From: Acidiferrobacter thiooxydans
Lineage (GTDB): Bacteria; Pseudomonadota; Gammaproteobacteria; Acidiferrobacterales; Acidiferrobacteraceae
Reading direction: 5' to 3'
Assembly: GCF_003333315.1 (NCBI RefSeq)
Contig: NZ_PSYR01000001.1
Span: 522,501-586,500 of the forward strand
DNA length: 64,000 nt
Shown: in pieces, positions 1-64,000 of the stretch
Layout: every line of letters begins with the position of its first letter
Numbering within the stretch: the stretch's first letter is position 1
Position numbers and translations under genes: made by a program
Notes under the pieces: model-generated
Database searches by the model: none
Told to the model about the DNA's origin: nothing
What the model saw: the letters and a program-made list of their open reading frames with translations, nothing else

Positions 1-2798
<2,798 letters not shown>

Positions 2799-2899
2799 AT
2801 AACACCCAAGGTGTTTTTAAGGGTGCTGTGAGATCGACAACCCCCTTGTTGCGTCACTATCCGATTTAGGTTGCTTCCGTAAGGAGGTAACTGAAGGTT

Positions 2900-3018
2900 T
2901 GCCTGGTGGCCATAGCGAGCGGGAACCACCCGATCCCATTCCGAACTCGGAAGTGAAAACGCTTAGCGCCGATGATAGTATGGGGTCTCCCTATGCGAAA
3001 GTAGGACACTGCCAGGCT
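2900..3018 (+). rRNA. rrf: 5S ribosomal RNA
   Basis: About 119 nt, starting TGCCTGGTGGCC and ending in the complementary TGCCAGGC, with the conserved CCGAACTCGGAAGTGAAA core. It lies 101 nt after the 23S end in the normal rrn order, and no tRNA lies between them. End positions are set by analogy and may be off by one or two bases. Confidence 0.95.
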
Positions 3019-3026
3019 TTTAATGC

Positions 3027-3065
3027 AAAACCCCCGACGCGATACGCGATCGGGGGTTTTTTTCG
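3027..3065 (+). terminator. rrn operon terminator
   Basis: Rho-independent terminator directly after 5S. Arms 3027-3037 and 3050-3060 (AAAACCCCCGA with its exact complement) give an 11-bp stem. The loop can pair further (CGCG-ATA-CGCG), and a T tract follows. It separates the rrn transcript from birA. Confidence 0.93.
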
Positions 3066-3080
3066 TCCCCGATCACTCTT

Positions 3081-3089
3081 TGCTAGACT
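3081..3089 (+). promoter_or_regulatory. Extended -10 promoter, leaderless birA transcript
   Basis: TGCTAGACT is a TGn-extended -10 element (hexamer TAGACT, 3084-3089). If its last base is -7, +1 falls exactly on the A of the birA ATG at 3096. No Shine-Dalgarno precedes that ATG and no good -35 box is visible. The same nine bases at the same distance precede the gene at 43485. Confidence 0.6.
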
Positions 3090-3095
3090 TCCGAA

Positions 3096-4043
3096 ATGAG
3101 TTTGCTTCATCAGGTCCTGGAGGTCCTTGCAGACGGGGAGCAGCACTCGGGCGTCGCGCTGGCGCGGCGGCTTGGAGTGAGTCGCGCCGCGGTATCGAAG
3201 GCCGTGGGCTTGGCCGCGGATATTCCCATTGCCGTGGATCGCCGCGGCTACCGCCTTCCCAGCGCCTTCCGGCCCCTGGACGCGGCGCGCATCGAGGGGT
3301 TGGTCGCGGCCACCGGCCATTCGCTCGACGGTCTTATCATCCATGAGGAGATCGCCTCGACCAACCAGGCCTTGCTGGCCGCGCCCGGAGAAGGTGTGTA
3401 TGCCTGCCTCGCCGAACGCCAGACCGCCGGGCGCGGCCGCCGGGGCCGGACGTGGCAAGCGAGCCCTTATGGGAGCGTGCTGGTGTCGGTGGCCTGGACC
3501 GTGACCGAGACCGCGGGCCCGTTCGGGGTGGTGAGCCTCGCCGCGGGCGTGGCGGTGGCGAGGGCGCTGGAGTCCGTGGGCGTCGCGGGCGCGGTGCTGA
3601 AGTGGCCCAATGACGTGCTCTGGCAGGCACGCAAGCTCGCCGGGATATTGATCGAGATGCGCGGTGAGGCCGGCGCCATGCGCGTGGTTGTGGGGGTAGG
3701 AATCAACGTGGCGCTCGGCCCGGCCGCGGCCGCGGTCATCGATCAGGGGTGGGCCGAGCTTTGCGCCATCGTCCCGGGGATCGATCGCAGTCGCTTGGCG
3801 GCGCAGGTGATCAGCGAGCTTTTGGCGGTCATGGACGACTATCGGCAGGGGCGTGCGGCGGCGTTGCTTACGGAGTGGCGGCGCCGGCATGCCTTTGCGG
3901 GCATGGCGGTGCGGATCCACGAAGGGCGGGAATCCTTCGCGGCGCTCGTGGTGGACGTCGATGAGGAGGGGGCCTTGGTAGTAGAGGTTAAGGGGAAGCG
4001 GCGGCGGGTGCAGGCCGGGGATGTGAGTGTGCGCCCGCTATGA
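3096..4043 (+). CDS. birA: Bifunctional biotin-protein ligase / biotin operon repressor BirA
   Basis: 315 aa, close to the 321 aa of E. coli BirA. It activates biotin as biotinyl-5'-AMP and transfers it to the lysine of acetyl-CoA carboxylase BCCP. The N-terminal ~60 residues form a winged HTH (SGVALARRLGVSRAAVSKAV), so it probably also represses biotin genes. The central ligase domain shows GRGRRGRTW (biotin/ATP loop, near residue 113) and KWPNDVLW; a small SH3-like C-terminal domain follows. It is first in a run with coaX (ATGA overlap) and the SPOR gene. The start at 3096 sits seven bases after an extended -10 box with no ribosome binding site, suggesting a leaderless mRNA. Confidence 0.93.
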   Translation: MSLLHQVLEVLADGEQHSGVALARRLGVSRAAVSKAVGLAADIPIAVDRRGYRLPSAFRPLDAARIEGLVAATGHSLDGLIIHEEIASTNQALLAAPGEGVYACLAERQTAGRGRRGRTWQASPYGSVLVSVAWTVTETAGPFGVVSLAAGVAVARALESVGVAGAVLKWPNDVLWQARKLAGILIEMRGEAGAMRVVVGVGINVALGPAAAAVIDQGWAELCAIVPGIDRSRLAAQVISELLAVMDDYRQGRAAALLTEWRRRHAFAGMAVRIHEGRESFAALVVDVDEEGALVVEVKGKRRRVQAGDVSVRPL

Positions 4044-4768
4044 GGCTTCTTTGTGACCTCGGCAATACGCGCATCAAGTGGGCGTGGGCGGAAGGCGCCA
4101 CGCTTTCGGGTTTCGGCTCCGGGGACTATAGCGGCGTGGAGGCGTATACCACGCGGCTTACGGGCTCTGTGAGGCCGACTATGATCGCGGCGATCTCCGT
4201 CGCGCGGCATCGCAACGAGGCATTCGTGCGGTTTTGCGAGGAGCAGTGGGCGCTGGCCCCGCAATGGTACCCCTCATTGCGCGAGGGCTTTGGCGTCTCG
4301 AGTCTCTATGAACCGCCGGAGACCCTCGGCGCGGATCGGTTCGCGGCGCTGGCCGGGGCGCGGGCGCGCTTTCCCGGGCAAGCGGTGTGCGTGGCCGATT
4401 GCGGCACGGCGATCACGGTCGATGCGCTGGACGGCGACGGGGTCTTTCAGGGGGGCGCCATTCTGCCCGGTCTTTCCGCCGCCGCTTGCGCCCTGCGCCT
4501 CATCGCCCCAAGGCTCACGGGCTCGCCCGGGGACAGGTTTTACGCGGCCTACGGGCGTACCACCCAGGACGCCGTGGGTGGCGGCCTGATGCTCGGCGCG
4601 GCCGGCGCCATAGAACGCCTCTTTCGGGATCAGGGGGCGGTGCTCGGCCATGACGCGCGGCTCGTATTGACCGGTGGTGATGCCGCGCGCCTAGCCCCCT
4701 ACCTCAGCACCCCCTTCGAGCATGTCGCGCACCTGACCCTCGAGGGCCTGGCGGTGATGGTGTCATGA
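4040..4768 (+). CDS. coaX: Type III pantothenate kinase
   Basis: 242 aa. It phosphorylates pantothenate in the first step of coenzyme A synthesis. The type III (ASKHA-fold) signature is seen: an N-terminal DLGNTRIKW phosphate motif, DRFAALAGARARFP near residue 95, DCGTAITVD near residue 120 and a glycine-rich LTGGDAARL near the C-terminus. The start codon overlaps the birA stop (ATGA) and its own stop overlaps the next start, so the three are probably translationally coupled. CoaX-type enzymes are not inhibited by CoA (family knowledge). Confidence 0.93.
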   Translation: MRLLCDLGNTRIKWAWAEGATLSGFGSGDYSGVEAYTTRLTGSVRPTMIAAISVARHRNEAFVRFCEEQWALAPQWYPSLREGFGVSSLYEPPETLGADRFAALAGARARFPGQAVCVADCGTAITVDALDGDGVFQGGAILPGLSAAACALRLIAPRLTGSPGDRFYAAYGRTTQDAVGGGLMLGAAGAIERLFRDQGAVLGHDARLVLTGGDAARLAPYLSTPFEHVAHLTLEGLAVMVS

Positions 4769-5478
4769 AGATCGTGGTCGGTCTGCTGCTGTTTGCCAAT
4801 CTGGCGCTCGGGCTCTGGAACTATACCCATGGGGCCGTGCCCCACCCCCTGCCGCGTCCGATCCACCCAGGGCGGTTGCGGGTCGTGTCTCGCCCGGCGG
4901 CTGCCGCCACTGCCGGGACACCCAAGGTCGCACCGGTGCCGCCGAGTGCGCCCCTTAGGGCCGTGCCCGCTCCCCCTGGGGCCAGTCGGCCGCGTGCCGC
5001 GTCCCCTCTCAAGAAGGCCGCGTTCACGACCCCGGGGCGTACCATCCCCGCGACCCCGGCGCGCCAGTGTTGGGAGCTCGGGCCGGTGAGACGGCGGGCG
5101 TCGGCCGCGGCCTTATTGCGCCGGAGCGGTGTGCGCGGTCGCGTGGTGAGCCATCCCGGACCCCCGGCCTATCGGGTCTATGTGCCGGCCGGGCCCCCGT
5201 GGCCGTCCGCCGGCGCATTGCGCCGTCTCGGTGTGGCCGGTGCGTACGTCACGCACGGGCCGGCCGGCGGCGAGGTCTTGTCGCTCGGCGTGTTCCTGCA
5301 AAAGAAGGCCGCCTTGCAGGAACTGCAGGTGTTGCAGGCCCACCGCGTGGCGGCGCGCATGGGGCCGTTCGGCGCGCCACCCCGCTACTATGCCGAGATC
5401 CGCCTGCCGGCCGCGTCTCGCGGGCCCTTCAAAAAACTCACCGGTATCGGCTATAGGCGCTGCGCGGGCGGTCCTTAA
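4765..5478 (+). CDS. Membrane-anchored SPOR-like protein
   Basis: 237 aa. Residues 1-20 form a hydrophobic anchor. Then comes a long Pro/Ala-rich low-complexity linker (about 25-95). The C-terminal half (about 97-230) starts at CWELGPV and has the ArgLeu-rich alpha/beta pattern of SPOR domains, which bind denuded peptidoglycan at the septum. ATGA overlap with coaX fixes the start. The birA-coaX-SPOR arrangement recurs in gammaproteobacteria, as I recall. The SPOR call rests on pattern and position; no catalytic residue is expected. Confidence 0.7.
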   Translation: MKIVVGLLLFANLALGLWNYTHGAVPHPLPRPIHPGRLRVVSRPAAAATAGTPKVAPVPPSAPLRAVPAPPGASRPRAASPLKKAAFTTPGRTIPATPARQCWELGPVRRRASAAALLRRSGVRGRVVSHPGPPAYRVYVPAGPPWPSAGALRRLGVAGAYVTHGPAGGEVLSLGVFLQKKAALQELQVLQAHRVAARMGPFGAPPRYYAEIRLPAASRGPFKKLTGIGYRRCAGGP

Positions 5479-5507
5479 GTGGGCCTGCCGGTACGCCACG
5501 AGCGGCA

Positions 5508-5544
5508 CCTTCGGTCGTATTGCGAGCCGAAGGCGGGCTTTTCG
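5508..5544 (+). terminator. Possible terminator after the birA-coaX-SPOR run
   Basis: CCTTCGG-TCG (5508-5517) pairs with CGA-G-CCGAAGG (5523-5533), giving a 10-bp stem with one bulged G. A short TTTTCGTT follows after a few bases. It is weaker than the other terminators in the window. Confidence 0.4.
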
Positions 5545-5623
5545 TTGGGCGGCGATGCCCTCATAAGGATGCAGGGGCGGGCCCTGCGGCATGAGTACGG
5601 GCCCTCGGCCCCCAGGTATCCGG

Positions 5624-5652
5624 TTGCGGTACGTCGCGCCTTTCCCTAGAAT
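5624..5652 (+). promoter_or_regulatory. Sigma70-type promoter for the split tRNA-Thr
   Basis: -35 TTGCGG (5624-5629), 17-bp spacer, -10 TAGAAT (5647-5652). Predicted +1 is near 5659, about 11 nt before the mature tRNA 5' end at 5670. Confidence 0.72.
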
Positions 5653-5669
5653 AACACCCCGCTTCCAGT

Positions 5670-5960
5670 GCCCGCATAGCTCAGCTGGTAGAGCATCTGA
5701 TTTGTAAAATTGCACCTGCACCCGGAAACGGATGCAGTGGAGATGGCTAAAACGGGGAAACCTTGGGGCACCACCCTGTGGCAATCCCGTGCTAGCCGCG
5801 ATGAGCGGCGAGTGTAGAGACTTTACACCATCCACCTAAATCGTGCCTGCGTGCCCGACAAGGTGAAGAGAAAGTCCAGACCCCAAACCATTGGCGTGGG
5901 CTGCGAAAGCAGTAGCGGGTATGAATCAGAGGGTCGGGGGTTCAAATCCCTCTGCGGGCT
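5670..5960 (+). tRNA. thrU: tRNA-Thr(UGU), interrupted by a group I intron
   Basis: Exon 1 is 5670-5705 and exon 2 is 5924-5960; joined they give a 73-nt cloverleaf. Acceptor GCCCGCA pairs with TGCGGGC. The anticodon stem TCTGA pairs with TCAGA, and the seven-base loop TT-TGT-AA has anticodon UGU at 5703-5705. T-loop sequence is TTCAAAT. The discriminator is T at 5960 and the next bases are TAC, so CCA is not encoded, unlike the four following tRNAs. It occupies the thrU position of the E. coli thrU-tyrU-glyT-thrT-tufB cluster, but an aconitase gene separates it from tRNA-Tyr. Confidence 0.94.
5706..5923 (+). ncRNA. Group I self-splicing intron (IC3-like) in the tRNA-Thr anticodon loop
   Basis: 218 nt inserted between tRNA positions 36 and 37, with U before the 5' splice site and G as the last intron base (5923). 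A full fold can be drawn. P1: anticodon TGT 5703-5705 with GCA 5712-5714. P2: 5716-5737, GAAA loop. P3: GATGG 5742-5746 with CCATC 5828-5832. P4: ACGGG 5752-5756 with CCCGT 5786-5790. P6: GCCGC 5794-5798 with GCGGC 5804-5808. P7: GACTTT 5819-5824 with AAAGTC 5871-5876. P8: CACCT 5833-5837 with AGGTG 5861-5865. P9: 5901-5912, GAAA loop. It resembles the compact Azoarcus tRNA-Ile intron (GTGTAGAGACT and AGTCCAG blocks). There is no ORF inside, so it should splice without an encoded protein. Confidence 0.93.
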
Positions 5961-6013
5961 TACACCTTTACCGGGTCTTTTGAGAGTAGGGCGGCCGCCC
6001 TGAGAACACGTCC

Positions 6014-8284
6014 ATGGAAAAATTTCCCGCCGATGCCGAAGACGGCGCGCTTGCCTACTATGCCCATCTCGAGGCCCGTCTCGCGGGGATAAGGGAGCGG
6101 TTGCGTCGCCCGCTCAGTCTTGCCGAGAAGATCCTGTTCGCGCACTGGGTGGATCGTGGCCGCCTGCCGGTGCCCGGCGCCAGCACCGAGGCCTTCCATC
6201 CCGATCGCGTGGCCATGCAGGATGCCACCGCGCAGATGGCCTTGCTGCAGTTTATGAGCGCGGGGCGCGCCGAGGTCGCGGTCCCGACGACCGTCCATTG
6301 CGATCATTTGATCCGGGCCCGGGTCGGGGCGCGCGAGGATCTCAGGATCGCCGAGGGCACCAACGAGGAGGTCTACGCCTTCCTGGCATCGGTGGCTGCT
6401 AAATACGGCATCGGCTTCTGGCAGCCGGGTTCGGGGATCATTCACCAGGTCGTGCTCGAGCACTATGCCTTTCCGGGTGGGCTCATGATCGGAACGGATT
6501 CCCATACGCCCAATGCCGGCGGCCTTGGCATGCTCGCCATCGGTGTGGGCGGCGCCGATGCCGTAGACGTGCTCGTGGGCATGCCCTGGGAGCTACAGTG
6601 GCCGAAGCGCATCGGGGTGCGGTTGGTCGGTCGCCCCTCCGGCTGGACGAGCGGCAAGGACGTCATTTTGAGGCTCGCCGGGCTCCTGACCACGAGCGGT
6701 GGGACTGGTCATATCATCGAATATTTCGGGCCGGGCACCGCGTCCTTGAGTGCCACGGCCAAGGCCACGATCACGAATATGGGCGCGGAGCTCGGGGCGA
6801 CCACCTCGGTGTTTCCGTTCGACGAGCGCATGGCCGCTTATCTGGAAAAGACCGGCCGGGCACGGCTTGCGGCCAGGGCCCGGGCCCTGGCGCCGCACCT
6901 GACCGCCGACGCCGAGGTGACCGCCCATCCCGATGAGGCCTTCGACCGGGTCGTGACCATCGATCTCGCCACCCTCGAGCCCCATGTCGTGGGTCCGCAC
7001 ACACCGGATCTCGCGCGGCCGGTCTCAGCTCTGGCCGATGATGTCCGCGCCCACGGTTACCCCGAGACCCTGCAGGCGGCGTTGATCGGGAGCTGCACGA
7101 ACTCGTCTTATGAGGATATCGGGCGGGCCGCGCATGTGGCGCGCCAGGCGCGTGCCCTGGGGATGAAGGCCCGGATACCGTTTCTGGTGACGCCCGGTTC
7201 CGAGCAGGTGCGCGCCACCATAGAGCGCGACGGGTTGCTGGCGGACCTCGAGGCCATAGGGGCCACCGTGCTCGCGAATGCCTGCGGCCCGTGCATAGGC
7301 CAATGGCAGCGTGAGGATGTGGCGGCGGGCACGCCCAACAGCATCCTGACCTCGTACAACCGCAACTTCCCGCGGCGCAACGACGGCAATCCCGGTACGC
7401 ACGCGTTTATCGCAAGCCCTGAGGTGGTGACCGCCTATGCCCTCACCGGGAGTCTCAGTGAGAACCCGCTGGCCGGGATCGCGGTGGATGGCAAGATCGT
7501 ATCTCTGGCCCCGCCGGTCGCAGACGAGCTTCCCGCGGCCGGCTTTGTGGCCGAGGCCGGCGGCTATACATCGCCGCGCGAGGATGGGGCCGCGGTGACG
7601 GTGCAGATCCGCGCCGATAGCGAACGCCTGAGCCTGTTGGCGCCGTTCCCGGCGCCCACACTGGAGGATTTCCAGGGCTTGCCGATCCTGTTGAAGGCCG
7701 CCGGCAAGTGCACGACCGACCATATATCGGCCGCCGGCCCCTGGCTCAAGTATCGCGGTCACTTGGACCGGATCAGCGACAATCTGTTCATGGGGGCCAC
7801 CAACGCCTTCGCCGATGCCCCGGGGACGGGGTTCGATGTCGTAACGCAAGAGGCCGGCGTGCCGCTTGCGCGCCTCGCGCGCGCCTATAAGGCGCGGGGT
7901 CTCGGATGGGTGGCGGTGGGCGATGTCAACTACGGGGAAGGCAGCTCCCGCGAGCATGCGGCGATGTCGCCGCGCTATCTCGGCGGCCGCGTGATCCTGG
8001 TGCGCAGCTTTGCGCGCATTCACGAGACCAACCTGAAAAAGCAGGGGGTCTTGCCGCTTACGTTCGCCGATCCTGGCGACTACGACCGCCTCAAGCGCGA
8101 TGACCGCGTGAGTCTGCCCGATATCCGTGCGCTCGCGCCGGGGGTGCCCGTGCCTGTCGTGATCAGGGGCGCGGATGGTGGGACCTGGGAGATGAGGGCG
8201 CACCACACCCTCACGGCCGAGCAGATCCACTGGTTCTGGGCGGGCTCGGCCCTGAATCTCATGGGTGCCCGGGCGCGTCCATGA
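6014..8284 (+). CDS. Aconitate hydratase, mitochondrial-type
   Basis: 756 aa. Interconverts citrate and isocitrate in the TCA cycle with a [4Fe-4S] cluster. The length and block order match the mitochondrial Aco2 type (about 755-780 aa), not AcnA (~890) or AcnB (~865), the usual gammaproteobacterial forms. Cluster cysteines are at 361 (GSCTNSS), 424 and 427 (NACGPCIGQ), almost the numbering of mature mammalian mitochondrial aconitase (358, 421, 424). IGTDSHTPNAGGLG near residue 160 and the swivel-domain YGEGSSREHAA near 640 are intact. The gene starts 54 nt after the split tRNA-Thr and ends 58 nt before tRNA-Tyr, so it interrupts the tRNA-tufB operon. The ribosome binding site is weak and no promoter of its own is obvious; it may be read from the tRNA-Thr promoter. 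Confidence 0.93.
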   Translation: MEKFPADAEDGALAYYAHLEARLAGIRERLRRPLSLAEKILFAHWVDRGRLPVPGASTEAFHPDRVAMQDATAQMALLQFMSAGRAEVAVPTTVHCDHLIRARVGAREDLRIAEGTNEEVYAFLASVAAKYGIGFWQPGSGIIHQVVLEHYAFPGGLMIGTDSHTPNAGGLGMLAIGVGGADAVDVLVGMPWELQWPKRIGVRLVGRPSGWTSGKDVILRLAGLLTTSGGTGHIIEYFGPGTASLSATAKATITNMGAELGATTSVFPFDERMAAYLEKTGRARLAARARALAPHLTADAEVTAHPDEAFDRVVTIDLATLEPHVVGPHTPDLARPVSALADDVRAHGYPETLQAALIGSCTNSSYEDIGRAAHVARQARALGMKARIPFLVTPGSEQVRATIERDGLLADLEAIGATVLANACGPCIGQWQREDVAAGTPNSILTSYNRNFPRRNDGNPGTHAFIASPEVVTAYALTGSLSENPLAGIAVDGKIVSLAPPVADELPAAGFVAEAGGYTSPREDGAAVTVQIRADSERLSLLAPFPAPTLEDFQGLPILLKAAGKCTTDHISAAGPWLKYRGHLDRISDNLFMGATNAFADAPGTGFDVVTQEAGVPLARLARAYKARGLGWVAVGDVNYGEGSSREHAAMSPRYLGGRVILVRSFARIHETNLKKQGVLPLTFADPGDYDRLKRDDRVSLPDIRALAPGVPVPVVIRGADGGTWEMRAHHTLTAEQIHWFWAGSALNLMGARARP

Positions 8285-8297
8285 ATGATGCGGGGTG

Positions 8298-8326
8298 TTG
8301 ACAAGGGCTCATCCCTTAATCACAAT
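8298..8326 (+). promoter_or_regulatory. Promoter for tRNA-Tyr-Gly-Thr-tuf
   Basis: Consensus -35 TTGACA (8298-8303), 17-bp spacer, -10 CACAAT (8321-8326, 4 of 6). It lies between the aconitase stop and tRNA-Tyr, so the rest of the tRNA-tufB operon need not depend on the promoter before tRNA-Thr. Confidence 0.65.
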
Positions 8327-8342
8327 TCGCGGCTTACTGTTT

Positions 8343-8427
8343 GGAGGGGTACCCAAGCGGCCAAAGGGATCAGACTGTAAATCTGACGGCTCTGCCTTCG
8401 GAGGTTCGAATCCTCCCCCCTCCACCA
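8343..8427 (+). tRNA. tyrU: tRNA-Tyr(GUA)
   Basis: 85 nt class II tRNA with a long variable arm, anticodon GTA in the loop CTGTAAA, acceptor GGAGGGG paired with CCCCTCC, discriminator A and encoded CCA. Second tRNA of the cluster. Confidence 0.96.
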
Positions 8428-8465
8428 TCGTTATGGTGGCAAGGCCTATCAAGCAGGCGCGTTAG

Positions 8466-8539
8466 GCGGGTGTAGTTCAATGGTAGAACTTCAGCCTTCC
8501 AAGCTGATAGCGTGGGTTCGATTCCCATCACCCGCTCCA
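8466..8539 (+). tRNA. glyT: tRNA-Gly(UCC)
   Basis: 74 nt, anticodon TCC, acceptor GCGGGTG paired with CACCCGC, T discriminator and encoded CCA. Same position as glyT in E. coli. Confidence 0.96.
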
Positions 8540-8565
8540 GTTTGAGGCATATGTGAGGATGATCG

Positions 8566-8641
<76 letters not shown>

Positions 8642-8704
8642 GATGCAAGACCGGGCGGCGAACGGCGGCCTGGGAAGAACGGTTCATAAACTGAGGTACC
8701 CACG

Positions 8705-9895
<1,191 letters not shown>

Positions 9896-9925
9896 GGGTT
9901 TCAAGGTCTTCGGCGGTTCGAGTTT

Positions 9926-10001
9926 AGGCCAGTAGCTCAATTGGCAGAGCGTCGGTCTCCAAAACCGAAGGTTGGGGGTTCGATTCCCTCCTGGCCTGCC
10001 A
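9926..10001 (+). tRNA. trpT: tRNA-Trp(CCA)
   Basis: 76 nt, anticodon CCA in the loop CTCCAAA, acceptor AGGCCAG paired with CTGGCCT, G discriminator and encoded CCA. Lies between tuf and secE, a common arrangement outside the enterics. Confidence 0.96.
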
Positions 10002-10028
10002 TCCGTTCTTTAAGGTGTGTGGGCAGTA

Positions 10029-10373
10029 ATGGTGGATAAGCTAAAGCTGACCGCGGCCATGATGTTGCTGGCGGCCGGCGTCGTCGGTTACTACATGCTT
10101 GCAAACGAGCCCGAGCTGTGGCGTGTCGTGGCATTGTTGGCGGGCTTGGCGCTGGCGACGGCAGCGGTCATGCAGACGCCCACGGGGCGTTCGGCGTGGA
10201 CGTTTGTCAAAGAGGCGCGGGTCGAGTTGAGCAAGGTCGTTTGGCCCACGCGCAAGGAAACGGTGCAAACGACACTGGTGGTTATCGTGCTCGTGCTCCT
10301 GATCGCGCTGTTCTTGTGGGTCGTGGACCTCGGCTTGATCAAGAGTGTCAGTATGTTAACCGGGAGGTCGTGA
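10029..10373 (+). CDS. secE: Preprotein translocase subunit SecE
   Basis: 114 aa from the ATG at 10029. A GTG at 10017 would add four residues but has no ribosome binding site. Three membrane segments are seen (about residues 6-24, 32-50 and 88-109), as in E. coli rather than the one-TM form. Between TM2 and TM3 is the conserved cytoplasmic amphipathic region with [14 protein letters not shown], which clamps SecY. Partner SecY is encoded at 35160. Four nt separate it from nusG. Confidence 0.94.
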
Positions 10374-10377
10374 TCCG

Positions 10378-10911
10378 ATGGCGATGCGGTGGTATGTCGT
10401 GCACGCGTTCTCGGGATTCGAGAAGAGCGTCGAAAAGACCTTGAAGGAGCACATTGCGCGCGCCGGCATGCAGGATCTGTTTGGGGAGATCCTGGTACCG
10501 ACCGAAGAGGTCGTCGAGATGAAGAGCGGTCAGCGCCGCACCAGCGAGCGGAAATTTTTCCCCGGCTATGTGCTGGTGCGCATGGAGATGACCGATGAAT
10601 CGTGGCATCTCGTCAAGGCAGTCCCCAAGGTCAGCGGGTTCATCGGCGGCTCGGGCACCAAGCCTACCCCCATCAGCGACAAGGAGGCCGAGATGATCCT
10701 GCGCCAGGTACAAGACGGCGTGGAGAAGCCAAGGCCGAAGTTCTCGTTTACCAGCGGAGAACAGGTGCGCGTGATCGACGGCCCGTTCCTGGACTTCAAC
10801 GGCACCGTCGAAGACGTCAATTACGAAAAGAGCAAGCTCAAGGTCTCGGTATCGATCTTTGGTCGCCAGACACCGGTCGAGCTGGACTTCAGTCAAGTCG
10901 AGAAGGCGTAA
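10378..10911 (+). CDS. nusG: Transcription termination/antitermination factor NusG
   Basis: 177 aa. Binds RNA polymerase through the N-terminal NGN domain ([16 protein letters not shown] at residues 4-19) and contacts Rho or ribosomal S10 through the C-terminal KOW domain ([16 protein letters not shown] near residue 127). Length and domain order are normal. A second ATG two codons in (10384) is an equally possible start. Co-transcribed with secE. Confidence 0.95.
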
Positions 10912-10975
10912 CCGCGCCGGATCGCGCACATGAACGGGGGAGCCGGAAGGCGTTTGCACCCCACGAGGAGCCCAT

Positions 10976-11407
10976 ATGGCAAAGAAGATCGACGCCTACA
11001 TCAAGTTGCAGGTGCCGGCGACGAAGGCGACCCCCGGGCCGCCGATCGGACCTGCGCTCGGTCAGCGCGGACTGAACATCATGGAGTTTTGCAAGGCCTT
11101 CAATGCCCGCACGCAGGGCATGGAGGAGGGGCTGCCGATCCCGGTGGTCATAACCGCGTATAGCGACAAGAGCTTTACGTTCGTCACCAAGACGCCGCCG
11201 GCAAGCATTCTGCTGAAAAAGGCCGCCGGCATCACGAGTGGCAGCAAGACCCCGCATACCGACAAGGTCGGCCGGGTGAGCCGCGCGCAGCTCGAGGAGA
11301 TCGCGCGCCTTAAGATGCCGGATCTCAATACCACCGACCTGGAGGCCGCCGTGCGCCTGATCGCGGGCAGCGCGCGCAGCATGGGTCTGGAAACGGAGGG
11401 CGTCTGA
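10976..11407 (+). CDS. rplK: 50S ribosomal protein L11
   Basis: 143 aa. Forms the GTPase-associated centre with the 1070 region of 23S rRNA. The N-terminal [20 protein letters not shown], a proline-rich hinge and the RNA-binding C-terminal domain ([16 protein letters not shown]) are complete. Start has AGGAG 8 nt upstream. Its TGA overlaps the rplA ATG (TGATG), so L1 is probably coupled to it. Confidence 0.97.
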
Positions 11408-12111
11408 TGGCCGAGATCGTGAAAGGCGGCAAGCGTCTACGGGCCCTGCGCCCACTCGTCGACCGCACCCGGCTCTATGGTCTCGACGAGGCCCTGGCGG
11501 TCGTGAAGAAGACCGCGAGCGCGAAATTCGATGAAGCGGTCGAGGTGGCAGTGAATCTCGGCATCGACCCGCGCAAGTCGGATCAGAACGTGCGCGGGTC
11601 GGCGGTCATGCCGCGCGGCACGGGCAAGAGCGTGCGCGTGGCGGTGTTCGCGGAAGGCGAGGCGGCCGCCGCGGCGCGCAAGGCCGGGGCCGATGTGGTC
11701 GGATTCCAGGACCTCGCCGATCAGATCAAGGCCGGAAACCTCGATTTCGATGTGGTGATAGCGACCCCCGAGGCCATGCGCGTCGTAGGTCAGCTGGGTC
11801 AGATCCTGGGCCCACGCGGCCTCATGCCGAACCCCAAGGTCGGCACCGTGACACCCAACGCGGCCAAGGCCGTGGAGAATGCCAAGGCCGGCCAGGTGCA
11901 GTATCGCGCCGACAAGGCGGGTATCGTGCACTGCGCGATCGGCAAGGTGTCGTTCACGGAAGAGGCCCTGAAGGAGAACTTTCTGGCGTTGATCGCCGCC
12001 TTGCAGAAGGCCAAGCCCACGGCCTCCAAGGGGATTTATGTCAAGCGCGTCACCCTGTCTGCGACCATGGGTCCCGGGGTGCGCGTCGACCAGGGATCCC
12101 TGCCACAGTAA
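11407..12111 (+). CDS. rplA: 50S ribosomal protein L1
   Basis: 234 aa, normal length. L1-stalk protein that helps release E-site tRNA and, in relatives, represses its own L11 operon. Signature [15 protein letters not shown] near residue 137. Start overlaps the rplK stop. Confidence 0.97.
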
Positions 12112-12257
12112 GGCAGGGCGGGCTGTCCCGAATACGGACAGATGTCGAAGACCGCCGGTGCGGAAACGCTTAATGTGGCCGGCGCAGATGGTGTCCGAGG
12201 CCTTTAAAGCCACGGGTCACTGGGCCCTCATGCCGAGGGAGCGAAGGAGGTGATTCG
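12112..12257 (+). promoter_or_regulatory. rplJ leader (probable L10 autoregulatory region)
   Basis: 146-nt untranslated stretch between rplA and rplJ. In proteobacteria this position carries the mRNA element bound by the L10-L7/L12 complex. GC-rich arms such as GGCC...GGCC and GGGCCCTCATGCCGAGGG just before the Shine-Dalgarno can fold, but I did not establish a full consensus match. Confidence 0.5.
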
Positions 12258-12776
12258 TTGAGTCTCAATCTTGAGCAAAAGAAGGCGGTCGTAGCCGAGG
12301 TCTCTGCGGCCATTGCAGGCGCGGAAGCGGCGGTAGTTGCCGAGTACCGGGGTTTGACCGTGGCGCAGATGACGAGCCTGCGCGCCGAGGCGCGCAAGGC
12401 CGGTGTCTACGTCAAGGTCGTCAAGAACACCTTGGTGCGGCGCGTGGTCGCCAACACGTCGTTTGCGTGTCTCGATGGCCATCTGAAAGGGCCATTGGCG
12501 TTTGCGGCGTCGTCCGATCCGGTGGCGGTCGCCAAGGTCCTGAGCGAGTTCGCGCGTGCCAACGACAAGCTCGTGATCAAGGTCGGGGCCATGGGCGGTG
12601 CGCTCATGACCGGCGAGCAGTTGCAGGCGTTGGCGCTGCTGCCAAGCCGCGAGGTGCTGCTGGCGACCTTGATGCGCACCATGCAGGCGCCGATCGCGCA
12701 GTTCGTGCGCACGTTGAACGAGGTGCCGGCACGGTTCGTGCGGACGCTTGCGGCGATACGCGATAAGGCGCAGTAA
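12258..12776 (+). CDS. rplJ: 50S ribosomal protein L10
   Basis: 172 aa. Base of the L7/L12 stalk. N-terminal rRNA-binding domain ([16 protein letters not shown] near residue 28) and a C-terminal helix that carries L7/L12 dimers ([19 protein letters not shown]). The start is an unusual TTG at 12258, chosen because AGGAGGTGA lies 4 nt upstream and the protein begins with the typical [10 protein letters not shown]. Confidence 0.95.
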
Positions 12777-12829
12777 CGTCGCGCCTTCAAGGCTTTAAAG
12801 GTCAAGTCAATTTTCGAGGAGATAGCATC

Positions 12830-13213
12830 ATGGCGGTATCGAAGGAAGAAATCCTGAACACGATCGCGAACATGTCGGTGCTCGACCTGTCGGCGTTGAT
12901 CAAGGAAATGGAAGAGAAGTTCGGCGTGTCGGCTGCAGCCGCCGCGGTTGCGGTCGCAGCCCCGGGTGGTGCCGCCCCGGGTGCTGCCGCGGCTGCCGAG
13001 AAGGACAGCTTCGACGTGGTGTTGGCGGCGATCGGGGACAACAAGGTCGGCGTCATCAAGGCGGTGCGCGCGATCACCAACCTGGGCCTGAAAGAGGCCA
13101 AGGATCTGGTCGAGTCGGCGCCGGCGACGGTGAAGGAGGCAGTGGCCAAGGCGGATGCGGAGACCATGAAGAAGCAGCTGGAAGAGGCTGGCGCCAAGGT
13201 CGACCTGAAGTAA
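12830..13213 (+). CDS. rplL: 50S ribosomal protein L7/L12
   Basis: 127 aa stalk protein that recruits translational GTPases. N-terminal dimerisation domain (residues 1-33), an Ala/Gly/Pro hinge (about 35-60), and C-terminal factor-binding domain with [20 protein letters not shown]. Start has GAGGAGA upstream. A stem-loop attenuator follows before rpoB, fitting the excess of L7/L12 over RNA polymerase subunits. Confidence 0.97.
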
Positions 13214-13262
13214 GGGTGGCTGATTGCCCCAGAAAATAGCGGTGACGAGAGGGTGATCGTCG

Positions 13263-13300
13263 GGACAGGCTGGTGAGAACCGGCCTGTCCGTCTTTGTTT
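13263..13300 (+). terminator. rplL-rpoB attenuator
   Basis: A 12-bp stem (13263-13274 with 13279-13290, one T-G wobble) closed by a GAGA tetraloop, followed by GTCTTTGTTT. It sits in the 127-nt gap where E. coli has the partial terminator of the beta operon, so partial read-through into rpoB is likely. Confidence 0.7.
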
Positions 13301-13340
13301 ATCGTTCGGAATCATCCGGATATCCAGAGCTGAGGAACCT

Positions 13341-17432
<4,092 letters not shown>

Positions 17433-17496
17433 CCCGTTCTGCGATATTTGACCGCAAACGACAGGCCGCGACTGCGGCCGCGTTGAGGAGATCGAC

Positions 17497-21702
<4,206 letters not shown>

Positions 21703-21708
21703 CGGGTC

Positions 21709-21739
21709 GGCCCCTGTCGAAGTGCTCTTGACAGGGGCC
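21709..21739 (+). other. Hairpin after rpoC that contains the str -35 box
   Basis: GGCCCCTGTC (21709-21718) pairs perfectly with GACAGGGGCC (21730-21739). There is no T tract, so it is not a clean intrinsic terminator; it could stabilise or mark the rpoBC 3' end. Its 3' arm includes the GACA of the downstream -35 box TTGACA. Confidence 0.7.
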
Positions 21740-21756
21740 GCCATTATGCCTAAAAT
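21728..21756 (+). promoter_or_regulatory. str operon promoter
   Basis: -35 TTGACA (21728-21733), 17-bp spacer, -10 TAAAAT (21751-21756). This is the best consensus promoter in the window. It should drive rpsL-rpsG-fusA-tuf and, with only 5 nt between tuf and rpsJ, the S10 genes as well. Confidence 0.85.
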
Positions 21757-21825
21757 CGCGCACCTTTGAAGCCAGGCCCGTTTGTGCATTGGGGTCTAAG
21801 GCCAGCATTTGCATCGGAGTCATGA

Positions 21826-22200
21826 ATGCCCACGATTAACCAGTTGGTCCGTAAGCCGCGGGTACAGCCGCAGAAGAAGACGACGGTGCCGGCCCTAAAC
21901 GCCTGCCCGCAAAAGCGCGGCGTCTGTACGCGCGTCTACACGACCACGCCGAAGAAGCCGAACTCCGCGCTGCGCAAGGTCGCGCGCGTGCGTCTCACAA
22001 ACGGCTACGAGGTGACGAGCTACATAGGGGGCGAAGGCCATAACCTCCAGGAGCACTCGGTCGTTCTCATCCGCGGAGGCCGCGTGAAGGACTTGCCGGG
22101 TGTACGCTACCACACGGTGCGCGGGTCGCTGGATACCGCGGGTGTTGCGGATCGCCGGCAGGGCCGCTCGAAGTATGGGGCCAAGCGGCCGAAATCCTAA
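21826..22200 (+). CDS. rpsL: 30S ribosomal protein S12
   Basis: 124 aa. Decoding-site protein. [10 protein letters not shown] keeps lysines 42-43 and the KDLPGVRYH loop is intact, the streptomycin-sensitive form. First gene of the str cluster. Confidence 0.98.
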
Positions 22201-22277
22201 GACGATCATGAAGCAGGGTACGCCGCACATGCCAGTTGCGGCGTTTTCTCGTTCGAAATGGTGTGAAGGTTGAGAAT

Positions 22278-22748
22278 ATGCCGAGAAGAAGAGAAGTTCC
22301 CAAGCGCCCGACGCGGCCCGATCCGAAATACGGGAGCGAGATGCTCACGAAGTTCATGAGCGTGGTGATGCAAAGCGGCAAGAAGTCGGTGGCCGAGAAG
22401 ATCATCTACGGGGCGCTTGAGACGATCGCTTCGCGGAACAAGGGCGAGCCGCTGGCCGTGTTCCAGCAGGCCATCGACAATGCCAAGCCCCTGGTCGAGG
22501 TCAAGAGCCGGCGGGTGGGCGGCGCGACCTATCAGGTACCGGTCGAGGTGCGTCCGGGCCGGCAGCTCGCCCTGGCGATGCGCTGGGTGGTCGATGCGGC
22601 GCGCTCGCGCGGCGAGAAGTCCATGGGTGCGCGGCTTGCAGGGGAATTGCTCGATGCCGCCGAACGTCGCGGCAATGCGGTCAAGAAGCGCGAGGAAGTG
22701 CACCGCATGGCGGAAGCCAACAAGGCATTCTCCCATTATCGCTGGTAG
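22278..22748 (+). CDS. rpsG: 30S ribosomal protein S7
   Basis: 156 aa from ATG at 22278 ([11 protein letters not shown]), preceded by GAAGG. An upstream in-frame ATG at 22236 would add 14 residues not seen in the family, so I reject it. Nucleates the 30S head on 16S rRNA; the C-terminal [13 protein letters not shown] is typical. Confidence 0.97.
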
Positions 22749-22786
22749 AAGACGCAAACTCACGAATTTAGCGTAAGGATCTGGCC

Positions 22787-24886
<2,100 letters not shown>

Positions 24887-24919
24887 AACGAAAACGATTC
24901 AGCCTACGAGGTACCCACG

Positions 24920-26110
<1,191 letters not shown>

Positions 26111-26115
26111 GGACC

Positions 26116-26427
26116 ATGGCCAACCAAAAGATCAGAATTCGTCTCAAGGCCTTCGATCATAGGCTTATCGATCGCTCGGCTTCGGAAATCGTCGATACCG
26201 CGAAACGGACCGGCGCCATCGTCAAGGGCCCAATCCCGCTGCCGACCAAGATCGAACGGTACACCCTGTTGCGTTCGCCGCACGTGGATAAGAGCTCGCG
26301 CGATCAGTTCGAGATTCGCACGCATAAGCGGATCATGGACATCATCGAGCCTACGGAGAAGACGGTGGACGCGCTTCTCAAGTTGAATCTCGCAGCCGGC
26401 GTGGATGTCGAGATCAAGGTCAGTTAG
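26116..26427 (+). CDS. rpsJ: 30S ribosomal protein S10 / NusE
   Basis: 103 aa. Ribosomal head protein and the NusE partner of NusB and NusG. Typical [14 protein letters not shown] start and [19 protein letters not shown] loop. Five nt after tuf; there is no room for a separate S10 promoter. Confidence 0.97.
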
Positions 26428-26435
26428 GAGCGGTC

Positions 26436-27098
26436 ATGGCACTCGGAATAGTGGGCAAGAAGATTGGCATGAGCCGCGTGTTTGCCGCCGACGGCACGGT
26501 GGCGCCGGTGACGGTGGTGGCCGTCGAGCGCAACCATGTGGCGCAGATCAAGGACGTCGCGACCGACGGCTACCGCGCGGTGCAGATAGCCGCCGGTACG
26601 CGCCGACCCTCGCGGGTTACCAAGGCGCAGGCCGGGCATTTCGCGAAAGCGAAGATCGAGCCGGCGGCAAGCCTGTGGGAGTTTCGCCTGGGGGCGGACG
26701 AAGGCCAGGGTCTGGAGGTGGGCGCGGAGGTGCGCGTCGATATCTTTGCCGAAGGCCAAAAGGTGGACGTGCAGGGCACGACCATCGGTAAGGGTTTCGC
26801 GGGAGTCATAAAGCGCCATCACTTCGGCGGCGGGCGGGCATCGCATGGTAACTCGCTATCGCACCGCGCGCCCGGCTCCATCGGTCAGCGCCAGACCCCG
26901 GGGCGGGTGTTTCCCGGCAAGAAGATGGCAGGCCACCTGGGGGCCAAGACCCGTACACAGCAAAATCTCGTGGTGGTGCGGGTGGATGCCGAGCGCAACA
27001 TGCTGCTGATTCGCGGCGCGGTCCCGGGATCGGCGGGCTCGGATGTGGTGGTGCGGCCGGCGGTGAAGGCCGGTAAGGCGGAGGCCAAGCAATCATGA
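26436..27098 (+). CDS. rplC: 50S ribosomal protein L3
   Basis: 220 aa. Early assembly protein reaching the peptidyl-transferase centre. [13 protein letters not shown] at the N-terminus and [21 protein letters not shown] loop near residue 145. The stop overlaps the rplD start (ATGA). Confidence 0.97.
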
Positions 27099-27718
27099 AG
27101 ATGACGGTAGTGAAGGCCTCCGGCGGTACCGAGGAAATGGAGGTTTCGGACGATGCCTTCGCGGTGCCCTTCAAGGAGCATCTCGTGCATCAGATCGTCG
27201 TCGCCTATCAGGCCGGCGGGCGCGCGGGTACGCGCGCGCAAAAGAACCGTTCGGCGGTGAGCGGCAGCACGCGCAAGCCCTGGTCGCAGAAAGGCGGCGG
27301 GCGTGCGCGCGCGGGCAATATCCGCAGTCCGATATGGCGCGGCGGCGGCAAGACCTTCCCGGCAGCGACCCAGGATTTCAGCCAGAAGGTCAACAAGAAG
27401 ATGCGGCGCGCGGCGCTGCGCTCGATCATGTCGGAATTGATCCGTCAGGATCGGCTGATCACCGTCGACGAGATGCACACCGGTCCCAAGACCAAGGAAC
27501 TCCTGGCGCGCCTCGCGGGGTTTGGCATCAACGGACGTTCGCCGGACGTGCTGATCATCGCCGAGAGCGCCGATGACGGCCTGGCGCTGGCGGCACGCAA
27601 CCTGTACCGCGTCGCCGTGCGGCCGAGCGACCGGGTGGATCCGGTGTCGTTGATTGCGCACGACAAGGTGCTCATGACCGTCGGGGCCGTGAGGAAGCTT
27701 GAGGAGATGCTGGCATGA
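27095..27718 (+). CDS. rplD: 50S ribosomal protein L4
   Basis: 207 aa. Lines the exit tunnel; in E. coli it also represses the S10 operon. The tunnel loop has [20 protein letters not shown] and [10 protein letters not shown] near residues 48-72. ATGA overlaps on both sides, with rplC and rplW. Confidence 0.97.
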
Positions 27719-28005
27719 CGGCCGATATTTATGGAGTTTTGCTTGCGCCGCACGTCTCGGAGAAGGCGACGCGACTTGCCGAGAAGCATCGGCAGTTTGT
27801 GTTTCGCGTGCGCAAGGATGCCACCAAGGCCTCGGTGAAGGCGGCCGTCGAGAAGTTTTTCAAGGTCGAGGTCGCCGATGTACGGGTGACGGTCTTGAAG
27901 GGTAAGGCCAAGGGTGGCAAGAACCCCGGGCGGCGATCGGACGTGAAAAAGGCCTATGTGGCCTTGAAGCCCGGTTTTGATATCCAGTTTGGGACGGGGC
28001 AATAG
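27715..28005 (+). CDS. rplW: 50S ribosomal protein L23
   Basis: 96 aa. Tunnel-exit protein that docks trigger factor and [17 protein letters not shown] near residue 6 and [11 protein letters not shown] loop. ATGA overlap with rplD. Confidence 0.96.
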
Positions 28006-28013
28006 GGGGAAGT

Positions 28014-28841
28014 ATGCCAGTCGTCAAGGTAAGACCCACGTCCGCGGGACGCCGCGGCCTCGTCAAGGTAGTCCACCCGGATCTCCATAAGGGCGCGCCG
28101 TATGCCGGGCTCGTGGAGAAGAAGGCCAAGATCGATGGCCGCAACAACAACGGGCGGGTATCCGTGCGTCACCGGGGCGGGGCCCACAAGCGGCATTACC
28201 GGCTCATCGATTTCCGGCGCGACAAGGACGGGATCGCGGCGCGCGTCGAGCGCCTGGAGTACGACCCGAACCGCAGCGCGCACATCGCGCTCATGTTATA
28301 TGCCGACGGTGAACGGCGCTATGTGATCGCCGCCAAGGGCCTGGAGATCGGTCAGGAGATCCTGTCGGGCAGCGATGCGCCGATACGGGCGGGCAACTGC
28401 CTGCCGTTGCGGAACATCCCGGTGGGCACGACCGTGCATTGCGTGGAGCTCAAGGTCGGGCGCGGCGCGCAGATCGGGCGCTCGGCCGGGGCGTCGCTGC
28501 AGTATGTGGCGCGCGAAGGGGATTACGCCCAGCTGCGACTGCGGTCCGGCGAGGTGCGCAAGGTCCATGTGGAGTGCCGCGCAACGATCGGCGAGGTTGG
28601 CAACGGCGAGCATTCGTTGCGCAAGCTCGGCAAGGCCGGGGCGTCGCGGTGGCGCGGTATCCGGCCGACCGTGCGCGGCGTGGCCATGAACCCGGTCGAC
28701 CATCCGCATGGTGGCGGCGAGGGGCGGACGTCCGGCGGGCGCCACCCGGTAAGCCCGTGGGGCACGCCGACCAAGGGTTATAGGACACGAGTCAACAAGC
28801 GGACCGACGGCATGATCGTGCGTCGTCGGTACCAGAAGTAA
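28014..28841 (+). CDS. rplB: 50S ribosomal protein L2
   Basis: 275 aa. Needed for subunit joining and peptidyl transfer. C-terminal [17 protein letters not shown] carries the conserved histidine near residue 229. Start has GGGGGA upstream. Confidence 0.97.
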
Positions 28842-28863
28842 CTGAAAAGTGTGAGGGCGCACC

Positions 28864-29142
28864 GTGCCACGTTCGATTAAGAAGGGACCGTTTCTCGACG
28901 ACCATCTGGCCAGGAAAGTCGGTGAGGCGCAGAGGACCGGGAACAAGAAGCCGATCAAGACCTGGTCACGCCGCTCGACGATCATGCCGGATTTCATCGG
29001 GCTTACGATCGCCGTGCATAACGGGCGCCAGCACGTCCCGGTGCTGATCTCGGACAACATGGTCGGGCATAAGCTAGGCGAGTTCGCGGCCACGCGCACC
29101 TTCAAGGGCCATACCGCGGACAAGAAGGCATCCGGAGGCTGA
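28864..29142 (+). CDS. rpsS: 30S ribosomal protein S19
   Basis: 92 aa, GTG start at 28864 (protein [15 protein letters not shown]). Head protein near the A-site finger; [16 protein letters not shown] near residue 66 is typical. Its TGA overlaps the rplV ATG. Confidence 0.96.
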
Positions 29143-29486
29143 TGATGGCGACCAAGGCAGTGTTGAAGAACGTGCATGTGTCGCCGCAGAAGGGGCGATT
29201 GGTGGCGGACCTCGTGCGTGGCCTGCCGGTGGGGCGGGCGCTCGAGGTGTTAGCGTTCAGTCCAAAGAAGGCGGCGCGCATCGTGAAAAAGGTGCTGGAG
29301 TCGGCGATTGCCAATGCCGAGAACAACGAGGGTGCGGACGTCGACGAACTCAAGATCTCGGAGATCCAGATCAACGGGGCCTCGTCCATGAAGCGTTTTC
29401 ATGCCCGCGCGAAGGGCCGCGGGGCGCGGATATTGAAGCGCACCAGCCACATCAGCGTCACGGTCGCAGCGAGCGGGGGGAATTGA
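29142..29486 (+). CDS. rplV: 50S ribosomal protein L22
   Basis: 114 aa. Tunnel constriction protein. Two adjacent ATGs (29142, 29145) are possible starts. [21 protein letters not shown] near residue 84 forms the beta hairpin. Confidence 0.96.
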
Positions 29487-29487
29487 G

Positions 29488-30165
29488 ATGGGGCAAAAGA
29501 TCAATCCGATCGGGATGCGGCTTGGGATCGTCAAGGATTGGACGGCGAAGTGGTACGCGCATCGTGGGGCGTACGCCGCCAATATCCGCGCCGACGTGGA
29601 GCTGCGCGCGTGGTTGAAGGCCAAGCTTTCGCATGCCGCGGTGAGCTCAATCATCATTCAGCGTCCAGCGCAGAGCGTGACCATCACCATCCGCACGGCG
29701 CGGCCGGGGATCGTGATCGGCAAGAAGGGCGAGGATATCGAACGCATGCGCCAGGAGCTCGCGAAGCTGGCGGGCGTGCCCGTGCAGTTGAACGTCGAGG
29801 AGATCCGTAAGCCTGAGCTCGACGCCGCGCTGGTCGCGGAAAATATCGCGCAGCAGCTCGAAAAGCGCATCATGTTCCGCCGCGCCATGAAGCGTTCGGT
29901 GACCAACGCCATGCGGCTTGGGGCATTGGGCGTGAAGATCATGTGTGCCGGGCGTCTGAACGGTGCCGAGATCGCGCGTACCGAATGGTATCGCGAGGGG
30001 CGCGTGCCTCTTCATACGCTGCGTGCGGATATCGATTACGGGGTGGCCGAGGCGCATACGACGTATGGCGTAATCGGCATCAAGGTGTGGATCTTCAAGG
30101 GCGAGATCTACGGGCAGATGAACGCCGCGGACGCGGAGACGGAGGGGAAGAAGGCCACGGCCTGA
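29488..30165 (+). CDS. rpsC: 30S ribosomal protein S3
   Basis: 225 aa. mRNA-entry protein with KH domain ([18 protein letters not shown] near residue 70) and S3-C domain ([19 protein letters not shown]). One nt after rplV. Confidence 0.97.
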
Positions 30166-30178
30166 TTCCGGTGAACGC

Positions 30179-30592
30179 ATGCTGCAGCCAAAGAGAACGA
30201 AGTTTCGTAAGCAACACAAGGGCCGCAACCGCGGGCTCGCTTCGCGCGGCAACAAGGTGAGTTTCGGCGAGTTTGGACTGAAGGCCATGGGGCGCGGGCG
30301 ACTGACATCGCGTCAGATCGAGGCCGCGCGGCGGGCGTTGACACGCTCCATCAAACGCGGCGGCCGGGTCTGGATCCGCGTGTTTCCCGACAAGCCGATC
30401 TCGAAGAAGCCGCTCGAGGTGCGCATGGGTAAAGGAAAAGGTAACCCGGAGTACTGGGTGGCGCTGATCCAGCCCGGCAAGGTGCTCTATGAGATGGAAG
30501 GGGTGAGTGAGGCCGTGGCGCGCGATGCGTTTCGTTTGGCGGCCGCGAAGTTGCCGATGCAGACCGCGTTCGTGGCGCGGCAAGTGGCCTAA
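30179..30592 (+). CDS. rplP: 50S ribosomal protein L16
   Basis: 137 aa, [17 protein letters not shown] start. A-site tRNA contact protein. The [22 protein letters not shown] segment is complete, and the arginine-hydroxylation loop region is present. Confidence 0.97.
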
Positions 30593-30604
30593 AGAGGGGC
30601 GGTT

Positions 30605-30796
30605 ATGGACCTGAAAGAGATGCGGGCGGCGTCGGTCGAGGAGCAGCGCAAGGAGCTCGAGGCGTTGCGGGAAAGACAGTTTGCGTTGCGTATGCAAAGC
30701 GCCACCGGGCAGATTCGTAACGTGAGCGAGATCGCGAAGGTGCGCCGGGATATCGCGCGGATGTTGACGGTTATGCAGCAGGCGGGGAGCCGATAG
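30605..30796 (+). CDS. rpmC: 50S ribosomal protein L29
   Basis: 63 aa two-helix protein at the tunnel exit next to L23. [16 protein letters not shown] and [17 protein letters not shown] are typical. Confidence 0.95.
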
Positions 30797-30799
30797 GCC

Positions 30800-31072
30800 A
30801 TGACGGAAACGACAGTGGAGAAGCCCGCGCGTACGGCGACCGGCCGGGTGACGAGCAGCAAGATGGACAAGACGATCACGGTGCTGATCGAGCGGCGGAC
30901 GCCACACCCGGTATATGGGAAGTTCGTGCGCCGGAGCACCAAGTTGCATGCGCATGATGAGAATAATGAGGGCCAGGAAGGCGATCTGGTCTTGGTGGAG
31001 CAGTGCCGTCCGCTTTCGAAGACCAAGACCTGGCGGCTCGTGCGGGTGTTGGACCGTCCGGCTGTTGTATAG
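30800..31072 (+). CDS. rpsQ: 30S ribosomal protein S17
   Basis: 90 aa OB-fold protein binding helices 7 and 11 of 16S r[22 protein letters not shown] and the KTWRLVRVL end are typical; the ~10-residue N-terminal extension is slightly longer than usual. Last S10-operon gene in the E. coli scheme; a 71-nt gap follows. Confidence 0.95.
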
Positions 31073-31077
31073 GGTCT

Positions 31078-31105
31078 TTGGGACCGGGTAAATCGATGTT
31101 ATGAT
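31078..31105 (+). promoter_or_regulatory. Candidate spc promoter
   Basis: -35 TTGGGA (31078-31083), 16-bp spacer, -10 TATGAT (31100-31105), in the only sizeable gap between rpsQ and rplN. This is exactly where E. coli has its spc operon promoter. Confidence 0.6.
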
Positions 31106-31143
31106 GGCGGGCTACGCAGTGCGCGCCTAACGGAAGGAACACC

Positions 31144-31512
31144 ATGATTCAGATGCAAAGCGTGCTGTCCGTCGCGGACAATAGTGGCGCCAAGAAGGTG
31201 CAGTGCATAAAGGTCCTGGGCGGCTCGAAGCGCCGTTATGCGGGCATCGGCGACATCATCAAGATCAGCATAAAGGAAGCGGTCCCGCGCGGGCGCGTGA
31301 AGAAGGGCGATGTCTACGACGCCGTGATCGTGCGTACCAAGGTGGGCGTACGGCGGGCCGATGGTTCAGTGGTGCGGTTCGACAGCAATGCGGCGGTGCT
31401 TTTGAACCCCCAGCATCAGCCGATCGGCACGCGCATCTTTGGGCCCGTGACTCGCGAGCTGCGCAATGAGCAGTTCATGAAGATCATATCGCTCGCCCCC
31501 GAAGTGATATAG
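31144..31512 (+). CDS. rplN: 50S ribosomal protein L14
   Basis: 122 aa. Forms intersubunit bridges. [20 protein letters not shown] start and [13 protein letters not shown] end are diagnostic. GGAAGGA lies 6 nt upstream. Confidence 0.97.
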
Positions 31513-31519
31513 GTGCGTC

Positions 31520-31837
31520 ATGCAGAAGATCCGGAAAGGCGATGAAGTATTGGTGCGCGTCGGCAAGGACAAGGGCAAGCGCGGTAATGTGCTCAAGGTC
31601 TTCGCCGATGGCCGGGTGTTGGTGGAGAACGTGAATCGGGTCAAGCGGCACGTACGCCCGAACCCCAACAAGAACGTGACCGGCGGCATCATCGAGCGCG
31701 AGGCGCCGCTGTCGGGGGCCAACGTGGCGTTGTTCAACAAGGCAACCGGCAAGGGTGAGCGCGTCGGGTTTCGGACCTTGGATGACGGTCGCAAAGTGCG
31801 CGTCTTCAAGCGCAGCGGCGAAGTCGTGGATGCGTAG
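31520..31837 (+). CDS. rplX: 50S ribosomal protein L24
   Basis: 105 aa assembly initiator with a KOW motif (IRKGDEVLVRVGKDKGKRG). 7 nt after rplN. Confidence 0.96.
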   Translation: MQKIRKGDEVLVRVGKDKGKRGNVLKVFADGRVLVENVNRVKRHVRPNPNKNVTGGIIEREAPLSGANVALFNKATGKGERVGFRTLDDGRKVRVFKRSGEVVDA

Positions 31838-31846
31838 GGGAAGGCG

Positions 31847-32389
31847 ATGACGAGCAGGCTTCAGGATCTGTACGAAAACACCATTCGGCCCGAACTCATG
31901 GCGCGCTTCGGATACAAGAATCCGATGCAGGTGCCGCGCGTAGTCAAGGTGACGCTCAATATGGGCGTGGGCGAGGCGCTGGCGGACAAGAAGGTGATCG
32001 AGAACGCGGTGGCGGACATGCAGGCCATCGGCGGGCAGAAGCCGATCGTGACGCGCGCGCGCAAATCGGTGGCGGCATTCAAAGTGCGCGAGGATTGGCC
32101 GATCGGCTGCAAGGTGACGCTGCGGCGCACGCGCATGTACGATTTCCTGGACCGGCTGATCAGCGTGGCGCTGCCGCGTGTGCGCGATTTCCGAGGCCTA
32201 CCGGGCCGATCGTTTGATGGCCAGGGGAATTACTCGCTCGGCATCAAGGAGCAGATCATCTTTCCCGAGATCGAATACGACAAGATCGACGCGATCCGCG
32301 GGATGGACATTACCATAACGACAACGGCCAAGACCGATGACGAGGCGCGAGCCCTGCTGACGGCCTTCCGGTTGCCGATTCGCGTTTAA
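31847..32389 (+). CDS. rplE: 50S ribosomal protein L5
   Basis: 180 aa 5S-rRNA-binding protein. [20 protein letters not shown] near residue 25 and [10 protein letters not shown] near residue 137. 9 nt after rplX. Confidence 0.97.
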
Positions 32390-32398
32390 GGGGCGGGC

Positions 32399-32704
32399 AT
32401 GGCGAAGAAGTCGAAGATATTGCGTAACCGGCAGCGCATGGCGGTGGTGGCGAAGTATGCGCAGCGGCGCGCGGAACTGAAGGCGGCGTCGGTCAACATG
32501 CGCCTGTCTGAGGAAGAGCGCCAGCAGGCGTTGGCGGCGCTCGCGAAGCAGCCCCGAAACGCCTGTCCGGTGCGCGTGCGCAACCGCTGTTACATGACGG
32601 GGCGTTCGCGGGGCTATTATCGGAAGTTCGGGCTCGGGCGCAACAAGCTGCGCGAGATGATGATGCGCGGGGAGATCCCGGGCGTGGTGAAGGCAAGCTG
32701 GTAG
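32399..32704 (+). CDS. rpsN: 30S ribosomal protein S14 (zinc-independent form)
   Basis: 101 aa, the long form without CxxC zinc ligands. It has [21 protein letters not shown] near residue 61. Confidence 0.96.
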
Positions 32705-32714
32705 GTATAAGGCC

Positions 32715-33104
32715 ATGATGAACGATCCCATAGCAGATATGCTGACCCGCATTCGCAATGCGCAACGTGCCGAGAAGGTCAGTGTGCGGATGATGGCGTC
32801 CAAACCGAAGCTCGCCTTGGCAAAGATCCTGAAAGAGGAAGGGTACGTAAACGACTTCCGGGTCATCGAGGGCGCGAAGCCCGAGCTCGAGATCGAGCTC
32901 AAGTATTATGCCGGGCGTCCGGTGATTGCGCGCATCGATCGCGTAAGTCGGGGCGGTAGGCGCGTGTACCGGTCACACGACGCCCTGCCCACCGTTGATG
33001 GGGGCCTGGGAATCGCCGTGGTGTCGACCTCGAAGGGCATGATGACGGATCGCGCGGCTCGTAGCGCCGGGCTCGGCGGCGAGATCGTGTGCGTGGTGGT
33101 TTAA
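32715..33104 (+). CDS. rpsH: 30S ribosomal protein S8
   Basis: 129 aa, ATG-ATG start (32715 or 32718). [14 protein letters not shown] start; [20 protein letters not shown] end. In E. coli this is the translational repressor of the spc operon. Confidence 0.96.
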
Positions 33105-33113
33105 GGAGCGAGC

Positions 33114-33647
33114 ATGTCGCGAGTTGCGAAAAATCCAGTGAGTCTGCCGTCGGGCGTGGCATTGAGCCGCAACGGCGCGGATGTCACGATCAAGGGGCCG
33201 AAGGGCGAGCTGGCGCACCGTGTCCATGAGCTGGTGGACATCGAGCAGGACGGGAATGTGCTGCGCATCGTGGCCACTGACGACTCGACTTTGGCCAATG
33301 CCCTGTCGGGTACCACGCGGGCGCTCGTGCAGAACATGGTGACGGGCGTGACCAAGGGATTCGAGCGCCGCCTTACGATTGTCGGCGTAGGTTATCGCGC
33401 GGCGGTGCAGGGTCACAAGCTCAACCTGACATTGGGATTTTCGCATCCGGTCGTGTATGACATCCCGGCGGGTATCACCATCGAGACCCCGAGCCAGACG
33501 GAGATCGTGATCAAGGGGGCCGACAAGCAGCGCGTGGGCCAGGTTGCCGCCGAGGTGCGTGGCTATAGGCCGCCGGAGCCCTACAAGGGTAAGGGCGTGC
33601 GCTATAGCGACGAGGTGGTGGTGAAGAAAGAAGCGAAGAAGAAGTAA
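33114..33647 (+). CDS. rplF: 50S ribosomal protein L6
   Basis: 177 aa near the GTPase centre. Two repeated L6 domains, with the C-terminal signature [18 protein letters not shown]. Confidence 0.97.
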
Positions 33648-33656
33648 GGCGACCCT

Positions 33657-34010
33657 ATGAAAGACAAAGTAGCAACACGCAAGCGGCGGGCGTTCCGGGG
33701 TCGTAGGCGGATCGCGGCGCTGGGTGTGCAGAGATTGTGCGTGCACCGTACGCCCCGGCATATGTATGCGCAGATCATAGGGCCGGATAGCCGGGTGCTG
33801 GCCAGTGCGTCCACGGTCGAGGTCGAGGTGCGCAAGGACCTGAAGACCGGTGGGAACGTGGATGCCGCACGGCTCGTCGGCCGGCGTATCGCCGAAAAGG
33901 CGAAGGCGGCGGGGGTGGTGAAGGTGGCGTTCGACCGGTCCGGGTTCCGCTATCACGGGCGTATACAGGCCCTGGCGGACGCGGCGCGTGAAGGCGGGCT
34001 GGAGTTTTAA
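33657..34010 (+). CDS. rplR: 50S ribosomal protein L18
   Basis: 117 aa 5S-rRNA-binding protein. [19 protein letters not shown] and [20 protein letters not shown] are typical. Confidence 0.96.
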
Positions 34011-34019
34011 GGAGGCATT

Positions 34020-34535
34020 GTGGCGGCAGGCGGGACGGAGTCGGACGGTTATAGCGATAACCTCCAGGAAAAGCTCATCAGCATCAATCGCGTGGCCAAG
34101 GTCGTCAAGGGTGGCCGGCAGTTCGGGTTTGCCGCGTTGACGGTGGTCGGTGATGGTGATGGACGCGTGGGCATAGGGCAGGGTAAGGCCCGCGAGGTGC
34201 CGGTGGCTGTGCAGAAGGCAATGGATGATGCGCGGCGCAACATGGTGCGTGTGCACCTGAAGAACGGCACGCTGCATTACGGCGTCACCGCCAATCACGG
34301 GGCCTCGCGCGTGGTCATGAGGCCGGCCTCCGAGGGTACCGGGATCATCGCCGGTGGCGCAATGCGCGCCTTGTTTGAGGTCGCGGGGGTGCGCAACGTG
34401 TTGGCCAAGGCTCTGGGCTCCACCAATCCGATCAATGTGGTGCGGGCGACCTTGAAGGCCTTGCTGGATGTGAGTAATCCGGCGGAGATTGCCGCCAAGC
34501 GCGGCAAGACCGTCGAAGAGATCACGGGCGGTTAG
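34020..34535 (+). CDS. rpsE: 30S ribosomal protein S5
   Basis: 171 aa with GTG start at 34020, preceded by AAGGAGG. It affects translational fidelity. [19 protein letters not shown] and the [19 protein letters not shown] domain are present. Confidence 0.96.
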
Positions 34536-34543
34536 GAGCGGCC

Positions 34544-34732
34544 ATGGCAAAAAAGCAGATGAAGGTCACTCTGGTGCGCAGCATGTTCGGGACCGGTGCC
34601 CGCCACCAGGCGTGTGTGCGCGGGCTTGGCTTGCGGCGCTTGCATCATAGCGTGCTGGTCGAAGACAGTGCGGCGACCCGGGGCATGGTGCGCAAGGTTG
34701 CCTATATGGTGAAGTGTGAGGAGGTGGCCTGA
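34544..34732 (+). CDS. rpmD: 50S ribosomal protein L30
   Basis: 62 aa. [24 protein letters not shown] is diagnostic over its first two thirds. Stop overlaps the rplO start (TGATG). Confidence 0.95.
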
Positions 34733-35160
34733 TGCGCCTGAATACCATTAAACCCGATCCGCATCGGACGGCGCCGCGGCGCGTGGGACGGGGTGGCGGT
34801 TCCGGTCTCGGCAAGACCTGCGGCCGCGGGCATAAGGGCCAGCGGGCGCGCGCCGGCGGCTACCATAAGGTCGGGTTCGAGGGCGGACAGATGCCCTTGC
34901 AGCGGCGCCTGCCGAAATTTGGGTTCCGCTCGGCGAAGGCCGCCGACACGGCCGCGGTGCGGCTGGGGGAGTTGCATGGATTCGACGGGACAGTGGATCT
35001 CGCGGGGTTGAAGGCCGCGAACGTAGTGGCGGCGACGGCATTGCGGGCGCGCGTATTCCTGTCGGGCACGATCGATAAGGCATTGGTGCTGAAGGGGATC
35101 GCCGTAACCAAGGGCGTGCGCGCCGCCATCGAAGCGGCAGGCGGCCGAGTCGAGGACTGA
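34732..35160 (+). CDS. rplO: 50S ribosomal protein L15
   Basis: 142 aa. Glycine/basic N-terminal extension ([21 protein letters not shown]) that threads into 23S rRNA, then [18 protein letters not shown]. Overlaps both rpmD and secY by one base. Confidence 0.96.
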
Positions 35161-36521
35161 TGGCCGCAAGGGACGCGAAACGCCAGGGGGCGCTGACGCC
35201 CGGAATGCTCGGGCGCTTGAGCGACCTAAAGCAGCGCTTGCTATTTTTGCTGGGCGCCTTGGTGGTGTTTCGTGTCGGGACGCACATACCGGTGCCGGGG
35301 ATCAACGCCGTGGCGCTCGCAGCGCTTTTCCAGCGCGCGAGCGGTTCCATCATCGGGATGTTCAACATGTTCTCGGGCGGCGCGCTGCAGCGATTGTCGG
35401 TATTCGCGCTCGGTATCATGCCGTACATCTCGGCGTCGATCGTCATCCAGATCCTGACGCCGGTGATCCCGAAGCTCGATGAGCTGCGCAAGGATGGCGG
35501 GGAGGCGGGGAGGCGCAAGCTGACCCAGTACACCCGCTACGGGACGGTGCTGTTGGCGGCGTTTCAAGGGCTTGGGATCTCGATTGCCCTGGAGCACCAG
35601 ACCGCGGGTGGCGTGCCGGTGGTGATGGCCCCGGGGATCGGTTTCGAGCTCTTTACGATGATCACGCTCGTGGCCGGTACCATGTTCCTGATGTGGCTTG
35701 GGGAGCAGATCACCGAGCGCGGCATTGGCAACGGGATCTCGATGATCATCTTTGCCGGCATCGTGGCGGGTCTGCCGCAGGCCATCGGCAGCACTCTGGA
35801 GCTTGCCAGCAACGGCTCCTTTCAGCCGTTGTTCGTGTTGCTCTTGTTTGTGGTGGCGCTCGCGGTGACGGCCTTTGTGGTGTTCGTCGAGCGTGGACAG
35901 CGGCGGGTGACGGTGACGTACGCCAAGCGCCAGCAAGGGCGCAAGATTTTCGGGGGTCAGACGACGCATCTGCCGCTCAAGGTGAATACCGCGGGCGTGA
36001 TCCCGCCGATTTTCGCATCGAGCATGATCCTGTTTCCGACCATGGCGGCGAACTGGTTTGGGCAGGCCAAGGGCATGGGATGGCTGCATACGGTGGCGGC
36101 GGCGCTGGCCCCGGGCCAACCGGTATATCTGATCGTATTTACGGTCGCGGTGATGTTTTTTTCGTTCTTTTACACCGCGATGATCATGGACCCGAAGGAT
36201 ACCGCGGATAACCTGAAGAAGTCGGGGGCGTTCATTCCCGGCATCCGGCCGGGTGAGCAGACGCGGCGTTATATCGATGACGTCATGTCACGGCTGACGT
36301 TGTCGGGGGGGATCTATATTACCCTGGTGTCCTTGCTGCCGGAGTTTTTGATCTTGAAGTGGAACGTGCCGTTTTATTTCGGAGGCACGTCGCTGCTCAT
36401 CATCGTGGTGGTGAGCATGGATTTCATGGCACAGGTGCAGGCGCATCTGATGTCGCATCAATACGAGAGTTTGTTGAAAAAGGCGAACCTCACGGGCGGA
36501 GTGAGCGGGCTACCTAAGTAG
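35160..36521 (+). CDS. secY: Preprotein translocase subunit SecY
   Basis: 453 aa inner-membrane channel of the Sec translocon, with ten predicted membrane segments. [12 protein letters not shown] near residue 37 and the large cytoplasmic loop [17 protein letters not shown] near residue 240 are typical. The start overlaps the rplO stop. Works with SecE (10029). Confidence 0.97.
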
Positions 36522-36529
36522 AGGGAACC

Positions 36530-36643
36530 ATGAAAGTCAGGGCATCGGTGAAGAAGCTGTGCCGTAATTGCAAGATCGTGCGGCGTAAAGGGGTTGTCCG
36601 GATCGTGTGTAGCGACGCGCGCCATAAGCAGCGCCAAGGCTAG
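36530..36643 (+). CDS. rpmJ: 50S ribosomal protein L36
   Basis: 37 aa ([20 protein letters not shown]...RHKQRQG), zinc-ribbon form with CRNC, a third cysteine and a histidine. GAGGGAA lies 5 nt upstream, between secY and rpsM as in E. coli. Confidence 0.96.
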
Positions 36644-36645
36644 AC

Positions 36646-36674
36646 TTGATATTCCGGGGTTTCTAGGCTAGGCT
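36646..36674 (+). promoter_or_regulatory. Candidate alpha-operon promoter
   Basis: -35 TTGATA (36646-36651), 17-bp spacer, -10 TAGGCT (36669-36674). It overlaps the end of the gap after rpmJ. A CCCTT-GTG-AAGGG stem-loop follows (around 36687-36699) before rpsM, in the place of the S4-binding leader of E. coli, but I could not show the pseudoknot. Confidence 0.5.
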
Positions 36675-36721
36675 TGCGCGCTTTTCCCTTGTGAAGGGCG
36701 CGTTTAGGAGAGAACAGTACG

Positions 36722-37078
36722 ATGGCCCGTATCGCAGGCATCAATATTCCGAACCACAAGCATGTCGAGATCGGACTTACGTCGATCTATGGCATAGGGC
36801 GGCAGCGTTCCCGGCAGATCTGTGATGCCGCGGGCGTGGCGCTGAACGCCAAGGTCAAGGATCTGACGGACGCCGAGGTGGAGAAGATCCGTGCCGAGGT
36901 CGGCAAGCTCGTGGTCGAGGGCGATTTACGGCGGACCGTGTCCATGAACATCAAGCGCCTCATGGATATCGGCAGTTACCGCGGCATGCGCCACAGGCGC
37001 GGGCTGCCGGTGCGCGGACAGCGTACCAAGACCAACGCGCGCACGCGCAAGGGCCCGCGCAAGGGCATTCGGAAGTGA
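36722..37078 (+). CDS. rpsM: 30S ribosomal protein S13
   Basis: 118 aa. Subunit-bridge protein: [19 protein letters not shown] start and [19 protein letters not shown] tail. AGGAGAG upstream. Confidence 0.97.
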
Positions 37079-37093
37079 TCTTAAAGGACAGGT

Positions 37094-37492
37094 ATGGCGA
37101 CTAACTCACCCGCAGCAGGCAAGGTCAAGAAGCGCGTCAAGAAGAATGTTGCCGAGGGCGTGGCTCATATCCAGGCGTCTTTCAACAACACGGTCATCAC
37201 GATCACCGATCGGCAGGGGAACGTGTTGTCGTGGGCGACCGCGGGTGGCGCGGGTTTCCGGGGATCGCGCAAGAGTACGCCGTTTGCCGCGCAGGTGGCA
37301 TCGGACAAGGCCGGGCGCGCGGCGCAGGAGTTTGGCGTGAAGGCGCTCGAGATTCGCGTGAAGGGACCGGGGCCGGGGCGTGACTCCGCGGTGCGGGCCT
37401 TGCATTCGGCGGGTTTCGAGATCAGCAACATTATCGATGTGACGCCGATTCCCCATAACGGTTGTCGGCCGGCCAAGCGCCGGCGCGTCTAG
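37094..37492 (+). CDS. rpsK: 30S ribosomal protein S11
   Basis: 132 aa platform protein. [19 protein letters not shown] and the C-terminal [15 protein letters not shown] are diagnostic. Confidence 0.97.
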
Positions 37493-37509
37493 TTGACGGA
37501 GAGAGAAGA

Positions 37510-38139
37510 ATGGCCCGTGAGAACGCGGATGCAAAATGCCGGAAATGTCGGCGCGAGGGCGGCAAGCTCTTTCTGAAAGGGGAGAAGTGTTTTACCGACA
37601 AATGCCCCGTATCCAAGCGGACCTATCCGCCGGGGCAGCATGGCCAGCGGCGCAGCCGGCTTTCGGATTACGGTGCGCAGCTGCGCGAGAAGCAGAAGCT
37701 CCGCCGTATCTACGGGGTGCTCGAGGCGCAGTTCGCCAATTATTATTCCGAGGCGGATCGGCGCCGTGGTAATACCGGCGAGAACCTGCTGAAGCTCCTC
37801 GAGTGCCGGCTGGACAACGTGGTGCACAGGATGGGGTTTGGGGCGTCGCGTTCCGAGGCCCGTCAGCTCGTACGGCATAACGGCATCCTTGTGAACGGTA
37901 AGCGCGTCAATATTCCGGCCTATCAGCTCTCGGCGCAGGATGTGATCGAAGTGAGCTCCAGTGCCAAGGAGCAATTGCGCGTGAAGGCCGCACTCGAGGC
38001 CGCCGAGCAGCGCGGGTTTCCGGAATGGCTGGAGGTCGATAGCAAGGCCATGAAGGGGACCTTCAAGGCCGTGCCAGAGCGTCGCGAAATGCCCGGCGAG
38101 ATCAACGAGCAGCTCGTCATCGCCTTGTACTCGAAGTAA
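37510..38139 (+). CDS. rpsD: 30S ribosomal protein S4 (zinc-binding, C+ form)
   Basis: 209 aa from ATG at 37510 with GAGAGAAG upstream; a longer in-frame reading from 37462 overlaps rpsK and is rejected. The N-terminus keeps four cysteines (CRKC...C...C, residues 9-31) that bind zinc; E. coli S4 has lost this complete set. S4 RNA-binding domain [20 protein letters not shown] near residue 100. In relatives it represses the alpha operon. Confidence 0.96.
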
Positions 38140-38158
38140 GTCGCCGGAGGGATAGTAT

Positions 38159-39163
38159 ATGCAGAGTTCGGCAGCGGAATTTCTTAAACCTCGCAATGTT
38201 GGGGTGCAGACGCTCGGTCCGACGCACGCGCGGATTACCTTGGAGCCGCTGGAGCGCGGCTTTGGCCATACCCTGGGGAGTGCGCTGCGGCGCATCTTGC
38301 TGTCGTCCATGCCGGGTTGCGCGGTAACCGAGGCGCGCATCGAAGGCGTGTTGCACGAGTACTCGACGATAGAGGGGGTTCAGGAGGACGTCATCGATAT
38401 CCTGCTGAATCTGAAGGGGTTGGCCATGCGTATGGAAGGGCGGGGCGAAGCGCGGCTGACGATCGACAAGACCGGGCCGGGTGTCGTGACCGCGGCCGAT
38501 GTCCGCACCGACCAGAGCGTGGAGATCGTGAATCCGGCGCATGTGATTGCGACGCTCACGAAGGCGGTGACGTTGAAAATGGAGCTCACGGTGGTAGCGG
38601 GGCGAGGCTATGAGCCGGTCCCGGCACGTGCCCTGAATGAGGAGCGCCCGCTTGGCGGCATGCAGATCGACGCCTCGTTCAGCCCGATTCGGCGTGTGGC
38701 CTATACCGTGGAAAACGCACGCGTCGAGCAGCGCACCGACCTCGATAAGTTGGTGCTCGACATCGAGACCAACGGCGCCATCGATCCGGAGGCCGCAGTA
38801 CGGCGCGCGGCGAACATCTTGCGCGATCAGATGGCGGTGTTCGTGGATCTGGAGAGCAAGGGGACTGAGATCCGGATCGAGGAAGAGCCGGACGTGAACC
38901 CCATTCTGCTGCGGCCGGTCGACGATCTGGAGCTCACGGTGCGATCGGCGAACTGCCTCAAGGCGGAGAATATTTTTTACATCGGCGACCTGGTCCAGAA
39001 GAGTGAAATGGAGCTCTTGAAGACCCCGAATCTCGGCAAGAAGTCGCTGACCGAGATCAAGGATGTGCTGGCATCCCACGAGCTCACCCTGGACATGAAG
39101 CTGGAGAACTGGCCGCCGGCATCGCTTCGGAACAAGGTTCCGGGCGAGGGTCTGGACCGGTAA
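38159..39163 (+). CDS. rpoA: DNA-directed RNA polymerase subunit alpha
   Basis: 334 aa. N-terminal assembly domain ([21 protein letters not shown] near residue 38) and C-terminal domain that binds UP elements and activators ([19 protein letters not shown] near residue 265). 19 nt after rpsD. Confidence 0.97.
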
Positions 39164-39179
39164 GAGAGAGGACTGAGCC

Positions 39180-39575
39180 ATGCGGCACGGCAATAGCGGA
39201 CGGAAGTTCAACGTAACGAGCGCGCATCGCAAGGCGCTGTTCAAGAATATGGCGGTGTCGTTGTTTCGGCACGAGCAGATCGTGACGACCTTGCCAAAGG
39301 CCAAGGAGCTGCGGCGCATCGCGGAACCGCTCATTACTTTGGGCAAGAGCGCGACGGTCGCGAACCGGCGTCTGGCGTTCGCGCGCTTGGGGGATCGCGA
39401 GATCGTCGGGAAGCTGTTCGATGAGCTCGGGGTGCGGTATCAAAATCGCGCGGGCGGCTATCTGCGCATACTGAAGATGGGTCTGCGGGCCGGTGATACC
39501 GCGCCTATGGCGGTGGTGCAGCTCGTCGATCGGCCGGAGAAGACCGAGGCCGAAGGGACGGAGGCCGCCGCCTAA
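39180..39575 (+). CDS. rplQ: 50S ribosomal protein L17
   Basis: 131 aa. [20 protein letters not shown] start. Last gene of the ribosomal block; a strong terminator follows. Confidence 0.97.
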
Positions 39576-39605
39576 TACTGGGAAAGGGCGTTGTACGAAC
39601 AGGCA

Positions 39606-39637
39606 ACCGGCTGGCATGGCGCCAGCCGGTTTTTTTG
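39606..39637 (+). terminator. Terminator of the alpha operon
   Basis: ACCGGCTGGC (39606-39615) pairs with GCCAGCCGGT (39621-39630) around a 5-nt loop, followed by seven T residues. A second perfect 8-bp hairpin (GTGCGCCC/GGGCGCAC, 39638-39657) follows at once without a T tract. Confidence 0.95.
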
Positions 39638-40114
39638 GTGCGCCCGGCAGGGCGCACTCACTTGACTGTGGGCGGGCGCAAACACCAAAGATCTGGCGAG
39701 CGCTGGATGAATAGCGGTGTCGCCGGGGGCGGGCGATGCCCCTCAAGCACGCGGCTGGGGGGGCCGATAGACCGGGAACTGGCCAAGCTCGGCGCGGCCG
39801 CATAGGGGCATAAGCGTACGCCGCGAAACTCTTCTACGGGTGGCCAAACCGCCATGGCGACAGCAGACGGGGCTCACCATGACCGACTTTGACAAGCGTG
39901 GCATGCCCAGGCCCTCATGACCGCGATGGCTCGCGCCGCCTGTTGCGGACCTGCCTGCCGGGTGGCGTGGGAGGGGTGCGGTCGAGGGCCGCAGGGCGAC
40001 CGACCGCCCCCCGCGATTGCGCCCTCGGCAGGTGTGCGGCCCGTCCCTTCGGCCGATTGGCGGCCGCCACGCCGAGCGCTGTAATGGCCGCCGATGACAG
40101 CAGGGGATCAGGGC
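39638..40114 (+). other. Gene-free spacer between rplQ and the GT9 gene
   Basis: After the tandem hairpin at 39638-39657 I see no convincing gene or RNA. Short open frames lack ribosome binding sites and recognisable protein character. A TGTAAT hexamer at 40080-40085 may be the -10 of the glycosyltransferase operon; no good -35 is paired with it. Confidence 0.5.
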
Positions 40115-41191
40115 ATGGATGCCTTCAAAAGCGTGTCGCGGATCTTGGTGGTGCGTCTCGATAACATCGGGGACATCCTGATGTTATCGCCGGCAGTGCG
40201 CATGGTGCGACGGGCATGGCCGGAGGCGCGGGTGACGCTCATGGCCTCGCCGGCCGGGGCGGCCGTGGCCGGACTGGTGCCGGGTATCGACGAGGTATTC
40301 GTGCATCGCGCCCTCTGGCAGGACGCCCATGGCGACATGGCCTTCGACCCGAGCCGTGAACAGGCGCTGGTTCGTGAACTCGCCCGGCGGTCGTTCGATG
40401 CGGCGCTGATATTCACAAGTTTTTCGCAAAGCCCATTTCCACCCGCCTATGCCTGCTACCTGGCCGGCATCCCCGTGCGCATCGGTCAATCCCGCGAATT
40501 CGGCGGCGGGGTGCTGACGCACTGGGTACGCCCGCCGGCCGACGACGCCCATCAGGTGGATCGGAACCTGCATATCCTGCGTGAGGTCGGCATCCCCGTA
40601 GTCGGGCCCGATGTCAGCGTCGTGCGCATCTCGGTGCCGCGGGCCGCGCACGCCCGCGCGCAGACAGTGTTGCAGGAGCGGGGCGTACGCGGGGATTTCG
40701 TCGTGATCGCCCCTGGCGCGACCTGTAGCGCGCGCCGCTATCCCGTGGAGCGCTATGCGGCGGTGGCCGCCGGCCTGCGCCAGGCGGGGCGTACGGTCGT
40801 CGTGGTGGGCGGCCCCAAGGACATCGCCCGGGGCGCGGCGGTGGCGAGCGCCTCGGGGGCGGTTTCTTTGTGCGGACAGACGGATATCGCGGTGCTCGCG
40901 GCGTTGCTCGCGCGCGCCCGGTTGCTTATCGCCAATGATTCAGGGCCGATGCATCTGGCCGATGCGGTTGACTGTCCCATGGTCATCCTGTATTCGGGCA
41001 CCGATCGCGAATCGCAATGGGGTCCCCGCCGGGCCCCGGCGCGCCTCCTTCGCCGGCCGACCGCCTGTGCCCCCTGCTACCGATTCACATGCCCTTACGA
41101 TCTCGAGTGCTTGGCGATCCCGCCCGAGGAGGTGGTGGCGCAAGCGCTGGGGTTGTGGGGCGAGACCCTCCGGGAGGTGGCCGATGGTTGA
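40115..41191 (+). CDS. Glycosyltransferase family 9 (heptosyltransferase-like)
   Basis: 358 aa from ATG at 40115, chosen because AGGGGA lies 7 nt upstream; ATG 40094 would add seven residues. GT9 signatures: N-terminal ILVVRLDNIGDILMLSPAVR, acidic-sugar site region VIAPGATCSARRYP, and NDSGPMHLADAV near residue 275 of the donor domain. GT9 enzymes add heptose to lipid A-core; the adjoining hldE makes ADP-heptose, which supports a role in LPS core synthesis. Whether it equals WaaC, WaaF or another linkage cannot be told here. Its stop overlaps hldE by 8 nt. Confidence 0.8.
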   Translation: MDAFKSVSRILVVRLDNIGDILMLSPAVRMVRRAWPEARVTLMASPAGAAVAGLVPGIDEVFVHRALWQDAHGDMAFDPSREQALVRELARRSFDAALIFTSFSQSPFPPAYACYLAGIPVRIGQSREFGGGVLTHWVRPPADDAHQVDRNLHILREVGIPVVGPDVSVVRISVPRAAHARAQTVLQERGVRGDFVVIAPGATCSARRYPVERYAAVAAGLRQAGRTVVVVGGPKDIARGAAVASASGAVSLCGQTDIAVLAALLARARLLIANDSGPMHLADAVDCPMVILYSGTDRESQWGPRRAPARLLRRPTACAPCYRFTCPYDLECLAIPPEEVVAQALGLWGETLREVADG

Positions 41192-42653
41192 CGTCCAGAC
41201 GCTCATGGGTGTCCTGCAGTCCTTCGGAAAAAGACGTGTGCTGGTCTTTGGGGAGGCGATCCTGGATCGCTACCTGAAGGGTCGCGCGACCGGCATCTGT
41301 CGCGAGGCGCCGGTCCCGGTGGTAGGACTGCAGACCGTCCTGGAGGCCCCTGGGGGGGCTGCCAATGTCGCCGCCAACATCGCGGCCCTGGGCGCCCACG
41401 CGCGCCTCGTATCATGGGTCGGCGCGGATGACCATGGCCAGCGGCTGCGCGCGCTTATCGAGGGTCAGGGCGTGGACTGTACTGGCGTCGTCGCTGATGG
41501 CAACCGGCGGACCGTGGTCAAGCAGCGACTGCGGTGTGACGATCAGCTCGTGGCGCGTTTCGATGAGGGCGATGTGGGACCGGTGGCCGCCACGCTCGCC
41601 GCGCGGCTTGCCGCCGCGCTGTCGGCCGCGGCGGCCGGCTGCGATGCCGTGGTCGTGTCTGACTACGGGCTGGGTCTCATGGGCCCGGTCGTGCACGAGG
41701 CCTTGAAGCGTCTGCGGGGCCAGGGGTTGGCATTGATCGTCGATGCCAAGGACCCCGGGCGCTATCGCCATCTCGCGCCGCTTGTGGCGAAGCCCAACTT
41801 CGCGGAGGCCCTGCGGCTTTTGGGGGTAGGCGGTGTACCGCCGGATGACCGCCCTGCCTTCATCGCGCGTTATGAGGACCGTCTCCTCGACGCCACCGGC
41901 GCGCGATCGGTGGTGGTGACCCTCGATGCCGAGGGTGCCCTGCTGCTCGGGGCGGGCGGCCCCTACCGTACCGCTGGCCGTGTCGTGCCCGCCGCGCATG
42001 CCGCTGGGGCCGGCGATACGTTCGTGAGCGCCCTTACGCTCGCGCTCGCATCCGGTGCCGACACGTGCGTGGCGATGGACCTGGCGGCCGCCGCCGCCGA
42101 CGTCATCCTGGCACGCGAAGACACGGCGACCTGCAGCCGGGAGGAGTTGGGCCGCGAGCTCGCCGGCCAGGGTAAGTTTCTGCGCGCACCCACCCAGATC
42201 CGAGAGATGGCCGGGCGCCTGCGCCAGACGGGGCGGCGCATCGTCTTTACCAACGGCTGTTTCGATATCCTGCATCGCGGCCACATCACCTACCTGGAGC
42301 GTGCGAAGGCCTTGGGCGATGTCCTGATCGTCGGCCTGAATGACGATGATTCGGTCCGGCGCCTGAAGGGGGCCGGGCGACCGCTCAATCCGCTTGCCGA
42401 TCGCATCGCCGTGGTGGCGGCGCTCGGTTGCGTGGATCATGTCCTGGCCTTTGCCGGGGATACCGCGCACGGACCCATAGAGATGGTGCGTCCGGATGTG
42501 TTCGTGAAGGGCGGCGATTATGTCGCCAAGACCTTGCCGGAGGTGGCCTTGGTCGAGGAATTGGGCGGTCGGGTCCGACTCCTCGAATATATCGACAATA
42601 GCTCGACGAGCGGCCTCATAGCGCGTATTCGCAGAGACGCGCAGGCCGGCTAG
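41184..42653 (+). CDS. hldE: Bifunctional heptose-7-phosphate kinase / heptose-1-phosphate adenylyltransferase
   Basis: 489 aa, close to E. coli HldE (477). Makes ADP-heptose precursor for LPS core. Residues ~15-325 are a PfkB/ribokinase domain with GGAANVAANIAALGA and the catalytic GAGDTF motif. Residues ~345-485 are a nucleotidyltransferase with FTNGCFDILHRGHITYLE (HxGH). The start is the ATG at 41184, overlapping the GT9 stop and preceded by GGGAGG; much longer upstream reading in this frame is only the shadow of the GT9 gene. Confidence 0.94.
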   Translation: MVDVQTLMGVLQSFGKRRVLVFGEAILDRYLKGRATGICREAPVPVVGLQTVLEAPGGAANVAANIAALGAHARLVSWVGADDHGQRLRALIEGQGVDCTGVVADGNRRTVVKQRLRCDDQLVARFDEGDVGPVAATLAARLAAALSAAAAGCDAVVVSDYGLGLMGPVVHEALKRLRGQGLALIVDAKDPGRYRHLAPLVAKPNFAEALRLLGVGGVPPDDRPAFIARYEDRLLDATGARSVVVTLDAEGALLLGAGGPYRTAGRVVPAAHAAGAGDTFVSALTLALASGADTCVAMDLAAAAADVILAREDTATCSREELGRELAGQGKFLRAPTQIREMAGRLRQTGRRIVFTNGCFDILHRGHITYLERAKALGDVLIVGLNDDDSVRRLKGAGRPLNPLADRIAVVAALGCVDHVLAFAGDTAHGPIEMVRPDVFVKGGDYVAKTLPEVALVEELGGRVRLLEYIDNSSTSGLIARIRRDAQAG

Positions 42654-43429
42654 TGGATGTCCTGATACCGACTTACAACCGGCCGGCCGCGCTGGCCGTG
42701 ACGCTCGCGAGCCTGCTTGGCCAAGGCGTGCCGCTGCGCGTGGTGGTATCCGATCAGGGCGACGTGCCGGCCGCATCGGTCGCGGAGGTGCAGGCCGTGG
42801 CCCGGGTCCTCGAGGCCCAGGGGCACCGGCTTGTCTGGCATCGCCATCTGCCGCGCCGCGGTCTCGCGGAACAGCGCGCCTTTCTGCTCGCAGAGGCGCG
42901 CGCGCCCCAGGCCCTGTTCCTCGACGATGATGTGATTCTGGGGCCCGGTGCCCTGCCCCCGTTGCTTGCCACCCTGAAGGCCGAGGGCTGCGGCTTCGTG
43001 GGGTACGGCGTTATCGGGCTCAGTTTTCGGGACGACGAACGCCCCCATGAGCAGGAGATCGAGTTCTGGCAGGGGCCGGTAGTCCCCGAGACGGTGACCC
43101 CGCAGTCGCCGGCATGGGCCCGCCATCGTCTCCATAATGCCGCCAATCTCTATCATGTAGGGCGCAATGTGAGCGGTTACCAGCGTTATCGCGTCGCCTG
43201 GATAGGGGGGTGCGTGCTCTATGATGTCGCGGCCCTGCGTGCGGTCGGAGGGTTTTCCTTCTGGCGCCATCTGCCAGCGGACCACTGCGGGGAGGACGTG
43301 CTGGCGCAACTGAAGGTCATGGCCCGGTTCGGGGGTTGCGGGCTCCTGCCTTCGCGGGCCTATCATCAGGAGTTGCCGACGACCATCACCGATCGGCGCG
43401 TGGACGCGCCGCGCGTGTTGACGTTGTAA
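42653..43429 (+). CDS. Glycosyltransferase family 2
   Basis: 258 aa, GTG start sharing the last base of the hldE TAG. GT-A fold: MDVLIPTYNRPAALAVTLASL at the start and the metal-binding LDDDV near residue 89. A late GEDVLAQLK region resembles the catalytic ED motif. No membrane segment is seen, so it is a cytosolic or peripheral transferase. Third gene of the GT9-hldE operon, hence probably LPS or another envelope glycan. Acceptor and sugar unknown. Confidence 0.8.
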   Translation: MDVLIPTYNRPAALAVTLASLLGQGVPLRVVVSDQGDVPAASVAEVQAVARVLEAQGHRLVWHRHLPRRGLAEQRAFLLAEARAPQALFLDDDVILGPGALPPLLATLKAEGCGFVGYGVIGLSFRDDERPHEQEIEFWQGPVVPETVTPQSPAWARHRLHNAANLYHVGRNVSGYQRYRVAWIGGCVLYDVAALRAVGGFSFWRHLPADHCGEDVLAQLKVMARFGGCGLLPSRAYHQELPTTITDRRVDAPRVLTL

Positions 43430-43469
43430 GGATCCGATCGCCCATTCGGGATGGGCCTTGGGCCAACGG

Positions 43470-43478
43470 TGCTAGACT
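43470..43478 (+). promoter_or_regulatory. Extended -10 promoter, leaderless transcript
   Basis: TGCTAGACT, identical to the element before birA. With the last T as -7, +1 is the A of the ATG at 43485. No Shine-Dalgarno is present and no -35 is convincing. Confidence 0.6.
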
Positions 43479-43484
43479 CACGCG

Positions 43485-44198
43485 ATGATTGTGTTGCTCA
43501 CCGATTTCGGGGCGGCCGATCCCTATGTGGGTCAGGTGCGCCTGCGGCTTGCAGAAGGCGCGCCCGGGGTTCCGGTCATCGATCTCTTTCATGATCTGCC
43601 CAATTTCGCAATCCAGGCCAGCGCCTACCTCCTCTACGCCTATTGCCGTGATGTCCCGGCGGACGCGGTGATCATGGCGGTCGTCGATCCGGGGGTGGGT
43701 GGTGCGCGCCATGCCATTGTCTTGCGCGCCGGTGGACGCATCTACGTCGGTCCCGACAATGGTCTTTTCGAGATGGTGGCGCGGCGCGACGGGGTGGAGT
43801 CCTGCGAGGCCCTGACCATACCGGCTAAAGTCGCGCCTACCTTTCATGGACGCGATGTGTTCGCGCCGGCGGCCGCGGCCCTGGCGCGCGGTGCCCGCCC
43901 GAGCGCCCGTCCTGCGCCTTTGACGCGGTTTTCCGATTGGCCCGACGACTGGGCGCGCGTGCTGTTCATCGATCACTACGGGAATGCCGTAACCGGCCTG
44001 CGCGCGCGCCCGGGGTTGCGCGCACTCATGGCCGGAGGCCGTCGCTTAAAGCGCGCACGTTTTTTTGCCGAGGGCGCGCCCGGGGAGCCGTTTTTTTACG
44101 AAAACGCCAACGGCTTGATCGAGATCGCCGTCCGCGAGGGCTCGGCGGCCGCGATCCTGGGCCTACAGCTTGCCGACCCGCTGTTGATCCTGGACTGA
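43485..44198 (+). CDS. SAM hydroxide adenosyltransferase (DUF62 family)
   Basis: 237 aa. The family splits S-adenosylmethionine with water to adenosine and methionine and is related to fluorinase and chlorinase; physiological role is unclear. Seen: [13 protein letters not shown] (start), VVDPGVGG near residue 66, GPDNGL, and [12 protein letters not shown] near residue 121, which supply the Asp/Arg/His active-site set of the hydroxide type. No insertion typical of fluorinases is noted. The start follows an extended -10 box with no leader. Its 3' end overlaps the end of uvrA on the other strand by 36 nt. Confidence 0.87.
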
Positions 44199-47039
44199 GG
44201 CCGCGGAGGGGCGCCCATGGCGCTCGAGGACCTGCCGCAGGTAGCGCCCGGTGTGCGACGAGAGGTGGGCGGCCACTGCCTCGGGCGTGCCGCTGGCGAC
44301 CACGCGGCCGCCGCCGCTACCACCTTCCGGGCCGAGGTCCACGAGGTAATCCGCAGTCTTTATGACGTCGAGATTGTGCTCGATGACGACCACGGTGTTG
44401 CCCCGGTCCGTCAATGTCTGGAGTACGCCGATCAATTGGCGGATATCGTGGAAATGGAGGCCCGTGGTCGGCTCGTCGAGGATGTAGAGCGTCCGCCCGG
44501 TGTCACGTTTCGAGAGCTCGCGCGCAAGCTTGATGCGTTGCGCCTCACCGCCGGACAGGGTCGTTGCCGACTGCCCGAGAGTGAGGTAGGCGAGCCCCAC
44601 GTCGGTCAGGGTCTCGAGCTTGCGGCGTATCGCCGGGACGGCCTCGAAGAAGGTCAGGGCCTCCTCCACGGTCATCTGCAGGATCTCGTGGATGGTCCGG
44701 CCCTTGTAGCGGATCTCGAGTGTCTCGCGGTTGTAGCGCATGCCCTTGCAGATATCGCACGGCACATACATGTCGGGCAGGAAGTGCATCTCGACTTTGA
44801 CGAGACCATCGCCCTCGCAGGCCTCGCAGCGTCCGCCACGGACATTGAATGAGAACCGCCCTGGACCGAATCCGCGCTCACGGGCCTCGACGGTGGCGGC
44901 GAAGAGGTCGCGCAGGGGGGTAAAAAGGCCGGTATACGTGGCCGGATTGGAGCGCGGTGTCCGCCCGATCGGGCTTTGATCGATGTCGACGACCTTGTCG
45001 AAGGCCTCCAGGCCATCGATGCTGCTGTGCGCCGCGACATCCAGTCGCGTTTTGTTCAGATGGTTGGCGGCGGCGGCATACAGTGTATCGTTGATGAGTG
45101 TGGATTTGCCCGACCCGGAGACCCCGGTCACGCAGGTCAGGGCCGCGACCGGGATGCCTACGTCGATGCCGCGCAGGTTGTTGCCGCGCGCCCCACGGAT
45201 CACGATCTCGCCCTGCCCGCTGCGGCGCATCGGCGGTACCGGGATCTCCTCGACACCCTTTAGGTATTTCCCGGTCAGGGAATCGGGGTTTTCCATGATC
45301 TGCGCGGGAGTCCCTTGGGCCACGATCCGCCCGCCGTGAACCCCGGCGCCGGGGCCGACATCCACGACGTGGTCGGCGGCCAGGATCGCCTCCTCGTCGT
45401 GTTCGACGACGATGACGGTGTTGCCCATGTCGCGCAGGGTCTCCAGGGTCGCGAGCAGGCGGCCATTATCACGTTGGTGCAGGCCGATGGACGGCTCGTC
45501 CAGGACGTACATGACGCCGACCAGTCCCGCGCCGATCTGCGATGCCAGCCGGATGCGCTGTGCCTCGCCGCCTGACAGGGTCTCCGCGGAACGCGCGAGG
45601 GTCAGGTAATCGAGGCCCACGTTCACGAGAAATTTGAGGCGCTCGCTGATCTCGTGGATGATCTTGGCGGCGATCACCCCGCGCTGGCCGGGGAGCAGCA
45701 GATGCTGAAAGAATCCATGGGCCTCGTGAATGGATAGCCCCGTGACCTCATGGATGGCGCGCGCGTCGATGAATACGTTGCGCGCCTCCTCGCGCAGCCG
45801 GCTGCCGGCGCAGACCTCGCAGACCTGGTTGCCGATAAAGCGCGCGAGTTCGTCCCGTACGCTGGCCGACTCCGTGTCGCGATAGCGGCGTTCCATGTTG
45901 GGGATCACGCCCTCGAACGGGTGTTTGCGTCGATGCCGCCGTCCGCGGTCCACATAGCTGAAGGTGATCGACTCCTCGCCACTGCCATACAGGATGACCT
46001 GCCGGACCTTTTTGGGGAGGTCCTCGAAGGGGGTCTCGATATCGACGCCATAGTACCGGGTGATCGACTCCAGGAGCTGAAAATAGAATGGGTTGCGGCG
46101 GTCCCATCCGCGTATTGCGCCCGCCGGCAGGCTCAAGGTCGGGTCTTGTATGAGGCGTTCGGGGTCGAAGAACTGGCGAACGCCGAGACCGTCGCAGCTC
46201 GGACAGGCGCCGGCGGGGTTATTGAAAGAAAAGATCCGCGGCTCCAGTTCCGCGAGACTGAAGCCGCAATGGGGGCAGGCGTAGCGCGCCGAGAACAGCA
46301 ATTCCTGCGCCACCTCGCCATCGCCGGGCAGGGTCACGAGGCGCACGAGACCTTCCGACAGCGACAAGGCGTTCTCGAAGGACTCGGCGAGCCGCGACTC
46401 CTGCCCAGGGCGCAGCACCAGGCGGTCGACCACCGCTTCGACCGTGTGTTTTTGGGTCTTGGCAAGCGGCGGGGCCTCGCCAAGCTCGACCACCTGTCCA
46501 TCGATACGCGCACGGACATAGCCGCGCGCCTTCAGTTCCTCGAGCTTGTTCAAGGCCTCGCCCTTGCGTCCCGATATGACCGGCGCCAGCACCATGGCCT
46601 TGGTCCCGGGGGGGAGGGTCAGGGCCTCGTCGACCATTTGCGTCACGGTCTTGGCGTCCAGGGCGACATCGTGCCGCGGGCAGCGCGGTTCACCCACGCG
46701 CGCGTAGAGCAGTCGCAGATAATCGTAGATCTCGGTAACGGTCCCGACCGTGGAGCGAGGATTGTGCGAGGTGCTCTTTTGTTCGATGGAGATCGCGGGG
46801 GACAGCCCTTCGATCAGGTCGACGTCGGGTTTGGCCATGAGCGACAGGAACTGCCGCGCGTAGGCAGACAGGGACTCTACGTAGCGGCGTTGCCCTTCGG
46901 CATACAAGGTGTCGAACGCGAGCGAGGACTTGCCCGAGCCCGACAGCCCGGTAATGACGATAAGACGGTCGCGCGGCAGATCCAGGTCGAGGTTTTTCAG
47001 GTTGTGCGTGCGCACGCCCCGCAAACGAATGAGGTCCAT
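44163..47039 (-). CDS. uvrA: UvrABC excinuclease subunit A
   Basis: 958 aa. Damage-recognition ATPase of nucleotide excision repair. Two ABC modules: Walker [13 protein letters not shown] near residue 31 and [13 protein letters not shown] near residue 645, with [12 protein letters not shown] signatures. Zinc modules CPHCGFSL...CPSCDG and CEACEGDG...CDICKG. Runs towards the DUF62 gene and away from ssb, the usual uvrA-ssb divergent pairing in gammaproteobacteria. I found no clear LexA box in the intergenic region. Confidence 0.97.
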
Positions 47040-47357
47040 AGGTTGTTTCGGGCCGGAGTAAATCGGGTACTATACGGCGCACGGCCAGGCAAAGGCAAAG
47101 AGCGAACGGATGGCCACGTGCGCCCTGTCCGTGGCTTGGTCCCGCCAAGGCCGGTGCGCCAAGGGCTGGTTGAGTCCGCCGATGGCGCACCATAGACCTA
47201 GGGGTTCGGCGGTCCGAATTGTCCAGGGCCCCTCTCTATCCAAGGCCGAGGGGGTGACATAAACTAAGGCCTTATCCAGGCGGGGTCGCGGGCCATGACG
47301 GTCTCGCGCCCTGCCGGCGGGCCCTTCAGGGCCCGTTTCCATCCCGAGGGAGGCGTT
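47040..47357. other. uvrA-ssb divergent intergenic region
   Basis: 318 nt. Holds the minus-strand uvrA promoter above. TAAACT near 47264 could be a -10 for ssb. Many relatives have a transporter gene between uvrA and ssb; none is seen here. Confidence 0.5.
47069..47098 (-). promoter_or_regulatory. Candidate uvrA promoter
   Basis: On the minus strand: -35 TTGCCT (47098-47093), 18-bp spacer, -10 TATAGT (47074-47069), about 30 nt before the uvrA ATG. Confidence 0.55.
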
Positions 47358-47834
47358 ATGGCGCGCGGCATCAACAAGGTCATCCTGATAGGCAATCTCG
47401 GCAAGGACCCGGAGATCCGTTACGTGCCGAACGGCGGTGCGGTGGCCAATCTGAATATCGCCACCTCCGAGTCATGGAAGGACAAGGCGACCGGCGAGAA
47501 GCAGGAGCGGACCGAGTGGCACCGGGTCGTATTCTTCGGAAAGCTTGCGGAAATCGCGAGCGAGTACCTGAAGAAAGGGGCACAGATCTACGTCGAGGGA
47601 CGCCTGCAGACGCGTAAGTGGCAGGACAAGTCGGGGCAGGACCGCTACACGACCGAGATTGTGGGTAGCGAACTGCAGATGCTGGGTGGCCGTGGCGGTC
47701 CCGGCGGAGGCGAAGGGCCACCCGCGGACCTGTCCTACGACTCGCCCGCATCCGGCCCGAGTGGCCGATCGACCCCGTCGTCGGCGCCGGCCCCGGGCGG
47801 CGGGGAGGACTTCGACGACGACATCCCATTTTAG
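47358..47834 (+). CDS. ssb: Single-stranded DNA-binding protein
   Basis: 158 aa from ATG at 47358 with GAGGGAGG upstream; a longer frame from 47295 adds residues not seen in SSB. OB fold ([20 protein letters not shown], residues 3-22; [19 protein letters not shown]), a Gly/Pro/Ser-rich linker from about residue 112, and the acidic DFDDDIPF tip that recruits repair and replication partners. Confidence 0.97.
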
Positions 47835-47862
47835 AGTTTACCTAGCATAAATTCTGTGAACA

Positions 47863-47897
47863 AACCCCGGAAAGGCTAGATCCTTCCGGGGTTTTTC
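47863..47897 (+). terminator. Terminator after ssb
   Basis: AACCCCGGAA (47863-47872) pairs with TTCCGGGGTT (47884-47893), followed by a short T-rich tract. Confidence 0.9.
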
Positions 47898-48156
47898 GTT
47901 CACACAAATAAAGGGGTGCCGCTAGGGGCGGAGTAGGCGACGCCTCCTACAGCGTTGCTGGTGCGCTCGGGCCTCGGTGGCCAAATGGTGAAGTTAAAAA
48001 GGGGCGCGGCGACCATGTATGTGCCTTATCTACCAAAACGCGCCGTAGCGCCCCGCCTGTAACTGCGTAACGAAACTTACGCCATAGCCGTTTAGGCTTG
48101 GTGGGAGTAGTTCAGCGTACATCCATGTGTTTACTTCGACGAAGAATCTGCCAGGA
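47898..48156. other. Intergenic region with imperfect inverted repeats
   Basis: No gene seen. GGGGCGC-GGCG (48001-48011) is complementary to CGCC-gta-GCGCCCC (48041-48054), a stem-loop with a 3-nt bulge. GCGTAA (48065-48070) with TTACGC (48077-48082) is a shorter one. They could be remains of a mobile repeat or simply structure; I cannot tell. Confidence 0.4.
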
Positions 48157-48172
48157 TGTACATGTATGTACA
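48157..48172 (+). promoter_or_regulatory. Palindromic operator before vapB
   Basis: TGTACAT-GT-ATGTACA, a perfect 7-bp inverted repeat 10 nt before the vapB ATG and touching the ribosome binding site. A half-site TACAT lies upstream near 48116. Type II antitoxins usually bind such repeats to repress their own operon, so this is the likely VapB operator. Confidence 0.7.
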
Positions 48173-48182
48173 GGAGATTCTC

Positions 48183-48419
48183 ATGACGACGACAAAGATT
48201 TTCAAGAACGGCAACTCGCAAGCGGTGCGCATCCCCGCTGAGCTAGCCTATGATCGTGTCGATCTGGATCTGGAGATCGAATGCATTGGCGACGAGATCC
48301 GTATCCGACCGGCACGCCGACGACTAAATCATCTGCTCGACAAATTCGGCCGGTTCTCCGCCGATTTCATGGCTGAAGGCCGCGGCGACAGTCAGGAAGC
48401 CGATCGGGACGCGTTGTGA
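48183..48419 (+). CDS. vapB: VapB-type antitoxin (AbrB/MazE fold)
   Basis: 78 aa from ATG at 48183, with CAGGAG 7 nt upstream; an earlier in-frame ATG at 48156 overlaps the operator. Swapped-hairpin DNA-binding domain TTTKIFKNGNSQAVRIPAEL at residues 2-21, and an acidic C-terminal tail that would bind the toxin groove. The stop overlaps the first codon of the vapC remnant. The toxin gene is broken, so this is an orphan antitoxin in the present sequence. Confidence 0.85.
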   Translation: MTTTKIFKNGNSQAVRIPAELAYDRVDLDLEIECIGDEIRIRPARRRLNHLLDKFGRFSADFMAEGRGDSQEADRDAL

Positions 48420-48770
48420 CCCCGAAATATATGCGCGACACTAAAATATGTGTATCTATCTGATAAAGCACCATCCACCCGAGGTGGCCGCGTGTTTTGC
48501 GCGGTGCTATGTGGCGAGGTGGTAATTTCCTCGATCACGCTAGCCGAACTCGAGTGCGGCGTCACATGCTCCGGCGATGCGCAGTCCGGCAACCGTGCTG
48601 CCTTGTCCTCATTGCTGGTCGACCTCGCGGTTGCTCTTTTTGATGCGGCGGCTGCCACCGCCTGTGTTCCCAGCGGACCATGGTGCATGTTTTGATTGGG
48701 GCTCACCGCACAAGCGGCCCGCGCATCCCCTAGCTACACTTGATGGCGCCATCCTGAGATCGCCAATGCG
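48416..48770 (+). pseudogene. vapC: vapC toxin remnant (PIN-domain ribonuclease)
   Basis: Pieces of a VapC protein lie in successive frames. GTG 48416 reads VTPKYM-RDTKIC, where the expected LDTN has decayed, though the first catalytic aspartate position survives. A shift gives IYLIKHHPPEVAA, then stop. A second shift gives GEVVISSITLAELECGV with the conserved glutamate, then a stop at about 48694. Downstream HKRPAHPLATLDGAI may be the worn KRDALD..LIAAH part. At least two frameshifts and several stops make it non-functional. The 3' boundary is approximate. Confidence 0.75.
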
Positions 48771-49214
48771 TGGGGTTTCGGCTTCCGGCCGAGATTGTTC
48801 TTGCCGGGATTTTATCGTTTTTTGCGTGGCACCGATATCGTTCTCGAGGGCCCGTAAGGCCCGTGGCGTCCTTGCAGGGCTTCATGCGACGCCTAGGCGG
48901 CGCCGCTTTGTGATCAGAAAGGCCTCGGTTGGCGCAAGCGGCCCTTTCGTCAATGAGGGTTCGCGGGAGGCGGGGCGGCGGACATGCCGGCGCCACCGCT
49001 TGCCTTTCCATGATCTATTATTACCAAGAGGATATCGGATGCGATGGCGGGATGGGGTCACCTCCGGGTACCGGCACGATTCATCGTGGGTGCCAACGGG
49101 CCGACAGCTGCGGGAAGATGGCAGGCCCGACTGGCATGTCAGCCAAGGGTAGGGCCTAGGCATCGTGGGGCCGGGGACCGCGCCCGCCACTCGCGAACAT
49201 GAGGAGAAGGATTA
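48771..49214 (+). other. Gene-free region before the rusticyanin gene
   Basis: 444 nt with no convincing protein or RNA; open frames lack ribosome binding sites and family character. The start of the rusticyanin transcript is not clearly marked by a consensus promoter. Confidence 0.4.
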
Positions 49215-49793
49215 ATGACAGGGAATTATGCTGATGGGCGCCGCGCGGGCTGGGTACGGGCGCTAACGGGGGTGGTGCTCGGGGTAGGGGCCCTGCTTCA
49301 GGCCGGTGTTGCGTCGGCGGGGCCGCTGGTGCGCACCGGCGCATTTAAGGAGGCGACATCATCGCAGGTGCGGGCCATGTTGGCCCGGGATAATGGGACG
49401 GTGCACGGCACGATTGTCTCCTATCGCGGGTCCGTGGCGCGCGTCACGGTCGTGGTGCCGCAGCCCGAGTTTCCATTCCCGAAATTCGAGATCCATCATG
49501 TCGACAACCCGACGCTCGACTTGCGGGCCGGGACGACCGTGAAATTCACGTTCATAGATCGCGTCATGGGCTTTAGCCACAGCTTTCAGATCACGCGCAA
49601 GGCCCCGCCATTTCCCATGTTCCCGAAGATCCGGCCGGTGTTGGCGGGAACCGAGCTGTCACCGCCACCCGGGGACGGGAAGTCGGTATATGCGGATTTC
49701 ACCTGGCGCCCGGCCGCCGGACACTACTATTACCTGTGCGCGATCCCCGGACATGCCCACATGGGTATGTTCGGCGCGATAATCGTGAAATAA
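49215..49793 (+). CDS. rus: Rusticyanin-like type 1 blue copper protein
   Basis: 192 aa precursor. Signal peptide of ~35 residues with hydrophobic core WVRALTGVVLGVGALL and likely cut after ASA, so periplasmic. The mature part aligns with Acidithiobacillus rusticyanin. It has the FKEATSSQVRAML start and the PEFPFPKFEIHHVDNPTL block. Copper ligands are His122 (GFSHSF), Cys175, His180 and Met185 (LCAIPGHAHMGMF). The H-53-C-5-H-5-M spacing equals rusticyanin H85/C138/H143/M148. The Ser after the first His is kept. Rusticyanins carry electrons from outer-membrane cytochrome c in acid iron oxidation. GAGGAGAAGG precedes the ATG. No cytochrome or oxidase genes are beside it, unlike the A. ferrooxidans rus operon. 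Confidence 0.92.
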   Translation: MTGNYADGRRAGWVRALTGVVLGVGALLQAGVASAGPLVRTGAFKEATSSQVRAMLARDNGTVHGTIVSYRGSVARVTVVVPQPEFPFPKFEIHHVDNPTLDLRAGTTVKFTFIDRVMGFSHSFQITRKAPPFPMFPKIRPVLAGTELSPPPGDGKSVYADFTWRPAAGHYYYLCAIPGHAHMGMFGAIIVK

Positions 49794-49976
49794 AGGGATC
49801 GAAAATCCGAGTGTGATCCGCGGCGGCCCAAAGGGGGCTCGTTGGGTAGACCGGGAGGTCGGCCGGCGAGGCCTACACGGCGCCGGGCGCGTGCGGGGCT
49901 TATGGCGTGGGCATACCGGCACGTTCCTCGTCGCTGTGCGCGCGGGGTCCGGTTACGAGAGGCAAGGGGGTTGGGT

Positions 49977-50840
49977 ATGGTAGTCGGGAAATCACAAGGT
50001 CCGCTGGAGATGTTCCGCCAGGGTGTCGCCCTCTATCGGCGGGCCTTCGCGCTCTTGACCACGGAGTTCGTGGTTTTGCAGCTGACCACCATGCTGATGT
50101 TTGCACTTTTGGTATCAGCCCACATCCTGCCGATGCGCGCGCCGTCGACGTGGTCGGCGGGCTTGCGTGCCGCGCTGTTCTCCTGGGGTCTCGCGGTCGT
50201 GGCGCTGGTCTTGCAGATGGGCCTCATGCGCAGCCTGGCGAACGTCGCCGATGGCCGCAGCGCGCATTTTATGGATCTCTTGTGGGGTGTAAAGCGCGGC
50301 GAGGCCTGGCTGCTCGCGATTATCTTGCAAGTCCTGGGCCTTGTGATCTTGCAGGTCTTGGTGTGGTGTACGGCCGCGACCGGCATGCATGCGAGTGGTA
50401 ACCCCCAGCACCCCGTCGTCCTGCTCTATGGCCCATTGTGGCCGTTCCTGTTTCTGCTTGCCGCGATCCTGGTCCTGGGGTTTTTTGGCAACACCGTAAT
50501 CATGGCTATGGCCCTCGCGGCCCGTTATACGCTTCCGGCGTCTGCGGCCCTGCGCGCCGCTTTAAAGATCTTCCGTCGCGGCTACCGCCGCTATCTGTTT
50601 CTGAATCTCGCCGGCATCGGAACCTTGATGGGGGTGGGCCTGACGATTGCCGCGATCTCGGTCCTGCTCCTCATCCTTTTGCACGTCCTGGGTGCAGGCC
50701 CCCTTGGTCACGCCCTGCGCGCCCTTGTTTTCCTGGCAGCCATGTGCGCGATCGTGATCGCCGCGCTGATGTGGGGCGTGGTGTTGCTGGCCGCCTTCGT
50801 GATCGCGGGTGGTATGGTCGGGCCTGCCCACAAGCCCTGA
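49977..50840 (+). CDS. Polytopic membrane protein, function unknown
   Basis: 287 aa from ATG at 49977, preceded by AAGGGGG; a longer frame from 49842 has an Arg-rich unlikely N-terminus. Six or seven membrane segments at about residues 26-46, 62-82, 105-125, 142-178, 202-228 and 238-270; the loops are short and partly basic. It has the look of the YIP1/BPSS1780-like or glycerophosphodiester-phosphodiesterase membrane-domain type, but I do not recognise a family with confidence. It follows rusticyanin by 183 nt on the same strand, so an electron-transfer link is possible but unproven. Confidence 0.75.
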   Translation: MVVGKSQGPLEMFRQGVALYRRAFALLTTEFVVLQLTTMLMFALLVSAHILPMRAPSTWSAGLRAALFSWGLAVVALVLQMGLMRSLANVADGRSAHFMDLLWGVKRGEAWLLAIILQVLGLVILQVLVWCTAATGMHASGNPQHPVVLLYGPLWPFLFLLAAILVLGFFGNTVIMAMALAARYTLPASAALRAALKIFRRGYRRYLFLNLAGIGTLMGVGLTIAAISVLLLILLHVLGAGPLGHALRALVFLAAMCAIVIAALMWGVVLLAAFVIAGGMVGPAHKP

Positions 50841-51402
50841 TCGCGTCCGGATGTGTGGCGGCTCATCCGACCGTGACCAAAAGCGCGTCCAGCCCCATCG
50901 ACCCCTTGCAGTGTCGCCAACATTCTTCAGGGGTAGGCCTGTTGTGCCTGCCGGGCACGCCACACATGGCTGGACGACCTTGGGTCTACCAAAGGGGCGA
51001 GTTATCCGGTCGTCCACCATGAGAATCCTCGGCTTTTGTTTGTGGGGTGGCGTAGGCCGAGGCGCGGAAGGATATCGGACCCGCATTCCCGACGGCGACC
51101 CTTTCCCGCTCCCCTGGATCACTGCATCGGCGCAACCGGCTCGTGTCTATCGGTGCCGCCCGGGGCTATGGTGTGTTCCCAGGCTATCCTCGACCGGCCA
51201 CGGCATACCCGTGGCATTGTGGCGCCGTGTCATGACGGCCGCTTCGCCACGATTATTAATAAATAATTTGCTGAATTGCAAAAATAGAAAATAGTTAGGA
51301 TGTATAAAAAAACGCAATAAGACATTTTTCGCGCGGCCTGGATACACTGGCGGCGCAGGCGATCTAGCAGGGAATCACAATCATAACAAAGGGGAGGAGA
51401 TT
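50841..51402. other. Intergenic region with AT-rich promoter segment
   Basis: 562 nt. The first 400 nt are GC-rich with no recognisable gene. 51248-51330 is strikingly AT-rich (for example ATTATTAATAAATAATTTGC and TATAAAAAAACGCAATAAG) and precedes a strong ribosome binding site. A possible promoter is AAGACA (-35, near 51321), 18 bp, TACACT (-10, near 51345). Confidence 0.45.
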
Positions 51403-52152
51403 ATGAAACGAATGGAAAGCCGTTCGGGTCTGTGGCCGGGCCGCCTGATCATGCTCGTGGTCGGCTTGGGTCTGTTTGTGATGAGAATGCATCCGGCTTG
51501 GGCCGCGACGGTGTCGGTTACGGGGGGCGGGGACGCGGCGGCCTCCTTGGCGCAGATCGCGAAGGAGCTGGCGCCAGCCAAGCCGTTTTTCGCGACAAGC
51601 GATGGGAAATGGATCGCGCCGCTTATGTATATCGGCTCATTTGCGCTGCTGGCCAATGGCCTCATGCACCTCGATCCGGCGCGCAAGAAGGCCAGCGAGT
51701 TCGGCGTGGGTATCATCACAGCGACGGCCGGCATTATGTGGTGGCCGTTTCTGATCGCTATGATGGTGGCGCAGGGGCTTGGGCCGCTCACGAACCTCGT
51801 GACCGGGCTTGCCGGCATGTACGCGTTCTTCTTCACGGCCCTTGGGCTGACCCAGATCTTTCGTGTCGAATCGCGCCACCAGTTGGGTGCGGTCGCGATC
51901 TTCATAGGGTGGCTCACGGGCGTGTACGCCTACTTCTTTCTGACGACACCAGCCCCTACGGGGGGTACATGGATGTATCACTTTACTATAGCCCTGGTAT
52001 GGTTCGTGGCCATGAATCTCGCGGGCCTGTATATGCAGGGGCGGATGAATGAGCGCGTCCTGGGGTGGGTGGTGTCCTTCGCCGCCGTCTATACGTTCGC
52101 GGTGCCTGGGGTGCTTTGGTCTATGCCGCCTGGCCATCAAGGACCTTTCTAA
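51403..52152 (+). CDS. Membrane protein resembling the AmiS/UreI channel family
   Basis: 249 aa. Signal-like N-terminus (LIMLVVGLGLFVMRMHPAWA, residues 11-30), then about six membrane segments from residue 60 on. IAPLMYIGSFALLANGLMHL recalls the start of UreI/AmiS proteins (LLYVGxVLxxNGL). The central GLAGMYAFFFTALGLTQIF and the late GWVVSFAAVYTFAVPGVLW match the fourth and last segments in pattern. UreI is a proton-gated urea channel used for acid survival; AmiS moves amides. Identity is weak and the extra signal peptide is unusual, so another small membrane family is possible. No urease or amidase gene is in the window. GGGGAGGAG lies 5 nt upstream. Confidence 0.5.
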   Translation: MKRMESRSGLWPGRLIMLVVGLGLFVMRMHPAWAATVSVTGGGDAAASLAQIAKELAPAKPFFATSDGKWIAPLMYIGSFALLANGLMHLDPARKKASEFGVGIITATAGIMWWPFLIAMMVAQGLGPLTNLVTGLAGMYAFFFTALGLTQIFRVESRHQLGAVAIFIGWLTGVYAYFFLTTPAPTGGTWMYHFTIALVWFVAMNLAGLYMQGRMNERVLGWVVSFAAVYTFAVPGVLWSMPPGHQGPF

Positions 52153-52169
52153 AACGGAGGGGGTGTAGC

Positions 52170-52244
52170 ATGATGCCTTGGACGTTGGTGGAAATTGCCG
52201 TGGCCGGATGGGTGATTGCCGTGGCGCTATGGCTGGTCAATTAG
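52170..52244 (+). CDS. 24-residue membrane peptide
   Basis: ATG-ATG start with GGAGGGGG 6 nt upstream, 18 nt after the UreI-like gene. The product MMPWTLVEIAVAGWVIAVAL plus WLVN is a single hydrophobic helix. The clear ribosome binding site and tight spacing suggest a real small protein, perhaps a partner of the preceding channel-like protein. A terminator follows at 52358. Confidence 0.6.
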   Translation: MMPWTLVEIAVAGWVIAVALWLVN

Positions 52245-52357
52245 CGGTGCGGCAGGAGCCAATCCGGGGTGACGGGATCGAGGGGGAGTGGTCCAAGACG
52301 GGACGGACCGCATGAAGCGCTTGTAGGGAAAAAAGAAGGGGCGATGGGAGGTATTGA

Positions 52358-52395
52358 CCCGCGGCCGGCATGATCGCCGACCGCGGGTTTCGTTT
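52358..52395 (+). terminator. Terminator after the UreI-like gene pair
   Basis: CCCGCGG (52358-52364) pairs with CCGCGGG (52381-52387) around a 16-nt loop, followed by TTTCGTTT. Confidence 0.75.
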
Positions 52396-52743
52396 GCCGG
52401 ACATAAGCTATCGCCGGCCATTACGATACGCCCCCTGTGGTGTGGCTTCGGCTCGGCCTTGACACCGCCACGCATCCGGGTGAATATGGGCCCATGACGC
52501 GTTTTGCCCATAAGCTTGCATGCCCCGGTCGCCGGTTTGAGCGACTGCGGGCTTATTCCGTCCTGTAATATCCGGTAAATCCTTCGTTTCGACTTTCCGT
52601 TGTTTGCGTTTGGGGTGGTAGCGTGTCTATCTCTGATTTCTCGAGGAATCTGCGACTGCGTCGCGCCTGCCGGGCCGTGAGCAACGGTTGCCCGGCAGTT
52701 GCCGCCGACCACGGTATGAGTCGCACTGACCTTGGGAGATACC
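52396..52743 (+). promoter_or_regulatory. leuA upstream region with leader-peptide candidate and hairpin
   Basis: A GTG at 52623 with GGGGTGG upstream begins SISDFSRNLRLRRACRA, a possible short leader ORF that runs past the leuA start. Within it CTGCCGGGC (52667-52675) pairs perfectly with GCCCGGCAG (52690-52698). A leader ORF plus hairpin before leuA suggests attenuation, but only two Leu codons are close together and there is no T tract, so the evidence is modest. Confidence 0.35.
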
Positions 52744-54453
52744 ATGATGTTGAGCACACCGCACCACAAATACCGGCCGTTTGCGCCGGTGAACCTCACG
52801 GATAGGACGTGGCCCGGGCGTACGCTGCAGGCCCCGCCGACTTGGCTCAGTACCGATCTGCGTGATGGGAACCAGGCCCTGCTTGAGCCCCTGGATGTCG
52901 ACGCGAAGTGGGAATTCTTCGAATTGCTGTGCGCGGTGGGCTTCAAAGAGATCGAGGTGGGTTTCCCATCGGCGTCGCGCGCCGATTTCGCCTTCGTGCG
53001 GGATCTCATCGAACGGCGCGCGGTGCCGGACGATGTGACTATAGGGGTGCTCACGCCGGCACGCGCCGACCTCATCGACCGTTCGATCGAGGCCCTTGCA
53101 GGCGCGCGGCGGGCGATCGTCCATGTCTATAACGCCGTATCGCCGGTGTTTCGCGACGTGGTCTTTCGCAAGACCAGGGCCGAGGTCATGGCCATGGCGG
53201 TCGATGCCGCGCGCCGCGTGCGGGCGTTGACTGAGCGCAGACCAGAGACGCAATGGGTCCTGCAGTACAGCCCGGAGGCGTTCAGCGCCACGGAATTGGA
53301 CTTTGCGAAGGCGATCTGCGATGCCGTGGTGGAGGCGTTCGGTGCTACGGAAGAGGCCCCCGTGATCATCAACCTGCCGGCGACCGTGGAGGTGGCGACA
53401 CCCAACGTCTTTGCGGATCAGGTGGAATGGATGCACCGCCACATCGCGCGGCGCCGGGCGGTCATTTTGAGCGTGCACCCGCATAACGACCGGGGTACCG
53501 CCGTGGCGGCCGCGGAGCTCGCGATGATGGCGGGCGCGGAACGTGTGGAAGGCTGTCTCTTCGGCAACGGCGAGCGTACCGGCAACGTCGATCTCGTGAC
53601 CCTCGCCTTGAACCTGTATACGCAAGGGGTCGCACCGCGACTCGATTTTTCGCGGCTCGACGAGATCGCGCGCAAGGCCTCGCGTCTGACGCGTCTCCCG
53701 GTGCATCCACGCCACCCTTACGTCGGCGATCTCGTCTACACGGCGTTTTCCGGGTCTCATCAGGATGCGATCCACAAAGGTCTGTCGGCGCAGCGCCCGG
53801 ATGCCCCCTGGAATGTGCCCTATCTGCCGCTCGACCCAAAGGACGTGGGGCGCGACTATCAGGCGGTGATTCGCGTAAACAGCCAGTCGGGCAAGGGCGG
53901 CGTCGCCCATCTCCTGGAGACGCACTATGGGGTCGTGCTGCCGCGCCGGATGGTGATCGGATTGGGCGCGGCGGTACAAGCGCGCGCCGACGAGGAGGGA
54001 GGCGAGATTACGGCGGCCGATATCTGGAAGGTTTTTTGCGATCGCTACTTGAAGGATCCGCAAACGGTCCGATACCAGGGCCATGATCTTGAGGCCGGCA
54101 TCGACGGTGATCGGGTGCGACTGCACCTTGCCATTGACGGGCAGACCGTGCGCTATGAGGGGTACGGGAACGGCCCGCTGGACGCGGCGTGCCGGGCATT
54201 GCCGGGGGCGATGCGTTTATGCCATTACGAGGAGCGGGCGGTGCGCGCCGGATCGGACGCGCAGGCCTTGGCAATCGTCGAGGTGGCGGGCCTCGAGGAC
54301 GGCCGCACAGTGCTGGCCGCCGGCCTACATGAAAGTCTCGTTACGGCCTCGTTGATGGCTCTGGTTCGGGCGTGGGCCGACCTGGCGGCCGATGCCGCGA
54401 TCGTGGGCAGCAGGCCGTATATCGCCGTTGGGGGGACTGCGACGGCCCCTTAG
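52744..54453 (+). CDS. leuA: 2-isopropylmalate synthase, type 2
   Basis: 569 aa from ATG at 52744 (GGGAG 5 nt upstream; TTG 52732 would add four residues). Condenses acetyl-CoA with 2-oxoisovalerate in leucine synthesis. DmpG/HMGL-type barrel with STDLRDGNQALLEP near residue 38 and metal-binding HPHNDRGTA near residue 246, then NGERTGNVDLV. A C-terminal leucine-feedback domain starts around residue 450. Length and the HHKYRPF start mark the LeuA2 type found in actinobacteria and many proteobacteria, not the 520-aa E. coli type. Confidence 0.92.
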   Translation: MMLSTPHHKYRPFAPVNLTDRTWPGRTLQAPPTWLSTDLRDGNQALLEPLDVDAKWEFFELLCAVGFKEIEVGFPSASRADFAFVRDLIERRAVPDDVTIGVLTPARADLIDRSIEALAGARRAIVHVYNAVSPVFRDVVFRKTRAEVMAMAVDAARRVRALTERRPETQWVLQYSPEAFSATELDFAKAICDAVVEAFGATEEAPVIINLPATVEVATPNVFADQVEWMHRHIARRRAVILSVHPHNDRGTAVAAAELAMMAGAERVEGCLFGNGERTGNVDLVTLALNLYTQGVAPRLDFSRLDEIARKASRLTRLPVHPRHPYVGDLVYTAFSGSHQDAIHKGLSAQRPDAPWNVPYLPLDPKDVGRDYQAVIRVNSQSGKGGVAHLLETHYGVVLPRRMVIGLGAAVQARADEEGGEITAADIWKVFCDRYLKDPQTVRYQGHDLEAGIDGDRVRLHLAIDGQTVRYEGYGNGPLDAACRALPGAMRLCHYEERAVRAGSDAQALAIVEVAGLEDGRTVLAAGLHESLVTASLMALVRAWADLAADAAIVGSRPYIAVGGTATAP

Positions 54454-54547
54454 GTGGGGTTGCCATAGGTCTCATGCAGACTCGAAAACGGCTTGCTATC
54501 GTTGCGCGCTTCGGATGTCTCATGCACAGACGGGAAGGAGGAGCGCT

Positions 54548-54844
54548 ATGAGAAGGCAGTTAGTGGCGGTTGGCAGTTCCCTGCTTTTGATGACGATGTT
54601 GACGGCCTGCCATCATAAGGAGAGCGGCGAGGCCACCCATGGATCAGGGGCGACGTCGTCGTCGGGGACCGCGGGCGGCGCCAATGGTGGTGGAACCGGT
54701 AGCGGCGGCAGCGGGACGAGCGGGGGCACGGCACCCTCAGGCGGCGGTATGGGGTCATCGGGTAGCGGTGGGTCATCGGGTAGCGGTGGGTCATCGGGTA
54801 GCGGTGGGTCATCGGGTAGCGGTGGGTCGGCAGGCGGCACCTAA
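54548..54844 (+). CDS. Gly/Ser-repeat lipoprotein
   Basis: 98 aa, AAGGAGGAG 6 nt before ATG 54548. Signal peptide with lipobox LTAC at residues 18-21, so Cys21 should be lipidated. The rest is Gly/Ser low complexity, ending in four exact 18-bp DNA repeats (54752-54823) that encode GSSGSG units. No domain is recognised. Two copies of GTCTCATGCA (54469-54478 and 54517-54526) lie just upstream. Confidence 0.7.
   Translation: MRRQLVAVGSSLLLMTMLTACHHKESGEATHGSGATSSSGTAGGANGGGTGSGGSGTSGGTAPSGGGMGSSGSGGSSGSGGSSGSGGSSGSGGSAGGT
54752..54823 (+). repeat. Four 18-bp tandem repeats in the lipoprotein gene
   Basis: Unit GGGTCATCGGGTAGCGGT repeated four times without change. In frame, so unit gain or loss would change the length of the GSSGSG tail by six residues. 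Confidence 0.95.
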
Positions 54845-55277
54845 CGCGGTTTACGGGCGTCGGCGGGGTGCGAGGCGAGGGCCGGGTGCTCGGATCCCGG
54901 TTCTCGCGGCGGCGCATCTTGAGGGTCTCGCGACCTGGGGCCCCGGGCGCCATACGCACTTTTTGGCAGAGGTGGCGCCTTGGTCGTGGACGGGACGTGC
55001 GGGTGTGGTAGGGAGCGTCAATATTCCTGACTGGAGACGGTGGCCGGTCAGCGCGGGCCCTAGCCTGCCGGGCAGGCTTCAGAGGGTCTTTGGAGGGGCG
55101 GGGGGCCGGCCCCCCGCTGGCCTCGTTGCCGTAGTATCGTATGTATGCCCCGTGGCGGGCGCTTGGGCGGCGTCCAGCGGTACCTGTCGTGGGGGCGTTG
55201 CCGTGTTTGGTTGTGCCCCGGGCCTAGCCGTCACCTGGCGGGCACTGGTATGCTCGGCCCCGTACAAAGGGGCTACG
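54845..55277. other. Gene-free spacer
   Basis: 433 nt with an open frame that continues into the following gene, but without a start, ribosome binding site or protein-like character. I see no RNA gene. Confidence 0.5.
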
Positions 55278-55907
55278 ATGCGGTCAGGGGATACGGTTGT
55301 CGGGGTTTTGAGGGTCATTCGTGACACGGCCATAAACGTCATATTAAGGCCCGTGGCGTTCTTCGAGACGATGCCGAGGCAGGGTGGGTTTCGGACCCCA
55401 TATGTGTTCTTGCTCGTCATCGGTCTGTTCGATATGTTGTTGTTGTCCCTTTTTGAGGCGTTGGCCGTCGGGCCTGCGGCGGGGCTCGCGTTTGCCGTCC
55501 ATGCCTTCGTGCTTGCGCCGTTGGCGTTGACCCTGTCTGGTTTCGTGCTCACGACTGTGTTTTTCGTATTCTGGAGGCTCATGGGTTCTGTGCAGCCCTA
55601 TGAGACCGCCTACCGTACGTTTGCCTACAGCTATGCGATTTCGCCGGTGACCACGGTCATGGGGTTCGTGCCCTATTTGACGCTCGCGGGGTTGTTCTGG
55701 TGGTTTGCGCTGCTTATTATCGCGAGCATCTATGTCCATGGCATAGGTCGTCTCAAGGCGACCGCCGTGTTCGCCGCTCTCGGGCTCGCCATGACCATCT
55801 TGGTCGCGCGTGCCGAGCACTATGTCATGCGTCATGGCCTGACGCAGCCGGTTGCCCACATAAGCCGGTCGGCGGCCTCGACCCGCAGGCCTCCCTCGTC
55901 GATCTGA
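55278..55907 (+). CDS. Yip1-family membrane protein
   Basis: 209 aa from ATG at 55278 with AAAGGGG upstream. N-terminal VLRVIRDTAINVILRPVAFFETMPRQGG is the amphipathic lead of Yip1-domain proteins. About five membrane segments follow (residues ~37-60, 65-90, 95-110, 125-155 and 160-180). Function in bacteria is unknown; the long upstream extension of this frame is not coding. Confidence 0.72.
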   Translation: MRSGDTVVGVLRVIRDTAINVILRPVAFFETMPRQGGFRTPYVFLLVIGLFDMLLLSLFEALAVGPAAGLAFAVHAFVLAPLALTLSGFVLTTVFFVFWRLMGSVQPYETAYRTFAYSYAISPVTTVMGFVPYLTLAGLFWWFALLIIASIYVHGIGRLKATAVFAALGLAMTILVARAEHYVMRHGLTQPVAHISRSAASTRRPPSSI

Positions 55908-56024
55908 TGTGATCGTGCGCGGCCCGGAAGATAAGGCCTCCTCCCGCGCCTGCCAGGGAGGAGGGACGAGCCTGACGGAAATCAGGTAAGCTCGTCGCCT
56001 CCAGTCCTCTACGAGACTACGCCC

Positions 56025-56168
56025 ATGTATCTTCTCCACATTGCGCTCGCACCCGTCATATCGCTGATCGCCGGCATCCTCATTCTCATCGTCCCGCGCC
56101 TACTCAACTATATCGTGGCCATTTATCTAATCGTCATCGGTATCCTGGGACTCATGCACGGGGGATGA
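56025..56168 (+). CDS. DUF3096 small membrane protein
   Basis: 47 aa. Two hydrophobic helices with APVISLIAGILILIVPRLLN and YIVAIYLIVIGILGLMHGG, which match the DUF3096 family pattern. No ribosome binding site precedes ATG 56025. GAGACT at 56013-56018 lies the same 6 nt from the ATG as the TAGACT boxes of the leaderless genes, so this may be a weaker case of the same thing. Confidence 0.75.
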   Translation: MYLLHIALAPVISLIAGILILIVPRLLNYIVAIYLIVIGILGLMHGG

Positions 56169-57273
56169 GAGGCGTCGTCGCGCCCTTGTTGTGGGGCGCG
56201 ACGATGGTCCGGCCGCGGTTCGTCCGTCCACCGGGGATGCCGTTTGCACTCTCCGTAGTACCGGGTGCGTTCAGGCCCGCCTACTGCCTGCCATGGGCCG
56301 CGCGGTCATGGCCTGGGCGGCGAGGCTCTCCTGCATGGCGGGACAGCCCGCAGGGCTATCTTAAGGCTGGGCTACGCCCCTTTCGGGCCGGGGCCATGCG
56401 GTTCCGGGACCGAGACGCATGCGCAGGCGCCGCTATAGAGCGATTGTCAGATCAACGGTATCGCGCTCTCTGTGAGCGTGCTGGGCGCGCGACCACGCCT
56501 GCCCGTGCCGGTCGTGAGCGCCCTGCTTGCGATGGAACCGCGGGTCTTCGTTCCGCCATGCCGCGATGGGATCCCGCCTGTGCCTTTCGGTAACGCCGTC
56601 TTGTGCCGTCGTGCGATCTTTGACCATGCCGGCCGTTATGCGCAGCCTTTCGTTGGTGGTGCCCTATCCGGGGCGACTGTCATCCGGGAGAGGACGGGAG
56701 GCGCGCCGGGTCGTTGGGGCGGCGGCCGCCTTATTCCCCGACCCTGGCGGGCCCGTGACGACACTCGTGACGACACTCGCACCGCGTATTCCCGCGTCTT
56801 TTGGGCAACGTGAGAACGGGTGCCTACCGCCTTGACTGCCCGGTCCTGAACGGACCTCCTCGCCTACGGGCATGGGATGAGCCGCGGCGAGACCATAGGT
56901 GCGCGCCTGCGCCCGGGCGTGGTTATGCGGCCGTTGCGCTTGCGGGACGTAGCCTCGATATCGGACACGGCGTTCGGCTTTATGTGCCGCGGCGTGCCGT
57001 GTGTCACGGTGAACGGGGACAGGGTACGCGGTATACTGACCATTTCATGTCTCCCCCCGTATGTGGGGGCCGCGGAGTTGCGGGCAGCGCGCAAGCCTCG
57101 CCCGAAGGGTGATTTCGGCGGCCATTTTGACGGACACCATGCCTATACCGATTCCGGTAGCCTGACGGCTGGTGTGGTCTATGATCGGGTCGCCTCTCTG
57201 GACACCCAATTGCGGCCCCGTTGACGGGCGGGGTGTGGATGCCGATCTGCCATTCTTGCAGGAGGAGAGTGTG
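56169..57273. other. 1.1-kb gene-poor region
   Basis: No gene that I can support. A perfect 10-bp hairpin (CGTCGCGCCC 56176-56185 with GGGCGCGACG 56194-56203) follows the DUF3096 gene, without a T tract. A 12-bp direct duplication CGTGACGACACT lies at 56754-56765 and 56766-56777. A promoter-like GTGAAC-17-TATACT is at 57009-57037, about 260 nt before the acyl-CoA dehydrogenase gene. Open frames here are Arg/Pro/Gly-rich, as expected from non-coding GC-rich DNA. Confidence 0.5.
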
Positions 57274-57303
57274 ATGCAGGGCCTTGCCGGATTCTGCCCA
57301 TGA
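57274..57303 (+). CDS. 9-codon upstream ORF coupled to the next gene
   Basis: ATG 57274 to TGA 57303, encoding MQGLAGFCP. It has the strong ribosome binding site (AGGAGGAG, ~5 nt upstream) that the downstream gene lacks, and its TGA overlaps the downstream ATG (ATGA). This looks like a translational-coupling leader rather than a functional peptide. Confidence 0.55.
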   Translation: MQGLAGFCP

Positions 57304-58457
57304 AAGTCATTCCCGCACGGCTACGGTCACTGCAGGCGCGATTCACCGCGGTGGCCGAGGAGGTATTGAGGCCGCACGCGGCCAGAGTCGACCAGGAGGC
57401 CCAATGGCCCGCGACAAGCTTCGCGGCGTTGGCGGACGCAGGCCTCATGGGGTTGCATGTTCCGAAACGGCTGGGAGGGCTGGAGGAGGGTTTCTCGGCC
57501 CTGGTGATGGCGACCGAGACCCTGGCGCAGGCCTGTGCGTCTTCGGCGTTATGCTATGGCATGCATTGCGTGGGCTCGGCGGTGATCGCCGCGAAGGCCA
57601 CGCGCGACCAGGAGGAGCGTTATCTGGCGCCCATCGCCCAGGGGCGACACATTACGACCCTGGCGCTATCCGAGGCCGGTCATGGAGCGCATGCCTACCT
57701 CGCCGATACAGAGCTGCGACAGGACGGTCTCGATTATCGGGTGTGCGGCACCAAGCAATTCGTGACCAATGGCTCTCACGCCGACTCCTATGTGGTCTCG
57801 ACTCAGGCCAGCGAATCCAACGAGCAGGGCGAATTCTCATGCGTCCTCGTCGATAAGACCGCGGCCGGCCTATCCTGGCTCGAGCCATGGAACGGTATGG
57901 GTCTGCGTGGCAACTCCTCGCGGGGGCTGCGGCTAGACGATGTGCGCGTGCCACGTGCCAATCGGCTTGGCGACGAGGGCGACGAGGTATGGTATTTTTT
58001 TCAGATCGTCGCCCCGTATTTCCTTACGGCCATGGCCGGCACCTACAACGGCATCGCCCAGGCGGCATTGGCCAACGCCCTCGCGCACATGCGCGAGCGG
58101 ACCTTCAGTCGTTCCGGAGAATCGCTTGCGCACGCCGATATGATCCAGGATAAGGTGGGGGCCCTGTGGGCGCGCGTCCAACAGGCGCGCCTACTGGCTT
58201 ATCATGCCGCCGAACTTGCCGACGCCAACGACCCGGACGCCTTGCCGGCGATCCTGGCTTGCAAGGTGGGTGCCGGCGAGATGGCAGTCGAGGTCACGAC
58301 AGAGACCATGACCTTGTGCGGGGGTGCGGCGTATCGTGACAATGCCGTGCAGGCGCGATTGCTGCGCGATGCGCATGCCGCACCCGTGATGTCGCCGACG
58401 TCGGCCTTGCTGCGTCTGTGGACCGGGCGCTTATTGCTCGGATTGCCGATCCTTTGA
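57300..58457 (+). CDS. Acyl-CoA dehydrogenase-like flavoprotein
   Basis: 385 aa. Acyl-CoA dehydrogenase fold: N-terminal helical domain, LALSEAGHGAHA (residues ~122-133) with KQFVTNGSHAD at the FAD/substrate site, and C-terminal helical domain with CGGAAYRDNAVQARLLRDA. The usual catalytic-glutamate stretch (EGTNEIQ) is replaced by MSPTSALLRLWTGR, so the standard base is not where expected; the substrate and even dehydrogenase activity are uncertain. The ATG at 57300 overlaps the stop of a 9-codon ORF and lacks its own ribosome binding site. Confidence 0.8.
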   Translation: MKVIPARLRSLQARFTAVAEEVLRPHAARVDQEAQWPATSFAALADAGLMGLHVPKRLGGLEEGFSALVMATETLAQACASSALCYGMHCVGSAVIAAKATRDQEERYLAPIAQGRHITTLALSEAGHGAHAYLADTELRQDGLDYRVCGTKQFVTNGSHADSYVVSTQASESNEQGEFSCVLVDKTAAGLSWLEPWNGMGLRGNSSRGLRLDDVRVPRANRLGDEGDEVWYFFQIVAPYFLTAMAGTYNGIAQAALANALAHMRERTFSRSGESLAHADMIQDKVGALWARVQQARLLAYHAAELADANDPDALPAILACKVGAGEMAVEVTTETMTLCGGAAYRDNAVQARLLRDAHAAPVMSPTSALLRLWTGRLLLGLPIL

Positions 58458-60856
58458 TAGCGGGACACTTGGCGTTGTTCATCGACGATCGGGCGCGGGA
58501 GCGGTCGTCGGATCCCCTTGCGGAGCGGGTGCGAACCGCGGCCGCGGCGTGCCAGATATCATTTCAACGGATTTTCATCGAGTCAGCCGACAATCTCGCC
58601 GGCACCATGTCCGCAGCGCCGCTGGTGGTGCTGTTGGCCCCGGATGTGACGCCGCTATTTGCCACGGCGCGCCTCGCCCGTTCTTTGTGGCCGGGCGCGC
58701 TGATCATATTTCTGGCCCCCGCGCTGCGCCTTTTAGTCTTACAAAACGAGCTCACGGTGCGCGGCTTGTTCGGCGATTTGTATCGCATGCAGGACGCAGA
58801 CAGCGCACGCCTGGCCGACGAGCTCGCCGATCATATGGCTGCCGCCGTCCGCCGCCATGCGCGCAGTGCGACCGTGGAGGCCATCAACACCCATCTGTTG
58901 CGCCAGATCCCGCAGCCCACCAACGTGCGCCGGCTCCTGCAGTCGAACCAGTACCTGGCAAGCGTGCTGCTCAATGCCCCGGACGGCATCGTGTTTCTCG
59001 ACGCGCAAGGTACGATCAATCTCTGGAATGACGGCGCGATGGCGATGTTTGGCTACGACGAGGACGCCACCGTCGGGCGGTCGCTCGACTTTCTCTCGTG
59101 CCCGGGAGGCGCTGGGGATACGCCTACCCTCCTTTCGGTGTTGGCAGAGGTCATGGACGGACATGCCGTGATGCGGCGCGATGTCAGTCTATGCAACGCA
59201 GTCGGGCAGCGGGTCGATGTGGGTGTGACCTTGGCCGAGATCGGCGACGAGCGCGGCCGGCGTCTAGGCTTTGCGCTTTTCATGCGCGACGTCACCGCCC
59301 GCAACCGTTATCAGGAGTCGCTGGCGGCCGAGCACGAACGCCTGCTCGTGACCTTGCGGAGTATCGGGGATGGGGTCATCACCACCGACACCGCCGGACG
59401 CGTGACCCTCCTGAATCGCGTCGCCGAGACCCTTTGCGGGTGGCCGCTCGCCGATGCCCTGGGTCAGCCGCTCTCGCGGGTCTTTCGGGTCGTTCACGAG
59501 CGTACCCTCGAGCCGCGCGAAGATCCGGTGAGCCAGGTACTGCGCACCAATGCCGTCATCGAACTCGCCAACCATACCGCCCTGATCGCCCGCGACGGCA
59601 GTCGCCGCCTGATCGCCGATAGCGGGGCCCCGATCCGCGATGCCGCGGGACGCCTTATTGGAGTCGTGCTCGTGTTTCGCGATGTGACCGAGAAGCAGCG
59701 TATAGAAGATGCCTTGCTGCGTGCCCGCCAACTGGAGGCCATTGGCTTTCTTGCCGGCGGCATCGCCCATGATTTCAATAATATCCTTACGGCGTTGTTT
59801 GGCAACATAAGCCTTATGCGTCTGCATGTCCCGCCTGACTCCCCGATGCGAGCGCTCTTAGAGCAGGCGGATCAGGCCTTTTATCGCGCCCGTGATCTCA
59901 CCCAGCAATTGTTGACGTTTGCCAAGGGTGGGGCGCCCTTGAAGAAGACCGGCTCTCTGCGAGCCCTGATCGAGGATACGGCGCGGTTTCTGCTCCATGG
60001 GACCAAGACTGTGACATCGTTCACGTTTCCCGATGATCTGTGGAGCGCGGAATTCGATCCGGGCCAGATGTCGCAGGCCTTGTCCAATATTCTGTTGAAC
60101 GCCATCCAGGTCATGCCCGCGGGTGGGACCATAACCGTGGGCGGGTCCAATATCCGCCTGCGTGCCAATGAGGTCCCGCCCTTGAAAGAGGGCCCGTATG
60201 TTCGGTTGTTCATCGAAGACGAAGGACCGGGTATTCCCGAGACTGATCGGGAACGGGTGTTTCACCCCTATTTCACCACCAAGGAGTCGGGCACTGGCCT
60301 CGGGCTTGCCACCGCTTACTCCGTGGTGCAACGCCACGGTGGCCATATCGGTATCGGTGACAGCCGTCGCGGCGCGCGCTTCGAGATCTATCTGCCGGCC
60401 GCCGATACGCATTCCACTTCCGCCGCCGACGAAAGACCTGCCCGCGGGGAGCCCGACGGGGGTCGCGGTTATGTCGTGATCATGGACGATGAGGAGCCGG
60501 TGCGTACCGTGTGCGCCGATATATTGGGGCATCTGGGTTATGAGGTAGAGTTGGTCGCCGACGGCGAATCGCTGGTCTCGCTGTATGGCACGCGGTTCGC
60601 CGAAGGTCGCAGGCCCGATGCGGTCATCGTCGACCTCACGGTACCGGGCGGCATGGATGGGCGCGAGGCGGCGCGCCGTATCCTCGCCATCGACCGCGAT
60701 GCGCGCCTGCTGGTGTCGAGCGGCTATTGCAACGATCCGGTGATGTCCGCCTACCGGGATCACGGGTTTGTCGGCGTGATCGCCAAGCCCTATGATGTCC
60801 GTGAGCTGGCGGCGAATCTTGCGCGGGTGATGCGCGCATCGCACGATAAGACCTGA
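58418..60856 (+). CDS. Hybrid PAS sensor histidine kinase with C-terminal receiver
   Basis: 812 aa if GTG 58418 is used; TTG 58454, overlapping the previous TGA, is as likely and gives 800 aa. Residues ~1-165 are an unrecognised, partly hydrophobic sensory region. PAS domains follow at about 175-295 and 305-430. The H-box GGIAHDFNNIL has His451, ATPase motifs are NILLNAIQ (N) and DEGPGIPETDRERVFHPYFTT, and GTGLGLATA is the G box. The receiver domain (~690-805) has phospho-acceptor Asp739 (VIVDLTVPGGMDG) and Lys in AKPYD. No membrane helix is certain, so it may be cytosolic. No separate response regulator gene is adjacent, so output is unknown. Confidence 0.87.
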   Translation: MDRALIARIADPLIAGHLALFIDDRARERSSDPLAERVRTAAAACQISFQRIFIESADNLAGTMSAAPLVVLLAPDVTPLFATARLARSLWPGALIIFLAPALRLLVLQNELTVRGLFGDLYRMQDADSARLADELADHMAAAVRRHARSATVEAINTHLLRQIPQPTNVRRLLQSNQYLASVLLNAPDGIVFLDAQGTINLWNDGAMAMFGYDEDATVGRSLDFLSCPGGAGDTPTLLSVLAEVMDGHAVMRRDVSLCNAVGQRVDVGVTLAEIGDERGRRLGFALFMRDVTARNRYQESLAAEHERLLVTLRSIGDGVITTDTAGRVTLLNRVAETLCGWPLADALGQPLSRVFRVVHERTLEPREDPVSQVLRTNAVIELANHTALIARDGSRRLIADSGAPIRDAAGRLIGVVLVFRDVTEKQRIEDALLRARQLEAIGFLAGGIAHDFNNILTALFGNISLMRLHVPPDSPMRALLEQADQAFYRARDLTQQLLTFAKGGAPLKKTGSLRALIEDTARFLLHGTKTVTSFTFPDDLWSAEFDPGQMSQALSNILLNAIQVMPAGGTITVGGSNIRLRANEVPPLKEGPYVRLFIEDEGPGIPETDRERVFHPYFTTKESGTGLGLATAYSVVQRHGGHIGIGDSRRGARFEIYLPAADTHSTSAADERPARGEPDGGRGYVVIMDDEEPVRTVCADILGHLGYEVELVADGESLVSLYGTRFAEGRRPDAVIVDLTVPGGMDGREAARRILAIDRDARLLVSSGYCNDPVMSAYRDHGFVGVIAKPYDVRELAANLARVMRASHDKT

Positions 60857-60879
60857 TCGTTTCGTTGCGGAGGCGGCTT

Positions 60880-61080
60880 GTGGCACGACTGCTGATCATA
60901 TCAGGCATCGTTCTGATCATCGTGGGTTTGGCATGGGAGGCGCGCGGCCGCCTGCCGTGGCAACGGCTTCCCGGGGACCTGATACTGCGCGTAGGTGATA
61001 TCCGTATCCATGTCTTGTGGGCCGTGTCGCTGTTGTTGAGCGTGATCTTTAGCCTTTTGCTGTGGATTACACGCCGGTAG
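60880..61080 (+). CDS. DUF2905 membrane protein
   Basis: 66 aa from GTG at 60880, with GGAGG 6 nt upstream. Two hydrophobic segments: LLIISGIVLIIVGLAWEA and LLLSVIFSLLLWIT. The middle LPGDLILRVGDIRIH matches the DUF2905 pattern. Role unknown. Overlaps the glycerate kinase start. Confidence 0.8.
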   Translation: MARLLIISGIVLIIVGLAWEARGRLPWQRLPGDLILRVGDIRIHVLWAVSLLLSVIFSLLLWITRR

Positions 61081-62141
61081 TGGTGGCCCCTAACGCCTTC
61101 AAGGGGACCTTGTCGCCCCTTGAGGCGGCGCGCTCTATGGCGTGCGGCGTGGCCCAGGCCTGTCCGGGGCGCCCGGTGCGGTTGCGGCCCATGCCGGATG
61201 GTGGCGACGGGACCCTCGAGGTCCTGGCGCGCGCGTTGAAGGCCGATATACGGTTTTTCGATGTCCCGGACAGCTGCGGTCATATGCGCACAGTGCCCTT
61301 CGGACTCATTACGCGCCGCCAGGGGGCGGTGGCTCTCATCGAAAGCGCGCAGGTGATCGGTCTTTCCGGGGCCCGCTGTCCCTTCGTGACGCGCTCCACG
61401 GAAGGGTTGGGCCGGCTCGTGCGCCATGTCCTTGATGGCGGGGTACGCACCATCTACCTTGGCCTCGGGGGTAGCGCCACGTGCGACGCCGGGGTTGGGC
61501 TGCTGGCGGCCTTGGGGGTGCGCTTTGCGGGTCTCGCGCACCCGGATCTCGAGGTCCTAGACCGGATAGGCGGCGTGGATGTTAGGGGTGTCGATCGCCG
61601 GTTGGCGCATACCCGGTTGCTCGTTCTGACGGATGTCGTAAACGCTCTTGCCGGTCCTTCGGGGGCCGCCTTGTTTGCCGCGCAGAAGGGCGCCGGCCCG
61701 GCCCTGCTCGCCGACATCGACCGCCGTCTGCGCCATGCCGCCGATCGCCTGGAGGCGGCGTTCGCGGTCTCTGTCCGGGGGCGCCCCGGAAGCGGGGCGG
61801 CGGGCGGCCTCGGTTTCGCGTGCGCGCTCCTGGGTGCGCGCCTGGTCCCCGGTGCCGCCATGATCGCGCGTCTGACCGGCCTGTCTGCGGCCATCGAGAC
61901 CGCCGGCTTGGTCCTGACCGGCGAGGGGGCGTGCGATGCCCAGACGGTTTACGGGAAGGGGCCGCAGCTGGTGGCGGCCTACGCGCGCCGCTTCGGCCGG
62001 CCGGTGTACCTCGTATGCGGGCGGATCGACGACTCATTCGCGCCCGTTGCCGGACAGTTCGCGCGCTGTGCGAGCCTGCCGCCCGGCCGATCCGCGGCCC
62101 AGGCCCTGACGGCCGCGGTAGCGGCCCTGCTTACTGCCTGA
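61062..62141 (+). CDS. Glycerate kinase (GlxK/GarK family)
   Basis: 359 aa, GTG start at 61062 inside the end of DUF2905. Phosphorylates glycerate, most often to 2-phosphoglycerate in this family. VVVAPNAFKGTLSP at the start, PMPDGGDGTLEV near residue 44, GLGGSATCDAGVG near residue 133, and TGEGACDAQT near residue 287 form the active site. No other glyoxylate or photorespiration gene is beside it. Gene symbol is left blank because GlxK and GarK types cannot be separated here. Confidence 0.88.
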   Translation: MDYTPVVVAPNAFKGTLSPLEAARSMACGVAQACPGRPVRLRPMPDGGDGTLEVLARALKADIRFFDVPDSCGHMRTVPFGLITRRQGAVALIESAQVIGLSGARCPFVTRSTEGLGRLVRHVLDGGVRTIYLGLGGSATCDAGVGLLAALGVRFAGLAHPDLEVLDRIGGVDVRGVDRRLAHTRLLVLTDVVNALAGPSGAALFAAQKGAGPALLADIDRRLRHAADRLEAAFAVSVRGRPGSGAAGGLGFACALLGARLVPGAAMIARLTGLSAAIETAGLVLTGEGACDAQTVYGKGPQLVAAYARRFGRPVYLVCGRIDDSFAPVAGQFARCASLPPGRSAAQALTAAVAALLTA

Positions 62142-62261
62142 ACCGACCCACCCCCTTTCCTTCCCGGGCTTTGCGGCTACGCTTAGACGAGGGCCGGGCA
62201 GTCGTTCCCGACGACTCGCAGTCCGGCTTGCGCGCCGTTTCTTGAATGAAGTGAGGATGTC

Positions 62262-63431
62262 ATGACACCCGAACAAGCCACCGCCAGCCTGCACGGCCTG
62301 CTGCGATTCATGTTGAGCAAGAAGGCTTCCGATCTGTTCCTATCCGTCGATTTTCCGCCCGCCATAAAGCTCGACGGCAAGATGACGCCGGCCGGCCAGC
62401 AGCGCCTTACGCCGATCCATACTAAGGCATTCGCCCATGCCATCATGAACGACAAGCAGCGCCAGGAATTCGAGGCCGAAAAGGAATGCAATTTCGCGAT
62501 AAGCCCGCCCGACATTGGCCGCTTTCGTGTCAACGTATTCGTTCAGCAGGGGCATGTGGGGTTGGTGCTGCGGACGATCACCAGCAAGATTCCGACGTTC
62601 GATGACCTGAAGCTCCCCGCGGTGTTGCGTGATGTGTGTCTTACGAAGCGCGGCCTCGTGATCCTGGTCGGCGGCACCGGTTCCGGGAAATCGACCTCGC
62701 TTGCGGCGATGATCGATTACCGCAATGAACACTCCCACGGCCATATCATCACTATCGAAGATCCGGTGGAGTACGTGCATCGCCACAAGAACTGCCTCAT
62801 TACCCATCGCGAGGTCGGGGCCGACACGCATAACTGGTTCGCGGCGTTGAAGAACACGCTGCGCCAAGCCCCGGATGTGATTTTGATCGGCGAGATCCGG
62901 GATCGCGAGACGATGGAGTATGCGATCGCCTTTGCCGAGACCGGGCACCTGTGCATGGCCACCCTGCACGCCAACAGCGCCAATCAGGCCCTGGACCGGA
63001 TCGTGAATTTTTTCCCCGAGGAACGGCGCAATCAGCTGTTGATGGACCTGTCGTTGAATGCGCGCGCCATCGTCTCCCAGCGGCTCATCCCGCGCGCCGA
63101 CGGACAGGGGCGTGCGGCGGCGGTCGAGGTCTTGCTCAATACGCCCCTGGTGGCGGATCTCATCTTCAAGGGCGAGGTCCATTCTTTGAAGGAGGTGATG
63201 GCGAAGTCACGCGAGCAGGGCATGCAGACCTTCGATCAGGCGTTGTTCGACCTCTACGAGAACGGCGCCATCAGCTATGAGGATGCGCTGCGCAATGCCG
63301 ATTCCGTCAACGAGCTGCGGCTTGCCATAAAGCTGCGTGGGAAGGGTGCCCCGGGCACGGCCCAGGGGTCCCCGGAATTTCGTGTGATGGCCGACCCCGA
63401 GCCCTCCGCCACGCTGACTGAGGCGGGTTAA
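62262..63431 (+). CDS. pilU: Type IV pilus retraction ATPase PilU
   Basis: 389 aa. Works with PilT in pilus retraction and twitching. N-terminal PAS-like domain (FMLSKKASDLFLSV), Walker A GGTGSGKS at residues 137-144, Asp box TIEDPVEYVH, Walker B DVILIGEIRDRETM and His box ATLHANSANQALDRIV. THREVGADTHNWFAALKNTL is PilU rather than PilT. GTGAGG precedes the ATG. No pilT is present in the window. Its stop overlaps the end of the CBS gene by 4 nt. Confidence 0.9.
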   Translation: MTPEQATASLHGLLRFMLSKKASDLFLSVDFPPAIKLDGKMTPAGQQRLTPIHTKAFAHAIMNDKQRQEFEAEKECNFAISPPDIGRFRVNVFVQQGHVGLVLRTITSKIPTFDDLKLPAVLRDVCLTKRGLVILVGGTGSGKSTSLAAMIDYRNEHSHGHIITIEDPVEYVHRHKNCLITHREVGADTHNWFAALKNTLRQAPDVILIGEIRDRETMEYAIAFAETGHLCMATLHANSANQALDRIVNFFPEERRNQLLMDLSLNARAIVSQRLIPRADGQGRAAAVEVLLNTPLVADLIFKGEVHSLKEVMAKSREQGMQTFDQALFDLYENGAISYEDALRNADSVNELRLAIKLRGKGAPGTAQGSPEFRVMADPEPSATLTEAG

Positions 63432-63934
63432 GGGGATACGAGCCGCTTGTCCTGGACGTCGCCGAGCTGCGCATGTTCGTGACCGAACTCGCGATCGAAG
63501 GTCTCCTTGAAAATCGCCTTGTGGACGTCCCCGATGCTGAGGATGCCTACAAGGCGACCATGGTCGGCGACCGGGATACGGCGGATCTTGTGCGCGAACA
63601 TGACCGATACCGCGCGCAGTATGGGGTCCGTCGGGGCCACCGTGAACACGCGTTTGCTCATGAGGCTGTCGACATGCAGGTTCAGCACGTCGCGGTATTC
63701 AGCCTCCAGTTCCTCGAAGTGCGGTGTCTGGGCGAGCCGCAAGGCCTCGTCGACCTTAGGGTACATGGCTCGCAAGACGTCCTTTTCGGAAATCACACCG
63801 ACGATCGCGCCGTCGTCATTCACGACCGGTAGGCCGCTGATGCGATGAAAGCACATCAAAATCGCCACGTCGCGAATACGCGTATCGCCGCGCGCGGTCC
63901 GAACATTGGTGGTCATTACGTCTTTGACTAACAT
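63428..63934 (-). CDS. CBS-domain pair protein
   Basis: 168 aa. Two CBS motifs, residues ~1-60 (VKDVMTTNVRTARGDTRI; GVISEKDVL) and ~88-145 (LMSKRVFTVAPTDPILRA; GILSIGDVHKAIF), separated by a helical linker of ~28 residues. Such tandem CBS proteins bind adenine nucleotides and often regulate other enzymes; the target is unknown. GAGAGG lies upstream on the minus strand. Confidence 0.85.
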   Translation of the reverse strand: MLVKDVMTTNVRTARGDTRIRDVAILMCFHRISGLPVVNDDGAIVGVISEKDVLRAMYPKVDEALRLAQTPHFEELEAEYRDVLNLHVDSLMSKRVFTVAPTDPILRAVSVMFAHKIRRIPVADHGRLVGILSIGDVHKAIFKETFDREFGHEHAQLGDVQDKRLVSP

Positions 63935-64000
63935 AGCGCCTCTCCGTGCCTACCCCGGTTTTCCGGGAAGGTGGTTGGTTAATGCCCGATCTCGGCCAGC
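63935..64000. other. Right-edge intergenic sequence
   Basis: Upstream region of the CBS gene, cut by the window edge. CCCCGGTTTTCCGGG can form a small stem. Nothing else seen. Confidence 0.3.

What the first reader, a model, noticed from the sequence alone, without database searches (positions are those of the whole stretch)
5670..5960. Self-splicing group I intron in the anticodon loop of tRNA-Thr(UGU)
Seen: a tRNA-Thr split between positions 36 and 37 by 218 nt that fold into P1-P9 with a 6-bp P7, GAAA-capped P2 and P9, U before the 5' site and G at the 3' end. Known: bacterial tRNA group I introns are best documented in tRNA-Leu(UAA), tRNA-Ile(CAU), tRNA-Arg(CCU) and tRNA-fMet, as far as I recall. 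Inference: this is an IC3-like relative of the Azoarcus tRNA-Ile ribozyme in a tRNA host I do not know to be described.
Basis: partly seen in the sequence, partly recalled or inferred. Interest (0 to 1): 0.88.

Follow-up and report, generated by a model that had tools for sequence, protein, structure and literature searches.

The report
Ribozyme intron inside threonine tRNA gene
The only gene found in this bacterium for the transfer RNA that reads the threonine codon ACA is cut in two by a 218-base RNA intron of a well-known self-splicing kind, in a tRNA where I saw no earlier report of one, and standard annotation programs miss it.

Summary
Rfam's generic group I model misses it, but it also misses 5 of 5 Thr loci and 3 of 7 related tRNA-intron loci tested. 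A model built only from 15 non-Thr tRNA introns finds it at 116 bits, E 9.5e-33, as the only match in the genome. The same intron lies in 16 of 18 genomes of the family; in the other two no tRNA-Thr(UGU)-like match was seen. Helices show compensatory changes. The guide AUUGCA fits the ligated Thr junction. Thirty Thr introns, 14 of them from a second set of Gammaproteobacteria, form one clade. It is a new host for known tRNA group I (IC3-like) introns, not a new kind of element; splicing itself is inferred. Unexpected: this gene lacks an encoded CCA, which all 42 other distinct tRNA sequences read in the genome have.

The parts
5624..5652 (+). possible promoter: TTGCGG, 17-nt spacer, TAGAAT
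   Evidence: sequence; TA(G/A/C)AAT at this place in the 12 intron-bearing genus members (by eye); the consensus scan found no site at its threshold
5670..5705 (+). 5' exon of tRNA-Thr(UGU), tRNA positions 1-36
   Evidence: matches to intronless tRNA-Thr(UGU) of other families in the order at 90-100%
5706..5923 (+). group I intron, 218 nt
   Evidence: R2 model (no Thr in training) matches 5737-5923 at 116.3 bits, E 9.5e-33
5703..5714 (+). P1: exon UGU (5703-5705) with IGS GCA (5712-5714), G.U at the splice site
   Evidence: (invariant in 16)
5709..5711 (+). 5' half of the IGS (AUU), P10 with exon AA(U) 5924-5926
5716..5737 (+). P2 with GAAA loop
   Evidence: 7 of 8 pairs with changes on both sides; 95.3% of cells paired
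5742..5746 (+). P3 5' strand (pairs 5828-5832)
   Evidence: one of 5 pairs changed on both sides, U-A to C-G, in one sequence
5752..5756 (+). P4 5' strand (pairs 5786-5790)
   Evidence: invariant in Thr introns
5761..5781 (+). P5, variable tip
   Evidence: two invariant pairs; the tip was not counted
5791..5813 (+). P6 and P6a
   Evidence: 3 of 8 pairs with changes on both sides
5819..5824 (+). P7 5' strand, 6 bp with 5871-5876
   Evidence: invariant in 16
5833..5865 (+). P8 and its extension
   Evidence: 4 invariant pairs; extension 2 of 3 pairs with changes on both sides, 91.7% of cells paired
5880..5920 (+). P9 region: closing helix 5880-5883/5917-5920, hairpin 5888-5899, GAAA hairpin 5901-5912
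   Evidence: one pair of hairpin 5888-5899 changes on both sides; the rest invariant
5923..5923 (+). terminal (omega) G
   Evidence: G in all 30 Thr introns read
5924..5960 (+). 3' exon of tRNA-Thr(UGU), positions 37-73; no CCA encoded

Best explanation
The gene makes a precursor tRNA-Thr(UGU) whose anticodon loop is interrupted after U36 by a small group I ribozyme. The ribozyme pairs its guide sequence 5'-AUUGCA-3' with the anticodon UGU (P1) and with the first bases of the 3' exon (P10), binds guanosine at P7, cuts after U36, and joins the exons to give a normal tRNA-Thr(UGU), the only tRNA found in the genome that should read ACA. The Thr introns go back to one entry into this tRNA by a relative of the introns in other tRNAs; within the window's family the intron has been kept. 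Shown: anatomy, homology, conservation, covariation, guide fit, one clade of Thr introns. Inferred: splicing in the cell, with or without protein help, and the guanosine-dependent chemistry.
For: R2, trained on 13 Leu(UAA), one Arg(CCU) and one fMet intron and no Thr intron, matches 5737-5923 at 116.3 bits, E 9.5e-33, over all 199 model positions; only match at E <= 1 in the window and in the 3.25-Mb genome (150 of 456 first-look candidates scored). RF00028 recognises four of those training introns (L112 71.5, L093 51.1, L113 49.7, L139 46.8 bits; cut-off 50), tying the family to accepted group I introns. 16 of 18 family genomes carry it. Covariation. Exons 97.9% and whole intron 82.8% mean pairwise identity against 36% (100 nt upstream) and 48% (60 nt downstream). 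Guide: the window intron has 6 of 6 contiguous P1+P10 pairs; 30 Thr introns average 5.97 with their own junction and 0.10-0.13 with four other hosts' junctions; over 68 introns of five hosts the own-host mean is 5.32 against 3.13 with shuffled labels, 0 of 10000. Spliced exons fold as tRNA-Thr(tgt). No other Thr(UGU) among 43 tRNAs (42 distinct sequences). ACA occurs 7 times in nine ORFs of the window taken as CDS.
Against: RF00028 gives nothing even at E <= 10. The single-sequence MFE is not the group I fold. P3 is only 5 bp. P1, P4, P7 and the GAAA hairpin of P9 do not vary among the Thr introns, so they have no covariation inside this set. G001 and G012 of the genus show neither intron nor intact gene, unexplained. 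The guide test is not clean for every host: Arg(CCU) introns fit the Leu junction (4.67) slightly better than their own (4.33), Leu introns fit the Ser junction as well as their own (5.24), and Arg(UCU) introns fit their own only slightly better (3.78) than Thr's (3.33), partly because of my region limits. No transcript data. A masked stretch beside the window could not be read, so a tRNA there would be missed.
Confidence: 0.95

Rival explanations
1. A degenerate, no longer splicing group I remnant that has killed the tRNA gene; ACA is read by another tRNA.
For: RF00028 does not recognise it; the gene has lost its encoded CCA.
Against: Exons and most of the intron are strongly conserved across 16 genomes while flanks have drifted; no other Thr(UGU) was found; splice-site U, terminal G and guide are present in the 30 Thr introns read.
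Confidence: 0.02
2. A tRNA-Tyr(GUA) with an intron, as ARAGORN's intron mode reports.
Against: The exons match intronless tRNA-Thr(UGU) of sister families at up to 100%; joined at the guide-defined sites they give tRNA-Thr(tgt); a tRNA-Tyr(GUA) lies at 8343-8427.
Confidence: 0.01
3. A group I intron that cannot splice alone and needs a host protein or cofactor.
For: Some group I introns are helped by host proteins in vivo (PMC3984707, passages read).
Against: Compact and GAAA-capped on P2 and P9 like the self-sufficient tRNA introns (recalled). Not tested.
Confidence: 0.15
4. Chance stem-loops in a duplicated or misassembled tRNA region.
For: Folding z-score only -2.4.
Against: Covariance match from a model without Thr introns, 16 genomes, covariation.
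Confidence: 0.005

Closest known systems
[quoted passage not shown]
   Same: same core and order of helices, GAAA loops; two of them (L112, L093) reach the RF00028 cut-off in the control
   Different: inserted at 34|35; guide ends UUGAG in 23 of 25 tested; the Leu genes printed encode CCA
Azoarcus tRNA-Ile(CAU) IC3 intron (recalled; not fetched)
   Same: small, insertion after position 36, short P1 with G.U, GAAA on L2 and L9
   Different: host tRNA; 6-bp P7 and an extra hairpin before P9 here. The comparison rests on memory.
tRNA-Arg(CCU) introns (L113, L116, L108, and about nine in the phylum sample)
   Same: 36|37 insertion, same core
   Different: guide P1 GGG; the three in the tree form their own clade, away from Thr
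tRNA-Arg(UCU) introns of Gammaproteobacteria (9 read here)
   Same: neighbours of the Thr clade in the tree (93/83, not starred, flagged as a possible long-branch join)
   Different: 34|35 insertion in these nine; guide UAGGAG in 6 of 9
Rfam RF00028 Intron_gpI
   Same: the general family
   Different: its model detects none of the five Thr loci tested

Membership tests
Group I introns | P3-P8 and P4-P6 core with P7 guanosine site | tested here: met
   R2 match over all 199 model positions, E 9.5e-33; P3-P9 pairs counted
Group I introns | U at the end of the 5' exon paired to G in the guide; terminal G | tested here: met
   invariant in 16 of 16 and present in the 30 Thr introns
Group I introns | guide sequence complementary to both exons (P1, P10) | tested here: met
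   6 of 6 contiguous pairs for the window intron
Group I introns | match to Rfam RF00028 at its cut-off | tested here: not met
   no match in window or genome. This is a detection rule, not a defining trait of the molecule: the model also misses Ser, Arg(UCU) and Ile2-like loci that R1/R2 find
Group I introns | guanosine-initiated self-splicing | not testable with these tools
   needs RNA
Subgroup IC3 (tRNA introns) | best score to the IC3 subtype model among the subtypes | not tested
   GISSD subtype models not on hand; resemblance to IC3 recalled
tRNA-Thr(UGU) | cloverleaf with anticodon UGU after splicing | tested here: met
   ARAGORN on joined exons
Mobile (homing) introns | intron-encoded endonuclease | tested here: not met
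   by length and ORF list only: no + strand ORF of 100 aa or more inside the window intron; the 30 Thr introns are 210-334 nt; no profile search was run

The most novel reading that the evidence does not exclude
In this lineage the intron-bearing tRNA gene has given up its encoded CCA (15 of 16 family genomes; the only tRNA gene read in the window's genome without it), so the tRNA must receive CCA from an added-on enzyme. The boldest reading is that this separates two steps to advantage: 3'-end completion and charging are withheld from unspliced precursors, so that ribozyme splicing is coupled to tRNA quality control.
Probability: 0.08. Interest if true: 0.7.

Novelty: new member of a known kind. 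Interest (0 to 1): 0.45.

Why it matters
It adds a host tRNA to the list known for bacterial group I introns and gives a clean case of host switching: one clade of introns in tRNA-Thr(UGU), with a guide that fits the Thr anticodon. It also shows an annotation blind spot: default ARAGORN and RF00028 both miss the gene, so these genomes appear to lack a tRNA expected to be essential. The same searches turned up introns in tRNA-Arg(UCU) and a tRNA-Ser(UGA)-like gene, which suggests that the host range is wider than the usual list.

Tried and rejected
RF00028 searches of window and genome gave nothing; put in context by the control. Single-strand folding did not give the group I fold. The promoter scan found no site. 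Searched with the intron alone, the phage collection gave 4 records (Listeria phages, 24% of the intron covered) and the plasmid collection 3 (two Tritonibacter megaplasmids covering 51% at 74.8% identity, which probably hold a related intron and were not read, and one Microvirga plasmid covering 12%); no carrier of this intron was found. My first filter wrongly counted an intron starting AATT as intronless; corrected. In the guide test three of nine Arg(UCU) introns scored 0 because my region was cut too early; they were kept. The fMet, the Ile2-like, L099 and L105 rows (4 of 72) were left out beforehand. In the tree the bootstrap had not settled and several long branches meet; the order among hosts is not relied on. 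The split of the intron into core (99.2%) and periphery (62%) was chosen by me after seeing the alignment, so that contrast is partly circular; the whole-intron figure (82.8%) is not. One search used a loose pattern and was replaced. Loci L086-L090 were fetched and not analysed. RNase Z model TIGR02651 has no match in the window's genome and in 11 of 13 other genus genomes, but none of the 60 genomes reaches its cut-off, so this is not special to the genus.

Literature: ten searches ran on the held open-access library; only the listed part of long result lists was seen (for instance 20 of 471). No listed title or abstract start named a bacterial tRNA-Thr group I intron. Two older papers on tRNA introns are not held, and GISSD and GtRNAdb were not available, so 'not described' reaches no further than that.

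Full report
What is there. The window is a stretch of a 3.25-Mb genome in four contigs running 23S rRNA, 5S rRNA, birA-like, coaX-like and SPOR-like ORFs, the split tRNA, an aconitase-like ORF, tRNA-Tyr, tRNA-Gly(UCC), tRNA-Thr(GGU), a tuf-like ORF, tRNA-Trp and further translation genes (the ORF names are my reading of the translations, no profile search was run). The split gene sits about where E. coli has thrU (recalled). Exons 5670-5705 and 5924-5960 flank 218 nt.

Identity of the host tRNA. Intronless tRNA-Thr(UGU) genes of other families in the order match the exons at up to 100% with the two halves adjacent. Joined exons are called tRNA-Thr(tgt). ARAGORN's default mode misses the gene and its intron mode labels it tRNA-Tyr. 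RF00005 finds 43 tRNAs in the genome, none of them this gene; the 42 distinct sequences among them include Thr(GGU) and Thr(CGU) but no Thr(UGU). A masked stretch beside the window could not be read, so a tRNA there would be missed.

Is it a group I intron. RF00028 gives no match. As a control I scanned 12 loci at E <= 0.01: RF00028 matched two Leu loci (71.5 and 51.1 bits), one Arg(CCU) locus (49.7) and one fMet locus (46.8), cut-off 50, and none of five Thr loci nor the Ser, Arg(UCU) and Ile2-like loci. Model R2, built from 15 non-Thr introns that include those four, finds the window intron at 116.3 bits, E 9.5e-33, over its full length, and nothing else at E <= 1 in the window or the genome. 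The E-values are rough by the tool's own statement; the bit score is not affected.

Conservation. DNA search matched the intron in 16 of 18 genomes of the family, the window's included; G001 and G012 gave only short matches that do not look like tRNA-Thr(UGU). Across the 16, mean pairwise identity is 97.9% in the exons, 82.8% in the whole intron, 36% in 100 nt upstream and 48% in 60 nt downstream; 5 of 73 exon positions vary. A core that I picked out after seeing the alignment is 99.2% and the rest of the intron 62% identical, so that contrast is partly circular. Of 78 pairs in 17 helices, tRNA stems and pseudoknots included, 99.1% of cells are standard, 14 pairs change on both sides (shuffles 6.1, sd 1.2), and slid versions reach 1-7. 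Support comes from P2 (7 pairs), P6a (3), the P8 extension (2), the hairpin before P9 (1) and P3 (1); P1, P4, P7 and P9 do not vary.

How it most likely works. The guide 5'-AUUGCA-3' (5709-5714) pairs with the anticodon UGU, with a G.U at the cleavage site, and with AAU of the 3' exon; the third P10 pair would compete with the anticodon stem. Of the 30 Thr introns 27 carry AUUGCA and three GUUGCA or UUUGCA; of 25 Leu introns tested 23 carry UUGAG; the one Ser intron has UCGAG, 6 of 9 Arg(UCU) introns UAGGAG, the three Arg(CCU) introns GGG. In the formal test over 68 of 72 introns, own-host pairing averages 5.32 against 3.13 under shuffled labels, 0 of 10000. Three limits: introns within a clade are not independent, so the shuffle figure overstates; the searched region is shorter for Thr (16-23 nt) than for some Arg introns (up to 69 nt); and the Arg and Ser rows do not separate cleanly (Arg(CCU) own 4.33, Leu junction 4.67; Arg(UCU) own 3.78, Thr junction 3.33; Leu introns fit Leu and Ser junctions alike, 5.24). 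The Thr result itself is clean: 5.97 own, 0.10-0.13 for the four others.

Distribution and origin. With model R1, 44 of 57 genomes of the order and 70 of 369 sampled genomes of the class have related introns at E <= 0.001. Of the 72 introns read in full (matches that had loci, plus the second-set Thr introns), 30 are in Thr(UGU), 27 Leu(UAA), 9 Arg(UCU), 3 Arg(CCU), and one each in fMet, Ser(UGA) and an Ile2-like tRNA, by their 3' exons; most matches without loci were not classified. Fourteen Thr introns come from a second set of Gammaproteobacteria: one record named Acidiferrobacteraceae, one Acidiferrobacterales, one Arenicellales, eleven without an order. tRNA-Tyr lies downstream in 13 of 14 (the fourteenth, L192, ends 28 bases on), so it is the same locus. 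All 30 Thr introns form one clade (98/97). In a sample of 398 genomes of the phylum, 41 had a match with R2 at E <= 1e-5 (48 matches); of the 28 new loci read, 17 are Leu(UAA), 10 lie at 36|37 of Arg-like tRNAs and one before CAU; none is Thr. So the Thr host is rare in these samples and fits one entry; whether the two groups share it by descent or transfer is open.

The CCA. All 42 distinct other tRNA sequences read in the genome encode CCA, and so do the 31 distinct sequences from the 30 loci given, of 43 matches, in a single-contig genus genome. The intron-bearing gene does not, in 15 of 16 family genomes; L046 does, and so do the 14 second-set genes (12 by script, L192 and L239 by eye), 14 of 14 intronless copies printed from the order and the Leu and fMet intron genes printed. 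The CCA-adding family PF01743 has two matches in the genome. RNase Z TIGR02651 has none, but none of the 60 genomes searched reaches its cut-off. The loss is real; its link to the intron is not shown, since intron genes elsewhere keep CCA.

Verdict. A genuine, very probably active group I intron in a tRNA expected to be essential, of the known tRNA-intron kind, in a host for which I saw no earlier report. Papers, passages only: PMC3984707 has no whole-word 'Thr'; PMC8450103 reports 36 bacterial genomes whose fMet or Ile2 tRNA was missed because of group I introns; PMC6125680 says that no single alignment such as RF00028 seemed likely to capture the subtypes; PMC8172020 says some tRNAs in its circularised genomes had group I introns, not named in the passages; PMC5733544 claims 22-49-nt 'group I introns' in cyanobacterial tRNAs, too short for the core described here; PMC1524935 lists phage tRNA-Thr(UGU) genes and reports no group I introns in its five phages.

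Noticed in passing
window 5960-5966; L032-L045: The intron-bearing tRNA-Thr(UGU) is the only tRNA gene read in its genome without an encoded CCA; absent in 15 of 16 family genomes.
   Followed up: partly
L114, L115, L117-L120, L143, L144, L148: Group I introns in tRNA-Arg(UCU), inserted between U34 and C35, guide UAGGAG in 6 of 9, in several gammaproteobacterial families.
   Followed up: partly
L103: Group I intron in a tRNA-Ser(UGA)-like gene at 34|35 with guide UCGAG fitting the Ser junction.
   Followed up: partly
L270: By eye an Arg(UCU)-like tRNA with an intron after position 36 instead of 34|35.
   Followed up: no
L077, L139 (G039) and L078 (G048): tRNA-fMet group I intron with an open frame ending just upstream of the core that reads, by eye, like an intron endonuclease; no profile search was run.
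   Followed up: no
L109, L292: Introns just before CAU in an Ile2-like tRNA (33|34), unlike the recalled Azoarcus site after CAU.
   Followed up: no
Tritonibacter megaplasmids NZ_CP015231.1 and NZ_CP110385.1: The 3' half of the intron matches at 74.8% over 51% of its length, probably a related intron; not read.
   Followed up: no
window 36674-36754: Alpha operon ribosome binding site (RF00140), 40.2 bits.
   Followed up: no
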